This document shows, in pieces, positions 1 to 37,717 of a stretch of 37,717 nt of DNA. Each line of letters begins with the position of its first letter. The stretch's first letter is position 1. Source of the stretch: Chloroflexota bacterium (lineage in GTDB: Bacteria > Chloroflexota > Dehalococcoidia > UBA2979). Location: NCBI GenBank assembly GCA_002716405.1, contig PBBA01000006.1, positions 251,966 to 289,682 on the forward strand, written 5' to 3'. Below the pieces are notes generated by a model, which saw only the letters and a program-made list of their open reading frames with translations, did no database searches and had not been told where the DNA came from. A program made the translations under genes and the position numbers.

Positions 1-40
1 CTACGGAATTTGGTCTCTCTCTATTTTTTTCTGATTTCAT
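1..40 (-). CDS. start of the next ATP synthase gene, probably atpF (partial)
   Basis: An ATG at 40-38 on the minus strand is preceded at a spacing of 5 bases by a strong ribosome binding site, GGGAGAGG (complement of 46-53). Thirteen codons remain before the window edge and read MKSEKNRERPNSV. The gene directly after the c subunit in F-type ATP synthase operons is normally atpF (b subunit), so position suggests that identity. The 13 residues are hydrophilic and cannot confirm it; b subunits of some bacteria carry such a short polar start before the membrane helix. The start is well supported, the product only by context. Confidence 0.5.
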   Translation of the reverse strand, partial: MKSEKNRERPNSV

Positions 41-64
41 AATAGCCTCTCCCAGTCCTCACAA

Positions 65-88
65 GCGGAGCGTAATATTACGCTCCGC
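65..88 (-). promoter_or_regulatory. perfect intercistronic hairpin after atpE
   Basis: Positions 65-76 and 77-88 form a perfect 12-bp inverted repeat (arm GCGGAGCGTAAT), which folds into a G+C-rich stem closing on an AT centre. It lies between the atpE stop and the ribosome binding site of the next gene. It is not followed by a T-run on the minus strand, so it does not look like a simple intrinsic terminator. A role as a partial terminator, RNA-processing or mRNA-stability element that raises c-subunit yield over downstream subunits is an inference. Confidence 0.7.
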
Positions 89-104
89 ACATACGACTGA
101 GATA

Positions 105-503
<399 letters not shown>

Positions 504-534
504 TCACATTCAATACCTAAAACAAAACATAACT

Positions 535-1632
535 CTAGTGAGCCTCATCACCATGGTGTGAAACTGCAGTAACTGCAAACACTAAAGTTAACATCGCAAA
601 AACAAACGCTTGAATTAGACCTACAAATAGTTCTAATGCATAAAAAACGTCAACTAAAACAAAGGGAACTAAAAATGTCATCATTAGCAACAATACTTCT
701 CCGGCAAAAATGTTTCCAAACAGACGGAATGTAAACGATACCATTCTCGATAATTCAGAAACAAATTCTAATAACCCCACAAAAACATCAATAATTCCGC
801 CCAAGATATCTCCCCTTAACAGCTTGCCAAAGCTAAAGAATTTAGACAAATAACTTACACCTAAAGTCTGCAATCCCCAAAATTCTACAAATAAAAATGA
901 AAAAATAGCTATCGCAAGAGGTGCATTTACATCAGTCATGACTGACCGGAAATATGGAGCAATCAAACCATTAAATCCTGTAATAGTTTCACCTTCATGA
1001 CTATGAGATTCCTTAGATGAAGTCTCCTTTACTGGAGCAGAATTGGAATGGTCATTGTAATCATCTTTAGCGGCTTTATATTTAGGTACACCGTTATATT
1101 CTATGTAAGCTTTTTCACCAGCAGCTAAATCAACAGCATCTGGAGTAGTTGGGATATAAGCGACATTCAAACCCACTATAGGAATCTCAGATTGTGACAT
1201 CGCCACATGTTTATCAGCAAATCCAGGATTAACTTCCGTTAAACCAATTACGTTGTTTATGGGCAAAAGACCAAAATAATTAGAGGTCAGAATAAAAAAG
1301 AAAATTGTTGCAGCAAGTGGGAAAAATCGACGACCATTTTTTTCACCTGCAACTTGAACAACAATATTGTAAAAGGCTTCTACAGCAGCTTCTACAGCAC
1401 CACTAAATCCACTAGGAACTAGAGAGAGACGTCTTCCTACCGAAAAAGCTAAAACAACTAGGAAGATAACAACAAACCATGAAGTAAACATTGTATTGGT
1501 AACACTACCAATGACAGGCCAATGAAAAACCTTCTCAGGTGCAACTATGATGGCTGGCGATGCTCCACCAACAAAAAATACACCTATACCTACTAAAAGT
1601 AACAAAGAAACTGCGATAATTGCAGCGCGCAT
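535..1632 (-). CDS. atpB: ATP synthase F0 subunit a
   Basis: Subunit a forms the ion half-channels against the c-ring. The C-terminal half has the family signature, with the essential arginine at about residue 303 in TFRLFGN, followed by GEVLLLMM and the final helix pair ending VFAVTAVSHHGDEAH. At 365 residues it is about 100 longer than common bacterial versions. The extra length is mainly a hydrophilic stretch at about residues 130-225 between membrane segments, rich in Ser, His and acidic residues near 193-216. An N-terminal hydrophobic segment (residues 1-22) may be a signal or first helix. The start has GAGG nine bases upstream, and the gene begins 5 bases after atpI. Confidence 0.95.
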   Translation of the reverse strand: MRAAIIAVSLLLLVGIGVFFVGGASPAIIVAPEKVFHWPVIGSVTNTMFTSWFVVIFLVVLAFSVGRRLSLVPSGFSGAVEAAVEAFYNIVVQVAGEKNGRRFFPLAATIFFFILTSNYFGLLPINNVIGLTEVNPGFADKHVAMSQSEIPIVGLNVAYIPTTPDAVDLAAGEKAYIEYNGVPKYKAAKDDYNDHSNSAPVKETSSKESHSHEGETITGFNGLIAPYFRSVMTDVNAPLAIAIFSFLFVEFWGLQTLGVSYLSKFFSFGKLLRGDILGGIIDVFVGLLEFVSELSRMVSFTFRLFGNIFAGEVLLLMMTFLVPFVLVDVFYALELFVGLIQAFVFAMLTLVFAVTAVSHHGDEAH

Positions 1633-1637
1633 CCGCT

Positions 1638-1856
1638 TTAACCTCGTTCACTATCTGTATCTCGAATTACATCTTGTAATTGACGATACGCACCAATAAA
1701 TCCAACAAATAAACCTAATATAAGACCGCATATACTGAACAAAGGTTCTGTACTCAATCGACCATCAAAATAATGGCCAATAAGTGTGGGAACCAAAATT
1801 GATGTAGCTAGATATACTCCAACTCCAACCAAATTTATTACTGATGCTCTCCACAT
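1638..1856 (-). CDS. atpI: AtpI/AtpZ-family ATP synthase accessory protein
   Basis: A 72-residue protein with two membrane helices (about residues 7-27 and 36-58) and a short charged tail, encoded just before atpB. Size, hairpin topology with a GHYFDGRL loop and the FVGFIGAYRQL second helix fit the AtpZ/AtpI family, small proteins that help c-ring assembly or Mg/Ca supply. The start ATG at 1856 has GGAGAG five bases upstream. It is the first gene of the visible operon, so the promoter should lie in 1857-1991. The family call rests on topology and position more than on sequence identity. Confidence 0.8.
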   Translation of the reverse strand: MWRASVINLVGVGVYLATSILVPTLIGHYFDGRLSTEPLFSICGLILGLFVGFIGAYRQLQDVIRDTDSERG

Positions 1857-1913
1857 GATTCTCTCCTAAAGGATCGAAATCAGCGGAACCTTAGCATGCC
1901 TAAGCACCACGAT

Positions 1914-1931
1914 CAAATGAATTTTCATTTG
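1914..1931. promoter_or_regulatory. perfect 8-bp inverted repeat upstream of the atp operon
   Basis: CAAATGAA (1914-1921) and TTCATTTG (1924-1931) form a perfect dyad with a 2-base centre, about 58 bases upstream of the atpI start in the 135-base gap that must contain the operon promoter. Symmetry and location suggest a regulator binding site. I could not find a convincing -35/-10 pair around it, so the role is uncertain. Confidence 0.4.
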
Positions 1932-1991
1932 TTGCTCAAATCACTATCTAAAAGTCCGCCTCTAAAAGCAAATTAAGTTATAAAAATGTTC

Positions 1992-2537
1992 TCAAACTTC
2001 TGATTTTGGTTCTCTGCCAAGATTATCAAGATCAAGCTCATCTACAAAATCTCGAAAGATTTCTAACTTTTCTAATTCTTCATTGCTAACAGGAGCACTG
2101 TCAACTCCAGTCACATTTCCAGAAACACTAACTTCACCATCTAGCACTACAGCAGCTGTTTCTAAAACATGGTCAGCTACATAAATTGGAACTGAAGCTC
2201 TTACAGCCATAGCAATAGCGTCAGATGATCTTGCATCGACTTCTATAATTTCATTATCTTTTTCTATGTTGATCAAAGCATAAAATGTATCTTCACGCAG
2301 ATCATTAATAACTACAGATTTAATTATACCACCTAAAGAGTCAATCATATTCATTAATAAATCATGAGTTAGCGGACGTGGTGAACTTACATCTTGCAAA
2401 CGAAAGGCTATTGAATCAGCCACATCAGCACCTATCCAAATAGGTAGAAATCTTTCAGCATCTTTTTCTTTGAGAACGACTACTCTTCGGTAATGGCGAA
2501 GACCTACTCGTATACTATCAATAATTACTTCATTCAA
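1992..2537 (-). CDS. bifunctional nuclease family protein (DUF151)
   Basis: The 181 residues match the DUF151/BFN family: an opening strand with VLKEKDAERFLPIWIG, then PLTHDLLMNMIDSLGG in the first third and VDARSSDAIAMAVRASVPIYV in the middle, all typical of this fold. Family members have been reported with DNase/RNase activity, but the cellular role in most bacteria is unknown. The last 50 residues are acidic and variable. The start is a TTG at 2537, chosen because GAGGAG lies six bases before it; the nearest ATG (2533) is out of frame. It is transcribed toward the atp operon and lies 51 bases after pyrF. Confidence 0.88.
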   Translation of the reverse strand: MNEVIIDSIRVGLRHYRRVVVLKEKDAERFLPIWIGADVADSIAFRLQDVSSPRPLTHDLLMNMIDSLGGIIKSVVINDLREDTFYALINIEKDNEIIEVDARSSDAIAMAVRASVPIYVADHVLETAAVVLDGEVSVSGNVTGVDSAPVSNEELEKLEIFRDFVDELDLDNLGREPKSEV

Positions 2538-2588
2538 AGTATGCTCCTCATAGAGTAAATCGTTTTCAAATAATTATACTTTTAAAAA

Positions 2589-3434
2589 TTACAACGCCTT
2601 ATTAATTTGATTACGCAACTCAGAAGCAGCTAATCGAGTTGCTTCTGCCCAACCCCCAACTGCACACCCATTATTATACGGCTGAGCATATAGAATGCCA
2701 CGAGAAGCATTAACTAATATGCCTCCACCATCACTTTTGACCGCAGACTGAACAGCTAATTCCAAATCACCTTCTTGTGCACCTACTCCAGGAAGTAGTA
2801 AAAGTTGATCAGGGCAAATATCCCTCACTTTTTGCGCTTCTTCAGGGTATGTTGCACCAACCACTAAACCAACATTACCGAACTTATTCCATGATTGAGC
2901 TAATTCAGCAACTTTTTCATATAATTTAATCTCACCTATCTGTAAATCTTGTAAATCAACTGCTGATTGATTAGATGTTCTACATAAAACAAATGAATAT
3001 CGATCTTCCCTAGAAAAAAATGGTTCTAGAGAATCAAACCCTAAGTACGGATTTAAAGTCACTGCATCAACCTGTAATTCATCAAAAACTGCCCTCGCAT
3101 ATGCATTAGCTGTATGACCTATATCACCACGTTTAGCATCTAACAACACTGGAATTTCCTCAGGAATAGTGCTGATAGTCGAAAAAAGAATATCCCAACC
3201 ATCACGACCAAATTGTTCAAAAAATGCAATGTTTGGTTTATAGCAACAAACCAAATCTTTCGTAACTTCAATAATTGTTCTTAGAAATTCCTTAACATCG
3301 ACACCAGCAGGAATTAATTCAGGGATAGGATCTAAGCCTACACAAAGAAAAGATTGATTCTTCTGGATAGCGTCAAGATAACGTTCACCAAAATTTCCGC
3401 CGCGTCTAACTTTTTTTGAGGATTGATTAATCAA
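2589..3434 (-). CDS. pyrF: orotidine 5'-phosphate decarboxylase, long form
   Basis: Catalyses the last step of UMP synthesis, decarboxylation of orotidine monophosphate. The catalytic LDAKRGDIG motif is present with Asp99, Lys101 and Asp104; the phosphate-binding end reads LVNASRGI. At 281 residues it belongs to the long type-2 PyrF group rather than the 230-residue type. It opens with a TTG at 3434, with AAAGGA seven bases upstream and no better ATG nearby, and overlaps the end of murI by 8 bases, so the two are probably translationally coupled. Confidence 0.93.
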   Translation of the reverse strand: MINQSSKKVRRGGNFGERYLDAIQKNQSFLCVGLDPIPELIPAGVDVKEFLRTIIEVTKDLVCCYKPNIAFFEQFGRDGWDILFSTISTIPEEIPVLLDAKRGDIGHTANAYARAVFDELQVDAVTLNPYLGFDSLEPFFSREDRYSFVLCRTSNQSAVDLQDLQIGEIKLYEKVAELAQSWNKFGNVGLVVGATYPEEAQKVRDICPDQLLLLPGVGAQEGDLELAVQSAVKSDGGGILVNASRGILYAQPYNNGCAVGGWAEATRLAASELRNQINKAL

Positions 3435-4254
3435 CTCTTTTTCCTTTAAAATCCATAAATTTTCCTCTTGTCATCGGAGGGATATTTCCTCCCGATGCTC
3501 TGATCTTATTCACTGCTAAATTAAATAATTGATGATTTCCTGAAACTTGATATTGAATATCATTTTTATATGTAGATAATTGTAACAATCGATTTTCCTT
3601 AATTAGATCTAACGCACGACGAGCTACAGCATCTGCGGGATCAAATATAAGTATATTTTTAGGTAATACCTGCTTCAAAGCTCCACTAAGAAAACCATAA
3701 TGTGTACACCCCAGTGCGAGAGCGTCAGCACCCAGACTAATCGGTTTTTGTAATGAAATTTTAAGTTTTGAAATTAATTTTTCGCTAATAATATCACCAT
3801 TTTCAATCATATCAGCCAAACCGGGCATTGGTATGCTATCGACAGCAACATCATTACCGTAATCTGCCTCGAGTTTTGCTAATCGATCCCCTGAAACTGT
3901 TCCCTCAGTTGCTAAAATTACAATACGTTTAGAAATTGTGTTTTGTGCTGCAGGCTTTAATGGTGGTTCAATACCAACCACTGGAACGGTTATATACTCA
4001 CGTAGATACTCAAGTGCTGCAGAACATGCAGTGTTGCAAGCAATGATCAACAATTGACATCCACTTTCAACCATCACCTGAGCGGATTCAATTACACGAT
4101 CAGTAATTTCACTTTGCTCACGATCGCCATATGGAAAAAATTTAGTATCAGCAAAATACCGAATAGATAAATTAGGGTCTTTATCATACAAAGCTTGGAC
4201 AACTGTCAGACCACCAATTCCAGAATCAAAAACTCCGATGTGATCTTGTGACAC
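3427..4254 (-). CDS. murI: glutamate racemase
   Basis: Converts L- to D-glutamate for peptidoglycan. It starts with the family motif IGVFDSGIGGLTV and has both catalytic cysteines, Cys73 in IIACNTACS and Cys183 in LALGCTHYGF. The reading frame stays open to 4380, but that would give an unusual 42-residue extension running into the divergent comB start. I place the start at the GTG at 4254, where AAAGGAG sits five bases upstream, giving 275 residues, the normal family length. It heads a murI-pyrF pair. Confidence 0.93.
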   Translation of the reverse strand: MSQDHIGVFDSGIGGLTVVQALYDKDPNLSIRYFADTKFFPYGDREQSEITDRVIESAQVMVESGCQLLIIACNTACSAALEYLREYITVPVVGIEPPLKPAAQNTISKRIVILATEGTVSGDRLAKLEADYGNDVAVDSIPMPGLADMIENGDIISEKLISKLKISLQKPISLGADALALGCTHYGFLSGALKQVLPKNILIFDPADAVARRALDLIKENRLLQLSTYKNDIQYQVSGNHQLFNLAVNKIRASGGNIPPMTRGKFMDFKGKRVD

Positions 4255-4347
4255 ATGAACTCCTTTAAGCATGAAGTTAAATTTATCAAAAATCATCGGA
4301 TTTACATATCGGTTAACAAAAGAACTGCACCCAAGGATTTTGCAATA

Positions 4348-4359
4348 TAGAATTAAACA
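4348..4359 (+). promoter_or_regulatory. candidate -10 box placing comB in a leaderless transcript
   Basis: TAGAAT at 4348-4353 ends six bases before the comB ATG, so transcription would start at or next to the A of the start codon. No ribosome binding site precedes the gene. The -35 region is poor, so support comes from the -10/ATG geometry alone, the same arrangement as for the gene starting at 36462. Confidence 0.4.
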
Positions 4360-5088
4360 ATGAAAATTTCTGTTGCTCAAATTCCACCGACCACAATACC
4401 TTATGGGAAAACATGTATCGTAATTGATGTACTGCGAGCTACATCTGTAATTACTGTATTGTTAGATCTCGGAGTCAAAGAAATATATCCGACTGCGACT
4501 ATTGAAGAAGCGCGCATTCTCAAAAAATCTCTCGAAACGTCCAATAAAAAAGTTTTATTACTTGGAGAAAGAGACGGCCTACCACCTGAGGGATTTGACC
4601 ACGGTAATTCACCAACTGCATTACTTGAGAATCCTTCTGTGCCATTAGTCGCAGTTCAAGCGACAACAAATGGTACACCTGCACTATTATCCTGCTATGG
4701 TGCATCATCAGTAATTGCAGCAGCGCCTCTGAATTTAAGTACATCTTGTAAACATGCAGTTAATTCTGGCAACGACGTACTTATTGTTTGTGCTGGTTTA
4801 AGAGGAAAATTCGCAGAGGATGACATGCTTGCAGCAGGAATGTTTGTCGAAAAATTAGTTTCATTAGGAGGAACAATTACCGATAGTGCAACAGAAGCTC
4901 TAACACTTTACAAAAAATCAGAAAAATTTTTTGCCGAATCATTGCGTAGAACAGAACATGGACAAAAAACTTTTGAACTTGGTTTTAATAATGACATTGA
5001 AAAGTGTGCAGAAATAGACAAATACAAAGTTTTTGGTGTACTGAGTAAAATTTTTGATCGCCCCTGTATTATTCCAAATACAAATTAG
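4360..5088 (+). CDS. comB: 2-phosphosulfolactate phosphatase family protein (ComB)
   Basis: ComB hydrolyses 2-phosphosulfolactate to sulfolactate in coenzyme M synthesis; many bacteria without that pathway carry a homologue of unknown substrate. The family motifs are all visible: VIDVLRATSVI near residues 22-32, GERDGLPPEGFDHGNSP near 68-84, and TTNGTPAL. Length (242) is normal. It is transcribed divergently from murI, 105 bases away, without a ribosome binding site. Its TAG stop shares bases with the stop of the convergent gene (overlap 5085-5088). No other coenzyme M or sulfolactate gene is in the window, so the physiological substrate is open. Confidence 0.85.
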   Translation: MKISVAQIPPTTIPYGKTCIVIDVLRATSVITVLLDLGVKEIYPTATIEEARILKKSLETSNKKVLLLGERDGLPPEGFDHGNSPTALLENPSVPLVAVQATTNGTPALLSCYGASSVIAAAPLNLSTSCKHAVNSGNDVLIVCAGLRGKFAEDDMLAAGMFVEKLVSLGGTITDSATEALTLYKKSEKFFAESLRRTEHGQKTFELGFNNDIEKCAEIDKYKVFGVLSKIFDRPCIIPNTN

Positions 5089-6461
5089 GTACTACTATCA
5101 ATTTTCTGCCATTTCTCTAAATCATCTTCAAGTTTTTGAAGTTCACTTTTTGTCGGATACTGCTCACCATATCTAGCTTGATCAAACATCTCTGCAATTT
5201 CGAAGAAAACAGCTTGCTGCAATTTTTGGTTTATTCTCATTGCATAAGATAGCGGAGTTTCATACATCGATCGCACAAATCCATTTTGTTCTAACAGTGA
5301 AAGGCTTCTTAAATAGAGATCAAAAATTGGATTGATATGTACCGACTTTTGATTTTTATAATGAAGAGAGAAAGGATTCTTAATTTTAGGTACAGGGAAA
5401 TGTGAATTTTTACTCAGATCTGTAAAAACACTTTCAAATTCTTCAGTGCCTAACTCACGATTTTTTCTCAACAAGGCTCTTAAGCCACAATAAACTCCCC
5501 AAATAATACATATGCCAAACAATATTTTTAGTAATAAAAATCCCCAATCTTGTAGGAAATTCAAACCAGTATCATCAGGGCTATCTGAACGTGCCTCGGT
5601 TATTCCATCTATAAAATTCATATACGATACTTCGATCACAACAGGATCTACTGACACTAATTTAGCCAATACTGTCAATATCCAAAAAAGTGGCGTGAGT
5701 ACAAGTATCAAAATCTGTTCAATAATACTAATCAATAATGTCGCTAAAGAGCCGAGGATGATAATCCAATCAACCAGAGTAATCAAGGTGACTATCACTG
5801 AGATAAAACAAATTGCTAATAGAGTAATGAATATACAAATTGTTCTTAATGACAATAACGAAAAACCACCAGGTAATTTATTACCATGCTCTGCGGAAAA
5901 AATAGTTAACATTATTAATCCTGAAAAAAAGTAGCAAATCACAATAGCTTCAAATCCCGTAATTCTATTGATTTTTGCAATGAATAAGATTATTAAAATT
6001 ATTCCGAAACCTAAAGTGAAGTGTCGTAAAGCACGAGAAAAATCAAGTGTTTTCCTCGCCAAAATCATATGACGAATCCAAACAGAAACAATTAATATGG
6101 ACCCGATTATCAGTGAAGGTGATTCGCTAATAAGTAATCGACCCATATCTTGATGATTTTGATAGAGAACGCCCGTCACATCGATTATCAAAAATACTAA
6201 AATTAATGCGAGCGCTAACAAAGAAAAAAATATTGCTAACAGAACAGAAAAACTAGAGTTAAATTCTATTTTTCTAAGTACTTTTATAAGAGAAAAAGCC
6301 ACAATACCAGTTATGAAAATGATGGGGTAAGACACAAACACCATATCTTCGTTCGAAGATCTTCCAACCATGGTCACATACATTTTGCTAGCCAAAAACC
6401 ACACTATACTTTCAAGGGCGATATACAGAAAACCTGTAAAAATTAGATATCGTGAAGTCAT
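5085..6461 (-). CDS. multi-pass membrane protein with DUF4129-like C-terminus
   Basis: The 458-residue protein has about eight hydrophobic segments in the first 330 residues, including six or so before residue 230, a further pair around 235-265 and one near 305-325. A soluble C-terminal domain follows, with YLRSLSLLEQNGF and ETPLSYAMRI near residues 382-410 and a helical acidic end. This C-terminal pattern, a four-helix segment after a last membrane helix, resembles the DUF4129 domain usually fused to or beside transglutaminase-like proteins in MoxR clusters. No transglutaminase core is present. It overlaps the preceding DUF58 gene by 4 bases (ATGA). The exact function is unknown. Confidence 0.7.
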   Translation of the reverse strand: MTSRYLIFTGFLYIALESIVWFLASKMYVTMVGRSSNEDMVFVSYPIIFITGIVAFSLIKVLRKIEFNSSFSVLLAIFFSLLALALILVFLIIDVTGVLYQNHQDMGRLLISESPSLIIGSILIVSVWIRHMILARKTLDFSRALRHFTLGFGIILIILFIAKINRITGFEAIVICYFFSGLIMLTIFSAEHGNKLPGGFSLLSLRTICIFITLLAICFISVIVTLITLVDWIIILGSLATLLISIIEQILILVLTPLFWILTVLAKLVSVDPVVIEVSYMNFIDGITEARSDSPDDTGLNFLQDWGFLLLKILFGICIIWGVYCGLRALLRKNRELGTEEFESVFTDLSKNSHFPVPKIKNPFSLHYKNQKSVHINPIFDLYLRSLSLLEQNGFVRSMYETPLSYAMRINQKLQQAVFFEIAEMFDQARYGEQYPTKSELQKLEDDLEKWQKIDSST

Positions 6462-7693
6462 AAAGTTTTTACCGTATCTTTTTCTACGTTTATAGAATTG
6501 ACTGATCTAGAAATATCAATCACAGGAATAGATCCTAAATTTTCATGCCATTTGTAAGAGGATGTTTTTAATACATATACTTGATGCCGATTATTAACAA
6601 GTTTTAACAATGCATCTGCGAGATCTTCTGACATTAATGCCGCAATAACTACAACTGTAGTACCCATCGGCAAACCGCCTGTAAGAACAGAGTTTAATTC
6701 GTCTGCCAAACTAGATCCGGTAAATGCATTTACAGCTGCTAAGGCCTCTAGAATTTTTGAAAGCCTTCCAGGGTGCCTTCCTACCGCAACACGGATGGCA
6801 CGACCCCGTGCATAGTAATCATTAGAAATTAGTCCCAAATCATATCCACGTTCTTCACCCCATTTTGCTATCGAAGCAGCAACTGATATTGCTCTTTCAA
6901 CTAGAATTGGGTCACTACCCTTCCAAGACTGTGAAAATGTACTGATATCCAAAGCAATAACTAATGCATATGAACCAGAGGGAGCAAATACACGTGATTG
7001 TAATTTCATTGAGCGAGCAGATGCTTTCCAATCAATATGTTTCATAGGATCGCCAAAGTGGTAATCACGAATACCGATGAGTTGCGAAGTATCTTGAAAA
7101 ATAACTTCTTTTCCACGTAAATCACCAAATGGTTTCAAACTCTCTAAGCTCAATTTTTCGAATTCATAGATCTGTGGATAAACAACAAGATTAATAGACT
7201 TCTCAGCGCTATTTTTTTCATTTTCATACAAACCAAAAAAATCCCCCGATTTAATTACTGATTGTCCAATTCGATATATCCCACGTCTGGCACAATATAT
7301 TTCAATTTCCCAAGTCATTTGACTATCTTTTCGCAATGATGCATTTAGTAATAGTTGATTCATATTTGTAGAACTATTAAATGTAAAGGGACCATCAATC
7401 TGTAAATCTCTAGGAATCTGTTTCTTCAATTCGAGCCAAGGAACTGGAAACCATTTGGCATTTTGAACATTCAAAATTAAAGTAGTACTTTCGCCTTCAA
7501 ATAGTTTTTGTTTTGATAATGTCTGTGAAACTATAATTTCCTTTAAAGAAATTTTTGCCCACCATTTTGCAGATATTACTGAAGTTGGAATAATTACTCC
7601 CAGCATCACCAACAAAAAAGAATTAGTAATAAAACCTGAAATAATAATGATTATTGTGACTATTTGCCAAATATCATCAATTATTGCTCTCAC
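6458..7693 (-). CDS. DUF58 domain protein
   Basis: A membrane-anchored DUF58 protein of 411 residues: two N-terminal hydrophobic helices (about 10-45), a beta-rich region, then the family hallmark DPMKHIDWKASARS around residues 215-228, followed by a VWA-like segment that begins ALVIALDIS. DUF58 proteins nearly always work with a MoxR AAA+ ATPase, which here lies 8 bases upstream. The start is a GTG at 7693 with only a weak AGG before it. The cluster probably acts in assembly or remodelling of a membrane or cell-envelope complex, which is inferred from the family. Confidence 0.85.
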   Translation of the reverse strand: MRAIIDDIWQIVTIIIIISGFITNSFLLVMLGVIIPTSVISAKWWAKISLKEIIVSQTLSKQKLFEGESTTLILNVQNAKWFPVPWLELKKQIPRDLQIDGPFTFNSSTNMNQLLLNASLRKDSQMTWEIEIYCARRGIYRIGQSVIKSGDFFGLYENEKNSAEKSINLVVYPQIYEFEKLSLESLKPFGDLRGKEVIFQDTSQLIGIRDYHFGDPMKHIDWKASARSMKLQSRVFAPSGSYALVIALDISTFSQSWKGSDPILVERAISVAASIAKWGEERGYDLGLISNDYYARGRAIRVAVGRHPGRLSKILEALAAVNAFTGSSLADELNSVLTGGLPMGTTVVVIAALMSEDLADALLKLVNNRHQVYVLKTSSYKWHENLGSIPVIDISRSVNSINVEKDTVKTL

Positions 7694-7701
7694 AAAATAG
7701 C

Positions 7702-8709
7702 CTAATCTTGATCGATAATAGGTACCGGAATAGATTCCACAATTTCATTCATTAAATCATCTACCAATTGACCTCTCACACGTGAATTTGAATTCAGTAT
7801 CAATCTATGTGTAAGTACTGATTTTAACATAGCCTGAATATCATCTGGTTGAACATATAACCGACCTTTGATTGCTGCACGACATCGAGCAGCACGAACT
7901 AAAGCAAGTGAAGCACGAGGGCTTGCCCCTAAGTCAAAAGCTTCATGCACACGTGTGGCTCTACAAATATCTACTGCATACTGTCCTAAGCTTTCGTCTA
8001 AATGGATTAGAGGCAAATGTTTTCGTAGTGTCATTAATTCATGCGAGGTTACAACTGATTGCAACTTTTCAAGTGGAGATTCTTGCTCGAATCTCTTAAT
8101 GATTTCCATTTCATCAGATGCGGTAGGATATCCAATTGAAGTGCGAAGAAAAAATCTATCCAATTGAGCTTCAGGCAATGGAAAAGTTCCTTCCAGTTCA
8201 ACAGGGTTTTGAGTAGCCAAAACAATAAATGGCTCAGGAAGTAATTTACTAACGCCATCAATAGTGATTGTTTTTTCTTCCATAGCTTCAAGTAAAGCAG
8301 ATTGAGTTCTAGGAGTTGCTCGATTAATTTCATCTGCTAACAAAATATTATGAAAAAGAGGCCCTGGTCTATATTCAAATTCACCTGTTTTTTGAGAATA
8401 ATAGTTAATACCTACGACATCAGAAGGCATCAAATCTGGAGTAAATTGAATACGCCCAAAGCTTGCACCAATAGATTTTGCCACCGATCTAGCAATAGTA
8501 GTTTTCCCAGTACCAGGAACATCTTCTAGTAAAACATGCCCTTGGTTTAGTATGGCATTGACTAATATTTCAACAACGTCGTCAGCTCCAACGACTACAA
8601 GCTGAACATTGGAAAGTATTTTTTGAAATAAATCTTTTATAAAGTTCTCAGTAACATTGGTATTCGTAGTAATTTTAGAATCAACCACAATTATCCTTGT
8701 ATTATCCAT
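7702..8709 (-). CDS. MoxR-family AAA+ ATPase
   Basis: The ATPase of the MoxR-DUF58 pair. Walker A is GTGKTT (near residues 66-71), Walker B reads ILLADEINRA, sensor 1 is VLATQNP, and the lid region has GASPRASLALVRAA, all typical of MoxR proper. From the ATG at 8709 the protein is 335 residues. The frame is open to a GTG at 8742, but neither start has a ribosome binding site; a TTGTTA-18-TAAATA promoter-like pair lies just upstream of that GTG, so the longer form remains possible. It leads the three-gene minus-strand operon. Confidence 0.9.
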   Translation of the reverse strand: MDNTRIIVVDSKITTNTNVTENFIKDLFQKILSNVQLVVVGADDVVEILVNAILNQGHVLLEDVPGTGKTTIARSVAKSIGASFGRIQFTPDLMPSDVVGINYYSQKTGEFEYRPGPLFHNILLADEINRATPRTQSALLEAMEEKTITIDGVSKLLPEPFIVLATQNPVELEGTFPLPEAQLDRFFLRTSIGYPTASDEMEIIKRFEQESPLEKLQSVVTSHELMTLRKHLPLIHLDESLGQYAVDICRATRVHEAFDLGASPRASLALVRAARCRAAIKGRLYVQPDDIQAMLKSVLTHRLILNSNSRVRGQLVDDLMNEIVESIPVPIIDQD

Positions 8710-8851
8710 AATCGTTGTAATTTCAAACGATAATAACACCAATATTTACTATCAAGTCATAAATATTAACAATCGATTGAGTTAATTAACCTAGAACCAC
8801 CAATCTGTTACGCTTTTATGTGTATTCATATTTTCAAACTACGAGGCAACA

Positions 8852-9313
8852 ATGACCAACGACAATATCATCTCAGCAACAATCCCAAATGATATTCAAA
8901 ACTACCTCAATAACTTTATCGATACCCGCATTAATTTAATTCAATTGCTAGAAAAACTCCCCGAAACTAGATTATCTTCACGTACCAAGCGCGATGGATG
9001 GACTTTAAGACATCAATTATCGTGGATATTTGCTCTTGATTCAGAACTCAATGCCCGTTTAAGTATAGCTTCAGGAAAAATGAGTATTCAGCAAAACTGG
9101 CGCCGCATTCGAGGTGAAGCTATGCATAAAATACAACCTCTTAGACTCAGTGAAATAACCACCAACTTAGAATCATCAGGAAAATCAATTTTTGATTTAA
9201 TGAATGATAATGAGCAATATCTGAGCGAGTCTATGGTGGTTGATGTATTGAAAATACATATGCGAGATTCTCAGGAATTAAAATCACACCTTGAAAATAT
9301 ATTAAGTAATTAA
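8852..9313 (+). CDS. DinB-like / maleylpyruvate isomerase-like four-helix protein
   Basis: A 153-residue helical protein. The stretch RDGWTLRHQLSWIFALDSEL at about residues 47-66 is the pattern of the DinB/MDMPI metal-binding superfamily, in which His residues on three helices hold a divalent metal. Candidate ligands are His54, a His in the centre and the His residues near the C-terminus (KIHMRDSQELKSH). The substrate is unknown; relatives act as thiol-dependent isomerases or transferases. GAGG lies six bases before the ATG, and cinA follows after 10 bases in the same direction. Confidence 0.65.
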   Translation: MTNDNIISATIPNDIQNYLNNFIDTRINLIQLLEKLPETRLSSRTKRDGWTLRHQLSWIFALDSELNARLSIASGKMSIQQNWRRIRGEAMHKIQPLRLSEITTNLESSGKSIFDLMNDNEQYLSESMVVDVLKIHMRDSQELKSHLENILSN

Positions 9314-9323
9314 TGGAGCTTTT

Positions 9324-10553
9324 ATGAAAGCAGAAATCATTTCAATAGGCACAGAAATTATGTTAGGAGAAATTACTGACACAAATGCTGCTTATATCGC
9401 TTCACATCTACCTTCATATGGCATTGATTTACTTTTCGTTACTCAAACTGGAGACAATCCAGAAAGATTGTCAGAAACATTTAAACAAGCTTGTAATCGA
9501 TCCGATATTATTATTACCACTGGAGGTTTGGGTCCTACACAAGACGATCTTACCCGAGAAACAATAGCAGCTGTTCTAAATGAAAAAATGTCACTAGATC
9601 AGGAACAAGAAGTTCATCTGCGTCAGAGAATGGAGTCAAGAGGGCGTAAAATGCCTGAAAGTAATTTAAAACAAGCTATGCTTATCCCTTCGGCACGTGC
9701 TATATCAAACCCGCGAGGAACTGCCCCAGGGTGGTGGGTAGAAAAAAATAATAAAGTCTTTATCGTAATGCCTGGCCCTCCCGCAGAAATGACAAGAATG
9801 TGGGAAATGGAAGTTGCTCCAGAGCTCGAAAGACGGTCTTCAGAAATTCTAGTTTCACGTACTATTAAAACAACGGGTATTGGTGAAGGAACAATCGATG
9901 AAATGTTAACTCCACTTCTAAATAATACTAATCCCAGTATTGGAATTTATGCACGAAGAGACGGTGTTCATGCACGTATTAGTGCCAAGGCTAATTCACG
10001 ATCTCAAGCTGAATCACTTATCCAGCCAATAGAGAAAAAAATACGAACCATTTTAGGTGATGCGATTTGGGGAACAGATGATGAAACACTAGAAGGTGCA
10101 ATAGGAAGAATGTTAATCGAGAAAAAATTAACACTGGGCCTAATGGAATCTGCAACAGGCGGATTAATGGCAGATACTCTAACGAACATTCCTGGAAGTT
10201 CAAATTATCTCAAAGGTAGTCTCGTTACCTATGCAACTGAAACAAAGGTATCCATGGGAGTCTCGAAAAAAATTATTGACAAATATGGTGTAATCTCCCG
10301 TGAAACGGCAGAAGCGATGGCAATACGAGCAAAAGAACTTCTAAATACTGATATTGCTATTTCGATTACTGGTATTGCAGGGAATGAAGAGGTAGAGGCA
10401 CAAAAGCCTGGGACAATGCATATCGCTCTTACAGATGGAGAGAAAATTGAATATTCATTAAGTCAATATTATCAAGGGAGATCTGCTGCAAAAAGACGCG
10501 CAGTATTAACGGCACTAACTCTGCTTAGAACATACTTAATGGAAAAAAAATAG
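9324..10553 (+). CDS. cinA: CinA-family protein (nicotinamide-nucleotide amidohydrolase type)
   Basis: The two-domain CinA architecture is complete at 409 residues. The N-terminal MoCF/COG1058 domain has IGTEIMLGEITDTN and TTGGLGPTQDDLTRE at about 65-79. The C-terminal amidohydrolase domain begins near 255 with LMESATGGLMADTLTNIPG and contains SITGIAGNEEV. The common Cys of the ESCTGG motif is Ala here while the preceding Ser is kept. Family members recycle NMN and may clear ADP-ribose pyrophosphate. GGAG precedes the ATG at normal spacing. It sits between the DinB-like and MBL-fold genes in one plus-strand run. Confidence 0.92.
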   Translation: MKAEIISIGTEIMLGEITDTNAAYIASHLPSYGIDLLFVTQTGDNPERLSETFKQACNRSDIIITTGGLGPTQDDLTRETIAAVLNEKMSLDQEQEVHLRQRMESRGRKMPESNLKQAMLIPSARAISNPRGTAPGWWVEKNNKVFIVMPGPPAEMTRMWEMEVAPELERRSSEILVSRTIKTTGIGEGTIDEMLTPLLNNTNPSIGIYARRDGVHARISAKANSRSQAESLIQPIEKKIRTILGDAIWGTDDETLEGAIGRMLIEKKLTLGLMESATGGLMADTLTNIPGSSNYLKGSLVTYATETKVSMGVSKKIIDKYGVISRETAEAMAIRAKELLNTDIAISITGIAGNEEVEAQKPGTMHIALTDGEKIEYSLSQYYQGRSAAKRRAVLTALTLLRTYLMEKK

Positions 10554-10565
10554 GAAAGAATCCTG

Positions 10566-11543
10566 TTGCAACATCGTCAATTTATAAATCTAGGCAATAA
10601 TGTAATTTATCCTCTACAACTTGAGAATGGAAAATATCTTTTAATCGATGCTGGACCAGATTTTTACTTAGATACACTAGATTCATGGCATTTACTCACT
10701 ACTGCGCTGGAAAAATTAACCATCAAACCCTCTGATATTGAAAAAGTTCTGATTACTCATGCACATATTGATCATGCAGGATTAGCATCTAAATGGGCAC
10801 ATTTTGGAGCAACAATTCTTGTTAACAAAAAGGATATTTCAGCAGTAGAACTTGGGAATGAACATCTTATGTTGCAAAAAAAAATGCAACATAATGATAT
10901 TATCTACTATGGCTTCCCAGAATATTTAATCGAAAATATTTTTAGTAGTGAAAAACATCCACAGTTATATTGGAAGCCTTGTGCACCAGAAAAAATTAAA
11001 ACACCCAAAAAAACATACCATTTGATGAGTGGGAACAGTCTTGAAATACTGGAGGCACCAGGACATACACCAGGAAATCTAGTTTGTTTTATCCCTCAAA
11101 CTGGTGAGTTATTTAGTGGGGATACCTTATTACCTACGACAATTCCTACGCCAGGAATGCATTATATTTCTTCAAAAAATTCACAAGAGAAATATATAAG
11201 ATGGCCATCTTTACCTGATTTCATCGAAACAGTTAAATCGCTTCAAAAACTTAAAATCAAATGTATCTTGCCAGGGCACGGGACTTTGGTGGATGATCCT
11301 GAGAAACTGTTCAAAAGATTTAATACTCACCATCAGATTCGCGCAGAACGGATAAGAAAGTTATTGTCTGAACATTCTGACACACCATTTGGATTAGCAA
11401 AAAGACAATATCCAAAAATACCTGAAAGAAGACTTATCCAAGCTATGATTGAAATAATAGGTCATTTAGACGTTTTAGTAACTTCAAGGGAAGTAGAGTT
11501 TTCAGAAAAAAATAACACCTTGTTCTACGCATCCACTAAATAA
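10566..11543 (+). CDS. metallo-beta-lactamase fold hydrolase
   Basis: A zinc hydrolase of 325 residues. The metal motif THAHIDHAG gives His65, His67, Asp69 and His70; later ligands are in APGHTPGN, SGDTLL and LPGHG. The C-terminal 75 residues are helical and basic, like the wing found in LACTB2-type MBL proteins. The start is a TTG with AGGAAAG seven bases upstream, directly after the cinA stop. The substrate cannot be read from sequence; hydroxyacyl-thioester or phosphodiester hydrolysis are the usual activities. It ends 12 bases from the convergent VWA gene with no terminator between them. Confidence 0.83.
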   Translation: MQHRQFINLGNNVIYPLQLENGKYLLIDAGPDFYLDTLDSWHLLTTALEKLTIKPSDIEKVLITHAHIDHAGLASKWAHFGATILVNKKDISAVELGNEHLMLQKKMQHNDIIYYGFPEYLIENIFSSEKHPQLYWKPCAPEKIKTPKKTYHLMSGNSLEILEAPGHTPGNLVCFIPQTGELFSGDTLLPTTIPTPGMHYISSKNSQEKYIRWPSLPDFIETVKSLQKLKIKCILPGHGTLVDDPEKLFKRFNTHHQIRAERIRKLLSEHSDTPFGLAKRQYPKIPERRLIQAMIEIIGHLDVLVTSREVEFSEKNNTLFYASTK

Positions 11544-11555
11544 CAAATATCTTGA

Positions 11556-14500
11556 TTACTCTGCAGCAAGGTGTCGATATAAGGTAGGCAATCGTCGAGG
11601 TAATGATTCAATATTATCAACCACTTCATATCCAATATCATCACACATCTGTTTTAAGTAATCATGGCCTTCTTTATCAACAGTAATCAAAAATGGAGTA
11701 ATCCCTTTTCGCTTAGCTTCATTTAATGCTTGTTTAGTATCATGCACTGCATATTCTTTTTCAGTTCGATCACGACCATAGCCATGATCTTGAGGGCGCC
11801 CATCTGAAACCATGATCAAAATTTTTACCTTGGCGTCATGATCATCTAATTTCTGTATTGCATGACGAATGGCTGGACCCATTCGTGTAGATCGAACAGG
11901 ATCGATCTTATCTATACGCTTTCTAACACGGTCATTAAAATCTTCCTCTAAATCCTTTATTACATGAAATTCTACATTATCTCTGCCATATCCAGAAAAT
12001 CCATAGATTCCATAAGAGTCACCAATCGCCTCTAAAGCTTCGACCACTAAAACTGTTGATTCTTTTTCTAAATCAATAATACGTTTGGGCGGTTCAATAG
12101 CTTGACGTGCTCTTCGCTGAGCTAACCATTGGAAATATTTTGAAGGATCATCTTGAAAATCTTCTTCTTCTTCTTGATATTTTTGACGCTGTTTTTCTAT
12201 TTCTTCATCGGTAGAGGCAGACATATCCAATAAAAAGGCAACTGCAACGTCACGTTCGATTTTATTTCTTCGCGTATATATTCTTGCAAGCGGCCCTACA
12301 CCTGCTTTTTTATCAACATAAAATTCTATTGCTTCATCAAGGTCTATCTCATGGCCATCCTCTAAGCGCTTAATCTTTCTAAAGCTTTCAGGTCTCATCA
12401 ACTCAAATTGCCTTCTAGTTTCCATAACTAAACCATGATGCTTTTGCAAAATATCTTGGTAATAATCTAATTCACCTTCATCACCAAGCCGTTCTCCAAC
12501 CCTGCACCACCGAGGACGATAATCAGAAGCTCTGAAATCCCATTCATCATAGTAAAACCAATCAATTTCTACGGGCAGTTCTTCATCATCACCACCGTCA
12601 CCTCCGCCACGCTCATCTCCAGACTCACCACTTTGTTCTTTAGGTTCACCAGCAGGGGTAGCAGCATCTTTTTCCAAATTATCAAGAAACATTCCTAAAC
12701 TAGAAGCGAGATCACCTTCTGCCCATTCATTGATGGTTATTTCAACTGAATTTTGCAGTAATTCCATTAATTGTTCTTTAGTTAGTGGTGATGCTGTACC
12801 ATCGGTCTGTCCTTGTTGCTGATCTTTTAATTTCATCATAAGTTGAACAAGTTCTGGTTTGAATTCACCTCTAAACTCGGGTTGATCTGGATTTTCAAAA
12901 TCAAGTTCATCACTACTAGCAGGCATAGGTGCTTCACCACCTTCACCTCCACCGGGCATATCCGGTGCGATTTGTATCATTTCTTCATCAGGAGGTTCCC
13001 ATTCAACATCAGTAAACTCTTGACTTACATTTGGAATCAAGACAGCGATGTCATAAAGAGCCGACGCAACTTCAGCAGAATCTTGAACAGTTGCATCATC
13101 CAAATTCACCATTTGCAATGCCTTGATTCCTTTTTGCATGGTTACATATCGGTCTTGTGGCCATCGAATAGCATCTGGGCGTCCTAGAGAGGCTCTTAAT
13201 AAATTTTCAACAAATGCTTGACGAAGTCCCATAGCACGAACTTCAGGACGTCTCTCTACTTCCCAATTTTGAAGACGTTGTAACCATTTGCGAATACCAC
13301 CATATTCACGGTTGACATATGATCCCACGCGAGTATCTTCAACAATAGTGAAAATGCCTGAGATTAAAAGTCGATCATCAAACAAGTTAAAATATCTTTG
13401 TATTTCTGTACTTACTTCCTGTGACTGACTATCAACATCTGAAATTTCAGGATCTGAAGAAATTGTATTCGTCAACCGGTTAGATTCTCTTAACTTAGCA
13501 GTAGATTCAGTATGCTCTCCATTAATGTTGAATTCATAATTAAATGAACCAAACTCTAATCGACCTGTTTGATGTGTGGTAAAAACTTTATAGACTTGAA
13601 AATTTGAATTTTGTTCTTCAAAAGTATTCACAAAAGGAGGCAAATAAATTGTAGTGCCTTCGGTCGTCGGAGCAGCTTCGGATATCCATCCAATATTACG
13701 ATCAACAAGATCTTCAGAAGATAAAACAGCAACTTGTTCACCCGATAACGCTTTAGCATACATTCGCAACATGCTACTCACACTCGGTAATTCAACACGC
13801 GCAGATAAAGTAGCAAGCATTTCCTCAGCACGTGATGACTCTAATCGAAAATATGCTTCTGCACCTTCAGCATTACCCATATTTAAAAGTTCGACACCGA
13901 CTACAGACCAACGCTCCATTTGCTCTGTAGTTAATCGCGAGCGAACAAATGGAGCAGATTTAAGATACTCCATCGCAGCAATTGCACTATTAGGTGCAAT
14001 ATCAGTAGCAAATTTCAATAATGATTTTTGATCTTCTTGTGGAATTTCCTCCAAAGATTGAGCAGCGTCAACAAATAATGGAAACCCTTGACGACCAACA
14101 TCCATAGTTACTTTTGAAGCAAGATCCAAAAAGATTGTACGTTCACTTGATGCAATGTTTTCAATTAATTTTGGTCCACGTTCAAAATATAGACGTGTAT
14201 CTGCCCAAGAAGCTCGCGTCACAGATTTAGCGAATAGTAAGAAAGGTTCACGATCTTCTAAAGTAAGATTAGAAAAAATAGCATACGAACTTTCTAATAC
14301 ACTATTAGCCAATTCATAGGATCTCTCGGTCAATTGATCAATTATATCAACCAGACGATCAACCAATTCTAAAGGTAATACACTCAACAATGATGAACTT
14401 TGTTGAAAATATAATGCAGCAAGGGCGATAGATTTCCAATTTCCTCTACATAGACGCTGGCCTTGTTTAGCCCATACATCAAGATCATCAAAATTTAATG

Positions 14501-14837
14501 AATTTAGTGTGTCAGGTGTTGCCTTAATAAACGCAACAGACATCAAAGATGCGTCAGTAGCTAAATATGTTCCTATCTCAGACCATTGCTTCAATTCTGA
14601 AAAAGTAAGTTTTTTAGCTACCGCAGGGCTAACACGAAAAAATTCAGATGTTGCTTCCCATGATCTAAGGGAATGATGAGCCAGATCTACTCCAATCTTA
14701 ACCCACTGCTCTAACTGAGATTGATCATAAATCTCTTCTAATTCCTTTAATCCTTGTAAAAGATCATCAGGCAAGGAGGAGCCAAATCCTCTTAATTCTT
14801 GCGAATATTGATCATGAAGGGCTTCAACAGAAGACAT
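11556..14837 (-). CDS. large VWA-domain protein of NorD/CbbO type with N-terminal helical repeats
   Basis: Of 1,093 residues, the last 220 or so form a von Willebrand A domain with an intact MIDAS: DMSAS at about 871-875 and later VSDGRPQDH. Before it lie two Gly/Glu/Asp-rich linkers (around 615-650 and 715-745) as in CobT/NorD/CbbO proteins. The first 345 residues are a run of degenerate 35-40-residue helical units, each with an aromatic in a W-x-x-x-G context (Trp45, Trp85, Trp122, ... Trp310) and often a YF or FF-x-x-S-P element. The AAA+ partner is 9 bases upstream. NorD and CbbO use such partners to activate nitric oxide reductase or Rubisco, but neither client is in view. I prefer ATG 14837 to the in-frame TTG 14843. 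Confidence 0.85.
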   Translation of the reverse strand: MSSVEALHDQYSQELRGFGSSLPDDLLQGLKELEEIYDQSQLEQWVKIGVDLAHHSLRSWEATSEFFRVSPAVAKKLTFSELKQWSEIGTYLATDASLMSVAFIKATPDTLNSLNFDDLDVWAKQGQRLCRGNWKSIALAALYFQQSSSLLSVLPLELVDRLVDIIDQLTERSYELANSVLESSYAIFSNLTLEDREPFLLFAKSVTRASWADTRLYFERGPKLIENIASSERTIFLDLASKVTMDVGRQGFPLFVDAAQSLEEIPQEDQKSLLKFATDIAPNSAIAAMEYLKSAPFVRSRLTTEQMERWSVVGVELLNMGNAEGAEAYFRLESSRAEEMLATLSARVELPSVSSMLRMYAKALSGEQVAVLSSEDLVDRNIGWISEAAPTTEGTTIYLPPFVNTFEEQNSNFQVYKVFTTHQTGRLEFGSFNYEFNINGEHTESTAKLRESNRLTNTISSDPEISDVDSQSQEVSTEIQRYFNLFDDRLLISGIFTIVEDTRVGSYVNREYGGIRKWLQRLQNWEVERRPEVRAMGLRQAFVENLLRASLGRPDAIRWPQDRYVTMQKGIKALQMVNLDDATVQDSAEVASALYDIAVLIPNVSQEFTDVEWEPPDEEMIQIAPDMPGGGEGGEAPMPASSDELDFENPDQPEFRGEFKPELVQLMMKLKDQQQGQTDGTASPLTKEQLMELLQNSVEITINEWAEGDLASSLGMFLDNLEKDAATPAGEPKEQSGESGDERGGGDGGDDEELPVEIDWFYYDEWDFRASDYRPRWCRVGERLGDEGELDYYQDILQKHHGLVMETRRQFELMRPESFRKIKRLEDGHEIDLDEAIEFYVDKKAGVGPLARIYTRRNKIERDVAVAFLLDMSASTDEEIEKQRQKYQEEEEDFQDDPSKYFQWLAQRRARQAIEPPKRIIDLEKESTVLVVEALEAIGDSYGIYGFSGYGRDNVEFHVIKDLEEDFNDRVRKRIDKIDPVRSTRMGPAIRHAIQKLDDHDAKVKILIMVSDGRPQDHGYGRDRTEKEYAVHDTKQALNEAKRKGITPFLITVDKEGHDYLKQMCDDIGYEVVDNIESLPRRLPTLYRHLAAE

Positions 14838-14846
14838 TACCAATTT

Positions 14847-15713
14847 CTATTCTTCAAAAATTGAGGTCACGACCTCTTCAATAGATCTTTGAACTTCAAG
14901 ATCGTCTGTTAATGCCCATACAACCGCAACTTCACAAGCACGGCGCGGAGAAATACCTTGATGGATAAGCTTGCCAGCGTAAACTAACAAACGAGTAGAA
15001 ACACCTTCTCCAAGACCATGTTCTTTTAAATTTCGAACCTTTTCAGCAAGTTTAGCTAACTCAGAAGCGATAGTTAAGTCAACACCTGACTCCTGAGCAA
15101 TAATCTCAGTTTCTTGATCACGGTCAGGATATCCAAACTCAATTGCTATAAAACGTTGGCGTGTAGAATGTTTCAAATCTTTTAGCGCAGATTGATATCC
15201 AGGATTATAAGACATCACTAATATAAAACCATCTGCGGCTTCCAATAATTCTCCTCGTTTTTCAACAGGTAGCAATCGTCGATAATCCGTAAGAGGATGT
15301 ATCAAAACCGTTGTATCTTTTCGAGCTTCAACCACTTCATCTAGATAACAAATCGCGCCAACTTTTGTAGCACGAGTAATGGGACCATCAACCCAACGTG
15401 TATCATCACCTTCAAGTAAGTATCTGCCAACTAAGTCTGATGCAGTCAAATCTTCATGGCAAGCAACAGTAATTAATGGAACACCATTTTCATCACCTTG
15501 GAGATCTTTATGAAGTTTCCAAGACATATATTCAATAAAACGAGTTTTTCCAACCCCTGTAGGACCTTTCAACAAAACTGGTATTTTCTGTTCGTATGCT
15601 GATTCAAAAAGTTCTACTTCATCAGAAATAGGCAAATAAAAAGGTTCTTCGCTAATTCGAAAATCCTCTACAGCTAACTGTTTAAAACCTTGAGATTGTT
15701 CCATAGTAGTCAA
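14847..15713 (-). CDS. CbbQ/NorQ/GvpN-type AAA+ ATPase
   Basis: A 289-residue ATPase of the CbbQ/NorQ branch of the MoxR group. Walker A is [11 protein letters not shown], Walker [11 protein letters not shown], and sensor 1 lies in VMSYNPGYQ, a phrase typical of CbbQ/NorQ; the C-terminal part has [16 protein letters not shown]. It would power the adjacent VWA protein in remodelling a metalloenzyme. I favour a TTG start at 15713 because GGAGG sits seven bases before it; the in-frame GTG at 15719 is too close to that site and the ATG at 15704 rather far. The specific client cannot be assigned. Confidence 0.88.
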
Positions 15714-15778
15714 AAGCACCCCTCCACATATCCATTGGAGAAGTTAATTTCTCCAATTTTACAAACAGAAATTACTTC

Positions 15779-16387
15779 CTAATTTGATGTTCTCTTAAGA
15801 AATCGTTTCCAATGATACTCAACACGACTGCGTAGTTTTTCTTCATCTTCAGAGTTATCTAATTTTACATCTGCATATTCTATACGTTCTTTATTAGACA
15901 TTTGAGATTCAATCCGCTTAAGGGCATCTGAGCGTGACAAACCATTTCTTACTTCTAATCTATCAATTGCCGTGTCAATCTTAGTTGTCACTACCCAAAC
16001 CTCATCAACCATATCCTGCCAACCTGCTTCAATTAAGACTGCTGCCTCAAAAATGATTGATTGGTTTGGATCTTTCTCATTTATTTCTAAAAATTCTTCT
16101 TCAGCCATCCTCCGTATTTCTGGCCAAGCAATACTAGTCAACAAATCCATCTGCTCAGGAGAACCAAAAACTTTACCCCCAAGAATTCTTCTATCTATTG
16201 TCCCGTCATCAGAAACAAGATCATGACCAAATGTATTGACAATCTTTTCAAACCCCGGTGTATTAGGTTCATAGACTTTATGCCCAAGTAAATCTGCATC
16301 TACAACTGAAGCGCCTAGATCTTTAAGGTATCTAGAAGCTGTAGATTTCCCTGAAGCAATTCCACCTGTAAGACCAATAATAGCCAT
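15779..16387 (-). CDS. coaE: dephospho-CoA kinase
   Basis: Phosphorylates dephospho-CoA in the last step of coenzyme A synthesis. The P-loop GLTGGIASGKST stands at residues 5-16, followed by the expected VDADLLGH and later IFEAAVLIEAGW. Length from the ATG at 16387 is 202 residues, normal for the family; an in-frame TTG seven codons earlier is less likely because the conserved start of the fold is already covered by the ATG. It is separated by about 65 bases from the CbbQ-type gene and by 131 from etfA. Confidence 0.92.
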   Translation of the reverse strand: MAIIGLTGGIASGKSTASRYLKDLGASVVDADLLGHKVYEPNTPGFEKIVNTFGHDLVSDDGTIDRRILGGKVFGSPEQMDLLTSIAWPEIRRMAEEEFLEINEKDPNQSIIFEAAVLIEAGWQDMVDEVWVVTTKIDTAIDRLEVRNGLSRSDALKRIESQMSNKERIEYADVKLDNSEDEEKLRSRVEYHWKRFLKRTSN

Positions 16388-16413
16388 AAAAACGACTCTC
16401 AATTCCAATAAAT

Positions 16414-16436
16414 ACGTACAAAATATACTAGTACGT
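16414..16436. promoter_or_regulatory. 6-bp inverted repeat around a -10-like box upstream of coaE
   Basis: ACGTAC (16414-16419) and GTACGT (16431-16436) form a perfect dyad. The 11-base spacer holds TATATT on the minus strand, about 35 bases before the coaE start. A promoter with an operator-like repeat around its -10 is possible; no good -35 is seen, so this is tentative. Confidence 0.3.
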
Positions 16437-16518
16437 GATTGTATGAGTAAGGATCTAGCAAAGCAATAGCACCAGAAGATTTTTAGTACTACTAATTTTT
16501 GCTACACAATGACTATCT

Positions 16519-17487
16519 CTAACTTTGAGCCTTAACTGCTTCAATCAATGCAGGTAATACGGCTTTGTAATCACCTACGATCCCATACTTAGCATTTTGA
16601 AAAATATTTGCTTCAGGATCTCTATTTATTGCAATTATCATCTTCGAACCAGAACAGCCTGCCATATGCTGACTGGCTCCAGAAATTGCGATTGCTACAT
16701 AAAGATCAGGAGTAACAACTTTCCCTGTCAGTCCTACTTGCTGACTGACAGGATACCAACCCAAGTCACATGCTGCGCGAGAAGCCCCAACTGCTGCTCG
16801 ATTCGAACCAAAAGCTGCTGCGAGATTTTCAACATCGCCAAATCCTTCAGGGCCTCCGAGACCACGACCACCAGAAACAACTATAGGCGCATCAGTAATT
16901 GCTAAACCTTCAGCCTCTGCAACTTCACGTCCTTCAATTGTAGTTCGAGAGTCAGAAAGTGCGGGCAAATCAGCAGTTTCACCAGAAGCACCTGATTGTG
17001 GTGCTAAAGCTTCAAAAGCTTTAGCACGGACAGTTGCGATTACAGGACTAGTTGCAAAACTATAATCTGCAAGAGCATTACCACCATAGCAGGGACGAGT
17101 CACTCTTATTTCACCACTATCAGAACGAACATCCACACAATCCATAGCTGCAGCGGTACCTTGTCGAGCTGCTAAACGCGGAGCTAAGTCACGACCAACA
17201 GTACTCTGAGCAATTAAAATTACATCGATACCTTCAAGTATAGATTCAATGGCGGTGACCCATTGATCGGAATTATATTCTGTATAACCGTCATCATCGT
17301 TCACAAATACTTTGCCAGCACCCGCTTCAAAAGCTTGAGGAGCAACATCAGTAGCACAACATCCAAGTAGTGCAACAGAGACTGCACCACCTTCTGCTAG
17401 CCGAGTAGACTGTCCAATCAATTCAGCAGTAGTAGCAGTCATTTCACTATCTGCATGCTCTCCAACAACTAAAATATTTTTGGTCAT
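16519..17487 (-). CDS. etfA: electron transfer flavoprotein subunit alpha
   Basis: Alpha subunit of ETF, which holds FAD and carries electrons from acyl-CoA dehydrogenases. The C-terminal FAD domain is canonical: SGGRGLGGPEGF, then VGASRAACDLGWYPVSQQVG, LTGKVVTPDLYVAIAISGA and INRDPEANIF. The length of 322 is standard. It follows etfB by 21 bases; AGAGAG precedes the ATG. Its partner oxidoreductase lies just upstream of etfB, so electrons most likely go to that membrane protein. Confidence 0.96.
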   Translation of the reverse strand: MTKNILVVGEHADSEMTATTAELIGQSTRLAEGGAVSVALLGCCATDVAPQAFEAGAGKVFVNDDDGYTEYNSDQWVTAIESILEGIDVILIAQSTVGRDLAPRLAARQGTAAAMDCVDVRSDSGEIRVTRPCYGGNALADYSFATSPVIATVRAKAFEALAPQSGASGETADLPALSDSRTTIEGREVAEAEGLAITDAPIVVSGGRGLGGPEGFGDVENLAAAFGSNRAAVGASRAACDLGWYPVSQQVGLTGKVVTPDLYVAIAISGASQHMAGCSGSKMIIAINRDPEANIFQNAKYGIVGDYKAVLPALIEAVKAQS

Positions 17488-17508
17488 TTTTCTCTCTCTA
17501 ACTAAAAT

Positions 17509-18315
17509 TTACAACACTTTATCTGCAACAAGCTTCGCAACTAAATTCGTAGCCTGTTCCTCAGGAGTCTCACCTTCAATTATTTCAACCTGAGAATCTG
17601 ATTGAGGAATATAAAGTTTTTCTAATTTCAAACGTGCACCTGAAGAACCGACTTCGCTAGGATCTAAACCTAAGTCTTCGTGAGTCATCGTGGTTACAGT
17701 TTTCTTAGCAGCTTGCATAATTTGCTGCAGTTTAGGGTAACGAGGCTCTCCAAATTCATTGGAAACAGTTACTACTGCAGGAAGTCCTTGAGATACCGTT
17801 TCAAATCCATCTGCCAGTACTCGAGTAGTTTTCATTGATCCATCAGATATTTCTACGTCTTTAGCAAGTATTGCAACTGGCCATCCTAGCGCTTCTGCAA
17901 CAAGTAAACCAACCTGGCCCACATCCCAGTCGGCAGCTTGCCTTCCACAAAAGACAGCATCAACATCACCAAGGTTACTTATTGCAGCGGCAAGCACTTT
18001 CGCAGTTGTGTGAGAATCACCATCTTCAAAAGCATCGTCCTGTAACAGAACACCTTCATCAGCACCCATAGCTAGAACTTGCTTAATAGCAGCCTGAGCA
18101 CTTTCAGCTCCAACTGACAAAACTGTAATTTTAGCATCATCACCTTGTGCTTCTTTAATCTGCAAAGCTGCTTCAGCTGCAATACCATCATACTGACTCA
18201 AAACAGGTTGAAAACCTTGGGCTGGGACAACAGTATTAGTGGCCTCATCTATTTTGAATGCCGAAGGTGGAGTCTCCGGATCGGGTATTTGTTTGGCACA
18301 TACTACAAAATGCAT
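17509..18315 (-). CDS. etfB: electron transfer flavoprotein subunit beta
   Basis: Beta subunit of ETF. It has the N-terminal CAKQIPDPETPP, AMGADEGVLLQDD, and the EtfB signature region around TRVLADGFETVSQGLPAVVTV and EPRYPKLQQIM. From the ATG at 18315 it has 268 residues. The frame is open seven codons further, but GGAGG six bases before 18315 decides the start. The order Fe-S oxidoreductase, etfB, etfA on one strand argues for one functional unit. Confidence 0.96.
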   Translation of the reverse strand: MHFVVCAKQIPDPETPPSAFKIDEATNTVVPAQGFQPVLSQYDGIAAEAALQIKEAQGDDAKITVLSVGAESAQAAIKQVLAMGADEGVLLQDDAFEDGDSHTTAKVLAAAISNLGDVDAVFCGRQAADWDVGQVGLLVAEALGWPVAILAKDVEISDGSMKTTRVLADGFETVSQGLPAVVTVSNEFGEPRYPKLQQIMQAAKKTVTTMTHEDLGLDPSEVGSSGARLKLEKLYIPQSDSQVEIIEGETPEEQATNLVAKLVADKVL

Positions 18316-18389
18316 AATATTCCTCCGTACTAACAAAACAACTCAGATAACAATAACTTCATCTCAAATTGTCATCTACTAAAATGTAA

Positions 18390-20588
18390 CTATATTTCAG
18401 TCTTTTCTTCAATTGAACTATCTTGTTCTCCAAAAACAGCAAGTTCTAAAATTTCTGCAACGTCAAAAGGCTCAATTCTGCCAACCTCATCAGGTTGCAT
18501 AGCTGGCACACCATCTTCGAACATCTGAATACAGAAGGGGCAATTAGAAACTACCTTATTCGCACCAGTAGCTATAGCTTCTTCACTACGCACATGGTTT
18601 ACCCTTCTTTCACCAACTTCTTCCTGCCACATATTTCCACCACCGGCACCACAACAAAGACCTTTACTCATATTTCTTTCCATCTCTTGAATATTCGTAC
18701 CAGGAATAAAATTCAAAATTTGTCTAGGAGCATCATAAACACCATTTATACGTCCTAAATAACACGAGTCATGATAAGTAACAGTATCAGGCAACTCATG
18801 TTGTACCTTTAATGCGCCCGATTGCAATTGAGAATTTAAAAACTCAGTGTGATGAAGCACTTCGAAGTGTCCATCAAATTGAGGATATTCATTTTTGAAT
18901 GTATTAAAACAATGAGGGCAATTTGTAATTACTTTCTGAACATTTTTTTCCTTAAAAGTACCAATCAATTGCTCTGCTAAGATTTGATAAAGGTATTCAT
19001 TCCCCAATCTTCTAGCAGGGTCTCCATTACAAGTCTCTTCCTGTCCAAGGACTCCAAATGAAGAACCAGATTCTTGTAGAAGTCTAAATACAGCCTTAGT
19101 GACAGGTAAATTTCTTTCTACTAAAGATCCAGAACATCCAACCCAATAAAGGTAATCTTGTGTTCCATCAAAAATGGGCACATCACCTAATCCATCCATC
19201 CACGTAGTACGTTCTAAAGCAGTCCCACTCCATGGATGTCCTCGCATTTCAATATTCTGCAATGCAGCTTGAGCAGTTTGTGGCAACCGCGCTTCATCCA
19301 TTACCAAAAATCTACGCATATCAACAATTGTTGGAACATGTTCAATCATCACAGGACATTCTTGTACACATGCACCACATGTACGACAGGCCCAAAGTGT
19401 CTCATCTTGAATTACTTCACCTACCATAGATATTGGAGATACCGATCGCGTATCACCACCTTCATTTCCAACTTTTTGTATTGATGGTCCTACAGAAGCC
19501 AAATGGCCCTTCAAATCTTGGATAAGATGCATTGGAGATAGTGGTTGTCCAGCTAAATTAGCTGGACATACATCCGTACATCTCCCACATCGAACACAAG
19601 CGTCTAACTCGAAAAGCTGCTTCCAAGAAAAATCTTGGACATAACCAACACCAAAAATTTCCTGTTCCTCGATATTAGGAATGGTAGATAAACGACCTGG
19701 AGAATCAGTGCGTAATAAAAATGCATTAATTGGAGCAAAGAAAAGATGGTCTAATCTTGTGAAAACTATCAAAGCTAACCAAGAGAATGCTAAAACGACA
19801 TGTGTCCACCACATCGCACTATGGCTCCACAAAATTTGATTATCGCTCATAGAAAAAATTTCAAATAAATTAGCCAAAACGTAAGATACAAAAGACCATT
19901 TTGCCCAATCTGGGTGCTGTGTTAATTCTGTGACCTCAATACGAAAAGCTTCTACAAAAAAACCAGATAATAAAACTAAACCTAGTCCAACAATAATAAG
20001 ATGATCTTCCGGACGCTCGTCCCAGCGTATTCGAGAAAAATCTATAAAATATCGACGCCACATTGCCATTCCGACACCAATTAATCCAATTAATCCAAAT
20101 AGATCACCATAAAAGGAAAAAAAGAGGTAATACGAACCATGCAAAAAATTAAGAGGTGTATCATCTTGAATGGCGACTTGTGCAGTGACAAGCGTTAAAA
20201 CTACAATCGATGAGGAAATACTCCAATGCATAACTGCAGCATATCGATCACGTCTAACTTTATCCTGTGCAACTCCTAGACGGAAAACATTCTTAAAACG
20301 GTGGGGTAAGTTAGCAAAAACACTTTCAGGAGTATCCTTCCCAAGTCGCCACAATGTAGCATGTCTAACTAGACCATAAACTAACAAGCCTACCAAAGAA
20401 GACATAAACACATAAACAGACCAGGGGTGAGCAACATTAAAAAATGATTCTCGACCTGCTCCTTCAGTAGCACTAAATTGCATGGCTAAATAAAGGCCAC
20501 CTAAACTAAGTGCGATAGCAGGCATCCACCACTTGCCAATTAGTTGCGATTGCAATCGATTATTCTGGGTAGAAGAATTAGCTACCAT
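18390..20588 (-). CDS. membrane Fe-S oxidoreductase, probable ETF:quinone oxidoreductase (EMO/HdrDE-like)
   Basis: A 732-residue fusion. The first 290 residues have about six membrane helices resembling the haem b subunit NarI/HdrE. Then come two [4Fe-4S] motifs, CVRCGRCTDVCP (about 330) and CRTCGACVQECP (about 400), and two CCG domains as in HdrB/HdrD: the first with GCSG, CNGDPARR and CPHC, the second with DSCYLG, LCCGAGGGNMW and CPFC ending near 685. In the first domain the Cys-Cys-Gly reads Cys-Asn-Gly. Proteins of this build next to etfBA pass electrons from reduced ETF to menaquinone; that role is inferred from the family and the neighbours. It follows the acyl-CoA ligase by 43 bases. 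Confidence 0.9.
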   Translation of the reverse strand: MVANSSTQNNRLQSQLIGKWWMPAIALSLGGLYLAMQFSATEGAGRESFFNVAHPWSVYVFMSSLVGLLVYGLVRHATLWRLGKDTPESVFANLPHRFKNVFRLGVAQDKVRRDRYAAVMHWSISSSIVVLTLVTAQVAIQDDTPLNFLHGSYYLFFSFYGDLFGLIGLIGVGMAMWRRYFIDFSRIRWDERPEDHLIIVGLGLVLLSGFFVEAFRIEVTELTQHPDWAKWSFVSYVLANLFEIFSMSDNQILWSHSAMWWTHVVLAFSWLALIVFTRLDHLFFAPINAFLLRTDSPGRLSTIPNIEEQEIFGVGYVQDFSWKQLFELDACVRCGRCTDVCPANLAGQPLSPMHLIQDLKGHLASVGPSIQKVGNEGGDTRSVSPISMVGEVIQDETLWACRTCGACVQECPVMIEHVPTIVDMRRFLVMDEARLPQTAQAALQNIEMRGHPWSGTALERTTWMDGLGDVPIFDGTQDYLYWVGCSGSLVERNLPVTKAVFRLLQESGSSFGVLGQEETCNGDPARRLGNEYLYQILAEQLIGTFKEKNVQKVITNCPHCFNTFKNEYPQFDGHFEVLHHTEFLNSQLQSGALKVQHELPDTVTYHDSCYLGRINGVYDAPRQILNFIPGTNIQEMERNMSKGLCCGAGGGNMWQEEVGERRVNHVRSEEAIATGANKVVSNCPFCIQMFEDGVPAMQPDEVGRIEPFDVAEILELAVFGEQDSSIEEKTEI

Positions 20589-20631
20589 TAATCATCACCA
20601 TACTTAAGCATGCATTAAATCCTATTTCCAT

Positions 20632-22215
20632 TTATACAATCGTACCTTCAGTTGGTTGACCGTACTGGTCCCGTAAATCATTTTTTAAAACTTTTCCGAG
20701 GTGATTGCGAGGTAATTCATCAACCCATTCATATAAAGCTGGAGCTTTATATGAAGCCAAACGAGATTTCACATAGTCTGTCAAATCAGATTCAGAAGGT
20801 TGTATATTATCCGTAGACAAAACAACTATAGCTTTAACAACCTCACCCCATTCTGTATCTTTTACTCCAATTACAGCTGCCTCAGATATGGCATCATGAT
20901 CTTCTAAAACATTCTCAATTTCAGCAGTTGAAATATTTTCGCCACCACGTATTACCATATCTTTAAGTCTACCTGTGATGAATAAGTATCCACCTTCATC
21001 AATTTTACCCAAATCACCAGTGTGCAACCATCCATCATGTATTGTTGCGCCAGTATCATCTTCTCTTTTGTTATAACCTTTCATAACACGATCACCACGG
21101 ATACATATTTCACCTTCTTGATCGTAAGGAAGAATAGAACCATCTGGATCCTTTATTGCAATATCCATATCAGCCATTGGGCGACCAACTGAGCGTAGAC
21201 GTTGTAATTTCAGTTCGTTTTGTTCATCAGTACCATCTAGTCGATGATCCTCAGGACTTAGGAAAGTCATTGATCCTGTAGCTTCTGTTTGACCATAAGC
21301 ATTCATAAGATCAACGCCTTGAGGAGGAAATACATCAACTGCCTGTCGCACTACCTCATAAGGCATCGGAGCGGCTCCATAGGTAATCAGTTGTAAAGAA
21401 GAAAGATCATAAGACGAGAAGTTTTCCACTTCCATAATACGCTTTAACATTGTTGGAACCACAAAAGAGTGCGTGACTTTCTCATCTTGAACCATCTGCA
21501 ACCAACCTTCAGGGGTAAATTGAGGGAGAATAGCAAGTCGACGACCTGAAAAAATTGTACTCATCATCGTAGTGGCTCCTGCAATATGATAAAAAGGTAC
21601 TGCGACTAAAACCACTTCCTGTTCAACTGCAGGATCTGCAGGAGACTGAGTATTAACTACGAGCGCAGTCAATGCTTGATATGATAAGACTACACCTTTT
21701 GGTAAAGATGTAGTACCAGACGTGTAAATTAAAAGTGTGGGATCTGCATCGTCAATATCAACAAAGACAGGAATATCTTCCCCACCTGCACGAATATCTG
21801 CAAACGATTCACAACCCGGAGGACTAAAATCTATACCGATTACATTTTTGACACCATCAAGTGAATCTTTAACTTCTTCATAAATTGGCCAATAACGCTC
21901 GGCAATAAATAAAGTAGCAATGTCTGCCTCATTAACCATGTGAGTGATTTCTTCTGTTTTAGCACGGAAATTTAATGGAACCAGTGTTGCGCCTACAGTA
22001 GCAGCTGCATAATAAATCTCTACAAAGTCAGGACTATTCACAGCCATTACACCAACATTGGCACCTTTACCAACTCCAAGAGATTGAAAAGCATTAGCCA
22101 ACTTACTGACATTTGACTGTAATTCCATGTATGCAATGTGGTGATCTTGATCTGCCAAAGCAGTCCTATCGGGCACTATAGCAGAAGAAATAGTAAGAAA
22201 TTCAGCTGTATTCAT
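20632..22215 (-). CDS. AMP-binding acyl-CoA synthetase/ligase
   Basis: Activates a carboxylic acid to its CoA thioester through an acyl-adenylate. The adenylation signature LLIYTSGTTSLPKGVVLS lies near residues 162-179, the A5 motif around NAYGQTEATG, then DGWLHTGDLG, the hinge GRLKDMVIRGGENIS, and the catalytic Lys in NHLGKVLKN near the end. The length of 527 suits a medium- or long-chain or aromatic acid ligase; chain preference cannot be read here. GGAGG stands six bases before the ATG. It is separated from the upstream gene by 209 bases containing an inverted repeat, so it probably has its own promoter. Confidence 0.92.
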   Translation of the reverse strand: MNTAEFLTISSAIVPDRTALADQDHHIAYMELQSNVSKLANAFQSLGVGKGANVGVMAVNSPDFVEIYYAAATVGATLVPLNFRAKTEEITHMVNEADIATLFIAERYWPIYEEVKDSLDGVKNVIGIDFSPPGCESFADIRAGGEDIPVFVDIDDADPTLLIYTSGTTSLPKGVVLSYQALTALVVNTQSPADPAVEQEVVLVAVPFYHIAGATTMMSTIFSGRRLAILPQFTPEGWLQMVQDEKVTHSFVVPTMLKRIMEVENFSSYDLSSLQLITYGAAPMPYEVVRQAVDVFPPQGVDLMNAYGQTEATGSMTFLSPEDHRLDGTDEQNELKLQRLRSVGRPMADMDIAIKDPDGSILPYDQEGEICIRGDRVMKGYNKREDDTGATIHDGWLHTGDLGKIDEGGYLFITGRLKDMVIRGGENISTAEIENVLEDHDAISEAAVIGVKDTEWGEVVKAIVVLSTDNIQPSESDLTDYVKSRLASYKAPALYEWVDELPRNHLGKVLKNDLRDQYGQPTEGTIV

Positions 22216-22228
22216 AGCGATCCTCCCA

Positions 22229-22244
22229 CCGTTCTATCGAACGG
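22229..22244. promoter_or_regulatory. inverted repeat just upstream of the acyl-CoA ligase
   Basis: CCGTTC-TATC-GAACGG (22229-22244) is a perfect 6-bp dyad with 4-base centre, ending a few bases before the ligase ribosome binding site (minus strand). The motif GTTCTATCG contained in it recurs in the same orientation at 22276-22284, 45 bases away. An AT-rich stretch with GATTAT on the minus strand lies between the two copies and may be the -10. A TetR- or GntR-type operator controlling acid activation is a reasonable guess. Confidence 0.45.
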
Positions 22245-22424
22245 ACGCTATAATCAAATCAAAAAAATTCGGAAAGTTCTATCGCTTTTCATATTTTATT
22301 CAATATGAAAACAACAAAAGACTACATTAAGTCTCTTGACGAAACAAATCAATCCTATAATTACATAGCTTTTCCTAGCAATGTAATTCTATACGTTACA
22401 CCACATTACTAATTCAAGGCTTTA

Positions 22425-22940
22425 TCATCTATCTAAAACTGTAATGACTTCTACCCATACGTGTAGTATACCTTCTTCACCTCTTTTATAAGTCACTTGT
22501 GGCGTCCTTAAAGGGTAATTAGCTCCACTTATAGCGTCTCCTGTTAATGCCCATACACTATCCGAACAAAGATCTAGCAATACCCCTGTAATACTCAACG
22601 GATTTTTCGAAGTTCCACGTATATCGTCACTGTCATAAATAACGTTACATCCACTTTGCTCATTACGACCATCAACCGCACGGATACGGCCATCTTCCAT
22701 ACCAATAAGATAAAAATTCATATCATCGAGTATTACAATTTTCCCTATATCAAATTGCTCAATTGATCCTGCATCGAATTGATATACCTCAATTTGAGGA
22801 TCTGCAACTATTTCACCCCATAAGAAAATAAAAACTGTCAGAACGGAAAAAGTAACGAGTGCAATAGGACCCAAGGAAGGTAGAATATTTGAAAATAGAT
22901 TAAATGAATTATGCGATTTTTTTTTCTCATCATTATGCAT
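22425..22940 (-). CDS. membrane-anchored Rieske-like protein lacking cluster histidines
   Basis: A 171-residue protein with a basic N-terminus, one membrane helix (about 25-41) and an outer beta domain. The pattern after residue 75 (a DG-x-I-x-AVDG turn, Cys98, a gap, LLDLCSDSVW with Cys125, then TGDAISGANYPLRTP) follows the outline of a Rieske domain, C-x-H ... C-x-x-H ... G-x-x-x-x-G-P. In it the two histidines are Val100 and Ser128, so a [2Fe-2S] Rieske cluster could not be held in the usual way. The two Cys could form a disulfide. The resemblance is a weak pattern match made by eye. It lies between a crotonase and the acyl-CoA ligase, same strand. Confidence 0.5.
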   Translation of the reverse strand: MHNDEKKKSHNSFNLFSNILPSLGPIALVTFSVLTVFIFLWGEIVADPQIEVYQFDAGSIEQFDIGKIVILDDMNFYLIGMEDGRIRAVDGRNEQSGCNVIYDSDDIRGTSKNPLSITGVLLDLCSDSVWALTGDAISGANYPLRTPQVTYKRGEEGILHVWVEVITVLDR

Positions 22941-22967
22941 AAGTATCTATATCAACCTAACCAACTA

Positions 22968-23678
22968 CTACCTTGATAAAGACAATCTCACTCTAGCTTC
23001 ATAAGCTAGCCCTTCAGAGATTTCCATTTCACTACTACGTACGGATCTCTTAATTGCACGAACAATCTTTGGATTCATCTGAGAAATCTCTAACGCTAAA
23101 TCAATTGCGAATTGTAAATATTGCGAATGATCAGTTAGGTACTGTATCAACCCAATTTGATAAGCTTTTTCTGCATTAATTGAATTACCCGAGGTAATCA
23201 TCATACTTGAATCAGAAGCACCTATATGACGTGGTAAAGTTTGTGTACCACCAGCCGATGGAATATACCCTAGTTTTACTTCAGGTAAAGCAAATAGAGC
23301 ATTATGTTCGGCAACTCGCAAATCACAATACAAAGCCATTTCAAGTCCGGCACCAAATGAATATCCTTGAAGTGCAGCAATCAGAGGAGTATCAAGAGAT
23401 TGCATTAAATCCCATAAATCTCTATTTTCCCTCGCTGCACGTGCATCAATAATTGAAGGTGCTGTACCAAATTCTGTTATGTCAGCGCCTGCAGAAAAAG
23501 CTTTATCACCCCCTCCATATAATACTGCTGATTTAATGGAAAAATCATCGCGAAGTAACATCAAATATTGCCAAAGCTCATCGCGCATCGCAGTATTTAA
23601 TGCATTCAAACTATCTGGACGATTAAGCCTTAGTATCAGTACATCTTCACAACGTTCTGCATCAATGAAATTAGGCAA
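22968..23678 (-). CDS. enoyl-CoA hydratase/isomerase family protein (second crotonase)
   Basis: Crotonase fold, 236 residues from a TTG at 23678. I prefer this start because GGAGG lies five bases before it; the in-frame GTG at 23690 would overlap that site. The oxyanion hole is formed by KAFSAGADI and YSFGAGLEM; both catalytic glutamates of hydratases are present, one in GLEMALYCD and one in LPEVKLGYIPSAGGTQ. It should hydrate a 2-enoyl-CoA or act in a related reaction. The C-terminal helical part is short compared with 255-260-residue relatives. It lies 24 bases after the smaller small protein. Confidence 0.9.
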   Translation of the reverse strand: MPNFIDAERCEDVLILRLNRPDSLNALNTAMRDELWQYLMLLRDDFSIKSAVLYGGGDKAFSAGADITEFGTAPSIIDARAARENRDLWDLMQSLDTPLIAALQGYSFGAGLEMALYCDLRVAEHNALFALPEVKLGYIPSAGGTQTLPRHIGASDSSMMITSGNSINAEKAYQIGLIQYLTDHSQYLQFAIDLALEISQMNPKIVRAIKRSVRSSEMEISEGLAYEARVRLSLSR

Positions 23679-23702
23679 AACGACCTCCACAGATCAGTGC
23701 AA

Positions 23703-23939
23703 TTAAGATGCCCAATCGGGCTTCTTAATTGCACTTACTTCACTGCGTGTATGCTCACGTTCTAGCTCTGCATTAATTTTATCTCCTAAAAGTTGCATAG
23801 CGTGTGAACCTGGAGACATTTCTGTTCGCCAACGGCGAATCATAGCTTTATCTTGCTTACTAAGTTTAATTTTTACAATCTGATCTACAACAGCATCAAA
23901 CATTGTCGTCGATTCTTCTACCGTAAATTCTACCTTCAT
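23703..23939 (-). CDS. small protein B, paralogue of the preceding small protein
   Basis: A 78-residue charged, helical protein I do not recognise. It starts at ATG 23939, which overlaps the stop of the previous gene as ATGA; GGAG is eight bases upstream. It aligns with its neighbour (23936-24199): both begin M-x-V with a strand, continue with a V-x-x-Q-I helix, then LS-x-x-x-K-x-(L/M)-I-x-x-WR, and end with S-x-AM followed by (L)N-x-x-(I/L) and a basic tail. No membrane helix, Cys pair or metal motif is seen. The coupling to two crotonase genes suggests a subunit or regulator of that enzyme system. Confidence 0.72.
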   Translation of the reverse strand: MKVEFTVEESTTMFDAVVDQIVKIKLSKQDKAMIRRWRTEMSPGSHAMQLLGDKINAELEREHTRSEVSAIKKPDWAS

Positions 23940-24199
23940 GACCAACGCTCCGTTTCAGAAACTTTTACTTTGCCTTTTGTCCGCATCATTCTGGTCGTAC
24001 GTTCATCTATATAATTACCAATGCGCTCATTTAGGAAAACTGTGAACTCATCCATCGCACTAGTACCTAAATTTCTATCACGCCTCCATTCCTCAATTAA
24101 TTTACGACCGTCAGGAGACAAATCAACATGATCTAATATTTGTGCACTCACTAAAGTGACTAAAATGTGTGCATCATCAGAATTTAGTACCACATTCAT
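23936..24199 (-). CDS. small protein A, unknown, between two crotonases
   Basis: An 87-residue protein of unknown function, starting at ATG 24199 where GAGAGG lies eight bases upstream; the frame is open to 24238, but that ATG has no ribosome site. The sequence has an N-terminal strand (MNVVLN), an amphipathic helix around VTLVSAQILDHV, the LSPDGRKLIEEWRR core, and a C-terminal basic helix with NYIDERTTRMMR. It is clearly related to small protein B (about one residue in three by eye). Tandem retention of two diverged copies suggests a hetero-oligomer. Confidence 0.72.
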   Translation of the reverse strand: MNVVLNSDDAHILVTLVSAQILDHVDLSPDGRKLIEEWRRDRNLGTSAMDEFTVFLNERIGNYIDERTTRMMRTKGKVKVSETERWS

Positions 24200-24237
24200 T
24201 TTTTTATTCCTCTCAAAATCAAAACGTAACTCTATCA

Positions 24238-24990
24238 TTATCTGTTTTTAAAAACAGGATCTCTTTTCTCCATGAATGCCGCCACACCCTCCGCACGATC
24301 TTCGGTAGATTGTAGAATTACGGTCAAGTCTAGTTCTGTTTGAAGACCTTCTGAAAGACCAACTTCACTTCCACGAAGTATTGCTTCTTTAGCAAAACGA
24401 GTAGCAATAGGACCTCGTGAGGCAATAATTTCAGCAATTTCCCTGGATCGCAAATTCAATTGTTCATCGTCAACCAACTCAGAGACTAATCCGATACGTA
24501 ATGCCTCATCGGCATCAATTTCCTCTCCAGTAAGTAACATCCGTAAGGCATTTGACCTACCAATTGCTCGAGGTAAACGTTGTGTAGCACCAGCTAAAGG
24601 AACATAACCCATCTTTGTTTCTGGAAATGCAAATAGTGAATTCCTAGACGCAATTCGTATATCACATGAAAGTGAAAGTTCTAAACCAGCACTTAAAACA
24701 GATCCTGACATAACTGCAATTGTCGGCTGCTTTATTTCAGCAATTGCCTTGAATGCCGCCCCTATAGCGACTTGGTCATCAGAGGTTTTATCGAGTATTT
24801 CTGGGGACCAACCTATAGCAAATGAAGAATTCAAGGAGTGAATTATTACTACATAGATATCTTCCACATCCATACTGACAGTTGAAGAATGTTGAATTAA
24901 TTCACCTAGTGAATCCAGATCAAAACAATCTTCAACTAATTCCAGGGAAATTATGGCAATGTGATCTTCATAGCTTATATTTATAGACAC
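24238..24990 (-). CDS. enoyl-CoA hydratase/isomerase family protein (first crotonase)
   Basis: A 250-residue crotonase that opens the gene cluster. The oxyanion region SGSVLSAGLELSLSCD and the second glutamate segment FPETKMGYVPLAGATQRLPR are intact, so both glutamates needed for hydration are kept. The N-terminal quarter is diverged: the usual NRP segment is absent and the first oxyanion loop reads SSFAIGWSPEI rather than F-S-A-G-A-D. The start is a GTG with AGGA six bases before it. It is only about 35-40 % like the other crotonase by eye, so the pair is an old duplication or two separate recruits. Confidence 0.9.
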   Translation of the reverse strand: MSINISYEDHIAIISLELVEDCFDLDSLGELIQHSSTVSMDVEDIYVVIIHSLNSSFAIGWSPEILDKTSDDQVAIGAAFKAIAEIKQPTIAVMSGSVLSAGLELSLSCDIRIASRNSLFAFPETKMGYVPLAGATQRLPRAIGRSNALRMLLTGEEIDADEALRIGLVSELVDDEQLNLRSREIAEIIASRGPIATRFAKEAILRGSEVGLSEGLQTELDLTVILQSTEDRAEGVAAFMEKRDPVFKNR

Positions 24991-25102
24991 ATAATATCCT
25001 GACCAATAATACTTTTATTATCTTATATGACATCATACTTAGTATTATCGAAAATAAGATACCTAATACAAAATTATTATGTTATCAATTTCTATATTTC
25101 AA

Positions 25103-25114
25103 TTATTCGAATAA
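25103..25114. promoter_or_regulatory. 12-base palindrome in the divergent gap 24991-25154
   Basis: TTATTCGAATAA is a perfect palindrome about 40 bases before the plus-strand gene at 25155, in a very AT-rich gap between divergent genes. GATAAT at 25127-25132 could be a -10 for the plus-strand gene. In such AT-rich sequence a 12-base palindrome can occur by chance; support is weak. Confidence 0.25.
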
Positions 25115-25154
25115 ATAAGATATTCAGATAATATGAATCGAGAAAAGAGGGCAT

Positions 25155-25571
25155 ATGAAGTTCCATCGAAGCGATCTACCTGGAATAATATTTGCCATCC
25201 TTGCCCCTGCCGGAATGGTACTCTTAATTTTAGCTTCTTATGAAATTTGGGATCACCATGGCACTCCATTGCTAGGTATGATTGCAGGAAACATTGCTGC
25301 TGGTGCAGGCATTTTAGCTGCTTTCAGTCGTTTTATTGAGAAATGGGATGCAATAATCACTTTTTTATTGCTAATAGCTATTTCTGTAATAACAGTACTA
25401 ACTTTTCAGGGAATTGAGTATACTTCCAACCCATATTACACACTGATTAAATGGGTCGGAGTATTTGGGTTCTTAGGCTTTAATGTTTCGGTAATTCTGC
25501 AATTACTGCGTAACGGGTTAGAACCAGCTTTAAACAGAAGAGATGAACGTTCGGCCACAAAAGACAATTAG
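25155..25571 (+). CDS. four-helix integral membrane protein, unknown
   Basis: A 138-residue protein with four hydrophobic helices (about residues 8-27, 38-57, 66-85 and 96-116) and a charged C-terminal tail. A His-His motif (DHHGTP) lies in the first loop. I do not recognise a family. GAGGG precedes the ATG at good spacing. It is divergent from the crotonase cluster, and the next gene follows 54 bases later in the same direction. Confidence 0.7.
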   Translation: MKFHRSDLPGIIFAILAPAGMVLLILASYEIWDHHGTPLLGMIAGNIAAGAGILAAFSRFIEKWDAIITFLLLIAISVITVLTFQGIEYTSNPYYTLIKWVGVFGFLGFNVSVILQLLRNGLEPALNRRDERSATKDN

Positions 25572-25625
25572 TAATAGAAGGCTTGACCAATTACAACATT
25601 ATCTACTGAAACATCTGCGCTCTAT

Positions 25626-26525
25626 ATGGTTGCTGAATGGATGAGCCATCACTACTTTCGTACTTTCCATGTCCTTGAAGAAAAATCGAAAATTTATGAT
25701 GCAATTCTTAAGCAAAGAAATTTTAATGTCGGTGTAACTATAGCTAAGCTTTGGGGAAATGATTCTTATACAAATACTAGTGACGATTATGCAGAACTAC
25801 TCAGCAAAGAATTAGAAGAGGATGGCGGTTATAATATTTGGGTTCCACCACGAATCAATATTAAAGAACATGCATCATCAAACCCTCAACTTAATATAAC
25901 TCTACTCAAGGGACTAAAACATCTTTCTCCAGGAGAGAGACGTGAGGTCAGAGTACCAACTTCAGTTAAACTAGCTAAATTAGAAAATGAAGGAGCATAC
26001 GTTTCAGTCAGTGGTGGATTATCTAATGAATGGACAACAATTTCAGAAGGCATTCAAGGATCATACCATTTGGATTCTCGAGATATATACAGAACCCCTG
26101 ATGAAAATGCAGAACTTGATGTAATCCTGTCTCAAATAAGAGATAAAGCCAAATTACTTGAAGTGGAAGAAATAACAATTATTGAAGTACACGATTATTG
26201 GGTAGTCTCGCGGTTACAAGACACTGCACCAAGTGGTATTTCTGTAATAAGTTCCCCTCCACAGATAGATCCCATAGATGGATCGCCCATCAGAAGAGAA
26301 CTACGTCAAGAAATAGCTCGAGCTAGCAAACAAGCTACTGCAGAATTTACAGATATGTCAGTATTAGTTCTTCTAACAAGTGTTACGCATATGAAAGATG
26401 AGCTATTCACTACATCACTCAAAAGTATGAATCCTCAACTTTATGGAAACTTAGATCTCATATTACTTGTTGCAGATGGAACAGTTAGACAAATATTAAA
26501 ACCAAGATCTTTGCCATGGGAATAA
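25626..26525 (+). CDS. hypothetical protein, no recognised domain
   Basis: A soluble-looking protein of 299 residues with no membrane helix or signal peptide. The N-terminal half has a helical start and a VPPRINIKEH segment; the middle (about 120-160) is Gly/Ser-rich, GAYVSVSGGLSNEWTTISEG; the C-terminal half alternates strands and helices (VEEITIIEVHDYWVVSRL, SVLVLLTSVTH, LDLILLVADG). No ribosome binding site precedes the first ATG, and an in-frame ATG exists five codons later. It abuts the convergent RDD gene with no bases between their stop codons. Function unknown. Confidence 0.65.
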   Translation: MVAEWMSHHYFRTFHVLEEKSKIYDAILKQRNFNVGVTIAKLWGNDSYTNTSDDYAELLSKELEEDGGYNIWVPPRINIKEHASSNPQLNITLLKGLKHLSPGERREVRVPTSVKLAKLENEGAYVSVSGGLSNEWTTISEGIQGSYHLDSRDIYRTPDENAELDVILSQIRDKAKLLEVEEITIIEVHDYWVVSRLQDTAPSGISVISSPPQIDPIDGSPIRRELRQEIARASKQATAEFTDMSVLVLLTSVTHMKDELFTTSLKSMNPQLYGNLDLILLVADGTVRQILKPRSLPWE

Positions 26526-27134
26526 CTAATACCCCTTGGTATGTTCATCAATATTTGTGATTTCCAATTCTTGAGAAATTGATACAACATAGGTGCCTGA
26601 AAGTTTGTCATGTAGTGTCTGAGATTTGCGATCCCATTTTGCCCATAAATAGCCAAGTAAAAAAATATTACGACTAATAAATGCCCCTGCTGTCCTGATT
26701 AAACCATGAGTCAACCCAGGAGGTAATCCATCTTTACGAACTATTCTGACTCCAACATATCTTTTACCAGGTGACCATCCACGAGGATTAAAAATACAAC
26801 CATATCCGATACGTAATAATGATGAAGCAGCGGTTATTTGTGTAGCAACTATTGGAGATTCATAACGAAAAACTACTGCTAATAGAATCCAGATTACAAA
26901 AAGTAAAGACATTACTAAAAGCTCATCAATAAGAAAACCAAGAAGCCTGCGACGAAAAGGTGCAAGAGGATACCGACCAGATGATTCCTCCAAATTGGGT
27001 TTGTAGTTACGTGATGATGACGAGTGAATGTCTGGAATACTTTCTCCAGATAAAGAACCATCACCAGACCATTTAGGACCAGGGGCACCTAAAGCACGTA
27101 TTACCCAGAATTCCTTATTAGTATCCAAAATCAT
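26526..27134 (-). CDS. RDD-family membrane protein
   Basis: A 202-residue protein with the RDD signature: APFRRRLLGFLIDELLVMS at the first helix (Arg and Asp positions kept), a second helix, then SPGKRYVGVRIVRKDG, and the closing DKLSGTYVV. RDD proteins are small membrane proteins, some linked to ion exchange or transport. The first 55 residues form a soluble extension with a Trp/Gly/Ser-rich segment (residues 10-38) of unknown role. The start is ATG 27134; a TTG one codon upstream is also in frame. It follows an SDR gene by 12 bases. Confidence 0.82.
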   Translation of the reverse strand: MILDTNKEFWVIRALGAPGPKWSGDGSLSGESIPDIHSSSSRNYKPNLEESSGRYPLAPFRRRLLGFLIDELLVMSLLFVIWILLAVVFRYESPIVATQITAASSLLRIGYGCIFNPRGWSPGKRYVGVRIVRKDGLPPGLTHGLIRTAGAFISRNIFLLGYLWAKWDRKSQTLHDKLSGTYVVSISQELEITNIDEHTKGY

Positions 27135-27146
27135 CAATCGATCAAT

Positions 27147-27911
27147 TTATGCATGGACACTAATTGCGCCATCAACCACTATCATCTCTGAATCGACAAA
27201 ATTACTACTATCAGAGGACAAATAAACTAGTGCACCTTGTAAATCGGTAGAATCACCTAGTCGACGAACAGGTATATACTTCTCTAAAATTTCCCGCAAT
27301 GCATCATCCTGTTGGGGGCCTGGCAAATCAGCAAAAAAACCTAACCCAAGTGCATTAACAGTTACGCCTTGCCTGATCCATTCAATACCTAGGGATCTTG
27401 TAAAACCTAAAATTGATCCTTGTGTAGCTGAAAAAATTGCACAATTTGGCACACCTCTATCTGCTAAGATAGAAACCACATTTATGACTTTACCTTTTCC
27501 TCTGGCGAGCATTTTTTTACCTATAACAGATGTTGATATCAATGTACTCTGCACGTTGTTGGTAAAAATTTCATGAGCCTCTTCAGTGGAAAATTCTAAA
27601 AAAGGCTTAATCACCGCTGTATGAGTAGCATTAACCAGAACGTCAATAGGTCCAATGTTTGACTCGAGCTCTGAAACACTTTGATCTAATTGAGTCGTAT
27701 TCCTTAAATCAATACTAAGGACTTCACCCTTCACACCAATTGACCAACATTCGTTTAAAATTGAATTCGCCGCTACTTCTTCTTCTTTTCCCCCAGAAAG
27801 AGTAGTCAAAGATACGTTTGCTCCTGCCTCTGCTAAACCAACTGCAAATGCACGTTGCAAAGGGCTGATGGCACCTGTCACAAGACAATGCTTACCTTCT
27901 AAACTAAACAT
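27147..27911 (-). CDS. SDR-fold protein with degenerate active site (probable non-catalytic)
   Basis: A 254-residue short-chain dehydrogenase fold, with the core strand order and the EWIRQGVTVNALGLGF and VVDGAISV ends typical of classical SDRs. The active site is changed: the Y-x-x-x-K pair is Phe160 and Gln164, the dinucleotide loop TG-x-x-x-G-x-G reads TGAISPLQR with the later glycines lost, and NNAG reads VNAT. Ser147 is still there. Reduction by the usual mechanism is therefore unlikely. It could be a regulatory or subunit partner of the intact SDR 48 bases upstream. The reading frame is whole and GGA precedes the ATG, so it is not a pseudogene. Confidence 0.85.
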   Translation of the reverse strand: MFSLEGKHCLVTGAISPLQRAFAVGLAEAGANVSLTTLSGGKEEEVAANSILNECWSIGVKGEVLSIDLRNTTQLDQSVSELESNIGPIDVLVNATHTAVIKPFLEFSTEEAHEIFTNNVQSTLISTSVIGKKMLARGKGKVINVVSILADRGVPNCAIFSATQGSILGFTRSLGIEWIRQGVTVNALGLGFFADLPGPQQDDALREILEKYIPVRRLGDSTDLQGALVYLSSDSSNFVDSEMIVVDGAISVHA

Positions 27912-27959
27912 ACTACGTCCTCTCTAAATCCATAATTATATATTTCGACCCTAGTTGTT

Positions 27960-28748
27960 CTATGAACTTGGAGTAATACCTGCTGGTGTGACACCAGCAG
28001 CAATCGCACCACCATCAATTAATACTGTCTCACCTGACAAATATTCTGAAGCTTCCGAAGCTAAAAAAACAGCAAGAGGGCCCATTTCATTCATAAATCC
28101 AAATCTTCCAGCAGCTTGCATTTGACCACGTGCTTCAGTCTCAGGTCCTAATTCATGAGGAAAAGCACCTGGTGCAATGCAAGAAACACGGATACCATCT
28201 CGTGCATATGTCATAGCTAAACATTTAGTTAGTGATATTATCCCTGCCTTTGCAATGGGGTACATAAATTGATTTCTTCCACCACGATAGCCCCATCCAG
28301 AAGCTACATTAATGATCCTACCTGATCGATGGTCAACCATATGTTCAATTATTGAACGAGAACAAAAAAATGCAGAAGATAAATTTACGTTAATTCCATC
28401 ATTCCAATCTTCATCTGTTAGTTCAGGTAATGTCTTGCCACGACCAGCTCCCCCGCCTCCAGCATTATTAATCAAAATATCTATTTGTCCAAAATGTGAT
28501 ATTGCCGATTGAATCATTACATCTACAGCATTTGAATCTGTAACATCAGTTGGCAAAGTTAGAAACTCTTGTCCTTTTTTTCTAACCATCTTAGCCGTTT
28601 CCTCTAAAGGTTCAGGCCTTCTTCCAACACCGACTAAATTTGCACCAGCATCGGCTAAAGCAAGGGCCATTTCGCGACCCAAATTACTCCCAGCACCTGT
28701 AACGATAGCGACTTTTCCTTCAAGCTGAAATTGATCTAATACTGCCAT
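27960..28748 (-). CDS. classical short-chain dehydrogenase/reductase
   Basis: A 262-residue NAD(P)-dependent oxidoreductase. TGAGSNLGRE at 18-27 binds the cofactor, INNAGGGG lies at 93-100, and the catalytic Ser150, Tyr163 and Lys167 are all in place in NVASGWGY and MYPIAKAGI. An Arg-Arg after the second strand (VGVGRRPEP) suggests NADPH over NADH. The C-terminus, SEYLSGETVLIDGGA, is standard, with a short tail added. The substrate is not readable; neighbouring genes suggest acyl-CoA or hydroxy-acid work. Confidence 0.9.
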   Translation of the reverse strand: MAVLDQFQLEGKVAIVTGAGSNLGREMALALADAGANLVGVGRRPEPLEETAKMVRKKGQEFLTLPTDVTDSNAVDVMIQSAISHFGQIDILINNAGGGGAGRGKTLPELTDEDWNDGINVNLSSAFFCSRSIIEHMVDHRSGRIINVASGWGYRGGRNQFMYPIAKAGIISLTKCLAMTYARDGIRVSCIAPGAFPHELGPETEARGQMQAAGRFGFMNEMGPLAVFLASEASEYLSGETVLIDGGAIAAGVTPAGITPSS

Positions 28749-28786
28749 AATGTTTTCCTACCACTAAATTTTCACTCTTCTGTACA

Positions 28787-29620
28787 TCAGCTCATAGTAT
28801 ACGCAATAACTATTAAGCCAAGAACAATTCTATACCAAACAAAGGGCCACAACGTTCCACTTTGCAAATATCGCAACAATAAACGAATAACAACAATACC
28901 AACAAGACAAGAAATTAAACCACCAGCAAGTAGAAGTGATAAATCTATAGATTCGTTGTTTTGCTGAGTTTCAAAAAATCTTAATACACTTGCTCCAATT
29001 ACAGCAGGTGTAGACAATAAAAACGAAAAACGTGCAGCGTCTACACGATCAACACCTAGTATTCGAGCTGCACCTATAGTCAAGCCCGATCTAGAAACAC
29101 CGGGAATCAAACTTACTGATTGAAATAAGCCTATAAAAAAAGCATTACTTAGATGTATGTCTTCTAATTTCTTTCTACTTTCCCCTAGGCGATCCATAAT
29201 CCCAATTAACAAACCAAAGACAATCAATGAACTTCCCACTACAAACGGATTGCGTAAGTTATGTTCTATAAAATCTTGAAAAATAAAACCAACAATTACC
29301 ACTGGAATCGTAGATACAATTATCCAAATTAGTAGTCGAGAATGAAAATTCCATTTTTTCAGCGCTATGCCATGATCAGTAATATCGTAAAAAACAGAAT
29401 GAAAAATATTTTGCCAATCTCGCCAAAAAAACAAAACAACTGCAATCGATGTTCCAACATGTAATGCGACATCAAAGGTGAGAGAGTTGTTTGGTTTCTC
29501 AAAAACAATAAATTCCTTCATCACAACAAGGTGCCCTGACGATGAAATAGGTAAAAATTCAGTTACTGCCTGCACAATACCGATGATTATCGCGCGTAAC
29601 AGATCAGTTAGTTCGATCAT
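28787..29620 (-). CDS. uppP: undecaprenyl-diphosphatase
   Basis: Removes a phosphate from undecaprenyl diphosphate to regenerate the lipid carrier of cell-wall synthesis. Both BacA/UppP motifs are present: VTEFLPISSSGHLV at 19-32 and PGVSRSGLTIGAARILG around 173-189, with about eight hydrophobic helices and 277 residues. The ATG at 29620 has GAGG six bases upstream; a TTG one codon before is too close to that site. It overlaps no gene but follows the unknown gene at 29629 within 9 bases. Confidence 0.94.
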   Translation of the reverse strand: MIELTDLLRAIIIGIVQAVTEFLPISSSGHLVVMKEFIVFEKPNNSLTFDVALHVGTSIAVVLFFWRDWQNIFHSVFYDITDHGIALKKWNFHSRLLIWIIVSTIPVVIVGFIFQDFIEHNLRNPFVVGSSLIVFGLLIGIMDRLGESRKKLEDIHLSNAFFIGLFQSVSLIPGVSRSGLTIGAARILGVDRVDAARFSFLLSTPAVIGASVLRFFETQQNNESIDLSLLLAGGLISCLVGIVVIRLLLRYLQSGTLWPFVWYRIVLGLIVIAYTMS

Positions 29621-29628
29621 CAATTACC

Positions 29629-30276
29629 TCAATAACAACTCACAACAGGATTACCCCATTGAAAAGGGCGGGTAAGAACAAAACGTAAATCTTGATCACC
29701 TGTAAAATTTTTTAGGATTGAAACTAATGGTTCCGTCAGTTCAAGCCTGTACCCTAAATCTTGAGCATACCAATCTAGATTTAAGTAAGTATCTAAATAT
29801 CCAATTTTATTCTGATCACCTGGGAGTAATTGTTGGACATCATTCACAAAATCACTAATATCGCTGACTACATCTTCAAAATGCCTTACATGTCTAATCC
29901 TCTTTGGGACAATTGTAGCGTCGTAATCAGGTACAAAAATACAAGAGTAATCACCATTACTTTCTTCGATAAATTGAGGTTTAGAAAGATTTTTTGAGGC
30001 CCAAGCAAATGCACAGGCTTGTGAAAACACATCCAAACATGCTTGTTCATTAGCCCAACTAAAATCACTAAGATCGCCTATTGCTTTTCGCGCTTTTTCA
30101 ATAAATATATCCATTTCATTCGTTTCGGAAATTTCATCTAAAGCACATCCGAGCCAAAATAATGGTGGATTATGTTCAGGTGTTCGTGTTTTTATATGAG
30201 CTATAAATGGAGCACGTGGATCGAGATCTGGAGTAACTTCAGGATAAATAACATTTAGCCAGTCCTGAATGTCCAT
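29629..30276 (-). CDS. hypothetical protein, unknown function
   Basis: A soluble 215-residue protein, acidic and Trp-rich. Visible features are PDLDPRAPFIAHIKTRTPEH near the start, a FWLGCALDEI helix, an FVPDYDATIVPKRIRHVRHFEDV stretch of strand and basic helix, and a FVLTRPFQWGNPVVSC end. I recognise no motif. The start is ATG 30276 with AGGAG five bases upstream; a GTG two codons earlier is disfavoured by spacing. It precedes uppP on the same strand but nothing shows a shared role. Confidence 0.6.
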   Translation of the reverse strand: MDIQDWLNVIYPEVTPDLDPRAPFIAHIKTRTPEHNPPLFWLGCALDEISETNEMDIFIEKARKAIGDLSDFSWANEQACLDVFSQACAFAWASKNLSKPQFIEESNGDYSCIFVPDYDATIVPKRIRHVRHFEDVVSDISDFVNDVQQLLPGDQNKIGYLDTYLNLDWYAQDLGYRLELTEPLVSILKNFTGDQDLRFVLTRPFQWGNPVVSCY

Positions 30277-30317
30277 TATCACTCCTAAATTATGTTAATA
30301 AAATTATATTTGACACA

Positions 30318-31475
30318 TCAATTATTTTTATAAAAAGGTAAACTTATAACTTCAGCAGTAACTTGTTGGCCAGAAATTTTTACTGATACTTCATGAAGAT
30401 TCGGTGGTAAATAAGCTAAACCTATACCTGCTGAAAGTTGCGCGGAATACGCAGCATTCACAAGAGCGCCAATATCAACGTTCTCTGAAAAAATTCTATC
30501 GCCACGCTTGGCTATACCTTGTCCTGTAATTTTGATACCGCGAATTGATCTTTCTGGAATATTTTCCTTATTGTTCAACAAGGTCTCAAATCCTGGAAAA
30601 TCACGATCTCGGAAATCAACTAACTCTTGTAAATTAGCTTCGAGAGGGGTAACTGGTGACGGAGTCTCATAAGGAGCTTCAAGAAATCCAGCTTCGATAC
30701 GTAATGCATCGTGTGCAGCTAAACCAGCAGGAGTAATTCCCATAGTGACTGCATTATCAAAAAAATGCTCACCTACCTCTGGTGAAAGTAGAAACCAATA
30801 TCCATTCTCATTAATCTGAGAAATACGTGCAATTAACGCACGATATCCACCTAATAGAATTTCATGCACTTCACCAAAGGGAACAGATTTAGGAATCGTT
30901 ATTCCCACTACCCCTTCTAACAGTTTTTCTGACTCAGGACCTTGAACAGAAAATAGAACACTATCAGAAATTCTATCGGAAATTATGACATCATTTTCTA
31001 AAGCATTTTCATCTACTATTTCACCGACCATGCCCAGTAAGTGAGATTGAGTTTTTGGCCCAGATATTACCAGCCATCTACCATAGCTAAGATGAAAAAC
31101 AGTAGGAATATCTAAAACCACACCGTTAGGATGGGCAACCAAAACACGTTTTAGTTGTCCTTCTGGAATATCTTTGACTGATGTAGCAAAAACAGTATCT
31201 AAAATTTCTGAAGATTTTTCACCAACAACATAAAATCTACCTAAATGCGATCGATCAAAAATAGCTGCATGCTGTCTTGCGGCTCGCTGTTCATCATAAA
31301 CACCTTGAAACCATAACGGAACGGTAAAATTATGTACTGGTGCAGGATGCCATTTGTGTTTCATATATACATGAGATAACGCTAAACGATTAGTTTGAAT
31401 AATTTCTTCTTCAGAAGAATCATCTTTTTTCAACAAAGGAATCCATTTTTTTAACTGATCGATATTTTTATTCAA
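30318..31475 (-). CDS. GcvT-family tetrahydrofolate-binding protein
   Basis: A protein of 385 residues resembling the glycine-cleavage T protein/aminomethyltransferase family. It has HNFTVPLWFQGV and AAIFDRSHLGRF near the start, VLDIPTVFHLSYGRWLVISG, SVQGPESEKLL, PAGLAAHDALRIEAGF with the folate-fold Arg-Glu-Ala pattern (near 277-288), and a C-terminal barrel with AKRGDRIF. Relatives include sarcosine oxidase and methyl-transfer enzymes using THF; the substrate here is unknown. No gcvH or gcvP is nearby. I place the start at a TTG (31475) with GAGG six bases upstream; the in-frame TTG at 31487 overlaps that site. Confidence 0.8.
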   Translation of the reverse strand: MNKNIDQLKKWIPLLKKDDSSEEEIIQTNRLALSHVYMKHKWHPAPVHNFTVPLWFQGVYDEQRAARQHAAIFDRSHLGRFYVVGEKSSEILDTVFATSVKDIPEGQLKRVLVAHPNGVVLDIPTVFHLSYGRWLVISGPKTQSHLLGMVGEIVDENALENDVIISDRISDSVLFSVQGPESEKLLEGVVGITIPKSVPFGEVHEILLGGYRALIARISQINENGYWFLLSPEVGEHFFDNAVTMGITPAGLAAHDALRIEAGFLEAPYETPSPVTPLEANLQELVDFRDRDFPGFETLLNNKENIPERSIRGIKITGQGIAKRGDRIFSENVDIGALVNAAYSAQLSAGIGLAYLPPNLHEVSVKISGQQVTAEVISLPFYKNN

Positions 31476-31507
31476 AACTAACCTCAAGTAATTTATTTAA
31501 TCGAAAT

Positions 31508-32380
31508 TTATATAGGATCAACATCTACCCATTTCCTATACCCATTTGAAGTGCGTGTCATACGACCTACACCAGGGAATTCACCATGGCAAAAAATAAT
31601 CAGTGCCTCATCTTCAATACATTTTTCCATAAGCGCCTTTTTAGTTGCCATTGAAACCAAAGGAAGTATATCTAATCCAGAAGCCCAAGCTGTCCTCTCT
31701 AATTGTGATTTATGCTGTGCCATATCGCCGACATAAACACCCCACTCCTGCCCTGAACGAACTACAACTGTACCATGACCCTCAGTATGACCTGGTGTAG
31801 GAACAAATACGATTTCATTTGTCACGAGGTGCTCTTTTCCTGGATCAACTAATTCTAATTGATTAATAATAGGATCTAAATTTCTAGCTAAATATGTTGC
31901 ACGTGTTCTTTCATTAGGGTTAGTGGCATCTTGCCACTCTTGACTGCTCATAATATATTTTGCATTGGGAAAAGTGGGTTCAAGTTCCTTATTTTCAATA
32001 TTAATTTTTGTATTCCATCCACAATGATCTGCATGCAAATGAGTATTAATTACAATATCGATATCTTCAGGAGTAATATCTAATTCTTTTAAAGAGTCTA
32101 TTAAATTCCCTTGTTCTAAAGGTGATGCAGCTAAACGATCTTCTGGTTTACCACCAATTCCCGATTCAATCAGAATAGTTTTCCCTTCAGATTTCAACAC
32201 TATGCAATTAAGACCAAGAGGCATCCTGTAACTTTGGTCCAATTGTTTTTGTTGTCTTTCCCACATTACCCTTGGAACAACTCCAAAGATGGCCCCTGCG
32301 TCATACCAGTAGACGCCATCACTTACTACATTGAACTGAACAGATCCTATTGAATATCTACTATTTGCACTTCGGTGCAT
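31508..32380 (-). CDS. metallo-beta-lactamase fold hydrolase (lactonase-like)
   Basis: A zinc hydrolase of 290 residues with NTHLHADHCGW (His114, His116, Asp118, His119), TPGHTEGHGT, VYVGDMAQ and a late FCHGEFPG. The loop layout, with WNTK after the first motif, is like the AHL-lactonase/AttM and alkylsulfatase-like MBL group. The ATG at 32380 has AAAGGA about seven bases upstream; the frame is open 13 codons more but without a ribosome site. It is divergent from ilvE and leads a minus-strand run. The substrate is unknown. Confidence 0.85.
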   Translation of the reverse strand: MHRSANSRYSIGSVQFNVVSDGVYWYDAGAIFGVVPRVMWERQQKQLDQSYRMPLGLNCIVLKSEGKTILIESGIGGKPEDRLAASPLEQGNLIDSLKELDITPEDIDIVINTHLHADHCGWNTKINIENKELEPTFPNAKYIMSSQEWQDATNPNERTRATYLARNLDPIINQLELVDPGKEHLVTNEIVFVPTPGHTEGHGTVVVRSGQEWGVYVGDMAQHKSQLERTAWASGLDILPLVSMATKKALMEKCIEDEALIIFCHGEFPGVGRMTRTSNGYRKWVDVDPI

Positions 32381-32504
32381 TTTTAAATCCTTTCCCAATT
32401 GACATTGAACCACTAACATAATCCTGTTTTTTTTTCTATAAAGTTGGAGATATGTATGAAAATCAGTTGCCGTTCAATCAAACACCATCCTATGATTCAT
32501 TCTC

Positions 32505-32510
32505 TATACT
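32505..32510 (+). promoter_or_regulatory. candidate -10 box for ilvE
   Basis: TATACT lies 37 bases before the ilvE start in the divergent gap 32381-32547. No clear -35 is visible at the right distance. A ribosome site GGAG at normal spacing follows, and there is no Leu/Val-rich leader frame here, unlike upstream of ilvB. Confidence 0.35.
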
Positions 32511-32547
32511 AATTAAGTGCCACAATAGATTGTATTAGGAGTAGACT

Positions 32548-33471
32548 ATGCCCACACCAACAGCCTTTTTTCAAGGCGAATTCATCCCGATGGAAAATGC
32601 CAAAATTGGCATAATGACTCATGCATTCAACTATGGAACTGCTGTTTTTGAAGGTATCCGTGGCAATTGGAATGACACACAAAAACAACTTTACCTTTTT
32701 AGACCAAGAGAACATATTCAACGTCTACGTCAAAGTGCAAAAATTATGCGAATGCAACTTAATTATTCAGACGATGATCTAGTGGCAATCACCCATGAAT
32801 TGGCATTGAAAAATGGCTACACCGAAGATATATACATACGCCCTATGGTCTACAAATCATCCGAAGCTGTAGGAGTGCGTATGCATGATCTTGAAGATGA
32901 TTTCTTACTATTTGTAACTCCTTTTGGTGCATATCTTGACACAGAAATTGGTGCGCGATGTATGACATCATCATGGAGACGCATAGACGATACAATGATT
33001 CCTGCAAGAGCAAAAGTTAATGGCCTATACGTCAACAATGCGATGGCAAAAACTGAAGCTCAACTTAATGGCTTTGATGAAGCTATTATGCTGAATGTTG
33101 ACGGACATATATCTGAGGGTTCTGGTGAAAACATAGTGATGATAAAAGATGACACAATTATTAGCCCTCCACCTCAAGATAATATTCTCGAAGGAATTAC
33201 TCTTGCAACTATACTTTCTGTCGCTCAAAAAGACTTAAAACTTCCAATAATAAGAAGATCGATAGATCGTAGTGAATTATATATTGCCGATGAAGTATTG
33301 ATGACTGGAACAGCAGCACATGTCACTCCAGTTACCGAGGTAGATCGCGTCCCAGTAGGTTCAGGCAAACCCGGGCCAATCAGTAAACATTTGCAGGATA
33401 CTTATTTTAAAATTGTTACTGGTGAGCTTTCTGAATATCAAGATTGGTTAGATCCGATTTATCAGATGTAA
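32548..33471 (+). CDS. ilvE: branched-chain amino acid aminotransferase
   Basis: Catalyses the last step of Leu, Ile and Val synthesis and the first of their breakdown, with PLP. The fold-type IV signature is clear: THAFNYGTAVFEGIRG at 24-39, the PLP Lys156 in IPARAKVNGLYVNNA, then GFDEAIMLNVDGHISEGSGENI, and EVLMTGTAAHVTPV near the end. The length of 307 matches the family. GGAG stands seven bases before the ATG. The gene is on the same strand as ilvB 3.3 kb away but separated by other genes. Confidence 0.95.
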   Translation: MPTPTAFFQGEFIPMENAKIGIMTHAFNYGTAVFEGIRGNWNDTQKQLYLFRPREHIQRLRQSAKIMRMQLNYSDDDLVAITHELALKNGYTEDIYIRPMVYKSSEAVGVRMHDLEDDFLLFVTPFGAYLDTEIGARCMTSSWRRIDDTMIPARAKVNGLYVNNAMAKTEAQLNGFDEAIMLNVDGHISEGSGENIVMIKDDTIISPPPQDNILEGITLATILSVAQKDLKLPIIRRSIDRSELYIADEVLMTGTAAHVTPVTEVDRVPVGSGKPGPISKHLQDTYFKIVTGELSEYQDWLDPIYQM

Positions 33472-33511
33472 CATATTTGTTCTGTGATTTAAATTTTAGG
33501 TATCTGAAATA

Positions 33512-34405
33512 ATGACTTTTCATCCACCACGTGCACTGGGATTGACAGTTGGTACATGCATGAGTATGTGGTCAATCAGCATTGCTCTACTATTTATTAA
33601 TTTTGCAATGTCGAATAATTTTTCAGTTACTACAATAATTTATTCAATGATCGCTTTCTGTATGGGATGTATTACGATTTTTTTTGCCCGATGGAATTAC
33701 TCATTAGTAACAATGGAATATTCATTAGACAGAAACGGTATAGTGATTCGATGGGGAGAAAATATACAAATTATATCTCTTAACTCGATAAAAAGTATTA
33801 TCCCTGCATCATCAGCAGGATTACCAAAAATTAGTGGAATTTCATGGCCGGGAAATTATATTGGTAAGGGAAAATTATCAACAATAGGCAACATCCAATG
33901 CTACATAACAGAAAAGCACTTAGATAAAGTCATTTACCTAGTAACCGAAAAAGAGATATATGGCATCAGCGTTGAAAATCCTAGAAAATTTGCTCAAGAA
34001 GTTCAACTTAGAAAGAATTTAGGCCAATTGATCTCTCTTAAATCACATGCACAACGAATACCAAATTTTTGGTGTTCTCTTACCAGTGATAGATATCTCC
34101 AATATTTATTATCATTCTCATTCGTAAGTGGTTTCTTAATGTGGCTACTCTTTGCGATTCAATTTGAAGATTTGCCAAGTCAAATAAATATGAATTTTCC
34201 TTTATATATTCAAAATGAAATTATAAGTTTTAAATCAAAATATTCATTATTTGCTCTACCGCAAGCTGCATCAATAATTCTTCTTTTGAATTTAGCTCTG
34301 ACATTTTTCATATATAAAGCTACAAAATTTTTAGCTTATTTGTTTTTATTAACAACGATAATCACAAGTTTAAGTTTCTCTATTGCAATTATGATGTCAA
34401 TATAA
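33512..34405 (+). CDS. membrane protein with bacterial PH-like domain
   Basis: A 297-residue protein with two N-terminal membrane helices (about 10-33 and 42-62) and three C-terminal ones (about 200-220, 250-270 and 275-295). Between them is a beta domain of about 110 residues, YSLDRNGIVIRWG ... ISLNSIKSI ... GNIQCYITEKHLDKVIYLVTEKEIYGISVENPRKFAQEV, with the order of strands and the T-x-x-x-x-x-Y-x-I-S motif of bacterial PH domains. Such proteins are of unknown function; many sit in AT-rich Chloroflexota and Firmicutes genomes. The ribosome site is weak (AGG 11 bases upstream). Confidence 0.7.
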   Translation: MTFHPPRALGLTVGTCMSMWSISIALLFINFAMSNNFSVTTIIYSMIAFCMGCITIFFARWNYSLVTMEYSLDRNGIVIRWGENIQIISLNSIKSIIPASSAGLPKISGISWPGNYIGKGKLSTIGNIQCYITEKHLDKVIYLVTEKEIYGISVENPRKFAQEVQLRKNLGQLISLKSHAQRIPNFWCSLTSDRYLQYLLSFSFVSGFLMWLLFAIQFEDLPSQINMNFPLYIQNEIISFKSKYSLFALPQAASIILLLNLALTFFIYKATKFLAYLFLLTTIITSLSFSIAIMMSI

Positions 34406-34427
34406 TTATCAAATTAGGACCCTTTAT

Positions 34428-35249
34428 ATGAGAGCAATTAAGAAAAGACGTTTGGGGCGTACTAATCTTTTCGTAACTGAATTAGGATTAGGTGCAATGG
34501 ATACACCTACATCAAAAGAAAGTCATGAAACCATTGATACTGCTGAAGATGTAGGGATAAATTTTATAGATACTGCAAGGGAATATTCCGGGAGTGAGTT
34601 CCTTTTAGGACAACATTTACGTAATAACCCAAAAAGTAAATTAATTATAACTTCAAAAACTTTCAGCCACACATTAAACGGCAGCCAACACGACATCGAC
34701 AGATCTCTTTCTACTCTTGGATTAAGTGAAATACCTTTATATCAGTTACACGACATATCAACTTTTGATTCCTGGTCGCAAGTCAATGATGAGGAAAATG
34801 GTGCAATTACTGGTCTAAAAATTGCAAAATATAGAGGACTAATTAATTATCTTGGAGTGTCATGTCATAACCCTGATCTGTTAACAGAAATAATCCAATC
34901 AAATATTTTTGACACAATTATGGTCGAATATTCAGCCTTCTATCCATCAACAGCTGCAATTATTGAAATGGCAGCAAGACATGACATTGGTGTAATCGTT
35001 ATGCGACCCTTAGGAGGATCTGGTCGAATGAGTGCAATAAGAAACGCTATCGAAGAAGGCTATGAAGGACTTCTGACTCCTGCAAATTTGCTTCGATATG
35101 TCCTTACAAATCCAAATGTTTCAGTGGCTATACCTGGTGCAAGATATCCTTCTCGTATAAAAGAAAATTTCTCAACTGCCATTAGCTATCAAGCAATGAG
35201 TAAGTCAGAATGCAAAGCAATCGAAATTGAAGCAGCAAACCTATATTAA
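34428..35249 (+). CDS. aldo/keto reductase
   Basis: An NADPH-dependent oxidoreductase of the TIM-barrel AKR fold, 273 residues. The catalytic tetrad is complete: Asp48 and Tyr53 in FIDTAREYSGSE, Lys77 in IITSKTF, and His108 in LYQLHDI. VIVMRPLGGSGRM and VAIPGARYPSRIKEN form the cofactor side. Physiological substrate unknown. AGGA precedes the ATG. It ends 10 bases before the convergent FAD protein. Confidence 0.9.
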   Translation: MRAIKKRRLGRTNLFVTELGLGAMDTPTSKESHETIDTAEDVGINFIDTAREYSGSEFLLGQHLRNNPKSKLIITSKTFSHTLNGSQHDIDRSLSTLGLSEIPLYQLHDISTFDSWSQVNDEENGAITGLKIAKYRGLINYLGVSCHNPDLLTEIIQSNIFDTIMVEYSAFYPSTAAIIEMAARHDIGVIVMRPLGGSGRMSAIRNAIEEGYEGLLTPANLLRYVLTNPNVSVAIPGARYPSRIKENFSTAISYQAMSKSECKAIEIEAANLY

Positions 35250-35259
35250 ACAATTATAC

Positions 35260-36462
35260 TCACTGACAGTCAGGAGAGCGTAATTGTGCTTTTCGTCCAC
35301 TAACTAACTGTGCGAGCTTCGAAATCGGTCCCAAACTTGAACCCAATACTTTCCCAAAATGATTTACAATCTCAGAATATGTTGTCTCACCTCTTATCAA
35401 AGAACCAGCAGGAGACCAGAAACGATCAGAATGCTGTAGTAACCAAACGAACGGATCTGGAAGAACGTGAAAAATCTCCATTAACGCTCTTGATTTTTCA
35501 ATATCCGGGATAATCGAATCCGCAATAAAAAAATGATAGTCATCTAATGCAGTAGATTGTCCTCGCAAAAAATTATCCACTGAAGGGGCAATAGAAACTC
35601 CTGATGCAATTGCGCCATAAATCCCTTCACCAGATAAAGGATCAACAAGCCCAGCAGCGTCACCTATAACAGCAGAGCCACCTGCGCTAACCAGTGTACC
35701 AGGACGAATCAAAGGAAGATGATGGCCGCGAATTTGTTCAAGTTTTGAAAAATCAAACCCATAGATGTCACATAAATTTGCCAGATCAGATCTTAATGAA
35801 TTACCAACATTAATTTTCCAGCCACCAATACCAATATTAAGATGATCTCCTTTAGGAAAGATCCACCCATAACCACCTTTAACCAAACCGAAATTTAACC
35901 CCACCATTCCTTTATATTCTTCAGGAATACCGTTAAAGAAGGGCATATTACCTTCAATAGCTATCGCTCGCTCTATAGGATTTTCATACCCCAAATTTTT
36001 TGACACAATTCCATTTGCACCGTCAGCGCCAATCAAAACTCTAGATGTATATTTTTCTCCCGATCGATCAATCACTTCGAATTGATCTGGAGCCAGCCTT
36101 CTTACGTGAGTCACTGCAATACCATCACGAAATTCCACACCTGATCTTTGAGACTGCTCCACCAAAAAGGCATCCAAACGAATACGCTGAGTCATATAAG
36201 TAATAGGTTTCTTAGTATATCGAGTAACAATTCGACCATCACGCAAACGTAAATGAGCCCCGTAAACAACATCTTCTATTACCGGATCAAGCGAAAAAGG
36301 TAAAAGCTCATCTGTCCGAATTGTTACTCCTCCTCCACAAGGCTTATCACGAGGGAAACGAGATTTATCCAAAAGCAAAACATTCCACCCTAAAGAAGAA
36401 ATCTCTCTAGCAGCTGTGGAACCAGCGGGCCCTGCACCAATAACTATCACATCATTATCCAT
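35260..36462 (-). CDS. geranylgeranyl reductase family FAD-dependent oxidoreductase
   Basis: A 400-residue flavoprotein of the GGR/PHBH group. The Rossmann motif VIVIGAGPAGSTAAREI lies at 5-21, then LLDKSRFPRDKPCGGGVTIR, which is the family hallmark, and VIGDAAGLVDPLSGEGIYGAIASG near 265-288. Such enzymes saturate isoprenoid side chains of lipids or quinones, or oxidise related polyols. The last 110 residues are less conserved. It is transcribed away from ilvB; a CTGACT-17-TAGCAT promoter ends six bases from the ATG, and no ribosome site is seen, so a leaderless message is likely. Confidence 0.88.
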   Translation of the reverse strand: MDNDVIVIGAGPAGSTAAREISSLGWNVLLLDKSRFPRDKPCGGGVTIRTDELLPFSLDPVIEDVVYGAHLRLRDGRIVTRYTKKPITYMTQRIRLDAFLVEQSQRSGVEFRDGIAVTHVRRLAPDQFEVIDRSGEKYTSRVLIGADGANGIVSKNLGYENPIERAIAIEGNMPFFNGIPEEYKGMVGLNFGLVKGGYGWIFPKGDHLNIGIGGWKINVGNSLRSDLANLCDIYGFDFSKLEQIRGHHLPLIRPGTLVSAGGSAVIGDAAGLVDPLSGEGIYGAIASGVSIAPSVDNFLRGQSTALDDYHFFIADSIIPDIEKSRALMEIFHVLPDPFVWLLQHSDRFWSPAGSLIRGETTYSEIVNHFGKVLGSSLGPISKLAQLVSGRKAQLRSPDCQ

Positions 36463-36468
36463 AATTAG

Positions 36469-36497
36469 ATGCTACGACAGGGAATCTTTTCAGTCAG
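36469..36497 (-). promoter_or_regulatory. promoter of the geranylgeranyl reductase gene, leaderless
   Basis: On the minus strand, CTGACT (complement of 36492-36497), a 17-base spacer and TAGCAT (complement of 36469-36474) form a good promoter whose -10 ends six bases before the ATG at 36462. Transcription should therefore begin at the start codon. A second possible -35, TTGACA (complement of 36521-36526), with TAATTA 16 bases on, lies further upstream and may be an alternative. Confidence 0.5.
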
Positions 36498-36511
36498 GTA
36501 ATTATTCCTGA
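36494..36511. promoter_or_regulatory. inverted repeat over the promoter of the minus-strand gene
   Basis: TCAGG (36494-36498) and CCTGA (36507-36511) flank the 8-base AT-rich centre TAATTATT. The dyad covers part of the -35 of the near promoter and the -10 of the far one. That placement is what a repressor site would show, but the arms are only five bases. Confidence 0.3.
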
Positions 36512-36537
36512 TTAAAAGTATGTCAATTAAATTTACT

Positions 36538-36567
36538 AATAAGTCACCTCTAACTAGTTGACTTATT
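36538..36567. promoter_or_regulatory. 9-bp inverted repeat overlapping the ilvB -35 box
   Basis: AATAAGTCA (36538-36546) and TGACTTATT (36559-36567) are perfect complements separated by 12 bases. The right arm contains most of the -35 element TTGACT (36558-36563), so a protein bound here would compete with or assist RNA polymerase. Dyads of this size, about 30 bases, fit LysR- or Lrp-type regulators. Confidence 0.5.
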
Positions 36568-36587
36568 GTGCCAATCTTGATGATACT
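36558..36587 (+). promoter_or_regulatory. promoter of the ilvB leader
   Basis: TTGACT (36558-36563), an 18-base spacer, and GATACT (36582-36587) preceded by T. Expected transcription start is about 36594-36597, at or within three bases of the leader peptide ATG at 36597. There is no ribosome binding site, so the leader peptide is probably read from a leaderless or nearly leaderless transcript. Confidence 0.6.
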
Positions 36588-36596
36588 GTTATTACT

Positions 36597-36692
36597 ATGT
36601 TAAGTGGTAAATCAATAAGCGCTGACCGTTCCGTGGTCTTATCCATCTTTAGCTTATTGGTGCTTTCTAACGTCTTACTAGTCCTTACATAG
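36597..36692 (+). CDS. ilvB leader peptide (branched-chain amino-acid sensing)
   Basis: A 31-codon frame from ATG 36597 to TAG 36690-36692, between the promoter and ilvB. Of 31 residues 15 are Leu, Val or Ile, with a dense block at the end: residues 20-30 read LLVLSNVLLVL. Leader peptides with runs of the regulated amino acids precede biosynthetic operons controlled by ribosome-mediated attenuation. Ile is represented twice, Val five times and Leu eight times, as expected for a leader in front of acetolactate synthase, the first shared enzyme of the Val/Leu and Ile routes. The stop codon touches the first base of the stable hairpin at 36692. Which codons are rare was not calculated. Confidence 0.8.
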   Translation: MLSGKSISADRSVVLSIFSLLVLSNVLLVLT

Positions 36693-36727
36693 GCGATACT
36701 GTCGTCAAACTGACGAGCAGTGTCGCC
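36692..36727 (+). promoter_or_regulatory. very stable leader hairpin of the ilvB attenuator
   Basis: 5' arm 36692-36707 (GGCGATACTGTCGTCA) pairs with 3' arm 36711-36727: 16 pairs, one of them T.G, one bulged G at 36717, and a three-base loop AAC. The 5' arm starts at the last base of the leader stop codon, so a ribosome stalled on the terminal Leu/Val codons would cover it and keep the hairpin open. The 3' side is followed by six A, not T, so it is not a classical intrinsic terminator. Confidence 0.75.
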
Positions 36728-36752
36728 AAAAAACCCGCAAGGGTGATTTGAC
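36727..36752 (+). promoter_or_regulatory. second leader hairpin and alternative pairing partner
   Basis: CCC-GCAA-GGG (36734-36743) closes on a GNRA tetraloop and extends outward through an A-T pair, a two-base internal loop and CAAA/TTTG (36727-36730 with 36747-36750). In addition TTTGAC (36747-36752) can pair with GTCAAA at 36704-36709, bases in the 5' arm and loop of the first hairpin, so the two structures could exclude one another. These are pairings drawn by eye. Confidence 0.4.
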
Positions 36753-36792
36753 TTGCAAACAAAAAATCAATGATAGTCACAGGAAGAACAAA

Positions 36793-37717
36793 ATGAAAAA
36801 GATAACTGGAGCAGACATAGTACTTGAATCACTCAAGAAAATAGGTATCGATAGCGTTTTTGGTTACCCAGGCGGTGTCGTTCTTCCATTATATGATCGC
36901 TGGCCTTCACACCCTGAAGTGCGCCATATCTTAGTTCGTCATGAACAAGGTGCCGGACATGCCGCTGAAGGATATGCAAAGGCTTCAGGGAAATTAGGCT
37001 GTGCTTTAGCTACTTCTGGACCTGGAGCAACAAATCTTGTTACAGCTATCACCGACGCTATGATGGATAGTATCCCCGTACTATTCATCACTGGGAATGT
37101 AGCACGTAACCTTTTAGGCCGAGATGGTTTTCAAGAAGCAGACATTACTGGCATTACAATGCCAATCACGAAACATAATTATCTTGTAATGCGAGCTGAA
37201 GATATCGCACCTACATTTGCCGAGGCGGCTTATATCGCCACTACAGGACGGCCTGGCCCTGTACATATTGACATCCCTAAAGATGTGTTTATAGAAGAAG
37301 CTGATTTTGAATGGCCGGAGCAAATCTCTATTAGAGGATACGAACCTTTTCCTTCAATTAATGAAGAGGAAGTTAAAAATGCCGTTCAACTAATCCGCAG
37401 AGCTGAACGACCAATTATTTTTGCTGGACATGGCATTATTCAGGCAGATGCATCTGAAGAATTAATAGAGTTTGCTGAAAAATCTGGTACCCCAGTCCTC
37501 AATACTTTATTAGGACTTGGATCAATCCCACAAGATCACGTCCTTTCATATGGAATGATGGGGATGCATGGCTCTTACTGGGCGAACCATGCAGCATCAA
37601 ATGCTGACCTCATCATAGGATTAGGTATGCGTATGGATGATCGTGCATTAGGTCGATTTGCTGACCTGAATCCTACTGCAGATGTCATACATGTAGATAT
37701 AGATCCAGCAGAACACA
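36793..37717 (+). CDS. ilvB: acetolactate synthase large subunit (partial, 3' end outside window)
   Basis: Condenses two pyruvates, or pyruvate and 2-oxobutyrate, with thiamine diphosphate, FAD and Mg; the first common enzyme of branched-chain amino-acid synthesis. The visible 308 residues start MKKITGADIVLESLK, have the FGYPGG turn, the ThDP-activating Glu51 in VRHEQGAGHAAEGYA, GPGATNLVTAI, and GFQEADITGIT, and continue into the FAD-binding middle domain with NHAASNADLIIGLGMRMDDR. The start ATG has AGGAAG six bases before it. It is led by an attenuator-type leader. ilvN would be expected downstream. Confidence 0.95.
   Translation, partial: MKKITGADIVLESLKKIGIDSVFGYPGGVVLPLYDRWPSHPEVRHILVRHEQGAGHAAEGYAKASGKLGCALATSGPGATNLVTAITDAMMDSIPVLFITGNVARNLLGRDGFQEADITGITMPITKHNYLVMRAEDIAPTFAEAAYIATTGRPGPVHIDIPKDVFIEEADFEWPEQISIRGYEPFPSINEEEVKNAVQLIRRAERPIIFAGHGIIQADASEELIEFAEKSGTPVLNTLLGLGSIPQDHVLSYGMMGMHGSYWANHAASNADLIIGLGMRMDDRALGRFADLNPTADVIHVDIDPAEH

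Follow-up and report, generated by a model that had tools for sequence, protein, structure and literature searches.

A conserved pair of small, predicted helical paralogues in a beta-oxidation operon of Dehalococcoidia, a candidate accessory factor of a proposed split enoyl-CoA hydratase

Two small paralogous proteins, here called A and B, are encoded between the crotonase genes ECH1 and ECH2 in the 37,717-nt stretch of Chloroflexota DNA that was analysed (the window). Both are real genes under very strong purifying selection, and the pair is a new, previously unnamed family of small proteins predicted to be all-helical. The explanation which we favour, tentatively and at somewhat less than even chances, is that they form an obligate heterodimer serving as an accessory factor (for assembly, stability or docking) of a split crotonase, in closest association with ECH1, in a beta-oxidation operon. 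The operon runs on the minus strand in the order ECH1, A, B, ECH2, a 171-aa protein, FadD, Fe-S oxidoreductase, EtfB and EtfA, with the following features:

24238-24990, minus strand: ECH1, crotonase fold, degenerate catalytic motifs, intact C-terminal CoA-anchoring helix (AFMEKRDPVF)
23936-24199, minus strand: small protein A, 87 aa, begins MNVVLNSDD, paralogue of B, three-helix prediction
23703-23939, minus strand: small protein B, 78 aa, begins MKVEFTVEE, paralogue of A, conserved tail IxK(P)DW
23936-23939, minus strand: ATGA overlap of the A stop and the B start, 4 nt
22968-23690, minus strand: ECH2, catalytic motifs intact (AFSAGAD, GAGLE, PEVKLGYIPSAGGTQ), no C-terminal helix or tail
22425-22940, minus strand: membrane-anchored Rieske-like protein without cluster ligands, conserved operon member
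20632-22215, minus strand: acyl-CoA synthetase (FadD type), conserved operon member
18390-20588, minus strand: membrane Fe-S oxidoreductase with nitrate-reductase-gamma-like and CCG domains, EMO-like, conserved operon member
16519-18336, minus strand: electron transfer flavoprotein subunits (EtfB 17509-18336, EtfA 16519-17487)

The original prediction had described A and B as small proteins whose genes are coupled by an ATGA overlap and flanked, within 40 bases, by crotonase genes on the same strand. All of this was found again, on the minus strand, with 38 nt between the end of ECH1 and A and 12 nt between B and the start of ECH2. Its start codons are those conserved among homologues, while the starts in a mechanical ORF list are longer. 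The shared core LSxxxKxxIxxWR stands except for its K, which is R in A, and the shared SxAM segment needs a small correction, since it reads TSAM in A. The proposed paralogy was borne out when a profile built from 39 A's was compared with one built from 39 B's (probability 98.7, E 4.6e-16, 75 columns); moreover, in many genomes A is also matched by the profile of B. Each of the two has homologues in 43 of 99 relatives, at the same places. In comparisons with two relatives of the same genus, A has a dN/dS of 0.03-0.05 and B one of 0.02-0.03, both below the within-genus values of ECH1 (0.11-0.16) and ECH2 (0.06-0.08).

Searches of Pfam, NCBIfam, PADLOC and PDB sequences matched no family for A or B, in line with the original prediction, which recognised no described one. 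AlphaFold2 single-chain models, calculated from 38-sequence alignments, consist of three helices (mean pLDDT 83 for A and 88 for B), and Foldseek found no usable relative of them in the PDB (best E above 1). The C-terminal tail of B, modelled with B alone, has low confidence (mean 59), yet its residues I71, K73, D75 and W76 are nearly invariant in the alignment, and this combination makes the tail docking-like.

It was also suggested originally that the pair binds or delivers acyl-CoA, and small helical proteins inside an acyl-CoA operon could indeed bind or carry its substrate in the manner of acyl-CoA-binding protein (ACBP). The comparisons do not bear this out, and we consider it improbable. 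There was no significant match to ACBP for A or B in Pfam, NCBIfam or PDB sequences, and the listed Foldseek matches include no ACBP; nor was there a profile match to acyl carrier proteins or a conserved DSL phosphopantetheine motif in the alignments. Further, the models have three helices and not four, and the conserved set comprises structural W, R and N residues plus the B tail, with nothing else that looks like a ligand site.

The A-B tandem occurs in many families of the class Dehalococcoidia (Chloroflexota), a mostly uncultured group, and was not found outside this class in the searches made. When the phylum was sampled evenly, every one of the ten genomes with a match (10/10) belonged to Dehalococcoidia, and a contig search with the near family of B returned Chloroflexi/Dehalococcoidia records alone; the named matches come, according to their isolate names, from marine, freshwater and groundwater assemblies. 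The B profile matched 93 of 294 Dehalococcoidia genomes, most of which are incomplete MAGs. An ECH2 orthologue is present in 91 of the 93 genomes with B, as compared to 99 of the 201 without it.

Two overlapping small genes may also call to mind a defence or toxin-antitoxin pair residing in the operon, but we regard this as very improbable indeed. A and B are paralogous, strongly constrained and inherited with the operon across families, a vertical and class-wide pattern. Neither a match to known type II toxin-antitoxin or defence profiles nor a mobile distribution was found: PADLOC gave no match, PHROGs gave weak, non-significant models alone, and no plasmid carries B according to a plasmid search.

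In a first set of 39 loci, A lies upstream of its paralogue B on the same strand in every case, ECH1-A-B-ECH2 are on one strand in 39/39, the 4-nt overlap occurs in 16/39, and FadD and the Fe-S oxidoreductase then are present in most. In a wider set spanning many families, 74 of 77 loci have ECH1 directly upstream of A (two of the others are contig ends and one is an exception), and 68 of 77 have ECH2 within 1.2 kb (one contig end, eight exceptions). Where ECH2 is displaced, ECH1-A-B still stay together in seven of the eight loci. Since the loci are related, such counts are not independent. The dedicated neighbourhood noted originally is kept across many families of Dehalococcoidia, and orthologues away from crotonases, the finding that would speak against it, were seen in one locus of 77 only. 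In this exception (L140, genome G513) a well-conserved A-B lies amid unrelated genes (LytR family, methyltransferase, DNA polymerase III); A-B has no ECH1 neighbour there, and no ECH2 orthologue was found in this 93%-complete genome. At L165, B is masked by Ns. Long open frames in GC-rich genomes had suggested ECH1-A or A-B fusions, but no in-frame fusion was present in the loci examined.

Some further features of the region can be mentioned here. The 171-aa protein carries a membrane anchor at its N terminus and weakly matches Rieske iron-sulfur subunits (PDB 8hn2, with E 0.003 over the full sequence and 0.13 for the domain); the two cysteines at the site of the disulfide pair are kept, while the cluster ligands are lost, with SGC and DPCSG instead of CTHxGC and CPCHG. 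At 11556-15719 of the window (minus strand), directly after dephospho-CoA kinase, a CbbQ/NorQ-type AAA ATPase gene stands beside that of a 1095-aa VWA-domain protein, and the two look like a MoxR/VWA activation pair. Genome G000 (1.3 Mb assembly) contains about 20 crotonase genes, two of which form a second tandem pair, on contig C6 (14837-16458).

ECH1 and ECH2 both match Pfam ECH_1 (174 bits for ECH2 of the window) and each forms one clade. Residue positions are given below in human/rat ECH numbering, with which PDB alignments agree over the core. ECH2 has the catalytic equipment of a hydratase, with the catalytic Glu144 and Glu164 and the oxyanion-hole motifs: Ala98, Asp99, Gly140, Gly142, Glu144 and Glu164 are present in 110/110 orthologues. 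The C-terminal helix with the Phe279 and Lys282 equivalents is absent from ECH2 of the window; Phe287 is found in only 11/110 orthologues, and position 279 is a gap in 61 of 71 A/B-bearing loci and in 26 of 39 other loci. ECH1 shows the reverse. Its C-terminal helix is kept (Phe279 93/93, Lys/Arg282 91/93, Arg283 92/93, Phe/Tyr287 93/93), while Glu164 remains in 46/93, Glu144 in 76/93 and Ala98 in 3 of 65 A/B-bearing loci, and the oxyanion motif AGAD is lost. In ECH1 of the window both Glu are kept and AGAD is not. As a separate observation, in family f33 (L132, L134, L137, L153, L154, L155, L168) ECH1 is without nearly all active-site motifs, its 40 C-terminal residues have hardly changed, and ECH2 is even shorter (about 205 aa).

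With this reciprocal decay, ECH1 and ECH2 resemble the two parts of a single hetero-oligomeric hydratase. The active site of rat ECH lies under helix H10; its adenine pocket is lined by Phe279, and the CoA 3'-phosphate is bound by Lys282 of another subunit (PMC13126182), and in crotonases in general the C-terminal domain can cover the active site of the neighbour (PMC3637252). Accordingly one could picture ECH2 as the chain with the catalytic site and ECH1 as a pseudo-crotonase which would lend its C-terminal helix to the neighbouring ECH2, so that the Phe279/Lys282 equivalents would border the adenine pocket and hold the 3'-phosphate of CoA. Complementary loss is the pattern expected under this reading. 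An ECH1:ECH2 complex is also suggested by co-evolution, with a mirror-tree partial correlation beyond species signal of r 0.67 (p 0.0045) in a small set of 21 loci.

The missing tail of ECH2 raised the possibility that B, with A as its partner, replaces it in trans. The end of B, IKKPDW, resembles the usual crotonase ending EKRxPxF, and by motif the ECH2 tail is lost in 68 of 71 A/B-bearing loci. At L136 (genome G489), B was not found between A and ECH2, where a different gene of ~95 aa stands (GYD-like by eye, as we take it), and the ECH2 tail is kept there. However, 30 of the 39 loci that lack adjacent A/B have a truncated ECH2 as well (three of these, L191, L209 and L210, have A/B elsewhere in the genome), and conversely the tail is kept in some B-bearing genomes (L166, L167). 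The invariant I-x-K-x-D-W of B is out of register with the crotonase AFxEKRxPxF, and some B's have His or Ser in place of the Pro. On the tree, there were too few independent pairs of A/B presence and ECH2 truncation for the test to have power. Weakened above all by the truncated ECH2 in A/B-free loci and by the register of the invariants, a role of B as a stand-in for this tail seems to us a poor prospect.

ECH1-ECH2 pairs without A/B are common in many lineages, including one supported clade of 23 loci, and ECH2 is often truncated there too; A/B were probably lost in f138, G528 and G015. In f16 both crotonases are present and unlinked. A search of the A/B-free loci for diverged A/B at relaxed thresholds gave no match, and the long gaps between ECH1 and ECH2 in such loci are occupied by other genes. 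Often, at L189, L190, L193-L195, L199 and L203, these gap genes start with an LDLHTH motif, by eye presumably PHP-type phosphoesterases. As the pair occurs without them in many lineages, A/B add to the split crotonase but are not required for it, and ECH1-ECH2 can do without them. The original idea that they complete an enzyme is weakened by this: the crotonases do look like incomplete halves, but each is apparently completed by the other.

For A and B themselves, hetero-oligomerisation had been suggested, and the two proteins co-evolve as expected of such partners (partial r 0.58, p < 0.0005, in the same 21 loci). Together they would make up an obligate heterodimer or an A2B2 assembly. On the other hand, neither ECH1 nor ECH2 showed rate co-evolution with A/B beyond species signal (partial r -0.05 to -0.21, 21 loci). 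This missing signal fits a separate small complex, for example a regulator or sensor which shares the expression of the operon and does not touch the crotonases; the solitary A/B in G513 and the dispensability of A/B to ECH1-ECH2 fit such a complex, too. We consider it a serious rival, if on the whole an unlikely one. Against it stands the place directly behind ECH1, which is kept in 74/77 loci even when ECH2 leaves, and DNA binding by A:B is unlikely in view of the slightly negative net charge (median -2 for both proteins).

It is the steady position behind ECH1, together with the operon context and the docking-like tail of B, which makes us favour an assembly, stability or docking factor. 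Since the A/B genes keep their place right behind ECH1 also in loci where ECH2 lies elsewhere, A:B probably binds ECH1, and the conserved disordered tail IxK(P)DW of B would probably be the docking peptide. A:B would be an accessory subunit or an assembly/docking factor of the hydratase proposed for ECH1 and ECH2, which would operate in beta-oxidation with FadD, the EMO-like Fe-S oxidoreductase and EtfAB.

Comparison with known systems shows how such a hydratase would differ from them. Enoyl-CoA hydratase 1 (rat/human ECHS1, E. coli PaaF) has the full catalytic set seen in ECH2 and the C-terminal CoA-anchoring helix seen in ECH1. Enzymes of this type are homohexamers with both in one chain (PMC13126182, PMC13101464), whereas here they are divided between two genes. 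The PaaF-PaaG complex unites two different crotonase-fold proteins, as proposed for ECH1-ECH2, but PaaF and PaaG are both working enzymes, arranged as stacked homotrimer discs (PMC4498308), with no reciprocal loss and no small partner. ChsH1-ChsH2 and other MaoC hydratases of acyl-CoA catabolism have a catalytically inert partner domain (PMC13101464, PMC11321319). These work as proposed for ECH1-ECH2, by a hydratase with an inactive partner, but they have the MaoC (hotdog) fold and not that of crotonases, and are not known to have A/B-like proteins. Finally, the Fe-S oxidoreductase of the operon resembles EMO, the ETF:methylmenaquinone oxidoreductase of Syntrophus (PMC8805022), in its nitrate-reductase-gamma-like and CCG domains and its place beside EtfAB, a likeness set by domain content only.

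It is tempting to speculate about a four-chain hydratase, composed of a catalytic chain, a helix-lending scaffold chain and an A:B pair that assembles it or links it with the EMO-like complex of the membrane, but the full picture is doubtful and we hold it with less confidence than the accessory role alone. Crotonases are textbook homo-oligomers. If true, the division of an active site over a catalytic chain and a decayed scaffold chain would clearly exemplify how duplicated subunits come to depend on each other, with the split graded across a whole bacterial class. In addition, A and B provide a new protein family with defined candidate partners in mostly uncultured bacteria of ocean, lake and groundwater.
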